Source of the DNA: Candidatus Bathyarchaeota archaeon | GTDB lineage: Archaea > Thermoproteota > Bathyarchaeia > 40CM-2-53-6 | Assembly: GCA_005888755.1 (NCBI GenBank) | Contig: VBBQ01000042.1 | Location: 1-43,903, forward strand | Reading direction: 5' to 3' | Length of the DNA: 43,903 nucleotides | Shown: one piece after another, positions 1 to 43,903 of the stretch | Layout: the number at the start of each line of letters is the position of its first letter | How positions within the stretch are numbered: the stretch's first letter is position 1 | Position numbers and translations under genes: made by a program | Notes under the pieces: model-generated | What the model saw: the letters and a program-made list of their open reading frames with translations, nothing else | Database searches by the model: none | What the model was told of the DNA's origin: nothing

Positions 1-285
1 CGGGACTCCCGCCTTCGAAACCGCAGCAACCTCTTCCCTCATCTCGTCCATTCCGGGATTCGGGATCCCGAGAGCGTTAAGATAACCACCTGGAACTTCG
101 ATGAAAGACGGATTCCGATAACCCTCCCTGCCCTTTCGGTTGAACGACTTTGTAACAACGCCTCCCGCACCTGCTCTGGAGGCCCGGACCATGACCTCAC
201 TAGAAACACCAAGAATTCCGGAAGCGAGAATCGTGGGGTTGGGGAGCTTTATACCACCAAACTCCACCGATAGGTCAGGTTCCAA
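1..285 (-). CDS. pyrD: Dihydroorotate dehydrogenase, N-terminal part (cut by window edge)
   Basis: The minus strand encodes the start of a class 1 dihydroorotate dehydrogenase, which oxidises dihydroorotate to orotate in pyrimidine synthesis. Visible are the N-terminal strand with GGIKLPNPTILASGILG, then VTKSF and the substrate-loop motif NPSFIEVPGGYLNALGIPNPG, all typical of PyrD in this order. The remaining ~200 residues lie beyond base 1. No ATG is in frame after the upstream stop. A TTG at 285 (MEPDLSVEFGG) or a GTG at 267 are the possible starts, and I prefer TTG because it keeps the usual first strand. The gene is divergent from nop5 and probably shares an AT-rich promoter region with it. 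Confidence 0.85.
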   Translation of the reverse strand, partial: MEPDLSVEFGGIKLPNPTILASGILGVSSEVMVRASRAGAGGVVTKSFNRKGREGYRNPSFIEVPGGYLNALGIPNPGMDEMREEVAAVSKAGVP

Positions 286-312
286 ATGCTGCCGAGACAG
301 TATACGCGTTCC

Positions 313-323
313 ACATTAATTAT
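313..323. promoter_or_regulatory. AT-rich divergent promoter element between pyrD and nop5
   Basis: The near-palindromic run ATTAATTAT is the only strong AT-rich element between the divergent pyrD and nop5 starts. It lies about 28-38 bases before the likely pyrD start on minus and about 55 before the nop5 start on plus. It could act as a TATA box in both directions. This is positional inference only. Confidence 0.4.
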
Positions 324-377
324 CTTCGCACCAAGCCAGCACTACAAGATCGACAGAACCAAGACAAGCGAGCGATC

Positions 378-1688
378 TTGAAGGCCTACCTGGTTGATTC
401 ACCGGCCGGACTCTTTCTGCTGGAAAAGACTGGCAAGATTACCGAAAAAGCCCTGTTCCCCCGAAACCCCAAAGACGCTGCTGTGAAACTGAACGAAGTT
501 CGCCAAGGACAACTCCCCTCGGAATTCTCTGAATTCGCGAACCGCCTGTCCCAGATGGGCCTGGAAAAACTTACTGTAGACAACGAATATCTCGCAAGAA
601 TCCTGCGCGCATTTTTGACCTCGGAAGTCGTCCTGGACGAAAGGGACGAGACGATCTCAAAGCTGCGGAATCGGCTGCCCAATATGCTTGTCCGGTTCCG
701 GATCGTGGAGTCAAAGGACGATTACGAGAAACTTGTTCACGATGTGTCGATGGAAATCGCACAGGCATCAATTGCGGAGACGGGTACGAAACGTGACCTT
801 TACGCTATTCAGACCGTCAGATGCATCGAGGACCTGGACAAGGTACTGAACCTGCTTGCCGGTCGGATACGAGAATGGTATGGGCTACACTTTCCTGAAC
901 TAGACAGGCTCGTGGAAAAGCACGACAGCTACATTCGGCTCGTCCAAAGCCTTGGCACACGCGACTCGTTCTCCCAAGAGTCCCTCGTCGAGATGGGCAT
1001 ACCTCAAGAACGGGCACGGATCATCTCGGAAGCAGCCCAGAAATCCTCAGGAGCAGATCTTCCTCGACCCGACCTCTTATGGCTTCAAGAAGTCTGCGCG
1101 ACGGTTCTTCAAATGTACAAGCTGAGAGAGACAGCCGAGAAGTACACTGACAAGATCATGGTGGAGGTAGCCCCCAACATGACAGGAGTTCTAGGTGCAG
1201 TTCTTTCCGCCAAGATCCTTTCGATGGCTGGAGGCTTAGAGAACGTTGGTAAGATGCCGGCCAGCACGATACAAGTGCTCGGTGCGGAAAAGGCGCTGTT
1301 CCGAACCCTAAAAACCGGAGCTCGCCCTCCGAAGCATGGGATAATATTCCAATACGCCGCCATCCACCAGTCCCCGAGATGGCTGAGAGGCCGAATTGCC
1401 CGCGCAGTTGCAGGGAAACTCGCCATTGCTGCCCGAATGGATGCGTTCGGCGGATCCAACGAAGGCGACAAGATGCGAACAGCATTAGAGAAGAAGCTTA
1501 GTGATCTCAAAGATCGTTATCAAGGACAACCACCCAAGAAGAAGCATGCCACGCAATGGCGTCCACCCCCACAAAAAGTTCGAAGGGATCTACCTGATCG
1601 GGGGGGAAGGGGAAGAGAGACTAGGTACCCGCAGCCTGGTCCCGGGAGAGAACGTTTACGGCGAGGAAATCGTCAAAGTTGGCGATGA
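378..1688 (+). CDS. nop5: NOP5 (Nop56/58-like) C/D box sRNP core protein
   Basis: Scaffold of the archaeal box C/D sRNP, bridging L7Ae-bound guide RNA to fibrillarin for 2'-O-methylation. The N-terminal ~110 residues form the fibrillarin-binding domain, followed by a coiled-coil segment and then the NOP domain with GAEKALFRTLKTGARPPKHG and RGRIARAVAGKLAIAARMD. The start is TTG (MKAYLVDSPAG). A typical NOP5 ends soon after a basic PPKKK stretch, seen here near residue 390. This frame instead runs on for about 45 more Arg/Pro/Gly-rich residues, overlapping the start of the downstream fibrillarin gene in another frame by 143 bases. The order nop5-fibrillarin is the usual archaeal operon. The function is secure; the C-terminal tail is odd. 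Confidence 0.93.
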   Translation: MKAYLVDSPAGLFLLEKTGKITEKALFPRNPKDAAVKLNEVRQGQLPSEFSEFANRLSQMGLEKLTVDNEYLARILRAFLTSEVVLDERDETISKLRNRLPNMLVRFRIVESKDDYEKLVHDVSMEIAQASIAETGTKRDLYAIQTVRCIEDLDKVLNLLAGRIREWYGLHFPELDRLVEKHDSYIRLVQSLGTRDSFSQESLVEMGIPQERARIISEAAQKSSGADLPRPDLLWLQEVCATVLQMYKLRETAEKYTDKIMVEVAPNMTGVLGAVLSAKILSMAGGLENVGKMPASTIQVLGAEKALFRTLKTGARPPKHGIIFQYAAIHQSPRWLRGRIARAVAGKLAIAARMDAFGGSNEGDKMRTALEKKLSDLKDRYQGQPPKKKHATQWRPPPQKVRRDLPDRGGRGRETRYPQPGPGRERLRRGNRQSWR

Positions 1689-2238
1689 AGAGTATCGGAT
1701 CTGGGACCCGTTTCGGAGTAAGCTCGCAGCCGCTATCCTGAAGGAACTTCACAAAATCCCGATCAGGGAGAAGTCGAAGGTTCTATACTTGGGAGCTGCC
1801 AGCGGAACGACCGTCAGCCACGTAAGTGACATCGTAGGACGCGAGGGAAAAGTATACTGTGTTGAATTTGCGCAAAGGTCCTTCAGGGATCTAGTTAACA
1901 ACGTGTCCAAGAACAGGATCAACACCGTACCAATCTTTGAGGACGCTCGCTTTCCCAGTAGATACCGCAGCCTCGTCTCCGAAGTTGACTCCGTGTATTG
2001 CGACATCGCACAACCAGACCAGGCAAGAATATTGGCCGAAAACCTTGACACGTTTCTAGATCCAGGCAATGAGTTCCTCATGGCAATCAAAGCGCGAAGC
2101 ATTGACGTGACCAAAGATCCAGACGCCATCTTTCGCCAGGAAGCTGATATTCTGAAGAAGAGAGGATACGCAATTGAAGAGATGGTTCGACTGCAACCTT
2201 TCGAGAAAGACCACTGCATGGTCCGGGGCAGAAAATAG
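1546..2238 (+). CDS. flpA: Fibrillarin-like rRNA/tRNA 2'-O-methyltransferase
   Basis: Catalytic subunit of the C/D box sRNP. It moves a methyl group from SAM to the ribose 2'-OH of guide-selected rRNA or tRNA sites. Residues ~75-85 hold the SAM-binding motif VLYLGAASGTTVSHVSD. Further fibrillarin hallmarks are VYCVEFAQRSFRDL, a VYCDIAQPDQA strand and the C-terminal KDHCMVRGRK. The ATG at 1546 (MPRNGVHPHKKFEGIYLI) matches the family N terminus. An in-frame GTG at 1501 would add 15 unconserved residues. The 230-residue length is normal. The start lies inside nop5, suggesting translational coupling. Confidence 0.95.
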   Translation: MPRNGVHPHKKFEGIYLIGGEGEERLGTRSLVPGENVYGEEIVKVGDEEYRIWDPFRSKLAAAILKELHKIPIREKSKVLYLGAASGTTVSHVSDIVGREGKVYCVEFAQRSFRDLVNNVSKNRINTVPIFEDARFPSRYRSLVSEVDSVYCDIAQPDQARILAENLDTFLDPGNEFLMAIKARSIDVTKDPDAIFRQEADILKKRGYAIEEMVRLQPFEKDHCMVRGRK

Positions 2239-2251
2239 GCGGCCGTCTCTC

Positions 2252-2695
2252 GTGGATCGAGACAGTCTCTTCGATGCTATGCTTCAGAACGAACTGCGAA
2301 AGCTCAACACACATCTTCCAAAGAACCGGAAAACAATCAAAGCACTATTGACTGAGACGGAACCGTCTACTCTTACTGTTGGCGGGGATAAGGCGATTAT
2401 GAAAAAGAGTGAGATTGAGGCTCTGAGTGCTGAGCTGCCCGATGAGCTGCGTGATAGGATGAAGCTTCCCATCGTCTTGTTAAGGAGGAGGGAGTTGGGA
2501 CCCGGCGCGTTTACGTTGTTGGGAGATGAGTACGAAGAATATGCGTTTTCCAGGGTCCTAGGCGATTACGCTGGAACTTTCACAGAATTCCAGAAGGCAA
2601 GGGACTCCCCGACGGTCTTCTATAAACCCCAGGTGAGCGAGCTGACGCGCCGCTTTCATTCCCTTATTGTAATCGGCTTCGGTCTCTCTGACTGA
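2252..2695 (+). CDS. UPF0216 (DUF61) family protein
   Basis: Small archaeal protein of unknown function. The family signature is clear: LQNELRKLNTHLPKNRKTIKALL, then a segment ending LPDELRDRMKLPIVLLRR and a short conserved tail AFSRVLG. About 40 further residues after this are not typical of the family. The GTG at 2252 follows the fibrillarin stop by 13 bases and has an AGGCGG stretch 9 bases upstream; the ATG at 2279 has none, so GTG is preferred. The frame is open upstream to 2174, but that part overlaps fibrillarin and has no family support. It probably belongs to the nop5-fibrillarin transcript. Confidence 0.8.
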   Translation: MDRDSLFDAMLQNELRKLNTHLPKNRKTIKALLTETEPSTLTVGGDKAIMKKSEIEALSAELPDELRDRMKLPIVLLRRRELGPGAFTLLGDEYEEYAFSRVLGDYAGTFTEFQKARDSPTVFYKPQVSELTRRFHSLIVIGFGLSD

Positions 2696-2719
2696 CTATT
2701 GGACCTGGCACCCATGCAA

Positions 2720-2785
2720 CCTGTCTGACAGGGTCCTCTCGTGACGAGACTCCACGCGACCATTGAACGCTTATGTACGGCGTGG
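2720..2785 (+). other. Cluster of three short hairpins in the leader/intergenic region
   Basis: Three inverted repeats lie within 66 bases: CCTG/CAGG (2720-2732, loop of 5), TCTCG/CGAGA (2737-2749, loop of 3) and CCACGC/GCGTGG (2752-2785, loop of 22). They sit after the UPF0216 gene and just before the M29-like gene. They could end the upstream transcript or form a structured leader. No known RNA family was recognised. Confidence 0.3.
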
Positions 2786-2812
2786 TTCCCAACGACCTAG
2801 CCGATAGCTCTC

Positions 2813-3904
2813 TTGCTTGAGGACAGCGTTGCAAAACGTGTCGTTCACACTTGTCTGAGGGTGCACGAGGACGACATGGTCCTCATCGAGACTTGGCAAC
2901 ACACGATCGATTTAGCAAGCGAAATAGCACTTGAATGCTATCGGACCGGCGCAAAGCCTCTCATCACACTCAACACAGATCGGCTCTGGTGGGGAACGCT
3001 TGCCGAGATTCCAGAACAGTACATGCGGAAGATCCCTAGACACATACTCAGCGCGGTCGACAATGTTACTGTCTGGATTGCTCTCGGGGGTCCCGAAGAT
3101 CCCACAAAGTTCCGGGACGTACCTGCGTCAAGACTGGAAATCATATTCGAAGGAGACAAACCTGTCCTCGATAAGACCTTTGAAAAGAAAGTTCGAACTG
3201 CCGAACTCCTGCTAGGTCACGTAACAACTCAACGAGCTAAAGCATACGGGTTCGATTATGATCATTGGTTGAAAACGACTGAAGAAGCCATCAAGGTCGA
3301 CTATCCAAAGCTCGCCGAGCTGGGAAGAAAAATCGCCCTTCGCCTAGAACGCGGCTCCAAAGTGCACATCACATCCAAAGGAGGTACCGACGTGAGATTC
3401 GAGATAACAAAAAGACCCGTTCATGTCCAAGACGGAATCGTTGATCAGGCCGACATAGAGCACGGACTCGTGTCAACGCAACTGCCTTCAGGCAAGGTCG
3501 AGGTTGCGCCATTAGAAGAGTCCGCCCGCGGGACTGTGGTATTCGATGTTCCTCGGGCATTGAAAGGAAGATTGATTCAAGAACTTAGACTCGATTTTGA
3601 AAAGGGGCACCTCAAGGAATTCAAAGCTAAAAAATACGAGGAGGTTTTCCGAGAGGTCTTCGAGGCGACGCAGGGCGACAAGGATAGGATAGCACAGTTT
3701 ACACTAGGATTGAATCCCAAGATGGATCTGATCGGATACACCACTGACGAACTTTCTCTGGGAACCGTGACGATTGGAGTGGGAGCGAACAAGGGCATCG
3801 GCGGAAAGAACGACAGCAGCTTCTCTTTTTCGGGAACCATTACGAAGCCTACGGTCGAGATTGACGGGCAGACGATAATGATTGATGGAAGAATAACGCT
3901 GTAG
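2813..3904 (+). CDS. M29 (thermophilic aminopeptidase)-like protein, metal site apparently lost
   Basis: This 363-residue protein follows the M29 fold layout: an N-terminal Rossmann-like part with a GGPEDP turn, a middle segment with LPSGKVEVAPLE, and a C-terminal block with GLNP (~residue 297) and an ending like KPTVEIDGQTIMIDGR. In ordinary M29 enzymes the C-terminal block supplies metal-binding histidines in a TVHIALG-like strand and an HWD-like motif. Here the strand reads GTVTIGVG and the later motif SSFSFSG, so those ligands are missing. It may be a non-peptidase relative. The start is TTG. It directly precedes hutI-hutU on the same strand, so a role linked to histidine catabolism is possible but unproven. 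Confidence 0.7.
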   Translation: MLEDSVAKRVVHTCLRVHEDDMVLIETWQHTIDLASEIALECYRTGAKPLITLNTDRLWWGTLAEIPEQYMRKIPRHILSAVDNVTVWIALGGPEDPTKFRDVPASRLEIIFEGDKPVLDKTFEKKVRTAELLLGHVTTQRAKAYGFDYDHWLKTTEEAIKVDYPKLAELGRKIALRLERGSKVHITSKGGTDVRFEITKRPVHVQDGIVDQADIEHGLVSTQLPSGKVEVAPLEESARGTVVFDVPRALKGRLIQELRLDFEKGHLKEFKAKKYEEVFREVFEATQGDKDRIAQFTLGLNPKMDLIGYTTDELSLGTVTIGVGANKGIGGKNDSSFSFSGTITKPTVEIDGQTIMIDGRITL

Positions 3905-3916
3905 ATACGAACAGTC

Positions 3917-3927
3917 CATTTTTAATC
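3917..3927 (+). promoter_or_regulatory. Putative TATA box for hutI-hutU
   Basis: ATTTTTAAT lies in the 55-base gap before hutI, about 35-40 bases upstream of its ATG. A purine-rich ribosome site (GAGGTAGGGGAG) is directly before the ATG at 3960. This would let hutIU be transcribed separately from the M29-like gene. Confidence 0.4.
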
Positions 3928-3959
3928 AGCAATCCGGTACGCGAGGTAGGGGAGCTCGC

Positions 3960-5207
3960 ATGGTCAAGAAGCGGGTCGACGTACTAGTTCTGAACTCTAA
4001 CGAAACCATAACCCTAGACTCTCCTGAGATTGAAAACGGGCTTGGCATTGTCGACAATGGAGGTGTCGCGATAGACAAGGGCAAGATCGTTTTGGCGGCG
4101 TCGACCGACTTACTCGAACGAAAATTCCGGGCTGGAAGGACAATTAATGCCGAGGACGAAATTATTCTGCCTGGGCTCGTGGATCCTCACACCCATTTGG
4201 TCTTCGCCGGCGCTCGTGACGCCGAGTTTCAGCTTCGGATAGCGGGCGTTTCATACATGGAAATCCTCCGGAAGGGCGGAGGGATAATCGAGACGGTGAA
4301 CCGTACACGACAAGCCAGCCAAGAATCGCTGTTTCAATTTGGAAAACAGAGACTGGATACGTGTCTTGAATCTGGCTCGACGACCGTGGAGATAAAGAGC
4401 GGGTACGGACTAAGACTGGACGACGAGCTTAAGATTCTCAGGACAGTGCAACGTCTAGGGAATGACCATCCTTGCAATATCGTTCCCACGTTTATGGGGG
4501 CTCACGCTGTTCCGCCGGGAGAGACCTCGTCGGAGTACGTTTCAAGTGTGATTAAGGAAATGTTGCCAAGGGTTGCTCAAGCGGGACTTGCAGAATTTTG
4601 CGATGTATTCTGTGAACAAGGAGTATTCGATTCGATCGAGTCAGAAAGGATTCTCAGGAAGGCAGCGAAACTCGGTCTTAAGCCTAAGATACACGCCGAC
4701 CAGTTCACGGGTTGTGGAGGAGCGGAGGTTGCGAACAAACTTCACGCTACCTCTGCGGATCACCTGATCCATTCATCGGCGAAACAATTCGAACAGATGA
4801 CAAAAACGGGCGTGATACCGGTCTTGCTGCCATCGTCTTCACATAACCTTCTAGCCGGGGAAAACGCGGATGCCCGAGGTATGCTTGGGATGGGCCTCCC
4901 CGTGGCTTTGGGAACAGATTTCAGCCCGTCCAACTGGATGCTGGGGCAACTGTCGGTCGCTGCTCTTGCGTCTCGAGAGTTGAGAATGAACGCTCCTGAG
5001 ATCATCCGAGGGATAACGATCAATGCGGCTCGAGCGCTAGGATTGGAGAAGAGGGTCGGAAGCCTCCATCGAGGCAAGCAAGCGGATCTTGTGACGTTGC
5101 GCGCACCCAACCATCGATGGGTCGGATACACATACGGTGAACGGGTCGTTGACAATGTCCTTATCGAGGGCGAACCAGTAGTGAAGGACGGTAAGAGAAT
5201 TCCTTGA
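3960..5207 (+). CDS. hutI: Imidazolonepropionase
   Basis: Third enzyme of histidine degradation, hydrolysing 4-imidazolone-5-propionate to N-formimino-glutamate. The 415-residue amidohydrolase shows the metal-binding HxH in [21 protein letters not shown], the substrate histidine region MGAHAVP, a further metal His in PKIHADQF and the catalytic/metal Asp in [11 protein letters not shown]. The C-terminal [12 protein letters not shown] is typical of cyclic amidohydrolases. The ATG at 3960 has a strong purine-rich ribosome site. Its stop overlaps the TTG start of hutU by 4 bases, so the pair is a translationally coupled operon. Confidence 0.96.
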
Positions 5208-6895
5208 CTCAAAGGCGAAAGCCTCGAGCCTTTTCAGTACTTCAGAACCGAAGGAGGATATCCGCAATTACTGGGACGAAGCTACACTGCAAGAGCTGGC
5301 AGATAGAAGGTGCTTACCGGATGCTTCACAACGTCTTAGATCGAGATGTTGCCAAAGATCCCGATCACCTGATCGTTTATGGTGGGACCGGACGAGCAGC
5401 CCGGTCTTGGGATGCACTTGAAGCAACACTTGATTCGCTAGAGACCTTAGGCGAAGATCAGACACTTCTCATTCAAAGCGGTAAACCGGTGGCGGTTTTC
5501 AAGACCCATAGATTGGCTCCTCGAGTCCTAATCGTTAACAGCATGATTGTTCCCAAATGGGCGACCTGGGACTACTTCTACGAACTTGAACAGAAGGGGC
5601 TCATCATGTACGGACAAATGACTGCAGGGTCTTGGGCTTACATCGGAACTCAGGGTATACTTCAGGGCACATACGAAACGCTCGCGGCAGTTGCCAAGGA
5701 ACACTTCCAGGGAACACTCGCTGGAAGACTCGTATTGACCGCGGGCCTAGGCGAGATGGGAGGTGCTCAGCCTTTGGCCGTGACAATGAACGATGGCATC
5801 GCCCTGGCAGTAGAGATGGACAAGAAGGCCATCGAGAAGACAATCCGTCATGGATATCTGCAAAGAATGGCCGGGGACCTGGATGAGGCGCTGGATATTG
5901 TGCAGGATGCAAAGCTAGACCGAGTTCCTTGCAGCGTGGGTCTGATTGGGAACGCCGCCGAGGTACACCCTGAGCTCCTGAGACGTGGCATAATCCCTGA
6001 CGTTGTGACCGACCAAACATCTGCTCATGATCCTCTGAACGGCTATTATCCAGCTGGCCTTTCAAAGGAAGAAGCCGATTCCCTTCGCCGATCCAATCCG
6101 AAAGAATACATGAAGAGGGCCAGCCAAAGTATCCGCACACATGTCAAGACTATGATTGCCATGTCGCGACGAGGAGCTGTGGCATTCGAGTACGGAAACA
6201 ACATCCGGCAGCAGGCGCTGGACGTGGGATTGAAGAACGCCTTCGAATTCCCGGGATTTGTCCAGCGCTACATTAGACCAATGTTCTGCGAAGGCAGAGG
6301 ACCGTTCAGATGGACCTCACTAGTCGGGGACCCAGAAGACATTCGCAAGATCGATGAGCTAGTTCTCTCCACCTTCCCTCAAGACAAAGGCCTCTCTCGG
6401 TGGATTCGGAAAGCTCAGAAAGAAGTGAAATTCCAGGGATTGCCAGCTAGAGTGTGCTGGCTCGGATTCGGAGAGCGAGCGAAATTCGGCGGACTGATAA
6501 ACGAGATGGTGGCGGATGGAGAGCTTTCCGGTCCGATCTGGATTGGAAGGGACCATCTTGACTGTGGAAGCGTTGCCTCTCCACGGCGAGAGACCGAGGG
6601 TATGCTTGACGGTAGTGATGCTATCGCCGACTGGCCCATATTGAACGCGCTTCTGAACACGGCGGCCGGGGCGACCTGGGTGAGCGTACATCAGGGTGGA
6701 GGTGTTGGAATGGGCTACAGCATTCACGCCGGAATGTGTCTCGTCGCGGATGGCACGACTGAGGCCGCAGGCAAGCTCGAGCGGGTATTGACTACTGATC
6801 CTGGAATAGGGATCGTTAGACATGCGGATGCAGGCTATACAACGGCGAAGAAAATCGCCAGGGAAAAGGGGATTAGGATGCCGATGCTCAAGTGA
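5204..6895 (+). CDS. hutU: Urocanate hydratase (urocanase)
   Basis: Second enzyme of histidine degradation, adding water to urocanate to give imidazolonepropionate with tightly bound NAD+. Characteristic blocks in order are [108 protein letters not shown] and [18 protein letters not shown], ending with [16 protein letters not shown]. At 563 residues it is close to the usual 550-560. The TTG at 5204 overlaps the hutI stop (TTGA). The first ~25 residues are not conserved, so a later start cannot be excluded. Confidence 0.96.
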
Positions 6896-7178
6896 CAACG
6901 AAAGAAAAATATCCGCACCAACGGAACGATGAGGGATTGGCATCCGAACTCCAACATCGTACTGGTTTTCTCGGGAGCACAAGTTGGGCTCCGGTCTTTT
7001 GCGTCGCGAGGGGTCGGTCGCTAAGACCCCCTTCGCCTAGAAACCACTTCCTGTCTGGCACTGATAATAGGGGAGTCAGGGGAATTAGGGCGCAATTCTG
7101 GTTCGAATGGCCTCTGAGAGAAGCGGACAATTCTGAACGAATTTCACGGGAGTATAGGGAGGTGTCGCCGATTCGAGA

Positions 7179-7973
7179 TCAGGGCCGATTACGGGTGATT
7201 TTTCGGAAAAGGAACGGCTGTGGGGGAATTTGGCTCATATAGAGGCAGTCTTTGATGGGAAGTATCATCGAGTCCGAGCGCTTTCCCATGCCGAATTGAA
7301 CTGGGGCTCCACGCACCAGCACGAATGGGATGGTCTCCCCGCTTTCCCCCATCAACAGTTGTGCCGCTCCAGCTATCCCGTCAGCCAGAGCTTGGAAGGT
7401 GATCAGCAGCTTTCGTCCGTACAAGTCCTTGGTCCCCCGTGAGTCCCGCACCGGATGGAATCCTGAGGATGCAATCGCGAGCCCTATCGTACCTAGGCGG
7501 AGAGGAGTGACCCGACTGTCGACAATGACGACACCAATTCTCTTCCGGAGCTTTCGATTCAGCCTTCTCCGAATTCTCTCAGCGGAACGATGTGGATCGA
7601 CCGGCCACGGAATAACGCTGTCAACGGGAGCATTCTTTCGGTCAACCCCCGAATTCGCTATTGCGTCCCCATTCTTGAGCGTGAGAAGAACACCAGGAAC
7701 TCCGCCGTAAACAGCATCAGCTTCGTTGATCACAACCTGAGCGAACTCTGGAAGCATTTCGAATCTACGACCAAGCTTCCTAGCCAAAGCCGTGGGCCTA
7801 ACCTTCGAGAGAGAAACGATGTTCCTCTCTGACATCGAGACAGCCTTACTCGCGACTGCAACTATGTCGTCGTTCTTGACCCTCAGTCCGGAAGCGGAAA
7901 GTGCTCCGACGAAACTTGCAGCTAACGAATCACCGGGGAGAACTACTTCGGACTTGAGGGGGTAGAGTTCCAC
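7179..7973 (-). CDS. cofE: Coenzyme F420-0:L-glutamate ligase
   Basis: GTP-dependent ligase that adds L-glutamate to coenzyme F420-0. Family motifs are NEADAVYGGVPGVLLTL, GDAIANSGVDRKNAP, VVIVDSRVTPLRLGTIGLAI, RDSRGTKDLYGRKL and a C-terminal MGESGETIPFVLVRG. The 264-residue length fits the archaeal single-domain enzyme rather than bacterial FbiB fusions. The GTG start at 7973 lies one base after the hutH stop, so cofE is the second gene of a hutH-cofE operon. Why a cofactor gene is coupled to histidine ammonia-lyase is unclear. The 283-base gap to hutU holds nothing I could recognise. Confidence 0.92.
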   Translation of the reverse strand: MELYPLKSEVVLPGDSLAASFVGALSASGLRVKNDDIVAVASKAVSMSERNIVSLSKVRPTALARKLGRRFEMLPEFAQVVINEADAVYGGVPGVLLTLKNGDAIANSGVDRKNAPVDSVIPWPVDPHRSAERIRRRLNRKLRKRIGVVIVDSRVTPLRLGTIGLAIASSGFHPVRDSRGTKDLYGRKLLITFQALADGIAGAAQLLMGESGETIPFVLVRGAPVQFGMGKRSDSMILPIKDCLYMSQIPPQPFLFRKITRNRP

Positions 7974-7974
7974 T

Positions 7975-9528
7975 CTAATCCGAATCCTTGGTGAATCGCC
8001 TTACCAGATCGCTGATCTGGCCGCCCTTGACCATTTCGAATACCCGCTCAATATCCTCGTGGGAAGACCTATCTTGCGTCAATGGCGGAACCACCTTCCT
8101 GATCGCCTCGTAGACCGTGTTGGTGCCTTTTCCCAGCCCCGACTCGCCCCGGAGATGGACAGCTTGAGCGGCCGTTAGGAGTTCTATCGCAACTACGTAC
8201 TGGCAATTCTCGAGAATGCTAGTTGATTTGTGGGCTGCGCCAGGTCCCATGCTCACGAAGTCTTCGAAGTTGCCGGAGGTGGGGATTGAGTCGCTGCTGG
8301 CTGGGTGGGTCAATATTTTGTTCTCCGCAACAAGAGCGGTCGCCGTGTATTGAAGGGCCATCAAACCACTTGCCAGGCCCGGTTTCGATTCCTTCCCAAC
8401 GAGGAAGGCTGTCAGGCCGTTGTTCAGCGACGCATCGAGCAGAGCGGATATTCTTCGCTCTGATATGTTCGCGGTGGTCGCGAGACCCAACGCCATTATG
8501 TCGAGAGCCATGGAAATTGGTTGCCCGTGAAAGTTACCACCCGATAGGCATACCTTGTCGTCTGGGAAAATGAGCGGGTTGTCTGTAGCCGAGTTCATTT
8601 CAATTTCAAATGTTGAACTAGCGTATCCCAGCGCGTCGATCACAGGCCCCATTACTTGGGGGGCGCATCGGAAAGAGTATGGGTCTTGAGGGCGTCCGTC
8701 ACCCGGATCGTCCTTAGTTATCGATCGGCACATCCCGCTGCCTTTTACAAGGGAGTGGATGTCCTTAGCAATTTGGACTTGTCCCGGGTGTTGTCTGACC
8801 CTGTGTATCCGCTCGTCGAACGGATCAACCCATCCTTTGATCGCCTCAAGAGAAAGCGCTAGCGCTGCTTCCGCTGTCTTCAACAGATTGTAGGAATCAT
8901 AGAGGTTGAGGCAGGCTATCGAGGTCATTTGCTGGGTGCCATTGTTGAGCGCGAGACCTTCTTTGGCCTCTAATTGGGCGGGATCCTGACCAATCTTTTG
9001 CAGGACTTGTTTGCCTCCCATCCATGTGCCCTTGTATTCGACTCTCCCTTCTCCCATTAGGACTAACGCCATGTGTGAAAGAGGGGAAAGGTCGCCGCTA
9101 GCCCCGACGGATCCCTTTTGGGGAATGTACGGATGAGCCCGTTTGTTGAGGAGTGCTACGATCAGTTGTGGAATTTCTGGCCTTATCCCTGAATTGCCTT
9201 TGATCAGAGTATTTGCTCGCAAGAGCATTATAGCCCTGACCACATCGGTTGAGTGGGGTTTGCCGACGCTTGAGGCATGACTTCGGAGCAAGTTCGCTTG
9301 CAGTTGCCTGAGATCCTCAGGCGCGACCTTTACGTTCGATAGCGCACCGAAACCTGTATTGACGCCGTAGATCACTTTGTCCTGTCGAAGTAACTTTTCA
9401 AGAACTGCCCTGCTTCTCATCGTTCTTCGCAGCGCCCTTCTGTCTATTCGGACCGCGGCGTTCCCTCGTGCCACAGATACTAGCTCCTGCAACGTCAGGC
9501 TTGATCCGTCGATTGTTATCTCGGCCAT
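7975..9528 (-). CDS. hutH: Histidine ammonia-lyase
   Basis: First step of histidine degradation: non-oxidative deamination to urocanate and ammonia. The Ala-Ser-Gly triad that cyclises to the MIO electrophile is in GSVGASGDLSPLSHMAL. Other active-site blocks are VIYGVNTGFGALSNV (catalytic Tyr), GLALNNGTQ, FEIEMNSATDNPL, SGGNFHGQPISMALD and SSDSIPTSGNFEDFVSMG. The frame is open to 9681, but the ATG at 9528 (MAEITIDGSSLT) gives 517 residues, the normal size, with GGAAGA-like purines before it. A TATA-like CTTATTTC lies near 9570. It faces hutIU head-to-head, so the pathway is in two converging units. Confidence 0.96.
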   Translation of the reverse strand: MAEITIDGSSLTLQELVSVARGNAAVRIDRRALRRTMRSRAVLEKLLRQDKVIYGVNTGFGALSNVKVAPEDLRQLQANLLRSHASSVGKPHSTDVVRAIMLLRANTLIKGNSGIRPEIPQLIVALLNKRAHPYIPQKGSVGASGDLSPLSHMALVLMGEGRVEYKGTWMGGKQVLQKIGQDPAQLEAKEGLALNNGTQQMTSIACLNLYDSYNLLKTAEAALALSLEAIKGWVDPFDERIHRVRQHPGQVQIAKDIHSLVKGSGMCRSITKDDPGDGRPQDPYSFRCAPQVMGPVIDALGYASSTFEIEMNSATDNPLIFPDDKVCLSGGNFHGQPISMALDIMALGLATTANISERRISALLDASLNNGLTAFLVGKESKPGLASGLMALQYTATALVAENKILTHPASSDSIPTSGNFEDFVSMGPGAAHKSTSILENCQYVVAIELLTAAQAVHLRGESGLGKGTNTVYEAIRKVVPPLTQDRSSHEDIERVFEMVKGGQISDLVRRFTKDSD

Positions 9529-9734
9529 TCTTCCACGAGAAAGTGGCACACTAGGATTTGAGAAATAAGGTTGGTTGTCCGTCCATCCAGACTCTCGTTT
9601 TCTCCAAGCATCTTGTTTCTCGTGATTATTACGACTCCTTTCGTGTCGGATCTTCAGGATCTCACCTTTCGAAGGGGCCAATTGGCTTTGACGTGTAACC
9701 CTGATATTCTGCTTCCAAACGTCGAGGCCTGACC

Positions 9735-10979
9735 TTGAGCCAGGTAAAGGACGTCAAACTAGCCCCTTCGGGTAAGATGAAGATGGAGTGGGCTAGAGAA
9801 CACATGCCCGTACTTGCAAAAATAACACGGAGGCTAGTCTCTCAGAAGACGTTCAAGGGCTACAAGATAGGAACGTGTCTCCATCTTGAAGCAAAAACTG
9901 CAGTCCTAGCAGAATCTCTCTACCAAGCTGGGGCAGAGGTCGCAATAACAGGTAGCAATCCCCTCTCAACCCAAGATGACGTGGCGGCAGCGCTATCCGA
10001 AACGGGAGTCCACGTGTATGCCTGGCACGGAGTGACCGAGACAGAGCACAAAAAGAACCTGAATCGGGTCCTAGATTTGCAACCGGACATTCTTATCGAC
10101 GACGGCGCCGAACTCTCAATTCTTGCGCACTTGAAAGGCGGGAGACTCTTGCGCAATATCATCGGCGCTTGCGAGGAAACCACTACAGGCGTTATGCGCC
10201 TCAAGGCCATGGAGCAACAGAGAAAACTAAGATTCCCAGTCATCGCGGTCAATGATGCGCTAACTAAGTATCTGTTCGACAGCCGGTACGGAACTGGCCA
10301 GTCCGGCCTCGAAGGCATAATGCGAGCGACAAACCTGCTTCTCGCCGGCCGAAACGTGGTAGTAGCAGGCTATGGATGGGTGGGAAGAGGAGTAGCTGAA
10401 CGCGCTCGCGGAATGGGTTCGAAAGTCATCGTGACGGAAGTGAACCCTGTCAGGGCGTTAGAAGCGTTGATGGAAGGGTTCGACGTCATGCCAATGTCCG
10501 AAGCGGCCGAGAGAGGCGACTTGTTCATCACTGCAACGGGAGACACTGACGTGATAACCTCATCACATATGCTCAAGATGAAAGACAAGGCTATCCTCTG
10601 TAACGTCGGCCACTACGACGTAGAGGTGAGCGTCAAAGACCTTGAGAGAATTGCAGTCAGACACAAGAAAGTGCGCCCCGAGGTCGTCGAGTACACTCTG
10701 CCAAGCAGGAAGAGGCTCTACCTGCTTTCCGAAGGGCGTCTAGTTAACCTGGCGGCTGCTGACGGACATCCGGCCGAGGTGATGGACATGAGCTTCGCTG
10801 ACCAAGCCTTGTCTGCTGAGTATCTCTCCAAGAATAAGGGCAAGCTACCGCCAAAGGTCGTAAAGGTTCCTGAGGAGCTCGATTTCGAGGTTGCTCAACA
10901 GAGACTCGAAGCCTTCGGGCGCAAAATCGACAAGTTGTCCCGATTGCAGCAGAAGTACCTCCGTTCTTGGCATGCTTGA
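9735..10979 (+). CDS. ahcY: Adenosylhomocysteinase
   Basis: Reversible NAD+-dependent hydrolysis of S-adenosylhomocysteine to adenosine and homocysteine, clearing the product of methyltransferases. Signature blocks are LHLEAKTAVLAESL, SNPLSTQDDVAAAL, CEETTTGVMRL, the substrate loop NDALTKYLFDSRYGTGQS, the NAD-binding GYGWVGRGVAERARGMG and CNVGHYDVEV. The C terminus NLAAADGHPAEVMDMSFADQAL is diagnostic. The 414-residue length is usual for archaea. The start is TTG at 9735, with AGGTAAAGG only after it, so the exact start is less certain. The 200-odd bases after the gene show no further gene. Confidence 0.95.
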   Translation: MSQVKDVKLAPSGKMKMEWAREHMPVLAKITRRLVSQKTFKGYKIGTCLHLEAKTAVLAESLYQAGAEVAITGSNPLSTQDDVAAALSETGVHVYAWHGVTETEHKKNLNRVLDLQPDILIDDGAELSILAHLKGGRLLRNIIGACEETTTGVMRLKAMEQQRKLRFPVIAVNDALTKYLFDSRYGTGQSGLEGIMRATNLLLAGRNVVVAGYGWVGRGVAERARGMGSKVIVTEVNPVRALEALMEGFDVMPMSEAAERGDLFITATGDTDVITSSHMLKMKDKAILCNVGHYDVEVSVKDLERIAVRHKKVRPEVVEYTLPSRKRLYLLSEGRLVNLAAADGHPAEVMDMSFADQALSAEYLSKNKGKLPPKVVKVPEELDFEVAQQRLEAFGRKIDKLSRLQQKYLRSWHA

Positions 10980-11197
10980 CTCCACTTGCACAGAAAGCTG
11001 CACATATCCGCACAGCAGCGTCCCGCCCTACACAGACGCAATTTGGACTGCTCTGAGTCAAACCTCGGCCTCAAACTATCGATTTCTTTCCTTAGAACCG
11101 ATAAGCGCTGCACGGCAAGACTTCAGACCCCTTAACACACTAAGCGCAGAACCTCACCGATTAGCCGTCCAAAGCTAATTAGTTCTGGGAGGGGACT

Positions 11198-12029
11198 TTG
11201 CGAGTCTCGGTGTATAGAGCTGCGTTTCCGGCCATTCAGTCCCAAGTTTTTCCATCGAGTCCGGGACACAAGTCGGAACAAAGCCCGACTCCCGCCCTGG
11301 CTGCTCACACTCCTCGCGATCTTTTGTATTTGGGAGGCCGTATCAATTCTTGGTATAGTCTCTAGCGATCAGCTTCCCCCTCTGCACAACGTTCTCCTCA
11401 CTCTAGTTCAACTCGGAGGAACACCATTTTTCATGGTTCGCGTCGGCCAAAGCTTCGTGAATGTAGCCGCGGGCGTTTCTCTGGCGCTAGTGGTGGTCAT
11501 GCCTCTAGCATTGCTAGTAGGTCTGAGAAACCAACTGGACGAGGCAATCACTCCGATCATTATGCTGGTAGGTGCGTTGCCGGACTTGGCGATATTGACT
11601 CTTCTAGTTACCGTGATCGGACGCGGTAATGTGGCGGCTGTAGCCATCTCCGCCTTCAGCGCCTTCTTCCCAATATACTTCACAATCAGACAAGGCGTCA
11701 AGGAGATTCCGATAGACTACTTTCACGTCGCATCCGTGTTCAAGGCAGGAAGGCTTGACACCTTCTCCAAGATCATTCTTCCCTCAATCTTTCCGAACTT
11801 CCTAACTGGACTGAGGCTTTCTTTCGAGTTTAGCTGGAACGTACTTCTCGCAGTGGAAATCATCGCAAGCGTTGCCGGTATTGGAAGTTTCATCTCGAAC
11901 AGCATCCAGGGATCCTCGCACTCAATGACATATGGCCTAGCCGCGATAATGACCGTTGGCCTTCTGACGATCCTGATGGATCGCGCATTCTTCGAGCGAC
12001 TAGAACAACGAATCAAGAGATGGCGGTAG
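11198..12029 (+). CDS. ABC transporter permease (SsuC/TauC-like), 5' frame break
   Basis: Membrane subunit of a nitrate/sulfonate/taurine-type importer. The main frame, open from 11136 to 12029, encodes about five to six hydrophobic segments and the EAA loop DYFHVASVFKAGRLDTFSKIILPS that docks to the ATPase. The first membrane segment (WLLTLLAIFCIWEAVSIL) lies upstream of the first ATG at 11433, yet this frame has no ATG, GTG or TTG before that. A TTG at 11198 has a GGAGG ribosome site 5 bases upstream but is in another frame, which stops at 11363. A +1 shift, a spliced segment, a rare start codon or a sequence error is needed. The ATPase gene overlaps the 3' end by 10 bases. Confidence 0.75.
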
Positions 12030-12856
12030 ACAATCGTTTGCACGTAGAATTCTCCAACGTGACAAAAATATACTCAGAACCCCCACGATCCGTGACCGCT
12101 CTGAACGACATCTCTTTTCAAATCAACGAGGGAGAATTCGTCTGCATTGTGGGCCCAAGTGGTTGCGGAAAATCCACACTTCTTCGAATGATTGCGGGGC
12201 TAGATCGGCCCTCCAGCGGGGAAATCCGATTCAAAGGCAACCTGCTTACTGCGCCGCATCCCAAGATTAGTATGGTCTTTCAGACCTTCGCTCTCCTTCC
12301 TTGGCGAACAGTTCTGGAAAATGTTGCATTTGGGCTTGAGGTCCAGAATGTTCCGAAGCGAGAGAGGGAGAATACTGCCAGAGAACTTCTTGGAATGGTG
12401 GGACTCAAGGATAGCGAGAATCTCTTTCCGAAACAGCTCTCAGGTGGGATGAAACAACGGGTTGGCATTGCTAGGGCCCTCGCAATAGATCCCGAAGTTG
12501 TCCTAATGGACGAAGCTTTCAGCGCCATCGACGAGTTCACAGCAGAAGCGCTAAGGGAAGAGGTAGCAGAGATACACGCGGAGACTCAGAAGACTTTCCT
12601 TCTCGTTACTCACAACCTTCCCGAGGCAATTGAGCTCGCCGACCGGATACTGGTTCTCTCCGCTCGACCCGCAAGGGTGAAGAGCATAGTACCGATAGAG
12701 CTGGTTCGCCCCAGAAGTCCCACCGCGTCCGATTTCGTCAGCATACACAAGGACATCTTTTCGCTGCTCCAAGCCGAGCTGGAAGCCAGCATAATGCGGC
12801 GCCGACTAGGCGAAATCAAGGAGTTCCAGAAACTGCGAGACATGGAGGATCGTTAG
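12020..12856 (+). CDS. ABC transporter ATP-binding protein (SsuB/TauB-like)
   Basis: ATPase of the importer encoded with the preceding permease. Walker A is GPSGCGKST (near residue 50), the Q-loop FQTFALLPW, the signature LSGGMKQR, Walker B VVLMDEAFSAID and the switch His is in LVTHNLPEA. The family usually has DEPF after Walker B; here it is DEAF. The order of motifs and the C-terminal VPIELVRPRSP segment match the nitrate/taurine group. No periplasmic-type binding protein is encoded nearby, so the substrate is unknown. The ATG at 12020 lies inside the permease gene. Confidence 0.9.
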   Translation: MAVDNRLHVEFSNVTKIYSEPPRSVTALNDISFQINEGEFVCIVGPSGCGKSTLLRMIAGLDRPSSGEIRFKGNLLTAPHPKISMVFQTFALLPWRTVLENVAFGLEVQNVPKRERENTARELLGMVGLKDSENLFPKQLSGGMKQRVGIARALAIDPEVVLMDEAFSAIDEFTAEALREEVAEIHAETQKTFLLVTHNLPEAIELADRILVLSARPARVKSIVPIELVRPRSPTASDFVSIHKDIFSLLQAELEASIMRRRLGEIKEFQKLRDMEDR

Positions 12857-12885
12857 ATACGCAATTCAAACTCGTCGCTATCGGG

Positions 12886-13431
12886 TTGGCTTTGCTGATA
12901 GTCGGTCTCATCACTTACGCGTCCATCCCTTCCGTTCACACAACCCCCGTTGTCAACGCACAGAACCTTTGGGTCCAAAATGCGTTCCCTGTTCAGGCAG
13001 AGAGCCTCGCTGGGCAGTCAAAGAACATCACGTTCTTTTCCGGCATGAACAATGAATTGCAGATTAACCTCACTGTTTCCGAGTCTAATGGAGTAGCTTC
13101 AGCCGTCCGCTTCGAGCTTTTGGGCATGAATAATTCGCAATCGTGTTCTCCGTCCTCACGACCTCCCGTCGTTCTTATCGATCAGCGTGTGTCTAAACAG
13201 TCGTTCAATATTCCGTTTAGTGCTTCAGGGACTTACTGTTTCATATTTGACAATTATAGTTCTCAGACGCTGAAGAACATTGACATTTCAGCCCGAGTCG
13301 TGGGAACTACCGAACAGATCATAGTAGCGAGAGATGGAAGTGCAAATACAGCAGGTCTCGGGCTAGGCGTCGTGGGTCTGGTTGTCGCTGTCTACGGGTA
13401 CTCCAGAAAGAGTATTATCCCTTGGGAGTGA
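12886..13431 (+). CDS. Small secreted membrane-anchored protein, unknown
   Basis: Not recognised. A short hydrophobic N terminus (MALLIVGLITYASIP) resembles a signal or membrane segment. It is followed by ~130 extracellular residues rich in Ser, Asn and Val with N-glycosylation sequons and a pair of cysteines (NSQSCSP and SGTYCFIFDN), and a C-terminal membrane segment (LGLGVVGLVVAVYGY) with a short basic tail. The GTYCFIFDN strand recalls beta-sandwich domains. The TTG at 12886 falls inside the hydrophobic stretch and no earlier canonical start is in frame, so a few N-terminal residues may be missing. It follows the ABC genes by 29 bases and overlaps the convergent M6 protease by 69 bases. 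Confidence 0.6.
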   Translation: MALLIVGLITYASIPSVHTTPVVNAQNLWVQNAFPVQAESLAGQSKNITFFSGMNNELQINLTVSESNGVASAVRFELLGMNNSQSCSPSSRPPVVLIDQRVSKQSFNIPFSASGTYCFIFDNYSSQTLKNIDISARVVGTTEQIIVARDGSANTAGLGLGVVGLVVAVYGYSRKSIIPWE

Positions 13432-15114
13432 GCCCTCAGGTGCCAACACACCTTGAGGTTGAGTAACGTTCGGCCAAGGAGAGGTCGGCGAACCTAGAAC
13501 GTTAGCGACAACCCCATGCCTTCTTCGGCGAATCGTCACTGCTAGGATGACGACTCCGAGGACAGTAGCAGCCGCAATTGCGGTAGCAAACGAGGACTCA
13601 ATTACAACTCGGTAGCTCGCCGTGAGAACAGTGTCTTTGACAACTGAAACCCAACGTGGGTTCGCCGTGCTTCCGTCGTCCCAGGAGGCAAAGTTGTCCG
13701 TAAGTCCTACTTGAATAGTTGTAGATCCAATCGACACTGGGATTTGTGGTTGGATCGAGATTGAGTGCGGTCCGTAGCGTACGGGGAGCCTCAACTGGTT
13801 TGTAGCGTCGGAGGTCCAGTTCGACCCGTCGATTGTGATCTCAACGCCTTGAGAGGGAGTATTCACCTGCAGGAGAAGGCGAGGAGCACTCGTTCGATCG
13901 ACCAGCACGGAATAAGATGTTGTGCCGGTCGTCGTCACTATTACCTTTACGAAATTCGCCTGGTCTGAGAGAGTGTTGTTGCTAACGCAGGGAGCGTTGC
14001 ACGGTCCAAAGGGTGCATCACTAAGGTCTCCCCCTGGATGCGCATCTATCAACCGAACGCTACCGTGACCCGCAGGGATGCTCTCGTTTACTTTGTAAAC
14101 CAGAATCCCTGCTCCAGGGTAATCTGATTGAAAGGGGAGGTATTGGTCGTATGTGCCAATTTTTGCTCTCATTTCAACTAGATAGTAGGTTAGGGAGCCG
14201 TCTTGGTTGGCAGCTATTGGAATCTTGACGGATTGCGTGCCAGTAGTTGGAGTCTCGAGATTCTGTATGGTGATGTTGGCGCTTTGACCCGGTTGAACGA
14301 CGGCGATTCTTGAGCTTGGAACAAAGCCTAGTTGGATCTTCGACCAGATCGAGTGGTGAGAAGGATATGTGCCGGGCTTAGGTTGGAGTGGGTTGCCATT
14401 GTTTGGATTCCATTCTCCAAGGGCCATTATTTCCCAATAGCCAAGAAAGTTGTTCGCAGGGTCGATTTGACCTGTCAAATCGTAAAGGTCAGGGAGGCCA
14501 AGGAGGTGGCCGGCTTCGTGGCAGTAAACTCCTGCAGGATCTGATTCGGCCACCACGGATGTCGAGATCTTGTACGATACCAAGGGCGCGGGATTGAAAA
14601 CGTATCCTGGAATCGTGAAAGAATGAATGTCAGAAGTTACGTGGGTCATTGCTTCGTCGTTCCCAGAATGAACTACGATTGCAAACTTGTAGTTTGCGAG
14701 GTCGACCCCCGCGTTGTAAGCGGCCTGAAGCGAGTCGGAGACTATTTGGCTGTCACTCGACACGGTATCCGCCCCATAATATGTCATAGGGTTCGGCAAA
14801 GTGTACCAAGAAGAGCTGGCAGTTGGTGTCATGGCGGTCTGAAATGAAACTGTTCCATAGGAGTCTTCGTTGTAATAGTTGTTCAGGTTTGAGAGCATTG
14901 TGAGAATTTGCCTAGGCGATGTGCCGTTTCCTTTGTCAGGAAACTGGACCGTGATGACGATGGTTCGTTGAGGGCCATTCACCGCTGCGAGAGGTAAATG
15001 ATTCGGGAGAATCCGGGACGTCATCTCCCCCTGATGAGGAACATCTACAGCGCTTGCTGAGAATGATAGGATAATGAGTGCAAGAATCATGCTCGTTGTA
15101 AGGCAGAAGACCAT
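13363..15114 (-). CDS. M6-family secreted metalloprotease, membrane-anchored
   Basis: Extracellular zinc endopeptidase of the immune inhibitor A (M6) type. It has an N-terminal signal peptide (VFCLTTSMILALIILSFSASA), an M6 catalytic domain with the zinc motif YCHEAGHLLGLPDLYDL (HExxHxxGxxD), a GYWEIMALGEWN Met-turn region, Ig-like C-terminal segments and a final membrane helix (ATAIAAATVLGVVILAVTI) followed by RRRRHG. The last ~45 residues would be cytosolic. At 583 residues it is shorter than bacillar InhA. The ATG at 15114 has GAAGGAT upstream. It probably degrades external protein and anchors at the cell surface. The last 69 bases overlap the convergent small membrane-protein gene. Confidence 0.9.
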   Translation of the reverse strand: MVFCLTTSMILALIILSFSASAVDVPHQGEMTSRILPNHLPLAAVNGPQRTIVITVQFPDKGNGTSPRQILTMLSNLNNYYNEDSYGTVSFQTAMTPTASSSWYTLPNPMTYYGADTVSSDSQIVSDSLQAAYNAGVDLANYKFAIVVHSGNDEAMTHVTSDIHSFTIPGYVFNPAPLVSYKISTSVVAESDPAGVYCHEAGHLLGLPDLYDLTGQIDPANNFLGYWEIMALGEWNPNNGNPLQPKPGTYPSHHSIWSKIQLGFVPSSRIAVVQPGQSANITIQNLETPTTGTQSVKIPIAANQDGSLTYYLVEMRAKIGTYDQYLPFQSDYPGAGILVYKVNESIPAGHGSVRLIDAHPGGDLSDAPFGPCNAPCVSNNTLSDQANFVKVIVTTTGTTSYSVLVDRTSAPRLLLQVNTPSQGVEITIDGSNWTSDATNQLRLPVRYGPHSISIQPQIPVSIGSTTIQVGLTDNFASWDDGSTANPRWVSVVKDTVLTASYRVVIESSFATAIAAATVLGVVILAVTIRRRRHGVVANVLGSPTSPWPNVTQPQGVLAPEGSLPRDNTLSGVPVDSDNQTHDA

Positions 15115-15307
15115 CTCGAATCCTTCGAGAAGCTAATACTGAACCGAGCACGTTTCTAGCCCCAAAAGCAGACTGTAACCGAGTGATTACTGTCCGAGTT
15201 TCAGAAGGATTGAAGAAACTGTACGCAGTTGCCCGGAACGGAAGAATCATTTCTTGAATCTGATTCTGAATCCGTTCGACTTGGGTCGTCAAAGTGCGTT
15301 CTACGTA

Positions 15308-15318
15308 GTCTTAAATAC
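15308..15318 (+). promoter_or_regulatory. Putative TATA box for HMG-CoA synthase gene
   Basis: TCTTAAATAC lies about 55 bases before the ATG at 15373. With initiation ~25 bases downstream this leaves a leader of roughly 30 bases. It is the best AT-rich element in the 258-base gap after the divergent M6 gene. Confidence 0.4.
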
Positions 15319-15372
15319 GGTGTTGGCTGAGAAAAGGTTCTTCGCATATCGGATGTTTCCGAAGGTCTTCGC

Positions 15373-16956
15373 ATGAGTCACAGTAAAGTTGGAATCGTTG
15401 GTTACGGGGTTTACATCCCCCGAGAACGAATTGAGACCGCGAAGATCGTCAGAGAGCGAGAGAAGAAGCGAGGGAAAGAACTTGAAAAGGTCTTGGAGAA
15501 GGTCAGGCATGGACTCCTTCTACGTGAAAAAGCCGTAGCCGGGCACACCGAAGATACGATGACCATCGCCACTGAGGCTGCTGAGAATGCGATACGCATG
15601 GCGGGAATTTCTCCCGGAGAGATTGGAGGCGTTACTGCTGGATCGGAATCAAAGCCATATGCGGTAGGGACCATTGCAAGACACGTCGCGTCGTTCGTCG
15701 GCATAGGAGAGAACGTGTTTATCGCAGACCTTGAGGGCGCCTGCAATTCCGGCATGCAAGGGGTGGCCTTCATAGATGCTGAGATTCGCAGCGGACGGAT
15801 AAAATACGGTCTCTCAATCGGGTCGGACGTTGCTCAGGCTGAACGTGGGGACCCCCTGGAGTACTCGGCGGGAGCGGGTGCCGGAGCCTTCGTGTTGGGA
15901 AAGAGTGATCTGATCGCAAGTATCGAGGATATTGCACCATATTCTAGCCTCTTCATGGATTTTTGGAGACGCGAGGAGTCTGCTGTTCCCAAGCACTTCG
16001 GTAGGACAACTGTTGAAGCCTACAAGTCACATATCATAGGCGCCATCGCCAATCTGTTCCGCAAGCACCCAGATCTCTCCCTTTCGGACTTTGACTGGAT
16101 AACGTTTCACCAACCATCGGGCTATCTTCCAATGAAAACATGCAACGCCCTCACCCAGGAGGAGATTCCCTATGTCGGCGATTCGTCCATCGCCGAACGA
16201 ATGAGGCTCACCGAGCAGGACATTGAGAAAAAGATCAAACCATGGCTTAGAGTGCTAGATACCGGTAACACATACGCCGCCTCCACTATGATATCTCTCG
16301 CGTCACTCCTTGACAAGGCAAAGCCCGGCGACCAGGTTCTGGCCGTCTCCTACGGATCAGGAGCCTATTCAAACGCAACTTGGTTTGAAGTTCAGGACGG
16401 GATCGAGGAAAAGAGAGGACGAACGCCCACCGTGATGGACTACGTGGAACGGAAATCTGAGATCAGAATAGACACCTATCACGACTTGATCCGCGAGCGA
16501 CTCTCAAGAATCAAGAGAAGATTGGAGATTCCGCGCATGGTCGGCGAAATTGAACCGGTCAACGGAGGCTACTTCTCACTTTCTCTTTGCAAGGGATGCA
16601 ACAGAATATACTATCCCGCGAGAGAGACCTGTCTCGCCTCCGACTGTCCAGGACCGATGGAGAAGAAACGCTTTCCAAGATTTGCGAAGCTGAAGAACGT
16701 CTCAAAGCTTCCCTTCAAGAAGAGATGGACCTCAAACTTCGAGCTCCTTGAAAACAACAAAGCACTGTTCGTTGATGCGGATGCCTCCGATTTGAAGCCG
16801 GGACTCCGGCTAGAAGGAGTCATCAGAAGGCTCGATTACGAGGGAAAGGACGGACTGATCCTCTATGGAATCGCGTACCGTCCGATATTCAGAGAAGCTC
16901 TAGCCGTGGCTTCCAGGCCGAAGCCAATTGCAATCGCGCCTACACAATATGCCTAG
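15373..16956 (+). CDS. Hydroxymethylglutaryl-CoA synthase fused to DUF35 OB/zinc domain
   Basis: The first ~345 residues are archaeal HMG-CoA synthase, condensing acetyl-CoA with acetoacetyl-CoA for the mevalonate pathway. Active-site blocks are REKAVAG (Glu), EGACNSGMQGV (nucleophilic Cys), FHQPSGYLP (His) and a C-terminal SYGSGAYS. The C-terminal ~150 residues form a DUF35 unit: a zinc ribbon with four cysteines (LCKGCNRIYYPARETCLASDC) and an OB-like part. In archaea DUF35 is known as a separate subunit joining acetoacetyl-CoA thiolase and HMG-CoA synthase in one complex. Here it is fused to the synthase, and no thiolase gene is adjacent. The ATG at 15373 starts at the conserved KVGIVGYGVYIP. 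Confidence 0.9.
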   Translation: MSHSKVGIVGYGVYIPRERIETAKIVREREKKRGKELEKVLEKVRHGLLLREKAVAGHTEDTMTIATEAAENAIRMAGISPGEIGGVTAGSESKPYAVGTIARHVASFVGIGENVFIADLEGACNSGMQGVAFIDAEIRSGRIKYGLSIGSDVAQAERGDPLEYSAGAGAGAFVLGKSDLIASIEDIAPYSSLFMDFWRREESAVPKHFGRTTVEAYKSHIIGAIANLFRKHPDLSLSDFDWITFHQPSGYLPMKTCNALTQEEIPYVGDSSIAERMRLTEQDIEKKIKPWLRVLDTGNTYAASTMISLASLLDKAKPGDQVLAVSYGSGAYSNATWFEVQDGIEEKRGRTPTVMDYVERKSEIRIDTYHDLIRERLSRIKRRLEIPRMVGEIEPVNGGYFSLSLCKGCNRIYYPARETCLASDCPGPMEKKRFPRFAKLKNVSKLPFKKRWTSNFELLENNKALFVDADASDLKPGLRLEGVIRRLDYEGKDGLILYGIAYRPIFREALAVASRPKPIAIAPTQYA

Positions 16957-17013
16957 ACTCATCCAGACAGAATCGGATTAGCCTAGACGAGCATTTTTCG
17001 GACAAGACTCGTC

Positions 17014-18276
17014 ATGAGTCTAGCTCTAACGGGTCAAGAGCTGAGCTTCCAACGAAGAGTAAGGACGTTTGCTGAAAGACACCTAAAACCCATAGCCGCC
17101 AAGATCGAAGCGGGCGAATATTTCCCTGAAGACTTCCTTCGTGCGCTTGGCAAGAACAAGTTTCTCGGAGCTCCATTCTCGAAATCTGATGGCGGCCTTG
17201 CCCTAGGCTGGGTTTCCGAGACAATTGTGGCAGAAGAGATTTCCGCCGTCAGCGGAGCGGCGGAGATGGCAAGATTGGCTTCGGCGGCGCTATACTCCGC
17301 ACCACTTGCAAATTTTGGAAATAACGTTCAGAAGAAGCGGTTCCTCCGTTCAGTTCTTTCAGGCGAGAAAATCGGCGCGCTAGCTCTGACAGAACCCCAG
17401 GCAGGGTCGGACGCCGGTTCCATCATAACCCGAGCAAGACATGATGGCAGAGATTTCGTTCTCAACGGAGAGAAACGATTCATAACTAACGGGGGCGTCG
17501 CGGACTATCTCTTCCTTTTCGCGGTTACCGATCCCAGCAAGCCGGCTCGATCCGGGCTTAGCGCGTTCGTTATCCCAAGGAATTCGAAAGGCTTGGAGGT
17601 GGTGAGGGCCTATGGTCTTCTTGGCATGAGAGGCGCTAATGTCGCCCACCTTCGGCTTCGCAACGTCCGAGTTCCAAGAGAAAATCTCGTAGGCGTTCTC
17701 CATCGTGGATTCTCGATTATCCTAGACGAGCTGGACAGGGAGCGTCCGGCTGTTGCCGCCGGAATGATGGGAATTGCTCGTTCAGCGTTTGAGGAAGCTG
17801 TCAGGTATTCATCGACTAGGGAACAGTTTGGACGTCCGATCAGAGACTTTGAAGGGGTAAGTTTCAAGATTGCCGATATGGCTGTCAAACTTGCCGCTTC
17901 TCGGCTCCTCATTATACATGCGGCCCGGGTTCTTGATCGAAGAAGCCCAGCGAGAAAGGAGGGGGCTATCGCCAAACTCTACTCGACTGAAGCTGCGTTT
18001 GACGTGGCGCACGAGTCTCTGCAAGTCCATGGCGGCTTAGGCTACACGAAGGATCTTCCGATAGAGCGGTACTTCAGGGATGCGAGGTTCATGATGATTG
18101 GAGGGGGGACCAGTGAGATCATGAGATACATCATCCAAAGAGAGGTCTACAAGGAAATGGGCCGGCTTTCCTCATGTTACCGCTTGCTTTTGCGTGAGGT
18201 TACGCGAGACTTTAGTCGATTTCAGGCCGTAGGCCGATCGACAAAGGCTCCACTGGTATGTCCACTGTTGAGATAG
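17014..18276 (+). CDS. Acyl-CoA dehydrogenase
   Basis: FAD enzyme introducing a 2,3-double bond into an acyl-CoA and passing electrons to ETF. The N-terminal helical part ends in the FAD/substrate block ALTEPQAGSDAGSI. Next are FVLNGEKRFITNG, the mid-domain GLEVVRAYGLLGMRG, then STREQFGRPIRDFEG and VHGGLGYTKDLPIERYFRDARF with MMIGGGTSEIMRYIIQRE. In medium-chain enzymes the catalytic Glu precedes GT; here that residue is Gly, as in isovaleryl/long-chain types where the base is on another helix. About 35 extra residues follow the usual end. It lies 57 bases after the HMG-CoA synthase and overlaps the next small gene by 19 bases. Confidence 0.9.
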   Translation: MSLALTGQELSFQRRVRTFAERHLKPIAAKIEAGEYFPEDFLRALGKNKFLGAPFSKSDGGLALGWVSETIVAEEISAVSGAAEMARLASAALYSAPLANFGNNVQKKRFLRSVLSGEKIGALALTEPQAGSDAGSIITRARHDGRDFVLNGEKRFITNGGVADYLFLFAVTDPSKPARSGLSAFVIPRNSKGLEVVRAYGLLGMRGANVAHLRLRNVRVPRENLVGVLHRGFSIILDELDRERPAVAAGMMGIARSAFEEAVRYSSTREQFGRPIRDFEGVSFKIADMAVKLAASRLLIIHAARVLDRRSPARKEGAIAKLYSTEAAFDVAHESLQVHGGLGYTKDLPIERYFRDARFMMIGGGTSEIMRYIIQREVYKEMGRLSSCYRLLLREVTRDFSRFQAVGRSTKAPLVCPLLR

Positions 18277-18449
18277 AGAATTACCGCTGGAAATGCGAGA
18301 ACTTTCTCAAGGGGTATTGTCCGGGTAAAGACTGCGATGTCTGCGCGAAGGTTACTAACAGGCTCTTACTGAAGGGGCTTGTGAAGATCACTCACGCGGA
18401 CGAGGTCTTGAAACCGGTTCAAACTACTCCAGCAAACAGCCAGCCCTAA
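18258..18449 (+). CDS. Small four-cysteine protein, unknown
   Basis: A 63-residue protein with cysteines spaced C-x7-C-x4-C-x2-C (KCENFLKGYCPGKDCDVC), suited to bind one zinc or an iron-sulfur centre. A basic helix (TNRLLLKGLVKIT) follows. Not recognised as a named family. The ATG at 18258 lies inside the end of the acyl-CoA dehydrogenase gene, suggesting coupled translation. The dense Cys motif supports a real gene. A hairpin follows the stop directly. Confidence 0.6.
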   Translation: MSTVEIENYRWKCENFLKGYCPGKDCDVCAKVTNRLLLKGLVKITHADEVLKPVQTTPANSQP

Positions 18450-18453
18450 GTAC

Positions 18454-18467
18454 GGTTCGCAAGAACC
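18454..18467 (+). terminator. GNRA-loop hairpin after acyl-CoA dehydrogenase operon
   Basis: GGTTC-GCAA-GAACC, a 5-bp stem with a GCAA tetraloop, starts 5 bases after the stop of the small Cys protein and is followed by CGTCTCTTTGT. It could mark the 3' end of the transcript. Confidence 0.4.
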
Positions 18468-18550
18468 CGACCGTCTCTTTGTATCGGTAGGATATACTTT
18501 TCAATAAACAGCTACATCTCGACTTAATTTGCGACTTTCACTCTGAGGTA

Positions 18551-18560
18551 GGTTTATACC
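18551..18560 (+). promoter_or_regulatory. Putative TATA box (GGTTTATACC)
   Basis: A palindromic TTTATA element 26 bases before an ATG at 18582 and about 125 before the small membrane protein gene. The spacing to 18582 is that of a leaderless archaeal transcript. The only longer gene downstream is the membrane protein at 18679. Confidence 0.4.
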
Positions 18561-18678
18561 GCCAGTTTCGCATTATAGCGTATGAGCGCCAAATACTGTC
18601 CACTCGTGTGTCCACACATCGCTCGCGTCTTAGTCGAGGCTTCCTGAATTGGTTGACATTCATTATTTCATCTTCATA

Positions 18679-18870
18679 ATGAACGTTGACTCTGCAATCG
18701 CTTCTGCTATCGCGGGTGTTGTTGTTTTCGCTCTGACCTACGTTGGGCTCAAGCTGATTTACCGGATGTGGCGAAGGAATCTCAAGTGCCCTCACTGCGG
18801 AGAGACGTATCATGATCATCAGGTTTCTCCCCCAGTTGAGAAGGCTCTGCCTAACGCTTTGTGGACTTAG
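18679..18870 (+). CDS. Small membrane protein with CPHC zinc knuckle, unknown
   Basis: A 63-residue protein: a short acidic N terminus (MNVDSAIAS), one membrane helix (AGVVVFALTYVGLKLIYRM), a basic stop-transfer segment (WRRNLK), then CPHCGETYHDHQ, a Cys/His cluster likely to bind metal. Tail-anchored zinc-knuckle proteins of this layout occur in archaea, but I cannot name the family. The frame is open to a TTG at 18649; the ATG at 18679 places the helix sensibly. It ends 22 bases before the convergent M24 peptidase gene. Confidence 0.5.
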   Translation: MNVDSAIASAIAGVVVFALTYVGLKLIYRMWRRNLKCPHCGETYHDHQVSPPVEKALPNALWT

Positions 18871-18892
18871 ATCCTGTTTCTGTACAGTCTTT

Positions 18893-20095
18893 CTAGACCG
18901 TCAGCTCTTCGAGGCTGCGCGGGTATTCAGTAATGAATTTCATTCCATTTTTGGTGATCTCTATGGTGTCGGAGTGTCGGAACCCAGCAAGCCCTGGAAT
19001 GTAGAGCGCTGGCTCACACGAAAACACCATTCCTGTCTTCATGATCGTCCTGTCTCCCGGGTCGAGCCAGGGAGGTTCGTGGCCATCGATTCCAATTCCG
19101 TGCCCTACGTGATGGCGAAGGGTACCAGCGAAACCTGTGTTTCCAACAGCTTTCCTTGCGGCAGTATCGACCTGGAAACAAGGAGTACCGGCCTTGAATG
19201 ATCCTAGTGCAGCGTCTTGGGCTTTCAGCATGACTTCGAAGTATTTTCTCTCTCTTTGCCCGGCCCTTCCGACGATAACTGTTCGCTCCAACTCACTCGT
19301 GTATCCCCCAACCTCAACTCCGGCCTCTGTAACCAACACGTCTCCTCTCCGGATCATGCGTTTTGAGAAGACGGCGTGAGGTATGGCCGACCCAGGTCCA
19401 ACCTGTCCCCGGCAGCCCACAACCACAGGTGAAAGGCCCCACTTGAGTTGACGATATGTCGCTCCAAGCTTCTTCATCATCCATGTCAAGGCATCGTAGC
19501 TCGCCTTCATACCAATCAGCGCATCATGTCTGCCCGGTGCGATGTTTTCCATCAGGAGATCGTGGGCTTTTTCCGCCCAGCGAGAGCTCTCCTTCAACAA
19601 GTATATCTCCTGTCTCGACTTTACCCATCTAAGATTGTCGACGATACCTTTGCCGTCGACCATCTTTGATCGTTTTAGCAAGTCCCGCAGGGAGGGACCT
19701 CGGTAGCCCCAGCCTCCGGCTGCTCCGTCAAATGAGTCCGTTGCGATTTTCGATCCTGCCAGTCCTTTTTCTTTTAGTATCTTTACAAAGTGACGTATCG
19801 GATGAATGGTGCCAGGGTAGTCAGGATAACTGAAGAACTCCTCTATGAGGGACGAGTCTTGTTTCACGTGGTCCTCTTCTAGATGAGGTCCCATCATGAA
19901 AATCGAACCGTCTTGAGGAATGACCAGTGCTAGAGGTCTTTCTGTCGAGATGTGGCTAAATCCAGTAGTGTAGAGAATCCGGGTGGGATTCGTAAGATAG
20001 AGCGCCGCGCTTCTAGATCTCTTCAATTGATTCCGGATTTTCTCAATCCTAGATTTATGCTCGGCCGGGCTGATCACCAAGTCGCCTGGGACCAT
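18893..20095 (-). CDS. M24B family Xaa-Pro peptidase-like protein
   Basis: Pita-bread fold protein related to Xaa-Pro aminopeptidase/dipeptidase. It has an N-terminal creatinase-like domain (ALYLTNPTRILYTTGF...) and, from ~residue 165, the peptidase domain with HHVGHGIGIDGHEPPWL, CEPALYIPGLAGFRHSDT and TEAGVEVGGYTSELERT. The two metal-binding aspartates of typical enzymes (DxG and SDxTR) are Glu here, and the last ligand Glu of RxED reads HSD. Substrate or metal use may therefore differ. The ATG at 20095 has a TTAAG-type element near 20122-20130, suggesting a leaderless or nearly leaderless transcript. Confidence 0.85.
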   Translation of the reverse strand: MVPGDLVISPAEHKSRIEKIRNQLKRSRSAALYLTNPTRILYTTGFSHISTERPLALVIPQDGSIFMMGPHLEEDHVKQDSSLIEEFFSYPDYPGTIHPIRHFVKILKEKGLAGSKIATDSFDGAAGGWGYRGPSLRDLLKRSKMVDGKGIVDNLRWVKSRQEIYLLKESSRWAEKAHDLLMENIAPGRHDALIGMKASYDALTWMMKKLGATYRQLKWGLSPVVVGCRGQVGPGSAIPHAVFSKRMIRRGDVLVTEAGVEVGGYTSELERTVIVGRAGQRERKYFEVMLKAQDAALGSFKAGTPCFQVDTAARKAVGNTGFAGTLRHHVGHGIGIDGHEPPWLDPGDRTIMKTGMVFSCEPALYIPGLAGFRHSDTIEITKNGMKFITEYPRSLEELTV

Positions 20096-20207
20096 GCGAC
20101 TAAACCGCCGTCAGTAGTGGTTAAGACTTAGGTCTGCGTCTCGCTTTCTTTCCCGCATACGAAGACTATCCAGGTCGTCTGAAGGGATTGGATGGGACTC
20201 TTGGTCC

Positions 20208-20235
20208 AAAAAAGGGTCGGGGGAGTGATACTCCC
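20208..20235 (-). terminator. Hairpin plus T-run after hsp20
   Basis: On the minus strand, directly after the hsp20 stop, GGGAGT-ATC-ACTCCC forms a perfect 6-bp stem (20221-20235). After a short C-rich spacer a run of six T follows (20213-20208). This resembles an intrinsic terminator of the regulator-hsp20 operon. Confidence 0.6.
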
Positions 20236-20238
20236 AGA

Positions 20239-20826
20239 CTAGTCGATAGCTATCTGTTTGGCTTTGGACCCCGACTTCTTCCTTGTCAGCAATAGCTCGA
20301 GCACGCCGTTCTTATAAGACGCCTTTGATGTGTCGGGATCTACTTCGACCGGAAGCTCTAGCTCCTTGTAGTAGCGTCGTTTGTCCGTGTCAACTTTCAG
20401 CGTCAGCTTATGTCCGTCGCATTCTAGGGAGATATCTGGTTTTTCGACGCCGGGAAGTTCGGCCACAACTTTCACCGTGTCTGGGTTGACGATGGTGTCA
20501 ACTAGAGGTTCTCGGTCCTCTTTCACGTCGAGCTGGGGCCTTACCGCGCCCATTGGTCCTCCTTTCAGGGAGGGTTTGACATTGCCGAACTCTCTGATCA
20601 CTGGTTTCCCGTCGGGACCCATGCTGAACGAGTAGCCGTAGACGAATGGTCCCATTTCTCTCACGGTGCCGCCGTCAGGAAGTTTTCGCTCTCGGACAAG
20701 ATCCTTTGGAAGCTCTAGGTCTTTGAACATCGCTTCAAAGTCTTGCTCGAGCTCGTCAAAGAGATTGGCTGTTGGAAATCGCCATCGACGTCGTAGCCAA
20801 TTGGAAAAGAATTCATCTTCACTCAA
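20239..20826 (-). CDS. hsp20: Small heat-shock protein, Hsp20/alpha-crystallin family
   Basis: ATP-independent chaperone that holds unfolding proteins. The C-terminal ~95 residues form the alpha-crystallin domain (VKVVAELPGVEKPDISLECDG ... YKNGVLELLLTRKK with the A-x-x-x-x-GVLEL motif). The N-terminal part is longer than usual (~100 residues), with a Gly/Pro-rich stretch containing MGPDGKPVIREFGNV. The TTG at 20826 is the only sensible start. It has GGAGGTGA about 10 bases upstream, and the nearby ATG at 20832 opens a frame that stops after three codons. It lies 7 bases after the regulator gene, so both form an operon. Confidence 0.93.
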   Translation of the reverse strand: MSEDEFFSNWLRRRWRFPTANLFDELEQDFEAMFKDLELPKDLVRERKLPDGGTVREMGPFVYGYSFSMGPDGKPVIREFGNVKPSLKGGPMGAVRPQLDVKEDREPLVDTIVNPDTVKVVAELPGVEKPDISLECDGHKLTLKVDTDKRRYYKELELPVEVDPDTSKASYKNGVLELLLTRKKSGSKAKQIAID

Positions 20827-20833
20827 TCATGTT

Positions 20834-21580
20834 TCACCTCCCGGTCTTTGACTCATCGAGGGTCTTCCGTGTCTTCTCCAGAAACGTGATGAATTCCGCG
20901 AGGATGGTCTTCCCGAATTGACTCAGTTCATATGTTCCCTCGTTGTTTTCGTCGAGGAGGCCTGCCTCGGAAAGAGCGGCGATGTTGTGGTAGACGAGCT
21001 TCGGGTTTATCCTAGTCCGATAGTCTCTTTTTGCCCCGGACTTCTCAAGGAGTGGCGCTAGCATTCTCATTCTCGTTTCGTTTCCTAAGAGCTCTATGAG
21101 ACCCAGGGTTTCCCGAAATGTTTCTTCAAACGTGTCATCGAACCAGCCGAGCACTTCCATTGTAACCTTTCCTTTTTCGAGGGCGGCGCGCATCGATTCT
21201 TTGAGCACTGGCTGATCCAATTCTCGGGGGAGAAGAATCACGGCGCTGGCGTTCTGAGCTTTGTTGATTGTCTCGATGGATCTTGCGAGCGGCTCATCTA
21301 GTCCTGCGGTTTGACAGAATACGGCTGTCAGGGTTCCGTTCTTGACTCCGCATACGTCGACGGTCATTGTTCGGGAGGGGTCGTCGGGTGTCAGTTTTGC
21401 GTCTAGGTAGGTGTCCATTTCTTGAGAAATCAGATGTCTAGCGGCGTGAAATCGTTCGAATTGTCTGAGTTCGTTCTTCTCGTTTAGGCGTTGATGTCTT
21501 TGGGCGAATGTCCTGTAGTCGAGAATGTCCTGAGCGGACACGTGTTGAGTTTCTGCGGATATGCTAAGTTGCAGTATCAT
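20834..21580 (-). CDS. wHTH (ArsR-like) regulator in operon with hsp20
   Basis: A 248-residue protein. The C-terminal ~85 residues are a winged helix-turn-helix of ArsR type (GLIELLGNETRMRMLAPLLEKSG ... RINPKLVYHNIAALSEAGLLDENNEGTYELSQFGKTIL). The N-terminal ~150 residues have an alternating alpha/beta pattern (TMTVDVCGVKNGTLTAVFCQTAG ... NASAVILLP) and could be a sensor; I do not recognise it. The gene directly precedes hsp20, and its promoter carries two GTTAC-N5-GTAAC palindromes around the TATA box. This suggests an autoregulated heat-shock or stress repressor, functionally like Phr of Pyrococcus, although the N-terminal domain is unlike Phr. Confidence 0.8.
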   Translation of the reverse strand: MILQLSISAETQHVSAQDILDYRTFAQRHQRLNEKNELRQFERFHAARHLISQEMDTYLDAKLTPDDPSRTMTVDVCGVKNGTLTAVFCQTAGLDEPLARSIETINKAQNASAVILLPRELDQPVLKESMRAALEKGKVTMEVLGWFDDTFEETFRETLGLIELLGNETRMRMLAPLLEKSGAKRDYRTRINPKLVYHNIAALSEAGLLDENNEGTYELSQFGKTILAEFITFLEKTRKTLDESKTGR

Positions 21581-21596
21581 CGGCTTGACCTTTATT

Positions 21597-21613
21597 CGTT
21601 ACTCTAGGTAACG
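21597..21613. promoter_or_regulatory. Palindromic operator, start-site proximal
   Basis: CGTTAC-TCTAG-GTAACG is a perfect 6-bp inverted repeat with a 5-base spacer. It lies 17-33 bases upstream of the regulator ATG, where transcription should start given the TATA box at 21623-21628. A bound repressor here would block RNA polymerase. Confidence 0.65.
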
Positions 21614-21622
21614 AAATTGAGC

Positions 21623-21628
21623 TATAAA
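21623..21628 (-). promoter_or_regulatory. TATA box of regulator-hsp20 operon
   Basis: TTTATA on the minus strand lies between the two GTTAC/GTAAC palindromes, about 43 bases before the regulator ATG, placing initiation near 21598. Confidence 0.6.
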
Positions 21629-21629
21629 T

Positions 21630-21644
21630 GTTACCTTTAGTAAC
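21630..21644. promoter_or_regulatory. Palindromic operator, upstream (BRE side)
   Basis: GTTAC-CTTTA-GTAAC repeats the arms and 5-base spacer of the proximal site. It is on the upstream side of the TATA box, where TFB contacts DNA. A further imperfect copy (AGTTCCGGTAACT) lies at 21651-21663. Confidence 0.65.
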
Positions 21645-21661
21645 CTTGTGAGTTCCGGTAA

Positions 21662-22165
21662 CTAGTAGACCGACACTTTGGTAACTCCTCTAATTTTCAA
21701 AATCAGTGGGATAGCCTTCCCAGGGATAACTCGGTCCGCAATCAGAGTGAGCTTAGGATCTGGATTGATTTCAGGGTCATCGACGAGCGCCTGTCTAATG
21801 CTTATGCCGTGGTTAGCCAGGACTCTGGCGACATTTGCAAGAATTCCGCTCTCGTTCGGATTGTCCGATGCTATCTCAACCACTCCTAACCCCATCTGCT
21901 TGGCCACAGCTCGAAACGAAGGCCCCGCTGACTCTAGTCCCGAAAAGACCAGCTTGATTTCTTTGTCCATGTTGATCGTTCGAATCGTCTCTTTTATGGT
22001 ACGCCGGTCGACTCCGACCACTCTTGCAACTTTGAGGGTCGGGACCTCGACTTCATTGACGTAGATCTTGTCGCCTTTGACTGAGAGCCCATTTTGGAGC
22101 AGAAACCTGGCAACTTGCAGCCGTTCGGGATGAGCCTCAAAGAGATCGCGTATTCTCTCCCACAT
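21662..22165 (-). CDS. HTH and ACT-domain protein, predicted amino-acid metabolism regulator
   Basis: A 167-residue archaeal protein of the COG2150 type. The N-terminal part has a helix-turn-helix-like segment (PTLKVARVVGVDRRTIKETIRTI), and the C-terminal ~75 residues form an ACT domain (GVVEIASDNPNESGILANVARVLANHGISIRQALVDDP ... LTLIADRVIPGKAIPLILKIRGVTKVSVY) of the kind that binds amino acids. The ATG at 22165 starts at MWERIRDLF, which matches the family. It is probably a ligand-responsive regulator. Its target is unknown, and it is transcribed separately from the hsp20 operon. Confidence 0.85.
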   Translation of the reverse strand: MWERIRDLFEAHPERLQVARFLLQNGLSVKGDKIYVNEVEVPTLKVARVVGVDRRTIKETIRTINMDKEIKLVFSGLESAGPSFRAVAKQMGLGVVEIASDNPNESGILANVARVLANHGISIRQALVDDPEINPDPKLTLIADRVIPGKAIPLILKIRGVTKVSVY

Positions 22166-22328
22166 TACAGGTCGAGAGAAGAGTTCTGTTCAAAGAACCT
22201 TAAAGAGTTGCATTGCGAAAACGCCAATGTCTTTCGCACTAGCGCATGGAATACGAGGTCGTCACAACGGTAGTTGAGAAGCTCTGAGCCCGACACACTC
22301 AGCGCCAAGAAATGCCTTTGAAGAGGCC

Positions 22329-22664
22329 ATGTTTCAGGGAAAGATTGTACGGCTCATTGCAATTGAGAAAAGGCCTGAGGAAGCGCTAGACGCCCTCTGC
22401 GCACACTACCGAGTAGAACGGCCTACTCTGAGGATCGGTCTACCCAAGGGGGAGAAAAGGGCTCTTGGATGCTACGTGCACAAAGAGCGGACGATTTACA
22501 TGTCGAGTGAAGAATACCTTTTTGATCCATACGTTCTGATCCATGAATTCTACCATCACTTGAGACATGTAGACGGAAAACACAGAGGAACTGAGCGACA
22601 CGCACGCGACTTCGCTCTTTCATTCCTAAGGAATGCTCAGAGGAGCGGCGATAGGCTGCTATGA
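22329..22664 (+). CDS. Mini zinc metallopeptidase (HExxH), minigluzincin-like
   Basis: A 111-residue protein whose centre carries LIHEFYHHLRH, an HExxH zinc motif, followed ~14 residues later by GTERHARDFA with a Glu suited as third ligand (gluzincin layout). Small archaeal proteins of this size and motif arrangement are known as minigluzincins and can be autoinhibited by their termini. The N-terminal ~50 residues include a Cys and basic segments. The ATG at 22329 has no strong ribosome site. Its 3' end is 9 bases from the convergent endA gene. The 163-base gap upstream contains only a weak CTGAG/CTCAG repeat. Confidence 0.7.
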   Translation: MFQGKIVRLIAIEKRPEEALDALCAHYRVERPTLRIGLPKGEKRALGCYVHKERTIYMSSEEYLFDPYVLIHEFYHHLRHVDGKHRGTERHARDFALSFLRNAQRSGDRLL

Positions 22665-22673
22665 TGCCTCGAG

Positions 22674-23243
22674 TTAGGCTTTGAACCAGCTAAAAACGAG
22701 ATATCTTATCTCGTCCATCTTAGTATCTGGAATTGCGATGATGAATTGCTTCCTAACGGTCGTTGCTAGCCTTCCAGCTCGGACTACCTCGAAGGGCCCC
22801 ATGATGGACTCGGGATCTTCGACCGAGACGATGAACGGAGCATGATCAATTCCAGGTCCGTGCTCGTATACGGCAAAGTCAGCGCCGAACTTTATTCCGG
22901 GGGTGACGATGTAGCCTTTGTTTCTCAAGTCCTTGTACACTTGGTATGCTTGGCTGAATCCACGATAGGTCTCTCTAGCCTCTCTCAGTAAGAGTGATTT
23001 GCGAACAGGTTCTTTGGTCCTTCCGTCAATTACGGATATTCTGTGGTGCTCGAGGAGATAGAGTCCTTCCATGAGGTCGAGCAGAAGCGGGACTTCGAAG
23101 TCTTGGTCTGGTTTTGGTTTTGGTATTCCGACTGGTTTTCCGAAGAATCCCGAGCGGTAAATGTCAAGCCCGGTCTTTGCGTCCCATACGATGAGGCGGG
23201 TTCCGATAAGTTCCGCTTCGCCTTGGAGGGTCGTGGACTTCAT
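22674..23243 (-). CDS. endA: tRNA splicing endonuclease
   Basis: Cleaves both exon-intron borders of archaeal introns at bulge-helix-bulge motifs. The C-terminal catalytic domain is complete: YKDLRNKGYIVTPGIKFGADFAVYEHGPGIDHAPFIV carries the catalytic Tyr and His, and VRAGRLATTVRKQFIIAI the catalytic Lys. The N-terminal domain (~80 residues) contains YLLEHHRISV. At 189 residues it is the single-copy subunit size; whether a partner subunit exists elsewhere cannot be seen. It lies 7 bases after a DUF47 gene. Its substrates probably include the tRNA intron and the proposed pcm mRNA intron in this window. Confidence 0.93.
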   Translation of the reverse strand: MKSTTLQGEAELIGTRLIVWDAKTGLDIYRSGFFGKPVGIPKPKPDQDFEVPLLLDLMEGLYLLEHHRISVIDGRTKEPVRKSLLLREARETYRGFSQAYQVYKDLRNKGYIVTPGIKFGADFAVYEHGPGIDHAPFIVSVEDPESIMGPFEVVRAGRLATTVRKQFIIAIPDTKMDEIRYLVFSWFKA

Positions 23244-23250
23244 GATCTTT

Positions 23251-23910
23251 CTAGGCCGTCAGGGCGATTACCCTGATCAGGTCTACAACGTCCACTCCTA
23301 GGTCGGCCATATTCTCCATATGAGCGCTAAGATCTCTGACTAGAAGGAGAGTTCGTAAGGGAATCTTCTCGTCTAGTACTTCGAGGTCGAGAGATCGATA
23401 AGCCGTATCGACTTTCTTTTCCGTTTCCTCGACGCCTCTGGAGAGCTCCATGGCTTTAGTTGGGTTGAACCCGAGGGACATCACCGTCTCTCTTATTTTG
23501 GACATCTCCTCAAGAACTAGAGCGTTCAGTTCGGCCAGCCGCTTGGTGTATTTCTTGTCGACCTTCCAGTTCCGGTCGATCACTGCAGAGAGCCGGTAAC
23601 CAATGCCCTGCGCATAGTCGGCTACCTCGCCGATCTTGAAAATGAGTCTGATGAAATCCTCCCGGTTGCTCAGGAGGGTTCCGAAAGAAGCCACCTCTTC
23701 CAGAAGTTTCTTTTTGGTTCCTTCGAAGTCTCCTAGAATCTTTAGCATGTTTTGGTAGTGTTCCTTGGCTTCCTTTGCCTTTCCGTCCGAAACGTTGTCG
23801 GTCATCAGGGCTAGTTCGCGCGTTATGTCCACGACGTTTCTAGTTTGTTCTCTGCAGATGTCGAGTATTCTTCGTCGTATGTTTGCTTCGGTTTCGACTG
23901 GAAAGGTCAT
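23251..23910 (-). CDS. DUF47 (PhoU-like) family protein
   Basis: All-helical ~219-residue protein of the PhoU-like DUF47 family, often linked to phosphate transport or its regulation. Recognisable segments are the first helix (RRILDICREQTRNVVDITRELALM), a central FIRLIFKIGEVADYAQGIGYRLSAVI with the family's acidic metal-binding pattern, and the last helix LSAHMENMADLGVDVVDLIRV. The ATG at 23910 is used (a TTG precedes it by one codon). There is no phosphate transporter nearby. It is followed closely by endA, so the two are probably co-transcribed. Confidence 0.8.
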   Translation of the reverse strand: MTFPVETEANIRRRILDICREQTRNVVDITRELALMTDNVSDGKAKEAKEHYQNMLKILGDFEGTKKKLLEEVASFGTLLSNREDFIRLIFKIGEVADYAQGIGYRLSAVIDRNWKVDKKYTKRLAELNALVLEEMSKIRETVMSLGFNPTKAMELSRGVEETEKKVDTAYRSLDLEVLDEKIPLRTLLLVRDLSAHMENMADLGVDVVDLIRVIALTA

Positions 23911-23977
23911 CAAGTAGCACTATCTCGCAACGTGGAGCTATCCTTGCCATAAAAAACTAGCAGCAGTCTAGTCTAGG

Positions 23978-25705
23978 TCATTTTGAGGGTTTGAAACCTT
24001 CTTTCACTATAGTGTGGATGGTCGATGAGAGCGTTCCTATAGGGGTTCTCATTTGGTTCCAGCTATCACGATCTCGGACTGTGACCGTGTCGTCTTTGAG
24101 GGTATCATAGTCTATGGTGATTCCAAGAGGTACGCCGGCCTCATCCGCCCTGGCATATCTTCTTCCTATGGAGCCTGATTCGTCATAGTCTACTCTCAGC
24201 CCGTTGGCGATGAGCGCTTCGAGCACCTCCGTTGCCCGCTTTGGCAACCCATCCTTGTTTACCAGGGGAAAGACGGACGCCTGTATGGGAGCGAGGTTGA
24301 ATGGGAGACGTAGAATGATTCTATCTTCCCTCATTGTGAGGTTGTATTCGAGGGTCGTGTAGAGGAGACGTTCCACCCCGAAGCTTGGCTCTATTACGTG
24401 TGGTAGAAAGCGGGTGCCTGTTTCCTTTACCTCCTCCTGAACTACGTCGAAACAGTCTGGGGGCACAGTGTACGACCCGATTTTTACCGGCTGTCCGGCC
24501 TTCTTGGCTCTCAGTAGTTTTTCCGGGTCGTCTTTGGATATTAGATCGGCGACTCTTCCTGTTTCTTCTTGAAAGAGCTTTCTGATGTTCTGGTGATTTG
24601 CCCTGATCGATTTGACCTGACGGACCCGGGGTGTTGGATAGGGTTTGAAGACTCGCAAGTCTTCTCCAGTGGCTTCCATGTGTTTTCGCAAGTCGTAGTC
24701 TGTTCTGTAAGCGAAACCTGCGACTTCAGTCCAGCCCCAGCGGTCCAGCCTAACTTCGTGGTCGAATGTTTGGGCTGAATAGTGGGCTCTTTCGGTCGGA
24801 AGTTTTTCGAAAAATCTTTGATGTTGCCCCTCGACGCCTAGCTGGTTCAGGAACCGTTTTGAGAGTGCCATGAAGTATGCTGCCCATGGTGCCTTGATCA
24901 ATTGTTTCTTGACCGCTTCGCCTACCTCAACGCTGATCGCGTTTTCTGTGCCTTCCTTCCTATTTTCTTCCGTAACGATCGATAGCTCGTCAGATGCGAC
25001 CTCGTCGAGGTAGGGACAGTCAGGCTCTTCTGGGTCGAAGAAGAGCTCGAAATCCATTATCGTGAACTCACGCAATCGTAAAGGGCCCTGTCTAGGTGAT
25101 ATTTCGTTGCGGAGGACCGTCCCAACTTGTGCTATTCCGATTGGAAACTTCTCTCTCATAGTCTCAAAGATTCGGCGGAAGTTGACGAATATTCCCTGAG
25201 CCGCCTCCGGGCGGCCGTAGGCGGGATCCTCGCCGTACGGACCTATGCTAGTCTTGAACATTGTCATGAAATATTGAGGGGACCCCAATTCTCCGCCACA
25301 TTCAGGACACTTCACGTGTCTTTCCTTCAGGAGCGAGCCAAGTTGTTCCAGACTCATTCCTTCAGTCTCTAGGCCGGTAGCTTCCTTGACCAGTTGGTCC
25401 GCTCTGAATCTTCTGTGGCAGTTACTGCACTCCGTCATCGGGTCTTTGAAGTTCTCAACGTGACCCGAAGCTTCCAAGACCTTGTGCGGGGTGATTATAG
25501 GAGTCGAGACTTCGATGAACCCGTGGCGTCGAAGGAAGAATTCACGCCATCTATCTTCTATCTGTCTCTTCAGTCCGACGCCTAGTGGCCCTAGATCTAG
25601 AAATCCGCTGAGGCCGCCGTAGATCTCGAATGAGCCCCAGAAGAATCCTCTTCGCCGGGCAGTCTCGGACAATAGCTTGTACTTGTCTTTGATTTGTTGC
25701 CGCAC
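23978..25705 (-). CDS. glyS: Glycyl-tRNA synthetase (class II, archaeal/eukaryal type)
   Basis: Charges tRNA-Gly. Class II motifs are present: RRRGFFWGSFEIYGGLSGFLDLGPLG at the N terminus, motif 2 around VGTVLRNEISPRQGPLRLREFTIMDFELFF, motif 3 with PHVIEPSFGVERLLYTTL, and the C-terminal anticodon-binding domain (LAPIQASVFPLV ... GSIGRRYARADEAGVPLGITID). A zinc ribbon (CSNCHRRF ... CPECGG) is inserted after motif 1, as in archaea. The frame is open to 25912, but that overlaps rpoP. The GTG at 25705 (VRQQIKDKYKLL) begins where the family begins and leaves a 74-base gap, so I chose it. Confidence 0.94.
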   Translation of the reverse strand: MRQQIKDKYKLLSETARRRGFFWGSFEIYGGLSGFLDLGPLGVGLKRQIEDRWREFFLRRHGFIEVSTPIITPHKVLEASGHVENFKDPMTECSNCHRRFRADQLVKEATGLETEGMSLEQLGSLLKERHVKCPECGGELGSPQYFMTMFKTSIGPYGEDPAYGRPEAAQGIFVNFRRIFETMREKFPIGIAQVGTVLRNEISPRQGPLRLREFTIMDFELFFDPEEPDCPYLDEVASDELSIVTEENRKEGTENAISVEVGEAVKKQLIKAPWAAYFMALSKRFLNQLGVEGQHQRFFEKLPTERAHYSAQTFDHEVRLDRWGWTEVAGFAYRTDYDLRKHMEATGEDLRVFKPYPTPRVRQVKSIRANHQNIRKLFQEETGRVADLISKDDPEKLLRAKKAGQPVKIGSYTVPPDCFDVVQEEVKETGTRFLPHVIEPSFGVERLLYTTLEYNLTMREDRIILRLPFNLAPIQASVFPLVNKDGLPKRATEVLEALIANGLRVDYDESGSIGRRYARADEAGVPLGITIDYDTLKDDTVTVRDRDSWNQMRTPIGTLSSTIHTIVKEGFKPSK

Positions 25706-25779
25706 GGTTTTTCGGCTCAGACTTGACCAGAAAGGCGCGGGTAAGTTATTTCCGCTTTCCGCACGGATATTTGGCCTTG

Positions 25780-26001
25780 CTATCGTGCCTTCACGTGCTT
25801 CACGATTGGAGGTCGTACTTTTCGAAGTATTCTGTAGCCGCAGAAGGGGCATTTGATTTCCGGCGTCATTGCAAGTTGGTCGGCAGTGAGCTTCGATCCG
25901 CAGTTTATGCATTCATAAATTAGCCCGCCCGGGTTTCGTTCTCGAGGCGGAGCTTCCGCTGGTAAGGGTTCGCCTAATGGTTCTTCCGGGCCGGACTCCA
26001 T
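25780..26001 (-). CDS. rpoP: RNA polymerase subunit P (Rpb12 homologue)
   Basis: Small zinc-binding subunit of archaeal RNA polymerase. The C-terminal ~45 residues match the family closely: YECINCGSKLTADQLAMTPEIKCPFCGYRILRKVRPPIVKHVKAR, with four zinc cysteines (two CxxC). The N-terminal ~28 residues, Pro/Glu-rich (MESGPEEPLGEPLPAEAPPR), are an extension not usual in the family. The ATG at 26001 is chosen over a TTG four codons earlier. It lies between the surface-protein gene and glyS on the same strand. Confidence 0.92.
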   Translation of the reverse strand: MESGPEEPLGEPLPAEAPPRERNPGGLIYECINCGSKLTADQLAMTPEIKCPFCGYRILRKVRPPIVKHVKAR

Positions 26002-26038
26002 GACGCTGACCAAAGAATTCTAGTAATTGGCTCTCAGT

Positions 26039-28631
26039 TCAAGTTAAGGATTTCGAGCTTGGAGGTCCCGGATTCGGCTTCGAAGTCTTTCCTCCGGATG
26101 GCTTGTCCTTACCAGAGGATAACGGGACTTCCTGTGGTTTCTTTCGGAAAAGGAAGGACAGGAGTATGACAATTGCGGCCGCGACCCCTATGATCGCGGG
26201 AATGATTACTTGGAGGCTGCTTTGTAGGACCGAGACCTGGAGGGTTCCTGTGATTAAGGGGGCGCCGTAGTCGGGAGAGAAGAATGTTAGAGAATACACT
26301 CCTACGGTGGGGGGCGCGTTGAAGTTGAAGGAAACGTCCTTTTTCATACCGTGTTGGATGTAGATTCCCGATTGGCTTTGGACAACTCCACGCCCCTCCA
26401 CGTTCAAGCTGATCGTGATGTTCATGTCTATCGTTGTCGAGTTGCTTGCCAAATGCAGGGTTATGGTCATGGGCTGGTTCTGAGTTGCGGTGGGGATATT
26501 GTCGATACTTGACTGAAGAATTGTTGACTCTTGCGTCGATTTGCCTTGGACCGTAATGGCGAGACCGTTGGGATCTGTTCCTAACGACAAGAAGATCAAC
26601 TTGCTTGCGCCGAGTATCCTGCCAGAACTAATTATTGTAGAGTAGGTTCCACCTGATATCGATGTAAAACTTCCTGAGGCTAGGAGCCTTCCTGGAACAG
26701 GAGGACTAACTAAGACGTAGGCGTAGGCAGGAGATTCGAAGCTGTTACTGCACGATGGAACGCAAGGGGATAACGCTGAGACAGGTTCGCTGTTGACGGT
26801 TATCTTGAACAGACCTGAGTGTTGTCTGAGACTTGTTACGGGAGGGTTGCCTGGTGGGAGATTGGCAGACACACTGTTGCCACCGCTGGAAATGCCGGTA
26901 AGAATTATCTGGATGCCGCCGGGAGTGAAGGTTGCATTCAGCCTGTAGACGTAGGCGGGTTTGAGGGTGAATGTGTCGGCGCCAGACGGCACGGCAATGG
27001 TCGCGCTTGAACCGTGTGAGACGTTGCTGACCCATTCGTGGTCTATGGTTAGGTTTGCTTTCATAGCGGTTGTTGTCGGGTTGATGAGGGTGAATGTCAT
27101 GATCAGTTGTGCCCCTGAAGTGAACACTCCGTTGAGTAGGGTGATATTGGAAACATAGATTCCAGTACCGCTGGTTACTGTCGGCGTCGATATCGGCGCA
27201 GCTCCTGATCCACTGTCAACTGCAAAGACATAGCCATTGACGTTTATTGCGGCCGCTGAGTTGGACGCATAGGTTAGCGTTCCTCCAGTGCTCAAGCGTT
27301 GATTGCTTCCAGAATATGTGAACCCAGTGACTCCGAGCTGTTCGAGCGTGAACGTGGTGGAGTTGAACCCGTAGTCGTAACCATTGATGAAAGTGCTGTT
27401 CAGTGTCCATAGACCTAGCAAAGTGGTATCTTGAGGGAGTGGATTGGTGAAGTTTTCGAGGGAGATTCCTCGCTTGGTGGCCGTGAATGTTTGGGTAAGT
27501 CGGACGACATTTGTCTTGTTAGCGGACACTATGTTGGCCCCAGTGACGTTGACCCCTTGACGAAGATTGACCTTCACTTGAAGATGGTCACCCGGACCCC
27601 AGTAGCCGGTAGGGACACCGCCTAGTGTGGTTTGAACCCCTGCTTCGATGTTGACGGTGTTCGCTGCTATGTTGATATTGGCCCTGAGTGCTGCATTCGG
27701 GCTTGTCATGTTCAGGGCGATGAATTGTGAATTAGTGCAGAAAGAAGCCGAACACTTCCCCTGAGCGAGAGGGAAAGCGAGTGACAGGGACGTACCATTC
27801 TGCTTGATGCCGATTTGTTGGTATGAGTCGGGATAGTAGTAGGAAACGACCGTTTGGGCCCAGGTGTGGTTCAAATGGCCCGTTGCCGTGTTCGGCTTGC
27901 GATATGTTACTGTGGCATTGTACTGAAGCGTGAGGTCGGCGGTATGGACGACTCTGGTCGAATTTGTTGGGTCGAACCTCATTGAGTGTGAGAACGAACT
28001 GCTGGGGCTTAGGGGTCGAGTTCGAGCTGAACAGAAAGGTCAATGTAAGATTGAACCCGATGAAGCTGGAAACGTCCAAGCACTCGTCAGTGGCGCTACA
28101 ACTAACGGGGGGAGTTCCAGTGGTAACCGACGGAGGACCTCCAGTGATCGGTGTCTGATTGATCCTTGTAATGTTGAAAATGGTGGCAAGTCTCGTGCCG
28201 TTATAGACCAGATAGCTCGCTTTGGTCCCGTTTCCAAGGTTACCTCTCCAGTCGAACTTGAGGTAGGTAGTCGAAGAGAAGTTCCCGTGTGGTATGTTGA
28301 CTATAGGCCAAGTAACGTTCTCACTGGCAGTGCCGTTTGGGAGGGTAACGTTGAATCCTGTTCCGGAAACGCCGGTGAAGTTACCTCCGAACCAGGTCAG
28401 GGTTCCACCTGCTCCGGAGTCGGTTCGGCCAGGAGTCTGCTGGGTATAGAGGTCGAATTGCGCTCGAGTTGCGTTGAAGGCTACGAGGGTCCCGTTAGGG
28501 TCCTGGCCTACAACAGGAGGCAAGGCCTGCATCGGGTGCGCCGGGAGTTGAGGTTGTGAGCTTAGTGATTGGGGAACGACGGGCATCAGAGATAGAATTA
28601 TGAGCATTACGCACAAGGCCCCCCGAATCAA
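26039..28631 (-). CDS. Large secreted, membrane-anchored surface protein, split by a frame break
   Basis: Two overlapping frames appear to form one protein of ~865 residues. The first (28631 to about 27985) begins with a signal peptide (MIRGALCVMLIILSLMPVVP) and a Thr/Asn-rich, heavily sequon-bearing domain. The second (27982 to 26039) continues the same composition through several beta-sandwich-like segments, has Cys pairs (CSASFC, CVPSC), and ends in a membrane helix (VIIPAIIGVAAAIVILLSFLF) with a basic Pro/Ser tail. Past the switch the first frame turns Arg/His-rich and unlike a protein. A +1 shift near 27985 joins them. It may be a real shift, a recent mutation or a sequence error. It looks like an S-layer or surface adhesin-type protein; no named domain was recognised. 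Confidence 0.6.
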
Positions 28632-28635
28632 GACT

Positions 28636-28650
28636 TTTCACGGTGTGAAA
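28636..28650. promoter_or_regulatory. Inverted repeat at the surface-protein start region
   Basis: TTTCAC-GGT-GTGAAA is a perfect 6-bp repeat with a 3-base spacer. It overlaps the expected transcription start of the surface-protein gene, whose TATA-like GGTTAAATAG lies at 28672-28681 on minus. It is a candidate operator. The rest of the 298-base gap up to 28929 shows nothing coding that I can support. Confidence 0.45.
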
Positions 28651-28671
28651 CGGCGACTGCCGGGCGGATTC

Positions 28672-28681
28672 TATTTAACCT
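28672..28681 (-). promoter_or_regulatory. Putative TATA box of surface-protein gene
   Basis: GGTTAAATAG on minus, about 45 bases before the ATG at 28631, with the inverted repeat at 28636-28650 positioned ~26 bases downstream. Confidence 0.45.
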
Positions 28682-28914
28682 TTGTAAGTCGTCGGGTTCG
28701 AGCTTAGCTAAATGGGCACCATCCTAAGCCTTGAATTGTGAGTCGCGTTCGAAGCTTACAGCACAGAAATTCCAACACATCTCTCTGGGCCCGCTGAAAT
28801 TTATCCACCGAATGTCGAGACGCAGTTATTCTCTCGTCTTCGAAGGGCAACAAATCATGACTCAAGTTCCTATCGGTTTAAAGAGACCGACTATGTCGAA
28901 CCAGTGTGAATGAC

Positions 28915-28929
28915 GATAAAATGAAAATT
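28915..28929 (-). terminator. T-rich tract after lsm
   Basis: The minus strand directly after the lsm stop reads AATTTTCATTTTATC. T-rich tracts of this kind are sufficient archaeal transcription stops. Confidence 0.45.
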
Positions 28930-29160
28930 CTAGCGCTTCGGTGGCGGGGACACGAGGACGACGTTGTCTCCTCGAACTATTATGGTGCCGAGCTTCTTGG
29001 TCGATTCCGCATTGGTGACGTCCTCTGCGTCTTCCAGTACTAGGTTCATGTGCTGGTCGAAGCTGTAGAGTCTCCCTCTAACGCTTCGTCCGCCCTTGAG
29101 CTGGACAAGTACGACTTTGTTCAGGCTCTCTTCGAAGATCTTCGCTGCAACTTCAGACAT
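28930..29160 (-). CDS. Lsm/Sm-like archaeal RNA-binding protein
   Basis: A 76-residue Sm-fold protein forming heptameric rings that bind U-rich RNA. Sm1 is VVLVQLKGGRSVRGRLYSFDQHMNLVLEDAED and Sm2 is LGTIIVRGDNVVLVSP, both full length. The N-terminal helix is KIFEESLNK. The ATG at 29160 gives the usual size. It is divergent from the PUA-protein gene with an 81-base gap containing CTTTTAAAG, a likely shared or lsm-directed TATA element. Confidence 0.93.
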   Translation of the reverse strand: MSEVAAKIFEESLNKVVLVQLKGGRSVRGRLYSFDQHMNLVLEDAEDVTNAESTKKLGTIIVRGDNVVLVSPPPKR

Positions 29161-29241
29161 TCATCGTTCAACCGGAGAGTGGCGGTTGTCGGCGAAGGTA
29201 CTCTTTTAAAGATTGTCTCTCTCGGTTGATTCTGAAAAGTC

Positions 29242-29745
29242 TTGACAGTTAGAACAATACTCAAAGATCGCGACTCAAAGCCTCTGATTGAAGAGTTGCG
29301 ACGTCTTCCGAACCAACAACATCTCACCCACAAATCCAGAGTAGAAATAGAGACTGTCAAGGACTCCGAAATCATATTTGTCGATGGCCTCGCCGTCGCT
29401 TTCAGGCGAAAAGGCGAACTTGCACCAGTATTGACCAATACGTCTGCCCTCGACAGTATGCCAAGGATCGTCGTCGATATGGGCGCTGTTCCACATGTGG
29501 TAGGAGGGGCCGATATCATGGCCCCAGGAATCCGGAAGGTAAATGGAGAGTTTAGCGAAAGGCAGCTCTTGGTGGTCGTGGACGAGAAGCACGGCAAATA
29601 CCTCGCGGTGGGAAGAGCCCTCATAGGATCGGGTTCAATGGCAGCGACAAAGAAGGGTAAGGTCGTCGAGAACATCCATTACGTCGGGGACATTATTTGG
29701 GAAGTCATAAGGCCCAAAGGCCCGACCGCGCCGAGCTCGAGTTGA
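29242..29745 (+). CDS. PUA-domain RNA-binding protein (MCT-1/Tma20-like)
   Basis: A 167-residue protein with an N-terminal pre-PUA region (LIEELRRL ... VEIETVKDSEIIFVDGLAVAFRRKGELAPVLT) and a C-terminal PUA domain (PRIVVDMGAVPHVVGGADIMAPGI ... GKYLAVGRALIGSGSM). This order is that of archaeal relatives of MCT-1/Tma20, which in eukaryotes act in translation initiation and recycling. The TTG at 29242 has no strong ribosome site. The stop is 28 bases before sepF. Confidence 0.85.
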   Translation: MTVRTILKDRDSKPLIEELRRLPNQQHLTHKSRVEIETVKDSEIIFVDGLAVAFRRKGELAPVLTNTSALDSMPRIVVDMGAVPHVVGGADIMAPGIRKVNGEFSERQLLVVVDEKHGKYLAVGRALIGSGSMAATKKGKVVENIHYVGDIIWEVIRPKGPTAPSSS

Positions 29746-29772
29746 CGCTTTCTATCGAAAATAGTCAGGGAA

Positions 29773-30165
29773 ATGTTTAAAGTTGAATCTGGTCCAGGCC
29801 CGTTGATAAGCTCACGGAGCCTAGCTGATCCTTCCCAAATGCAGCATTCTACGATCTACGTGAAAGCCCTCCCTCTTCAGGAGCTGGACGACGTAGAGAC
29901 GATAAAGGGGGAAGTTAGGATTGGCAATATTCTCATCGTAAGAATCACTCCCTTGGCGCGAAGGAGCGTAGAAGAGACAAAACTGGCAATCACCGAGCTA
30001 ACGGACTACACGAAATCGTTGGGGGGAGACATTGCTCGTCTAGGGGAGGAGCGGATCGTCATAACTCCAGCGGGTGTGAGGGTTTGGAGGAAGGAAGCCG
30101 CCTCGTCCGAAGCGGCGATCCCGGCCGTGCCTCTTCAGAACGAAGCCGTGCCTGGAACCCGTTGA
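29773..30165 (+). CDS. sepF: SepF-like cell-division protein
   Basis: Archaeal SepF (DUF552), the membrane anchor of FtsZ. The core domain is clear: IYVKALPLQELDDVETIKGEVRIGNILIVRITPLARRSVEETKLAI ... YTKSLGGDIARLGEERIVITPAGVRVWR. SepF normally has a short N-terminal membrane-binding helix. Here the first 25 residues (MFKVESGPGPLISS...) are not clearly amphipathic, and a second ATG at 29839 would remove them. A ~20-residue Ala/Pro tail follows the core. Its presence implies FtsZ-based division in this organism. Confidence 0.88.
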   Translation: MFKVESGPGPLISSRSLADPSQMQHSTIYVKALPLQELDDVETIKGEVRIGNILIVRITPLARRSVEETKLAITELTDYTKSLGGDIARLGEERIVITPAGVRVWRKEAASSEAAIPAVPLQNEAVPGTR

Positions 30166-30177
30166 CCTTCCAGTCTA

Positions 30178-32097
30178 TTATCGGAGCCTTATTGACTCGA
30201 GAACATCAGGGACGACTGTTTTGATCCCGAATATGCGGTTGACGTTCTGAGCGAAAAGGTCAGACTTTCTTCTTTCCCCATGATTGACGATGATCTTGGT
30301 TGGCTTGGGAGACATTCTCTTGATGAATCCCAGAAGTTGGTTCCTGTCTGAATGCCCTGAAAATCCTTCTATTGATTCTACCCTCATGTTCACCTTGACC
30401 ATTTCCATTTTGCCATCGTGGGCATAGAGAGAGACTTCTTTGAGACCATTCTTGATTCTGTTTCCTAGCGTACCGTCCACTTGGTAGCTCACGTAGGCAA
30501 GTGTATTTCTCGGGTCTGGTGCAAGGTGTCGGAAATAGTCTATCGCGGGTCCACCTTCGAGCATTCCAGATGTGGCGATGATTACGCATGGGCCACCGGC
30601 GATGATTTCCTCTCTATCGCTCGGGTGAGTTACTGGATGGAAGTATTCAGATTGGAACGGGTTGATGTCCTTGTGAAGAATCTGTTCTTTGATGTCGCGA
30701 ACTAGGTATTCAGGGAAGGCCGTGTGGATTGCGGTTGCCTCATTGACCATTCCCTCGATGTAGATCGGGAGTTCTCTGAGAGCTCCGTTCTTCATGTACG
30801 CGTCTAGGACGAGCATTATTTCTTGAGCTCGTCCGACTGCGGGGACTGGTATCAGCACTTTTCCTCCTTTCTCTACTGTGTCATTGACGATGCTGACCAG
30901 CTTGCCCTCCACTCCCTCTCTGTCAGGCATAATGTCGTCAGGACCCCCATACGTGCTCTCGATGATGAGTGTTTCAGCTCTCGGGAACAGAGCTGTGGCT
31001 GGGTCGAGCATCATAGTTCGACCGAACTTGAAGTCGGCGCTGTAGACTATGTTGTGGAGACCCTCACCGATGTGGAGATGGACCATGGCGCTTCCTAGAA
31101 TATGGCCCGCGTTATGGAAGGTGAGTTTGATGTCCGGAGCCACGTCTGTCACTACATTGTAGCGCAGGGGAATGGTGTGAGTTACGACCTCTCTGACGTC
31201 TTTTTGGTCGTAGGGAGAATGTTCGCCTTCCCTGCTGTGAACATCGAGATAGTCCAGCTGGTGAAGCGTCATGAGGGTTTGTGTGGGTTCCGAGCAGTAG
31301 ACCGGTCCGTCATAGCCATACTTGTAGAGGAAGGGGAGTATTCCGCAGTGGTCAAGGTGGGCGTGAGATATGACTACTGCGTCCAACTTTTCCAGGTCAA
31401 ATTCGTCAGTATCGAATCGTGGGTATGCAGAAGTTGGGTCTTGGGCTCCAGGGTTTATTCCACTGTCTAGCAGGACGCTACTTGATCCTGCTTGGATGAG
31501 CATGGCCGCTCGTCCCACCTCATGAAATGCTCCGAGGGTTACGAGCCTAACATAGCCGGCTTTGCTAAAAGTGGGGCGAAAGATCCTTTCGCCGACGTCA
31601 CGGAGGATCCTGCTGCGCTCTTCGCTTTCGGTGTGAAGGATGTGTCGAGTGCTTGAAATGATCTTTGAGTGCAGGGGTGGGGCTCTAAGGATCCTTGGTC
31701 GCCATCTTGTCTCTTTCACGACCTGTTGCAAGACGGTAGCCTCCTTCCCGATTGCCACGCCAGGCTTGGCTGCTTCTACCACCACCTCTCCGAGGCTAGG
31801 GTCGAAGTTGATCGAGGAGATCTCAGCTTCTAGGGGAATGATTTTTCGAATGTACGCTTCGGCCTCTCGTTCTGGAAGGCGTATAGATTGATCAGATCTG
31901 ATGACAATTCTCTTGTGAAGTAGGTTGACGATCTCAGTCACAACATAGTTCTGTTCAGCGAGCAGACCCACGTTTTTTACGTAGATTGCGAGTCGTGGAC
32001 CTTCGAATTCTATACGAGTTATCTCTGCGTCTTTCGGCATGTGCTCTACGATGGTCTCGCGTATCTTTGCGTGCACGTCATTGTAGGTTCTAGTCAA
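30178..32097 (-). CDS. fttA: aCPSF1/FttA beta-CASP ribonuclease with KH domains
   Basis: Archaeal transcription-termination ribonuclease homologous to CPSF73. Residues ~1-140 form the tandem KH-like region (ITRIEFEGPRLAIYV ... GVAIGKEATVLQQVVKETRWRPRIL). The metallo-beta-lactamase domain follows with SHAHLDHCG at ~245 (HxHxDH), NAGHILGSAMVHL and SADFKFG. The beta-CASP insert has LIPVPAVGRAQEIMLVL and IATSGMLEGGPA, and the C-terminal metal His is in FSGHSDRNQLL and IVNHGE. The 639-residue length is standard. The start is TTG at 32097. It lies 45 bases after the proteasome gene on the same strand. Confidence 0.95.
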   Translation of the reverse strand: MTRTYNDVHAKIRETIVEHMPKDAEITRIEFEGPRLAIYVKNVGLLAEQNYVVTEIVNLLHKRIVIRSDQSIRLPEREAEAYIRKIIPLEAEISSINFDPSLGEVVVEAAKPGVAIGKEATVLQQVVKETRWRPRILRAPPLHSKIISSTRHILHTESEERSRILRDVGERIFRPTFSKAGYVRLVTLGAFHEVGRAAMLIQAGSSSVLLDSGINPGAQDPTSAYPRFDTDEFDLEKLDAVVISHAHLDHCGILPFLYKYGYDGPVYCSEPTQTLMTLHQLDYLDVHSREGEHSPYDQKDVREVVTHTIPLRYNVVTDVAPDIKLTFHNAGHILGSAMVHLHIGEGLHNIVYSADFKFGRTMMLDPATALFPRAETLIIESTYGGPDDIMPDREGVEGKLVSIVNDTVEKGGKVLIPVPAVGRAQEIMLVLDAYMKNGALRELPIYIEGMVNEATAIHTAFPEYLVRDIKEQILHKDINPFQSEYFHPVTHPSDREEIIAGGPCVIIATSGMLEGGPAIDYFRHLAPDPRNTLAYVSYQVDGTLGNRIKNGLKEVSLYAHDGKMEMVKVNMRVESIEGFSGHSDRNQLLGFIKRMSPKPTKIIVNHGERRKSDLFAQNVNRIFGIKTVVPDVLESIRLR

Positions 32098-32142
32098 TTC
32101 TCTCTACGACTGTGATATCTGGGGAAGGTTCGAAAGAAGGGA

Positions 32143-32742
32143 TCAGGCGTGCAGGATGTGCTTCTTCTCGTCCTCTGGCAGTTCCCTGTATCCTTCCTTC
32201 GTGATTATGGCTACGTCGAAACTGTCGCCGCTTGCAGAATCTCTTTTCATTGCTGAATCGACTGCTCTGACAACTATCGGAATCGACTCCTTCACGTTCA
32301 TTGAGTCTTTCCACTCTGACTCGAGGACTCCGTAGGCAACCGGAGATCCGGATCCGGTTGAGACGTATTTCTCCTCCATCATGCTTCCAAGAGGATCCAG
32401 CGCGTAGATGTGCCCTCCACTGTCGTCCACTCCTCCGATTAGGGCCTGGACTCCAAGAGGGTAATATCTGGCGCCGAAGAGAATGTTAGAGACCAGTCTC
32501 GCTGCGGAGTTCACCGGGATTGGCCTTGCGAGGTCAAGCCTGTAGAGTGAAGAGTTGGCTCTAAGCATTTCCACCAATGCCTGTGCATCTCCTACCGTCC
32601 CTGCGATCGTCATGGCTAGGTGATGGTCGATCCGATAGACTTTCTTGGCGTGTTTATGAGCGACAAAGGATCCCATGGTGGCTCGAGTGTCCGTCGTAAG
32701 AATGACTCCGTCCTTGCAGACGACGCCGATTGTGGTTGTCAT
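32143..32742 (-). CDS. psmB: Proteasome beta subunit without propeptide
   Basis: Catalytic subunit of the 20S proteasome. The protein begins MTTTIGVVCKDGVILTTDTRATMGSFVAHKHAKKVYRI. The catalytic Thr follows the initiator Met directly, so Met removal rather than autocleavage of a propeptide would expose it. Catalytic Asp (TTDTRAT) and Lys (HAKKVYRI) are present, as are GSGSPVAYGVLE and DSAMKRDSASGDSFDVAIIT. The frame has no earlier start codon. The TATA-like TAATATAAG near 32803-32811 gives a leader of about 40 bases. A perfect inverted repeat lies just upstream. Confidence 0.93.
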   Translation of the reverse strand: MTTTIGVVCKDGVILTTDTRATMGSFVAHKHAKKVYRIDHHLAMTIAGTVGDAQALVEMLRANSSLYRLDLARPIPVNSAARLVSNILFGARYYPLGVQALIGGVDDSGGHIYALDPLGSMMEEKYVSTGSGSPVAYGVLESEWKDSMNVKESIPIVVRAVDSAMKRDSASGDSFDVAIITKEGYRELPEDEKKHILHA

Positions 32743-32818
32743 TTGAGAATGCTCATCTTTGGTAGTCTCAGTTTTTCCAACTCTTCGTGTGTCCAGTTGT
32801 TCTTATATTAGATCAGGG

Positions 32819-32837
32819 CTTTCCGAGAAACGGAAAG
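32819..32837. promoter_or_regulatory. Inverted repeat upstream of the proteasome-beta TATA box
   Basis: CTTTCCG-AGAAA-CGGAAAG, a perfect 7-bp repeat with a 5-base spacer, lies about 8 bases upstream of the minus-strand TATA-like element. It could be an operator. It could also be an RNA hairpin, but no gene ends here on either strand: larE ends at 32945 on minus, 108 bases further upstream. The rest of the 202-base gap holds no gene I can support. Confidence 0.4.
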
Positions 32838-32944
32838 ATTTGATGTCGCATCGGTTTCTGATGGCTTAAAAAGTTTTCAGGCCCGATTGAACGCTCTGCT
32901 CGCAAGCACAGGCGTTCGATCACTCATTGTTGATCCCGCAGTTC

Positions 32945-33826
32945 TCAACGCTCATATCTATGATTTGACATGTTAATTATTGGAAGCAGGTAGTCCTGCC
33001 CTACCACTGCAGTGGCTTGTCTCCTTGTGGTTTTGCGTGGACCGAGAGTCACCCTTGTGAACCCTATTAGTCCAAGGTCCTTTTCCACTTGTTTCATTAA
33101 ACCGTCTCGATGAAACAATGGTAGCTCTTCTTGGGACACTTCGATTGCCGCAACCTCTCCATGATGCCTGACCCTTATGTCTCGGGCACCACTGATACGC
33201 TTCACCACCGATTCCGCTTTTCCAACTTGAGATAGCTTCTCGACAGTGATCTCTTCGCCGTGTGATATTCTGGATGATAGGCAAGGCATTGCTGGTTTGT
33301 CCCAAACCTCAAGCCCTAGAAGGTGAGCGGTCTCTCGCACGTCTCTCTTGGAGAAACCTGCTTCTGCAAGAGGGCTTCTTACGCCAGCCTGCTTAGCAGC
33401 AAGAAGTCCGGGCCTAACATCCCCGAGATCGTCAAGCTGGGTTCCATCAAGAATCGCCTTGAATCCGGAGTTGTCAGCTTGGCGTCTCAGTTCGCGAAAG
33501 AGTGTATCCTTGCAGTAATAGCATCTGTTCGAGGGGTTCGCCGCGTAACTTGCGTTGTGGACCTCATCGGTTGTGACAACAACGTGTCTGATTCCGATGT
33601 GTCGCGCTGTTTTTTTCGCGATTTCAATCTCTCCCGGGGCGAGAGACTCGGAGACGGCTGTTATTGCAACAACGCGATCCCCGAGCGCCTTGCTTGCTAG
33701 AGCAGCGACTAGCGAGCTGTCCACTCCGGCAGATAGGGCAACAACAGCTCCGTTGAATTGCCCGATAATCTGAACAGCCTTGTCTATCTTCACCTGCAAA
33801 CCTGCCCTAACAGGGCTAAGCGACAT
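32945..33826 (-). CDS. larE: Sacrificial sulfur transferase for nickel-pincer cofactor
   Basis: PP-loop ATPase that adenylates the pyridinium carboxylates of the NPN cofactor precursor and donates a Cys sulfur, leaving dehydroalanine. The PP-loop is VVALSAGVDSSLVA. The NRCYYCKDTLFREL block follows, and the sacrificial Cys is expected in DKPAMPCLSSRI, which is present. The C terminus with GFTRVTLG is typical. The frame is open to 34024, but the ATG at 33826 (MSLSPVRAGLQVKIDKAVQII) gives the normal 293 residues. It is divergent from larB by 61 bases. LarC, needed to insert nickel, is not in the window. Confidence 0.92.
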   Translation of the reverse strand: MSLSPVRAGLQVKIDKAVQIIGQFNGAVVALSAGVDSSLVAALASKALGDRVVAITAVSESLAPGEIEIAKKTARHIGIRHVVVTTDEVHNASYAANPSNRCYYCKDTLFRELRRQADNSGFKAILDGTQLDDLGDVRPGLLAAKQAGVRSPLAEAGFSKRDVRETAHLLGLEVWDKPAMPCLSSRISHGEEITVEKLSQVGKAESVVKRISGARDIRVRHHGEVAAIEVSQEELPLFHRDGLMKQVEKDLGLIGFTRVTLGPRKTTRRQATAVVGQDYLLPIINMSNHRYER

Positions 33827-33851
33827 ATTCAAGACACGCCACTCATGACGA

Positions 33852-33857
33852 TTTAAA
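33852..33857. promoter_or_regulatory. Symmetric TTTAAA element shared by larE and larB
   Basis: The palindromic TTTAAA lies ~28 bases before the larE ATG on minus and ~34 before the larB ATG on plus. It is the only TATA-like sequence in the 61-base divergent gap, so it probably drives both genes. Confidence 0.5.
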
Positions 33858-33887
33858 CAGTTTACGCGCGAAGAAAAGGAATGATTG

Positions 33888-34658
33888 ATGTCTTCCCTGA
33901 AGAAGTTTGAGCGAAGCCGGAGACTATTGGAAACGAAGGAAAGAATGCTTGCTATCGCAAGCCTGTCTCGCTTTGCGAATCTTGATGTCGGACGTGAAAA
34001 ACGCAAAGGACTTCCCGAGGTCATTCTGGCCGAGGGGAAGCTCGCTCGCGAAGTTGCGAAGATTAGTCAGGAAATGGTAAAACAGACCGGGCGCGCAATT
34101 ATCAGTCGTTGTGACGCATCCCAAGTTAGAGCTGTTAGAGCTGTCACCGGAAACGGGTCTAAAGTCGAATACTTTCCACGGTCTCGACTAATGATTGTGA
34201 AATCGAAAGGCTACAAGTCGAGGAGTAGCGGGGGTAGGGTTGGGATATTGACTGCAGGGACTTCGGACATCCCCGTAGCCGAGGAAGCTGAGGTTACCGC
34301 TCGAGAAATGGGATGCCTGACGAGGTCTTTCAATGATGTGGGCGTTGCAGGGATTCATCGCTTGTTCGAGCCAGTCCGCGACCTTCTAAGGTGGGACTCT
34401 GATGTTATCCTGGTAGTTGCTGGTCGTGAAGGCGCGCTCCCTACCGTCGTCGCGGGAATTGTGGATGTCCCCGTGATAGGGGTCCCTACTTCCAGAAGCT
34501 ATGGGTTCGGGGAAAAAGGTCTCGCGGCCCTAGCTGCTATGTTGCAGTCCTGCTCCCTGGGAATGGCGGTAGTCAATATTGATGGAGGAGTGGGTGCTGG
34601 AGCGGTCGCGGCACTGATTGCGAACAGGGTAGGCGAATACCGGATGGAGAGAGGATAG
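33888..34658 (+). CDS. larB: Pyridinium-3,5-biscarboxylic acid mononucleotide synthase
   Basis: Carboxylates and hydrolyses nicotinate adenine dinucleotide in the first step of nickel-pincer cofactor synthesis. The N-terminal ~110 residues are the LarB-specific part (LDVGREKRKGLPEVILAEGK), and the C-terminal part is PurE-like: VGILTAGTSDIPVAEEAEVTAREMG, VVAGREGALPTVVAGIVDVPVIGVPTSRSYGFGEKGLAAL and VVNIDGGVGAGAVAA. The ATG at 33888 has AGGA 7 bases upstream; a TTG directly before it is less likely. It is followed by fen1 after 28 bases. Confidence 0.92.
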   Translation: MSSLKKFERSRRLLETKERMLAIASLSRFANLDVGREKRKGLPEVILAEGKLAREVAKISQEMVKQTGRAIISRCDASQVRAVRAVTGNGSKVEYFPRSRLMIVKSKGYKSRSSGGRVGILTAGTSDIPVAEEAEVTAREMGCLTRSFNDVGVAGIHRLFEPVRDLLRWDSDVILVVAGREGALPTVVAGIVDVPVIGVPTSRSYGFGEKGLAALAAMLQSCSLGMAVVNIDGGVGAGAVAALIANRVGEYRMERG

Positions 34659-34686
34659 CGCTAGCAATCGAGAGTAGTGCGAAGCT

Positions 34687-35724
34687 TTGGGCGTAGATCT
34701 GGGGGACATTATTACTCGGTCCAAGAGTTCGCTGGATGAGTTTTCAGGAAAGACTTTCGCGGTCGATGCCCACAACGCGCTCTACCAGTTTCTCGCGATA
34801 ATTCGCGGGCCCACCGGGGAGCCCTTGATGGACCGGCAGAGTAGAGTTACGAGTCACTTGAGTGGGCTCCTTTACCGAACGACCAACTTGGCAGAGAGAG
34901 GAATCAGACTCGCGTATGTCTTCGATGGAAAGCCCCCGAGTCTCAAAGACACGGAGATCAAGCGAAGACAAGTCATCAAGGTTGAAGCCACTACGAGATA
35001 CGAATCCGCATTATCAACGGGAAAGTTTGAGGAAGCGAAGCGGTATGCTCAGGCGAGCTCCAGCCTTAAGGATTTGATGATTGATGATGCTCACAAACTT
35101 CTCCAGTACCTGGGCGTCCCGATCGTCCAAGCTCCATCTGAAGGAGAGGCTCAGGCCGCCTATATGGCGGCTCGCGGGGATGTTTGGGCTGCGGTCAGCC
35201 AGGATTACGATTCATTGCTATTCGGGGCTCGGAGGCTCGTTCGGAATCTAGCGATAAGCGGAAAAAGAAAGCTGCCTATGCGAGAGGCCTACGTTCAGGT
35301 AGAACCGGAATTGGTAGACCTTGCATCAACTTTGCAAGCTCTACAGCTGTCGCGAGAACAACTCGTAGACTTGGGGATTCTCATTGGAACCGATTTTAAC
35401 CCTGACGGTTTCAAGGGAATCGGGCCAAAGACGGCCTTGAAGCTGGTTCGAGAGCGCGGTACGATTGAGAGGATTGCTGAATCGAATAAGGATGTGGTTC
35501 CGCCGCCGGAGCTGGATAGAATTAGAGAGATCTTTCTGAAACCTGCGGTCACTTCGAATTACGCTTTGAATTGGGGGAAATCCGATGTTGAATCTCTTGT
35601 GCGGTTCCTGTGCGGAGAGAGAGACTTCAACGAGGAGAGAGTCCGCACTGCGGTAGAGAGGGCAAGGACAGCAATGGCCAAAGACAGTGGTAAGAAAACG
35701 CTTGAGTCATTCTTCGGTAGTTAA
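34687..35724 (+). CDS. fen: Flap endonuclease 1
   Basis: Structure-specific nuclease removing 5' flaps in lagging-strand maturation and repair. The N block ([36 protein letters not shown]), the [10 protein letters not shown] strand, the I block ([33 protein letters not shown]) with its acidic metal ligands and the helix-hairpin-helix ([21 protein letters not shown]) are intact. The C terminus [10 protein letters not shown] is a PCNA-binding PIP-like box. The TTG at 34687 gives the family start MGV. Its stop overlaps the convergent pcm gene by 4 bases. Confidence 0.95.
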
Positions 35725-36374
35725 TCACTGAAGCCGAATTTCCCGACGAGAGGAACGAATGCGACTCCTCCCAAGGAATCCCGCTCTAAGGCTCCATCAG
35801 GTTTTTTCCTGACCCGGACAAGTTCTTGCGGGAACATTCTTCCTCCTACAGGCATAACTAGGATTCCGTTGGGCTTCAACTGTTCCAGTAAGGGGGGCGG
35901 AATCTTGGGTGCTGCCGCTGTCACCAGTATTCTGTCAAAGGGGGCTCGCTCTGCGTAACCTAACGATCCATCGCCTTGGACTAGCGTGACATGGTTGGCG
36001 TATCCTGCTTGACCCAGGTTATTCCTCGCAATCGCGACCAGTTTGTCGACGTATTCAACCGTGAAAACGTGTCCTGATTCCCCGACTATTTCTGCGATAG
36101 TAGCGGCATGGTATCCGCTCCCTGCACCTACTTCTAGCACCTTCATCCCTTGCCGTAGCTCCAATGCCTCGTCCATTATGGCCACCATGTAACGCCCGGC
36201 TGGTCAGCCGAGTGGCGCACTGATTGTCTGGCCATGATCCGTTGGCAAAGGAGTATCACTATAGGCGTATTGGCGAAGGTTAGTGGATGCGAACAGTTCT
36301 CGCCGCACCTTTCTCATTGCATCGACGACCTCGCGGGTTTTGAGGACCCCTTCTGCGACGAGCGCCTGGACCAT
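35721..36374 (-). CDS. pcm: Protein-L-isoaspartate O-methyltransferase, interrupted by a 21-base putative intron
   Basis: Repairs isoaspartyl residues using SAM. The 3' exon encodes [35 protein letters not shown] (SAM motif), [32 protein letters not shown] and [13 protein letters not shown]. The 5' exon, in the same frame upstream, encodes the family N terminus ([28 protein letters not shown] ... [13 protein letters not shown]). Between them lies a 21-base segment with an in-frame TGA. Its removal at BHB cleavage positions gives GQTISAPHMVAIM, the family sequence, and a 210-residue protein. The ATG at 36374 is the first in frame; homology suggests ~10 more residues upstream, where no start codon exists. 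Confidence 0.85.
36191..36211 (-). other. Putative 21-base archaeal mRNA intron with bulge-helix-bulge motif in pcm
   Basis: On minus, exon CGCC (36217-36214) pairs with intron GGCG (36196-36193) as a 4-bp central helix. The 5' bulge is ACU (36213-36211) and the 3' bulge UUA (36192-36190). The inner helix is CGGCU/AGCCG with loop GACC (36210-36197). An outer helix of G-C, U-A and G-U pairs follows in the exons. Cleavage after the second base of each bulge removes 36211-36191, including the stop TGA (36206-36204), and joins CAC to ATG, restoring His-Met. Size and geometry fit a minimal archaeal intron. Splicing itself has not been shown. Confidence 0.8.
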
Positions 36375-36479
36375 TCTTTCTCTTTCACTTGCGAAATCTA
36401 AGGACCTCGATCATCCCTCCGGCCCGTCAAAGCAAGGCTGAGCATATTAGACTCTCTAGTTTGTCTATTGTAAGTATCA

Positions 36480-36899
36480 ATGAACTTCAGGTTCTACGCT
36501 CGCGGGCATCACGCTGTATTGTCGACACATCCAACAACCTTGGAGCTTACAAAGGAGTCTACCCTTGGTAAGAATGGAAATTGCATCATCGCGGTTGGGT
36601 CTTCCGCAGGATTGAGAGACTTGCCTCAAGCTATGAAAAACGCTCTTTCCAGCGAAAGCTCTACAGCCCGTCTAACTCTGATGATTGGCGGTCATCGATT
36701 CTCGACAGAGGGACATGGCGCGCAGGGCTTGACGTTTTCCCATCCGACAGACATCGTGGTTAGAAAGAGCGGTTTCTTATCCGACAGGACGCTAATGGTG
36801 CATGCCGATCGAGTAGCGGCGGATCTTCCAAAATCACTGGTAGAATTACTTCAAGATCCAGGCCGGAAGATATTGGTTGAGTTGGCTGTCGAGACCTAG
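36480..36899 (+). CDS. DUF371 family archaeal protein
   Basis: A 139-residue protein of an archaeal family of unknown function. The signature is FYARGHHAVLSTHPTTLELTKESTLGKNGNCIIAVGSSAGLRDLP, followed by TLMIGGHRFSTEGHGAQGLTFSHPTDIVVRKSGFLSDRTLMVHADRVAADLP and a charged end. The conserved RGH and HP-TT pattern fits DUF371. A TATA-like CATATTAG near 36440-36450 places initiation close to the ATG, so the transcript may be almost leaderless. Its stop overlaps the convergent trm5 gene by 4 bases. Confidence 0.82.
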   Translation: MNFRFYARGHHAVLSTHPTTLELTKESTLGKNGNCIIAVGSSAGLRDLPQAMKNALSSESSTARLTLMIGGHRFSTEGHGAQGLTFSHPTDIVVRKSGFLSDRTLMVHADRVAADLPKSLVELLQDPGRKILVELAVET

Positions 36900-37957
36900 G
36901 CCGGCTCAAGTTTCGCATCTACCGCAATCTGCCACTTCATCGGAGCGACGCCTCTCACCTTATGCGTAGCTATGGGATTCTCAACTGTCCAAACTGAACT
37001 GTCAATGGCATTCGTAAGTTCTTTTCTGGCTTTTGACTCACTGTCCAAGCCGTCTGCGAACGTGTAATAGTGCAGTATTCCTCCGTCGCGTCTAAGCGTT
37101 TCACAGGCGGGTTCGAGAAACCCCCTCGCTTGTGAGGGGTGGTTCATTATTACCCGCGAGGCTATTCCAAGGAGATTGTCTTTGATGACGGTCCGAGCAT
37201 CGCCCGGCCATACTTTTACCCGGTCTTGGACCCTGTTCAGCTTCGCATTCTCTCGGATCAGCTTAACCGCCTCGAGGTTCGCATCGATGGCATTGACTTG
37301 TACGTCTTCCAATCGTCTTGCAATCAGAATCGAAAATGAGCCCACACCAGCAAACATGTCCACAACGCATTCGCCCGGACGGACTTGTTCGGCGACTCTA
37401 TTGTGCTCAGAGGAGAGACGGGGGGAGAAGAAGGCTTTCGAAATATCGATCTTGAAGCGGCACCCTAACTCTTTGTGGATGGTCTCAGTTCGAGCGGCCC
37501 CGAGCACGTGATGGAGAGGCCGCAATCGCTGGTTATCGGTTATCGCTCCGGCCTTTGAGTAGACTGTCTTGACGTTCTTGTGTACCTTCATCAATGCTTC
37601 CGCGATGTCCTTTTCGAACGGCTCGGTTGTTGGAGATAGCTCTATGATAGCGATGTCTCCGATGACATCGAACGACTTTGATACGAGTGGAACAATGCTC
37701 GACGGCAGTTGCTGCGCTAGAACTTCCTCCAGCGATCCAACAGATCGCGACTTGGAAGCAAATTTTTCTTTCGATAGGTTTTGCTTGCCTAGGGCTCTAT
37801 CAAGCTGGTTTTGTTCCTCCGGTTGTGGTGCTCGGGAGAGCGGCACGTGAAGCACATCACCTGTTGTTTGTGGTGCAAGTTTTCTGTTCAGCAGCTTCAG
37901 TTTTGCGAGGATTTGGATCGCGTTCTCTCCCTGCGTCTTAGGAATGTTGAGAGACAC
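36896..37957 (-). CDS. trm5: tRNA (guanine37-N1)-methyltransferase, aTrm5
   Basis: Methylates G37 next to the anticodon, preventing +1 frameshifting. The N-terminal D1 domain (VSLNIPKTQGENAIQILAKLKLLNRKLAPQTTGDVLHVPLSR) is followed by D2 and by the Rossmann domain with ECVVDMFAGVGSFSILIARR, VNAIDANLEAVKLIRENAKLN and the catalytic-site VIMNHPSQARGFL, where many members have NLP. The frame is open to 38107, but that would overlap the HEAT gene; the GTG at 37957, with CAGGA 5 bases upstream, matches the family start and gives 353 residues. Confidence 0.92.
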   Translation of the reverse strand: MSLNIPKTQGENAIQILAKLKLLNRKLAPQTTGDVLHVPLSRAPQPEEQNQLDRALGKQNLSKEKFASKSRSVGSLEEVLAQQLPSSIVPLVSKSFDVIGDIAIIELSPTTEPFEKDIAEALMKVHKNVKTVYSKAGAITDNQRLRPLHHVLGAARTETIHKELGCRFKIDISKAFFSPRLSSEHNRVAEQVRPGECVVDMFAGVGSFSILIARRLEDVQVNAIDANLEAVKLIRENAKLNRVQDRVKVWPGDARTVIKDNLLGIASRVIMNHPSQARGFLEPACETLRRDGGILHYYTFADGLDSESKARKELTNAIDSSVWTVENPIATHKVRGVAPMKWQIAVDAKLEPA

Positions 37958-38015
37958 GTTTTCCTGGAGGTTGTCTGGGTCCCCCTCGTTTCGGCTCAAC
38001 TGTGATACTCGGCAC

Positions 38016-38561
38016 TTATCGCCTGCTGGTTCGTGCTCTGAGTCGCTCGAGAAAATCGAGATCTGCCAAGGCAACCTCCGCGGACAATCGTACATCTTCG
38101 TCTGCATCTTGGAGTCTGTCTATCAGACCGGGGCGAGCTGTCTCATCTCCAATAGACCCGAGAGCGACTGCTGATTCATGCCTTACGAGGACACTCTCGT
38201 CGTTCGCCATAGCATCCATTAGAGCGGAAACTGCGGATTTGAACTCCAACTGGCCAAGGGAGAACGCCGCTTCATGCCTAACTAGAGGGCTTGGATCCTC
38301 TTTCAAAGTCTCGCAGAGTGCCGGAACAGCTCTCTCATCTTTCATATCTGCAAGTATGCAGACCGCGTGTATTCTAAGAAGCAGGCTCGGTCTACGGTCG
38401 AGTACTGTCTTGAAGAAGCTAACATCGCCTCTTGAGAACGCCCATTCCATTTTTTCAAGGGTCTCAAAATCCTTCGAGTAATCAGGAGGCGCCCTTCTAG
38501 TTTCATTCTGAGCGATTGTTTTCAAAACGAACTCACCATTGTTTGGTGTGTTGTGGTCCAC
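38016..38561 (-). CDS. HEAT-repeat protein resembling half of deoxyhypusine hydroxylase
   Basis: A 181-residue helical-repeat protein. Residues ~60-170 form about four HEAT repeats, two of which contain the pair His-Glu: DPSPLVRHEAAFSLGQL (H96-E97) and ESVLVRHESAVALGSIGDE (H128-E129). Deoxyhypusine hydroxylase is a dyad of such repeats with four His-Glu pairs, ~33 residues apart within each half, holding a di-iron site. This protein has one half, so a homodimer could rebuild the site. PBS-lyase HEAT proteins without metal are the alternative. The start is GTG at 38561. It is followed by trm5 on the same strand after 58 bases. Confidence 0.75.
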   Translation of the reverse strand: MDHNTPNNGEFVLKTIAQNETRRAPPDYSKDFETLEKMEWAFSRGDVSFFKTVLDRRPSLLLRIHAVCILADMKDERAVPALCETLKEDPSPLVRHEAAFSLGQLEFKSAVSALMDAMANDESVLVRHESAVALGSIGDETARPGLIDRLQDADEDVRLSAEVALADLDFLERLRARTSRR

Positions 38562-38641
38562 GGTCCGTCGATTCTCTTGGATTCAGGCGAGACATTCGCT
38601 GGTCACTATGCTGCTTGAATGGGTTGGAGACCGGGATTATT

Positions 38642-38785
38642 TTAGCTCGATGGCGTAGTCTTGCTGGTAACTTCGCCGCTCATGGCGCGTTCGTAGCATT
38701 CTTGGCAGTAAGGACCGTTGTATGGGCCGTGTTTGGAGCAGGAAGGTCGCCTCTGGCCTTTTTCGACTGGCTTGCGGATTTTCAA
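38642..38785 (-). CDS. 47-residue zinc-finger-like peptide
   Basis: A short frame not previously evident because it starts with TTG. The product MKIRKPVEKGQRRPS is followed by CSKHGPYNGPYCQECYERAM, a C-x2-H-x7-C-x2-C cluster that would hold one zinc, and a Ser/Thr tail. The TTG at 38785 is preceded by GAGG about 13 bases upstream and by an in-frame stop, so the frame cannot be longer. The Arg/Lys-rich N terminus suggests nucleic-acid or ribosome contact. It lies between the ankyrin and HEAT genes on the same strand. Support is the metal motif and codon pattern only. Confidence 0.5.
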   Translation of the reverse strand: MKIRKPVEKGQRRPSCSKHGPYNGPYCQECYERAMSGEVTSKTTPSS

Positions 38786-38849
38786 TCGCTCAATGATCCT
38801 CTTTCAAGGAGTACTGGGCTGTGACTGATGGTTGATGCTGTCTCGCTGA

Positions 38850-39437
38850 CTATTCCTTACTGCCACGCTCTCTCAGGAGTTGAGCAATGGTTTCATGTTT
38901 TCTTTCGATCGCGACCGAAAGGGGACTCTTTCCCTGAAAGTTCTTCGAATTTAGATCCGGGCTAGCGTTTTCGACCAGCCAGACGACCAAGTGGTAGTAG
39001 CCTCTTGCAACTGCGTTGTGGAGTGCGGAAGACGATCCGGTTTTAGCTCCGCTTCGGAACAGGAATTGGACAAGCTCGAGATCGCCGCTCCAGGCTGCAT
39101 GGGGCAAGAGGGGAATGCCGTGGGCTCCCTTGGAGTTAATGCTATCGGACCTGTCGGTGATTCTTCTTTCTACCTCATCCCTGCGTCCTAGCATTGCCGC
39201 CGTGCAGATTTCAAGAGGCGCTCCTCGCTCGAGCAGGTGCGTCGCGATAGTTGCGCTGCCTACTTGGGCTGCACCTTGGATCGCTGTCTCATGGTCGGTC
39301 TCGCTCCAAGCGTACGATGCGTTAAGTAGCTCCGGATTCTCCTCTAGCATTTTCCGCACCTTTTCCAGATTTCCGTGACCTGCGATTACGAACTCCCGGA
39401 CAATATCGTTCGAGAGAGGCGAGTTAGTCTGTTGCAC
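38850..39437 (-). CDS. Ankyrin-repeat protein
   Basis: A 195-residue protein made of about four to five ankyrin repeats: GHGNLEKVRKMLEENPELLNAS, ETAIQGAAQVGSATIATHLLERGAP, a repeat with LPHAAWSGDLELVQFLFRSGAK, ALHNAVARGYYHLVVWLVENASPDLNSKN and SPLSVAIERKHETIAQLLRERG. It has no signal peptide or catalytic domain, so it is probably a protein-binding scaffold in the cytosol. The start is GTG at 39437 (MQQTNSPLSN). Upstream on the same strand is the intron-bearing tRNA-Lys. Confidence 0.88.
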   Translation of the reverse strand: MQQTNSPLSNDIVREFVIAGHGNLEKVRKMLEENPELLNASYAWSETDHETAIQGAAQVGSATIATHLLERGAPLEICTAAMLGRRDEVERRITDRSDSINSKGAHGIPLLPHAAWSGDLELVQFLFRSGAKTGSSSALHNAVARGYYHLVVWLVENASPDLNSKNFQGKSPLSVAIERKHETIAQLLRERGSKE

Positions 39438-39541
39438 GAGAAGGATATTCGATTTGGCAGCCTATAACCGTTCGGAGAACAGCCCAGAGCCGGAATTCTA
39501 TGTTTTGCTCAATCAGGATAGGCGGAAAAGCGCGATAGCTT

Positions 39542-39693
39542 TGGCGGGCCCGGAGGGATTTGAACCCTCGACCATTCCCCGAACGAGTCGAATGGACTCG
39601 TCCTTCAGGTTAAGAGCTTCAGCCCTAGAGTCTGCTGCTCTACCTGGCTGAGCTGCCCGACTAGACCAGTATACTTGTCCGGTTTACGGGCCC
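39542..39693 (-). tRNA. tRNA-Lys (CUU) with multiple introns, CCA encoded
   Basis: Ends give a full acceptor stem: GGGCCCG (39693-39687) pairs with CGGGCCC (39552-39546), then discriminator G and an encoded CCA (39544-39542). T arm is GAGGG-TTCAAAT-CCCTC; D arm is GCTC-AGCCAGGTA-GAGC (39653-39637). A 31-base insert (39684-39654) separates position 9 from 10 and has a perfect BHB. Further inserts in the anticodon/variable part are needed. Removing ~14 bases (for example 39626-39613) and 30 bases (39604-39575) leaves exactly 74 nucleotides with loop CTCTTAA (anticodon CUU) and a 5-base variable loop. The anticodon stem then has only three clean pairs (CAG/CTG), so those borders and the isotype are tentative. 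Confidence 0.75.
39654..39684 (-). other. tRNA intron at position 9/10 with canonical BHB
   Basis: The central helix is acceptor-strand CCCG (39690-39687) with intron CGGG (39659-39656). The 5' bulge is TAA (39686-39684), the 3' bulge CAG (39655-39653), and the inner imperfect helix encloses a TATA loop. Cutting after the second base of each bulge joins GGGCCCGTA to GCTCAGCC, restoring a normal tRNA 5' half including U8. Confidence 0.8.
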
Positions 39694-39999
39694 ACGAACC
39701 CGCCGAAGGCTCGGTCCCGGCCGAATTTCTAATAAGGGTTACCGTTTCTGGTCGCAAAATTGATCCGGACCAAAGTGGATGATGGGGCGAGGAATTCTTG
39801 ACCTTAGTCGATCAAGGGATGAGGGTTAAGGAAGGACGATGTCACGCACGCTACTCTTGGGCCAGAGGCGATCTTTCCTCAGCTTCGAGAGAAGCGTTGG
39901 TGTCCCTCGCCTGCTTCCGTTTCGGTAACACAAGCCTTCCCCGACACCTTGGATAGCCGCTTCGTGGATGATGCTGCAGGTTACTTAGGCTGGGCGCTG
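39694..39999. other. Intergenic region between divergent tRNA-Lys and KaiC-like gene
   Basis: The 306 bases hold no gene I can support. On minus, CTTATTAGAAATT (about 39727-39740) is a plausible TATA element for the tRNA. On plus, CTTGA/TCAAG repeats near 39795-39815 and a GGTTACTTAGG stretch near 39979 may belong to the KaiC-like gene's promoter. The frame of that gene is open to 39949, but its conserved N terminus begins at 40000. Confidence 0.4.
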
Positions 40000-42042
40000 A
40001 TGAAACCATACGTTATCCTACTAGTACTAGTGCTGCTCCCAATCACGGTATTCGTAGTCCAGGTACACGGTATCGCGCCTTATTCCCTAACGATAAGCCC
40101 GACAACGACAAGCCTAGGTAACACCGTCAATATCCTGGTTACTGTGACTAACGGCAATAGGAACACATTCTATACAGTCACAATTAGCGTGCAGAAGCCC
40201 AACGGCACCGGTTCCGCGATTACTAACCAGGCAGTATCCACGGACAATAGGGGGTCGGGTAGCGTGTCCGTCCAGTATTCGTCGACTTCAACTTCTTGGA
40301 CCCCGCTGAACGGTACTGTTGCAACCAACGTCGGTGGTGTCTACAACGTTGCCGTAAATCAGACGTCGCCGACGAACATAGCGAACGTTGCCACGGGCCA
40401 GTTCACGGTAACTGCAATGATGAGCGTCGTAGTGTCTCAACCAGCCTCTGGGACAATTGTCCAAAGGGGTCAGACGTTGACAATCACCGCGACCGTGGCG
40501 AACTCCTTGGGGGCCGTAGCCGGCGCGACGGTAACTGTAGACACTCCATCGAACGGGCAACTTACTCTTCCCGAGGTTAGCTCTACAAACGGGGTGTATT
40601 CCATTACCTATCAAGTCTTGATGAATGACCCGCTTGGTTCTTGGACAATAATAGTACGTGCCAGGGACACTAGCCAGAACTCTGGAGTAAGTCTTCCAGC
40701 AAATGCTACGATTGCAAAAAGCGACTTGTTTGTTGACGCCATGGTCACCTACAACTCCAAGGGCGTTCCAACCACTTCCTTTTCCACGGGGGACACGGTC
40801 TTCCCCTACTTTCGGATAAAATACTCGGGTTCCAGCGGGACGTTTCTAACCGCAGGCCAATATGTGGTCTCGGTCAAGAATCCCTCAGGGACAACCGTTG
40901 CGAACCTCACCGCGGTCTACGACGCGAACCGTCTCGGATTCTATACTCCTACAGGCTATTCGGTCTCTACTTTTGACCCAGGTGGTTCTTGGACCGTTGG
41001 AATCAATGCGAACAGTCTCAATGATGGTTTCGGGAACACTGGACCCAACTTCGACACGTCTGTAAGAGTAGACGTTGTAACTTCTCCGCTGGGCTACCTT
41101 CCATTCGTTATTGGTGGAGTGGTGGCTTTACTCGGCGGAATCGTTGTGTTGAAGCGCTATGATACGTCTCTTGAGGGGTTCGAGCATCTCGAGCAGATGA
41201 TCGGAGGGCCGATTCCTCGCGGGTCAAGTCTCTTGTTGCTCGGGGATCCAGGAAGCGGAAAAACCGTTCTCTCGTATGAATTGTTGCATGACGAGCTTGA
41301 GGCTGGAAGACCATGCGCGTTCTTGTCGTATGACGCATTCCCTGAAGACGTTCAGGGGCGTATGGGAGAGTTTGGGTGGGACATTATCTCCCATCTTCGG
41401 AAGGGGCGATTGAAAATAATTGATTGTTATTCAGGGCTCGCGGGGCAGGGCGAAGGGGCGTTGAGGGATCCGTCGGACCTCACCGAGCTCAACATTCAAG
41501 TTACCTCTTTCATAACGAAGGCGAAGAACGCCCCTGTGACGCTCATTCTCGACTCGCTCACGCCGATCTTTAACGGGGTTGAGGCGAAGCAGGCTATCAA
41601 CTTCTTGCAGACTGTCGGCGCGAAGGTGAAGAAGACTGGCGGTCTCTTCATCCTAACCGCTTCGAAGGGTGCTATACCAGATGATTCGATCGCGAAGATC
41701 AAGAGCATAGCAGACGGGGTTATCGAGCTCACGCTGGTGAGAACTGGAAGGAAGGGAGTTAGGTATCTCACAGTTCTGAAAATGGAACGGAGACGAATCG
41801 CTTCCGAGACCGTCTCGTTCGAGATAGCGAGAGGCCGAGGACTAGTCTTCCGAGTCTCGCGTTTCGGAATCCTGCGCGGGAAGCTGCAGCAGCTGAAACT
41901 CAAGCCAAGTCACTCATCGGCAAAGGACGCTCCCAAAGCGGCCCCCCCGGCTAAACCGGAGGGAAAGCACACGGAAGAGAAGGACCAGGGAGCAGCGAGT
42001 TCCGGGCTACCGTCGAAGGGAACAGGCACAAGACCGCGGTAG
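40000..42042 (+). CDS. Transmembrane KaiC-like ATPase with extracellular Ig-like domains
   Basis: A 680-residue fusion. It has an N-terminal signal/anchor (MKPYVILLVLVLLPITVFVV) and an extracellular part to ~360 with three Ig-like beta-sandwich repeats (SLTISPTTTSLGNTVNILVTV, VVVSQPASGTIVQRGQTLTITATV, SKGVPTTSFSTGDTVFPYFRI) and sequons. A membrane helix (YLPFVIGGVVALLGGIVVL, ~365-385) leads to a cytosolic RecA/KaiC ATPase with Walker A GDPGSGKT (~415), FLSYDAFPEDV and Walker B VTLILDSL (~515). A Lys/Pro-rich tail ends it. Surface sensing coupled to an ATPase switch is an inference. The ATG at 40000 starts the hydrophobic segment. It is upstream of dphB by 46 bases. Confidence 0.82.
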   Translation: MKPYVILLVLVLLPITVFVVQVHGIAPYSLTISPTTTSLGNTVNILVTVTNGNRNTFYTVTISVQKPNGTGSAITNQAVSTDNRGSGSVSVQYSSTSTSWTPLNGTVATNVGGVYNVAVNQTSPTNIANVATGQFTVTAMMSVVVSQPASGTIVQRGQTLTITATVANSLGAVAGATVTVDTPSNGQLTLPEVSSTNGVYSITYQVLMNDPLGSWTIIVRARDTSQNSGVSLPANATIAKSDLFVDAMVTYNSKGVPTTSFSTGDTVFPYFRIKYSGSSGTFLTAGQYVVSVKNPSGTTVANLTAVYDANRLGFYTPTGYSVSTFDPGGSWTVGINANSLNDGFGNTGPNFDTSVRVDVVTSPLGYLPFVIGGVVALLGGIVVLKRYDTSLEGFEHLEQMIGGPIPRGSSLLLLGDPGSGKTVLSYELLHDELEAGRPCAFLSYDAFPEDVQGRMGEFGWDIISHLRKGRLKIIDCYSGLAGQGEGALRDPSDLTELNIQVTSFITKAKNAPVTLILDSLTPIFNGVEAKQAINFLQTVGAKVKKTGGLFILTASKGAIPDDSIAKIKSIADGVIELTLVRTGRKGVRYLTVLKMERRRIASETVSFEIARGRGLVFRVSRFGILRGKLQQLKLKPSHSSAKDAPKAAPPAKPEGKHTEEKDQGAASSGLPSKGTGTRPR

Positions 42043-42088
42043 GGCTGCGAAATCGGCCTTTTAGCAAACAATCCATCTCAATATTGTC

Positions 42089-42865
42089 ATGAGTGTCGCG
42101 TTTATCGGGTTAGGCCTGAACGATGAAAAAGGTCTCACAATAGAAGGGCTCGAAGAGGCTCGACAAGCAAACAGCGTTTTCGCAGAGTTCTACACCAACA
42201 CAATGCCCGGCTTGGATAGGAAGAAGCTCGAGCTTCTACTCGGCAAGAAAGTTGTCGTTTTGAATCGAGTCCAGCTCGAGGATGAAGAAGGCAAGCCGAT
42301 TGTTGAGGCAGCTGAGAGGGGAAAAGTTGCCTTGCTGGTGCCTGGGGACCCGATGACTGCTACAACTCACATTTCTATCAGGCTGGGGCTAGCGAGAAGG
42401 GGAATTCCCTCAAGGATCATTCACGGCCCTTCAGTGACGTCAGCCGTTTGCGGAGCCACAGGTCTTCAGAGCTACAAGTTCGGAAAATCGGTAACCTTAC
42501 CAAAAGAGCCTGGTGTGCCGGGCTCGTTGCTGGACACTACCCGCGATAACAAGAATAGAGGACTTCACACTTTGATTCTTCTCGACATTCGACCAGAAAT
42601 GGCGGAGGAGCTTACGGTCCGGGAGGCGGCGGCGAAACTGGTCGCCGCCGATCCGACGCTTGCGAACTGGATGGGAGTCGGGGTTGCACGGATAGGATCC
42701 GGAGACCAGTTCGTGCTTTCAGCTAAGCTTCAAGAGTTTCAGAGCCAAGACTTCGGGCGGATTCCTCACTGCCTCGTAATCCCGGGCAGGCTCCATTTCA
42801 TGGAGATTGAGGCTTTGAAAGCGTTTTGCGGCGCGAAAGATGCGGACTTGGAAGCGTTAAGATGA
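42089..42865 (+). CDS. dphB: Diphthine synthase
   Basis: SAM-dependent methyltransferase of diphthamide synthesis on elongation factor 2, with the tetrapyrrole-methylase fold. Visible blocks are VAFIGLGLNDEKGLTIEGLEEARQANSVFAEFYTN, VALLVPGDPMTATTHISIRLGLARRGIPSRIIHGPSV, CGATGLQSYKFGKSVTLP and TLILLDIRPEMAEELTVREAA. The 258-residue length is normal. The ATG at 42089 begins the first strand. The stop overlaps the ATG of the DUF357 gene (ATGA), so they are coupled. The pair is a recurring archaeal neighbourhood. Confidence 0.94.
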   Translation: MSVAFIGLGLNDEKGLTIEGLEEARQANSVFAEFYTNTMPGLDRKKLELLLGKKVVVLNRVQLEDEEGKPIVEAAERGKVALLVPGDPMTATTHISIRLGLARRGIPSRIIHGPSVTSAVCGATGLQSYKFGKSVTLPKEPGVPGSLLDTTRDNKNRGLHTLILLDIRPEMAEELTVREAAAKLVAADPTLANWMGVGVARIGSGDQFVLSAKLQEFQSQDFGRIPHCLVIPGRLHFMEIEALKAFCGAKDADLEALR

Positions 42866-43119
42866 GAGAGCGGGCAGGAGAAAGAGCTGCGAAATATCTA
42901 GAGACAACGACAAAGTCGCTGCGAGCCTTGACGGTCAAAAATGGTCCTGCAGAGGTTTCTCGACCTCAGCTTGACCACGTTTCGTCGCTTGCACGGGATT
43001 ACGCTCGGGATGCCCAACACTATTTGGGCAACAGGAAACCCGTGACAGCGCTCGCGTGCATCGCTTATGCGGAGGGTCTTCTTGACGCTTTGAAATTTCT
43101 TGAGTTGGCTGAGTTCTAG
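42862..43119 (+). CDS. DUF357 family protein
   Basis: An 85-residue helical archaeal protein. The helices KYLETTTKSLRALT and LDHVSSLARDYARDAQHYLGNRKPVTALACIAYAEGLLDALKFL match the DUF357 pattern, including the conserved DAxHYLxxxxxxxALaciaYaEGLLDAL segment. The ATG at 42862 overlaps the dphB stop. The earlier open frame (from 42826) is inside dphB and unsupported. The function is unknown; it commonly sits beside dphB or ribL in archaea. Confidence 0.85.
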   Translation: MRERAGERAAKYLETTTKSLRALTVKNGPAEVSRPQLDHVSSLARDYARDAQHYLGNRKPVTALACIAYAEGLLDALKFLELAEF

Positions 43120-43187
43120 CCAGAACGGATTGTTTGGGTAACACTGCGCTGATATCGCAGGGCCGAGTCGTACTATCGTCGAGACTC

Positions 43188-43754
43188 ATGGAGAACTGTG
43201 CGGTCTGCGGCAAGCCCATTCACAGGGACGAACCGGTCTCCGCCTCGTTCAACCAAGAAGGCCAGAGGAGCTTCTTCCACAAGACATGCGAAGACAGAGC
43301 CGAGCACGTGAACAAGTGGAAGGAAGAAGCGGCTTGGGCTTTCAGGGTGACGCGAATGACGATGTCCGAGTGGAACGCGTGCAGCCCCAGAAAACATGTC
43401 GGGGTCTGGCAGTCGATCTTCATTGCGCGTAGAGACGAGGATGTTTGGTGCCCGGACTGCGGTCTCAAGATCGCCAGACAAGAAAGGTTCGCTTGTCCCA
43501 CTTGTGGTGGTCGAGTCATCATCACCAACGCTGAGACCACGAAGATGGTGTTCACCCACAGGGAGCCTCTCTACAAACTCCAGGTCCACTGTACTGAGAG
43601 GGGAGATGACGCGTTCGCTTACGCGATCGTAAGCGGATACACTCCGGTTACGATCACGTCGAAGAAGGGCGAGGCTCCAGAGGCTTCATCGAAACAGGCA
43701 ATGATGCTAAAGTATGAACCGAAGGGAGATCTCAAGAAGGGGCTGAGTGTATAG
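43188..43754 (+). CDS. Multi-zinc-ribbon protein, unknown
   Basis: A 188-residue protein with an N-terminal CxxC finger (MENCAVCGKPIHRDEP ... FFHKTCED) and a second ribbon (VWCPDCGLKIARQERFACPTCGGRVI, C-x2-C-x11-C-x2-C), then a C-terminal part without Cys motifs (KLQVHCTERGDDAFAYAIVSG). Not recognised as a named family. The ATG at 43188 places the first finger at the N terminus; 18 further codons upstream are open but unsupported. It lies between DUF357 and ribL genes on the same strand. Confidence 0.65.
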   Translation: MENCAVCGKPIHRDEPVSASFNQEGQRSFFHKTCEDRAEHVNKWKEEAAWAFRVTRMTMSEWNACSPRKHVGVWQSIFIARRDEDVWCPDCGLKIARQERFACPTCGGRVIITNAETTKMVFTHREPLYKLQVHCTERGDDAFAYAIVSGYTPVTITSKKGEAPEASSKQAMMLKYEPKGDLKKGLSV

Positions 43755-43811
43755 GCTCTCATCTCGTCGAGAGAGCGTTCTTATTCTCTCTACTCGCAGA
43801 CGCATCCTGTT

Positions 43812-43903
43812 TTGGTCTTGCCATCGGGAAAGATAGTTCTAGCCACTGGGGTCTTCGATCTTCTGCATCTTGGGCATCTTAGATTCCTTGAAGAATCCAA
43901 GAG
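43812..43903 (+). CDS. ribL: RibL-type FAD synthase/cytidylyltransferase, start only
   Basis: The frame reads ...LPSGKIVLATGVFDLLHLGHLRFLEESK and leaves the window. VLATGVFDLLHLGH is the nucleotidyltransferase signature with the HxGH motif, as in archaeal FAD synthetase RibL and related glycerol-3-phosphate cytidylyltransferases. There is no ATG; TTG at 43812 or 43818 is the likely start. A TTATTCTC element ~30 bases upstream would make it nearly leaderless. The position after DUF357 favours RibL. Confidence 0.75.
   Translation, partial: MVLPSGKIVLATGVFDLLHLGHLRFLEESK

Follow-up and report, generated by a model that had tools for sequence, protein, structure and literature searches.

A predicted bulge-helix-bulge intron in the isoaspartate methyltransferase gene pcm of Bathyarchaeia and two further archaeal classes

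For more than two decades cbf5, which codes for the pseudouridine synthase aCbf5, has been cited as the only protein gene of archaea whose coding frame holds a bulge-helix-bulge (BHB) intron. Its pre-mRNA introns, of 16-44 bp, are known from Desulfurococcales and Sulfolobales (Watanabe 2002; Yokobori 2009, PMC2738675), and their cleavage by EndA and splicing have been shown by cDNA. A study of 2020 (PMC7714728) names cbf5 as the one further BHB intron on record apart from the case it describes itself, that of the Haloferax volcanii gene HVO_1309, which likewise has an EndA-processed mRNA. The same motif marks archaeal pre-tRNA introns, and the rule for an EndA substrate is a 4-bp helix with two 3-nt bulges (PMC6379350). 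Here we describe what we take, with a probability of about 95%, to be a BHB intron in the archaeal gene pcm, which encodes protein-L-isoaspartate O-methyltransferase; EndA would excise it from the mRNA and RtcB would ligate the exons. It resembles the cbf5 introns in being short and lying inside a coding frame, in its predicted cut after the second bulge base, in an often relaxed motif, in the lack of an ORF and in its apparently repeated clean losses, and differs from them in host gene and site and in occurring in three classes, none of them among the groups where the cbf5 introns had been described; the splicing of cbf5 is demonstrated by cDNA, that of pcm is predicted from sequence. With pre-tRNA introns it shares the motif and the presumed enzymes, but it has no tRNA body around it and the exon arm of its helix is fixed by codons. 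Unlike the BHB of HVO_1309, which lies in the 5' UTR, the pcm element interrupts the coding frame.

The window, by which we mean the whole stretch of 43,903 nt that was analysed, belongs to a Candidatus Bathyarchaeota archaeon, and its pcm gene (minus strand, 36374-35721) is split by a 21-nt insert holding an in-frame TGA (Table 1). The TGA terminates a 56-aa ORF (36374-36204) that is the N-terminal part of pcm, and a 155-aa ORF (36188-35721) is the other end of the same gene; the Pfam profile PF01135 (PCMT) matches across both ORFs without a change of frame (E 1.3e-63), interrupted by just the one TGA, and in a search with this profile the window pcm was the genome's only full-length match. 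With the insert removed, the junction reads GCG-CCA-C^AC-ATG, the SAPHM motif is restored and the gene codes for a gapless isoaspartate methyltransferase of 210 aa, which matches isoaspartate methyltransferase models and aligns with solved PCMs (2yxe; 1jg1, motif GQTVSAPHMVAIM) with no gap across the junction. The original prediction, an intron at 36191-36211 with an in-frame TGA, proved exact to the base, and this product bears out its claim that removal of the 21 bases yields CAC-ATG and SAPHM. Splicing should be needed for function, since unspliced mRNA would stop at the TGA after about 56 residues, with no SAM-binding domain.

Table 1. Features of the window that bear on the predicted pcm intron
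Feature	Position	Strand	Remarks
pcm exon 1	36212..36374	-	54 codons and first base of His codon, ending ...GCG CCA C; dN/dS about 0.10, near relatives
Predicted intron, 21 nt, TCGGCTGACCAGCCGGGCGTT	36191..36211	-	In-frame TGA at 36206-36204; 117 genomes have an insert here, 20-48 nt long
pcm exon 2	35721..36190	-	AC of His codon, then ATG GTG GCC ... to stop
Central BHB helix, 5' arm CGCC	36214..36217	-	In exon 1, Ala-Pro codons GCG CCA
Central BHB helix, 3' arm GGCG	36193..36196	-	In intron; GGCG, or GGTG if exon codon is GCA (7/7)
5' bulge ACU	36211..36213	-	Predicted cut 36212/36211; border conserved
3' bulge UUA	36190..36192	-	Predicted cut 36191/36190; exon 2 always starts ^ACATG
Inner stem-loop CGGCU-GACC-AGCCG	36197..36210	-	Stem covaries in relatives
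EndA catalytic-type subunit (tRNA-intron lyase), presumed cutter	22674..23243	-	TIGR00324 7.3e-28; PF01974 4.9e-27

Every BHB element that had been proposed is present in the window copy: the central helix CGCC/GGCG, the bulges AC^U and UU^A, the inner stem CGGCU/AGCCG with its loop GACC, and an outer helix of three pairs (G-C/U-A/G-U). By itself such a shape is weak evidence, and the case rests on relatives. A scan of both strands of the window that required an inner stem of at least 4 bp next to a 4-bp central helix with 3-nt bulges found 29 BHB-like shapes on the two strands together, and Markov shuffles gave 17-33 per strand; the earlier judgement that chance is unlikely therefore holds by the comparative evidence and not by the shape, which occurs at about chance level. 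Seven of the 29 shapes would join reading frames, two of these seven being the pcm site in two registers, and the pcm copy scores best among the seven. Three frame-joining candidates clear of EndA and pcm were read and looked like chance. A search of the window for Rfam families and tRNAs found none.

The proposed comparison of pcm across related genomes turned up both intron-bearing and intron-less orthologues. Within the window's own family, 19 of 21 genomes have an insert at the same site: ten inserts measure 21 nt, six 22 nt, two 20 nt and one 26 nt; of the two without a readable insert, G016 has no exon 1, near a contig start, and G020 has only a PCMT paralogue of the SALHMTALF type. A survey of the class, in which 256 Bathyarchaeia genomes were searched and the sites located were read in the DNA, gave 112 introns in 111 genomes, spread over families f1, f6-f13, f15 and f17. 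A covariance model trained on 38 introns was also used to search the phylum (398 genomes), and beyond the class it located an intron at the same pcm site in six genomes (G261, 23 nt; G262 and G290, 34; G283 and G304, 29; G297, 31); five of them belong to one class, where 5 of the 7 genomes examined carry it, and G261 is the only genome examined from its class. In all 117 genomes (111 Bathyarchaeia and six of two other classes) the insert lies at the identical phase-1 site, and excision between the second and third base of each bulge brings back the SAPHM frame for all 112 class introns and the six outside. Within the class, exon 1 always ends in GC[GA]CC[AT]C and exon 2 starts with ACATG. The intron sequences come from MAG assemblies, and the feature recurs in more than 100 independent ones. 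Its distribution is wider than expected and probably ancient. The covariance model also scored weakly in genes other than pcm (a P-type ATPase and others; E 0.002-0.1), and those of these hits that were read look like chance; when viral contigs were scanned, no relatives turned up.

The class introns are 20-48 nt long, so that the length of 21 nt, which had been called unusually short, lies within their range and that of the cbf5 introns (16-44 bp; PMC2738675). Their lengths fall into all three remainders modulo 3 (34/50/28), which excludes translation through the insert: 78 of the 112 shift the frame (20, 22, 26, 28, 29, 31, 32 nt and others), their stops vary between TGA, TAA and TAG, and every one of the 34 introns of length 3n holds an in-frame stop. 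In these 34 the stop is mostly the second codon after Pro, which recalls the enrichment of stops in eukaryotic 3n introns. In the longest pcm introns, of 48 nt (G201, G202), the inner stem is lengthened to a long hairpin, and the inner part of the element seems free to grow.

Selection at the RNA level is evident from how the two arms change together. In a set of 38 introns, each 31 nt long, 97.6% of cells are paired. Each of the six inner-stem pairs shows substitutions in both of its partners, and double-change cells number 57 against 18.8 in shuffles; when the partner columns are slid by one to three, pairing falls to 19-40%. The central helix is compensated across the exon-intron border, the exon Ala codon GCA being matched by intron GGTG in all 7 cases, which come from four families (f7, f11, f17, f34), and GCG by GGCG in 107 of 111. 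Three copies (G049-G051, introns of 30 nt) have a G-U pair in this helix, and the sole distinct intron in which it contains an unpaired position is that of G160 (L095), with GACG for GGCG and hence a C.A mismatch, which might reflect a sequencing error, decay of the element or simple tolerance. Of 108 genes with the intron, 105 use GCG for the Ala, as against 12 of 29 without it (Fisher 2e-11, uncorrected for shared ancestry), and both exons are under purifying selection alike, with dN/dS of about 0.10 among near relatives. What had been named as the sign of a wrong call, relatives with a degraded pseudogene lacking compensatory changes, was looked for, and the opposite was found. The outer helix is another matter: its three pairs are present in the window copy, but among the 102 distinct introns compared no pair except the first, a G-C, is invariant, the second forming in 36, so that most pcm introns appear closer to a relaxed than to a strict BHB.

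No reading other than an intron with these borders accounts for the relatives, given one site in 117 genomes, mixed lengths, covariation, exon-intron compensation and clean absences; four other readings were weighed against these data. In the first, the ribosome bypasses the hairpin and the mRNA is never spliced. In its favour, the would-be take-off codon is followed by a hairpin, and bypassing elements of about this size are known from other systems. However, the His codon is split (C^AC), and a peptidyl-tRNA on CCA would need a Pro triplet directly before CAC, of which the window copy has none; moreover, the 4-bp helix and two 3-nt bulges fit the EndA substrate rule (PMC6379350), and it is precisely this central helix that exon-intron compensation keeps. 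Bypassing thus seems very improbable. We regard it as just as improbable that translation stops at the TGA and restarts at the ATG at 36188, two bases past the intron, where the 155-aa ORF opens, to give two separate polypeptides that act together, or that the locus is a pseudogene: the break falls inside the conserved SAPHM, intron-less orthologues are intact single frames and the BHB pairing is conserved, while the dN/dS on both sides excludes a pseudogene.

A stop that is read through or recoded (by a suppressor tRNA or as selenocysteine), with seven extra residues kept in the protein, is scarcely credible. It would suit the window copy taken singly, in which an insert of 21 nt leaves just one TGA in frame, and ARAGORN calls a tRNA with a CUA anticodon in the genome, though CUA would read TAG and not TGA. 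The frame-shifting majority of class introns, whose lengths are not multiples of three, refute it for the family; the stop codons differ as well, and it leaves the stem covariation unexplained. Chance resemblance or assembly error, for which one might cite how common BHB-like shapes are in the window, has a negligible probability given same-site recurrence with covariation in 117 genomes.

Under the BHB intron reading, the pcm pre-mRNA would fold so that exon CGCC pairs with intron GGCG with a 3-nt bulge on either side, EndA would cut both bulges between the second and third base, and RtcB would ligate the exons to give CAC-AUG and an intact enzyme, probably circularising the 21-nt intron as well. 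That the pcm mRNA is in fact cleaved and ligated we consider highly probable on the comparative evidence. In addition to the EndA subunit in the window, the genome encodes RtcB and, on contig C32, a second, more divergent EndA-type protein of 176 aa, and the pair suggests a two-subunit (alpha-beta)2 enzyme. EndA of this type accepts relaxed BHB motifs (PMC6379350) and has been linked to pre-mRNA introns (Yoshinari 2006, as cited in PMC2738675); the weak outer helix of most pcm copies may demand an enzyme of such relaxed specificity.

The tRNA genes of the same genome look unusually intron-rich. Only 17 matches to the Rfam tRNA model were found (L184-L200), mostly longer than an intron-less tRNA, and in those aligned the inserts lie in the anticodon and D loops; some tRNAs have two. 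The CUA-anticodon tRNA called by ARAGORN, 91 nt long and labelled Pyl (L189, C17:8556-8644), may itself be a mis-called intron-containing tRNA.

A second protein gene of this genome carries a BHB insert and serves as an internal control. In the window's genome and its relatives the cbf5 profile match is split over two frames, and in the 20 genomes read (the window's and 19 relatives; L228-L246) a BHB insert of 19-23 nt lies inside the codon of the catalytic Asp in GTL-D-P; in the window's genome the junction is CTAG^AGGTCCCGTTCAGGGCCGGAGTA^ATCC (L227, G000:C4:17400-18700). As judged from these sequences, the insert extends the known crenarchaeal cbf5 intron to Bathyarchaeia, for which no published report was found in the literature searched. 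Compared by eye only, the pcm and cbf5 introns of the genome differ in central helix (CGCC/GGCG vs CUCU/GGAG) and in flanks.

Searches for isoaspartate or isoaspartyl with archaeal intron, and of the wider literature, returned nothing relevant, in a body of work that included few subscription papers and no preprints. Within that literature the original view of pcm as a new host gene stands, and pcm is probably, after cbf5, the second protein gene of archaea known to depend on BHB splicing. If so, EndA-dependent mRNA splicing would be neither a one-gene oddity nor confined to Desulfurococcales and Sulfolobales, reaching 117 mostly uncultivated archaea of three classes. The pcm introns offer more than 100 natural variants for testing what EndA accepts, and they show clearly how RNA structure can hold a synonymous codon in place. 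In these genomes pcm comes out of simple ORF calling truncated or split, and calls of its presence or absence may be wrong. More tentatively, mRNA splicing by the tRNA machinery might be an ancient and lasting trait of much of the Thermoproteota. BHB introns (in cbf5, pcm and perhaps others) would then have persisted from a time before at least three classes diverged, possibly owing to a regulatory role of splicing in these genes; isoaspartate repair could then, for example, be tied to EndA/RtcB capacity.

Intron-less pcm occurs in families f3, f4, f16, f18-f20, f23 and f24 and also within f9, f10 and f12, with exactly zero extra bases at the site. On the pcm tree at least 13 state changes are needed, five of them forced by well-supported branches. 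The count gives no direction, but because many intron-less genes are nested among intron-bearing ones, one or a few early gains followed by repeated precise losses would be the simpler reading. Such losses might have occurred through recombination with cDNA of the spliced mRNA, as has been proposed for cbf5 (PMC2738675), and with so many of them pcm is a gene in which the disappearance of archaeal introns can be studied. An intron-less PCMT paralogue in which SALHMTAMFCEY replaces SAPHMVAIMDE (L018, L037-L041, L043-L046) is present in families for which no canonical pcm was found.

Follow-up and report, generated by a model that had tools for sequence, protein, structure and literature searches.

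We propose that a tRNA-Lys(CUU) gene on the minus strand of the window (the whole 43,903-nucleotide stretch analysed), whose host is a soil Bathyarchaeia genus, carries in its 5' leader a surrogate acceptor strand, which would allow an intron at position 9/10 to be spliced before RNase P acts. The gene (39693-39542) is interrupted by three BHB introns, and this intron and gene structure is near certain. We consider it probable, on the evidence of sequence comparison and folding models, that the leader has such a role, and we hold with the same good confidence the joint claim that the gene encodes a functional tRNA-Lys(CUU) and that its splicing depends on the leader clamp. The proposal gives a concrete answer to the question of how an intron whose splice motif is in competition with the acceptor stem can still be recognised. 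The trick that it describes for splicing at so inconvenient a site is simple and testable, and in it the tRNA leader, normally ignored in annotation, can belong to the splicing substrate. Knowledge of the leader would also aid tRNA finders in intron-rich archaea, where genes fall below threshold or are misread (here as tRNA-Pyl).

The features of the locus are listed in Table 1. Once the three introns are removed, ARAGORN calls tRNA-Lys(ctt), a cloverleaf with anticodon CUU. The initial annotation had proposed a BHB intron at 9/10 of a tRNA-Lys between 39654 and 39684, coordinates that run 3' to 5' because the gene is on the minus strand, and the insert matches intron 1 exactly in its 31 nt, its site and its structure; introns 2 and 3 and the leader element had been overlooked. 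It had also anticipated that a standard scan could miss the gene, which is the case: ARAGORN calls zero tRNAs in the whole window, and Rfam at the gathering threshold gives no match there, the tRNA model reaching 23.4 bits against a cut-off of 29. An assignment to tRNA-Pyl was rejected; ARAGORN reads a CTA anticodon solely when intron 2 is left in, and the mature sequence does not carry CUA. Another intact tRNA-Lys(CUU) in the genome, named at the outset as one part of what would speak against the locus, was looked for by homology search and none was found, the other lysine gene detected being Lys(UUU).

Table 1. Features of the tRNA-Lys(CUU) locus and of a splicing endonuclease gene in the window.
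Feature	Position	Strand	Description	Basis
TATA-like box	39729..39736	-	CTTATTAG; centre at -39 relative to tRNA +1	consensus match
Leader clamp	39695..39704	-	GGCGGGTTCG; from -11 to -2, with 10 nt of complementarity to tRNA 66-75 (CGGGCCCGCC)	
Exon 1	39685..39693	-	GGGCCCG acceptor 5' strand plus U8 and A9, read GGGCCCGTA	sequence; ARAGORN mature tRNA
Intron 1, site 9/10	39654..39684	-	31 nt; core CCCG/CGGG, bulges TAA and CAG	sequence, genus conservation, site used beyond genus
Exon 2	39632..39653	-	G10-G30 (D arm, 5' anticodon stem), GCTCAGCCAGGTAGAGCAGCAG	sequence, alignment
Intron 2, site 30/31	39618..39631	-	14 nt, ACTCTAGGGCTGAA	sequence, genus conservation, same-place insertion in other families of the order
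Exon 3	39604..39617	-	GCTCTTAACCTGAA; anticodon CTT at 39614-39612	sequence; ARAGORN on spliced sequence
Intron 3, variable loop	39576..39603	-	28 nt by strict BHB; alternative 30 nt, to 39574	sequence
Exon 4	39542..39575	-	end of variable loop, T arm, acceptor 3' strand, discriminator G, encoded CCA; ATGGTCGAGGGTTCAAATCCCTCCGGGCCCGCCA after the 28-nt insert	sequence; ARAGORN
Splicing endonuclease subunit	22674..23243	-	catalytic-type tRNA splicing endonuclease subunit, 189 aa	PF01974 E 4.9e-27; TIGR00324 above cut-off

The central helix of the intron 1 BHB is formed between exon and intron over 4 bp, the CCCG of the acceptor pairing with the CGGG of the insert just as first described, and both three-base bulges are also as claimed. 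In these and in the bulges given below the borders fall between the second and third residues, which is an experimentally established rule (PMC4307357), and cutting intron 1 at them joins GGGCCCGTA to GCTC and yields a normal tRNA 5' half, as had been predicted, with the spliced exons reading GGGCCCG-TA followed by GCTCAGCCAGGTAGAGC. Helices flank the core on both sides. The outer helix is GGG/CUC (acceptor 1-3), while the inner helix ACCGGAC/GUCUAGU forms 6/7 pairs and holds one C.A mismatch, in place of which other genus members have a C-G pair. Hence the motif, initially called perfect, is complete in its core but not perfect throughout. On this structure the intron would be removed by the splicing endonuclease of the cell.

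Two further introns follow the same pattern. Intron 2 has outer helix GAG/CTC, core CAGC/GCTG and bulges AGA and AAG, and the 30/31 insertion is kept in the genus and is present also in further families of the order, whether a 9/10 intron accompanies it or not. The same isoacceptor is split into two genes joined at 30/31 in Nanoarchaeum equitans and Staphylothermus (PMC3218864), whereas the present gene is interrupted there by a cis intron of 14 nt, and since the insertion is common across the order, it may represent an older, cis form of the split tRNA-Lys(CUU). Intron 3 has a strict BHB (CCTG with bulge AAG, CGGG with bulge GAA) around the hairpin ACGAGTC/GACTCGT, and a relative that lacks it (L044) reads CCCGAAGGTC at this place. 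The strict cut would leave a 7-nt variable loop and the alternative cut a 5-nt loop but with a larger 3' bulge; the 3' border is uncertain by 2 nt. The relatives L045, L050 and L162 repeat the four-base spacing between GGG and GGTC in this region. Variable-arm introns are known in both tRNA-Lys genes of Aeropyrum pernix (PMC4307357), which resemble intron 3 in position; the gene described here differs in holding three introns.

The 9/10 site is used well beyond this gene. Intron 1, and likewise the whole gene, is present in 12/12 genomes of the genus with an intact locus, own genome counted; the 5' part of the locus is an N gap in the thirteenth. When 256 genomes of the class were searched by pattern, 33 had a 9/10 insertion, nearly all of one order and in Lys(CUU) or Lys(UUU), and the same survey yielded three genes in G211 and one in G223. 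A phylum sample of 398 genomes added G297 (two genes) and G453, which belong to other classes, and the total is 36 distinct 9/10 introns. Since they come from several Thermoproteota families and classes, the site is not unique to this gene, and its initial description as rare needs to be qualified: it is recurrent in lysine tRNAs of this Bathyarchaeia order and scattered in other Thermoproteota. Three genomes of the same order (G013, G015 and G016) have a Lys(CUU) without the 9/10 insertion. Of the 36 distinct introns, 32 have all 4 bp of the central helix, and the inner helix covaries, pair 1 being A-U, G-C or U-A and pair 4 being G-C, G-U, C-G or A-U. The wider set was gathered with patterns that demand GGGC acceptors and a lysine-like D arm, and generality beyond lysine tRNAs therefore rests on one anticodon, CAT (L072). 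Several pattern matches were discarded as chance or as lying immediately before tRNAs that lack a 9/10 intron, namely L070, the bacterial L067 and L071, and the matches of the phylum sample outside the class other than G297 and G453. The genome G211 (Bathyarchaeota S4B2_HD70) has 9/10 introns in all three of L072, L091 and L092, one of which has the CAT anticodon and one of which is without a clamp.

Non-canonical introns, including those of the acceptor region, are already known as a class (PMC12397907). The introns described here are like the non-canonical BHB introns of Thermoproteales, Thaumarchaeota, Aigarchaeota and other archaea (PMC8450103, PMC3293823) in their 4-bp core, in their two 3-nt bulges, each cut after its second residue, and in the presence of several introns per tRNA, but differ in that the 9/10 site lies directly against the acceptor stem and is associated with a complementary 5' leader. 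The literature covered by our search, which lay outside the main intron catalogues (e.g. RNA 2007 13:671), mentions neither the 9/10 site nor a leader clamp, and absence from the literature is therefore not shown.

A BHB located at 9/10 has to draw on acceptor nucleotides 4-7, with 1-3 in the outer helix, and thus competes with the pairing of the acceptor stem to nucleotides 66-72. Intron 1 is apparently recognisable solely if the leader replaces half of this stem, and the sequences immediately upstream of such genes are strongly associated with the presence of the intron. When the best contiguous helix between leader and 3' strand was scored within 25 nt, 34/35 genes with a 9/10 intron reached a pairing score of at least 18 (6-11 contiguous pairs) versus 0/30 control genes that have the same acceptor and no 9/10 intron, with median scores of 26 and 10, respectively. 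The nominal Fisher p value of 1e-17 overstates independence because the compared genes are related, and contrasts within single genomes are the stronger evidence. In three genomes (G005, G006 and G021) both intron and clamp are present in Lys(CUU) and neither in Lys(UUU), and G020 is the reverse, with both in Lys(UUU) and neither in Lys(CUU). The Lys(UUU) gene of the own genome (L159) has the same acceptor and CCA end and a D-arm insertion, with no 9/10 intron and, by eye, no visible clamp. The clamp also tracks the 3' end where this end is altered. In L072 the tRNA ends GCCCACCA and GGTGGGC in the leader matches GCCCACC, and in L177, where the leader has TAGCGGG and the gene continues GCTA and not GCCA, TAGCGGGTCC matches GGGCCCGCTA. 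A different solution is seen in L058, L162 and L163, whose leaders repeat the acceptor 5' strand exactly or nearly so (as GGGCCCG or GGGCTCG), and this repeat pairs with the same 3' strand. The one exception is L092, the Lys-CUU of G211, which has a 9/10 intron without a clamp.

Predicted folds agree with this association. For the gene in the window, a precursor starting at +1 is predicted to form the acceptor stem (P 0.99) and not the BHB core (P 0.00), and the predicted probability of the BHB core becomes 0.99 with a leader of 10-18 nt and 0.75 with a 22-nt leader. Among shuffled 22-nt leaders 45/200 at least equal the native one, and folding by itself is therefore not specific. Over 35 genes the mean probability of the BHB core is 0.62 with the native 14-nt leader and falls to 0.26 when leaders are shuffled, to 0.03 when they consist of A/T and to 0.02 when there is none; the probability exceeds 0.5 in 22/35 genes with the native leader and in 0 without a leader, and in 13/35 genes the native 14-nt leader fails to lift it above 0.5. 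Shuffled G-rich leaders can pair with the G/C-rich 3' end, and the folding is therefore to be read as support, not as proof.

The TATA-like box is conserved in the genus alignment, and most genes that have a 9/10 intron carry a similar box, roughly between -36 and -42. In the gene of the window its position at -39, taken with the usual archaeal spacing, would place the transcription start at about -12, so that the transcript would begin with the clamp. In the proposed mechanism, a transcribed leader of about 12 nt containing GGCGGGTTCG would pair with nucleotides 66-75 and replace the acceptor 5' strand, and the freed CCCG (4-7) would pair with the intron CGGG and present both bulges. The endonuclease would then cut both bulges, the exons would be ligated, exon 1 would take the place of the leader on the 3' strand, and a cut by RNase P at +1 would come last. 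Because the BHB needs an acceptor strand freed by the leader, the 9/10 intron should leave before 5' maturation. The intron, its BHB and the complementarity between leader and 3' strand can be read directly from the sequence, and comparison of genes shows that the intron is conserved and goes together with the leader element; the transcription start, the cleavage, the strand exchange and the order of events we infer. We also lean, with less assurance than for the role of the leader in this gene, towards the wider reading in which the leader is an obligatory surrogate strand that fixes the order of splicing before RNase P and that arose in several Thermoproteota lineages with two sequence solutions. 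The proposed order is opposite to that in Methanopyrus kandleri, where end trimming precedes intron removal (PMC3695527).

That intron 1 is an ordinary BHB intron at an unusual site, recognised by the endonuclease during transient openings of the acceptor stem, with a complementarity that is incidental or a feature of the promoter or of initiation, seems to us unlikely. Some archaeal endonucleases do accept relaxed motifs (PMC12397907), and the clamps, near -11, stand where transcription is likely to start. However, the complementarity occurs in 0 of the same-acceptor genes without the intron, TATA-like boxes stand at similar distances in both sets, and an upstream shift of the box in clamp genes was tested for and not found (medians of -39 and -40). 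Moreover, the clamp changes together with the 3' end and takes two different sequence forms, which argues against an incidental or promoter origin. We regard it as highly improbable that the locus has decayed into a pseudogene or that its 9/10 site is left unprocessed, in spite of its rejection by the scanners and of its being known here from its DNA, since the exons are intact and conserved in the genus, the intron helices covary, and this is the sole CUU lysine gene found in the genome.

The clamp might instead act mainly on RNase P, the leader covering the 3' RCCA and thereby shielding the precursor until it is spliced, with the freeing of the acceptor strand as a secondary effect. In bacteria the pairing of the leader with the 3' RCCA slows processing by RNase P (PMC9433436), and most clamps extend into the CCA or its genomic equivalent, but the acceptor-copy clamps of L058, L162 and L163 pair with nucleotides 66-73 and not with the CCA end, and the predicted BHB is absent without a leader whatever RNase P does. 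As the main role of the clamp such a delay is distinctly unlikely, and yet it is compatible with the leader serving as a surrogate acceptor strand, the two not being mutually exclusive; a slowing of RNase P by leader-RCCA pairing would help to keep the order in which splicing comes first. The bacterial and archaeal cases are alike in that the leader pairs with the tRNA 3' end. In bacteria this pairing lengthens an acceptor stem that is itself intact, to the hindrance of RNase P (PMC9433436), whereas the surrogate strand proposed here would replace one strand of the stem and enable splicing.

The window also encodes a likely processing enzyme for the introns of tRNA-Lys(CUU). The gene of the 189-aa endonuclease subunit lies about 16 kb from the tRNA gene, and the best solved match of its product is 3p1z_B, a tRNA-splicing endonuclease chain (E 4e-42). 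A second endonuclease-type protein of 176 aa with PF01974, a divergent paralogue, is encoded on contig C32, and the two proteins are consistent with a heteromeric enzyme of broad specificity. The (alpha beta)2 type of splicing endonuclease, which combines two unlike short paralogues, one catalytic and one structural, would be a candidate.

Most tRNA genes of the own genome look interrupted by eye, many of them by more than one insertion, and its tRNA set therefore seems strongly intron-rich. The tRNA-Lys(UUU) gene on contig C21 (about 1458-1621) has, besides its D-loop insertion, others in the anticodon arm. Elsewhere in the window, at 3960-9681, there are ORFs whose translations resemble, by eye, enzymes of histidine degradation, namely imidazolonepropionase, urocanase and histidine ammonia-lyase.
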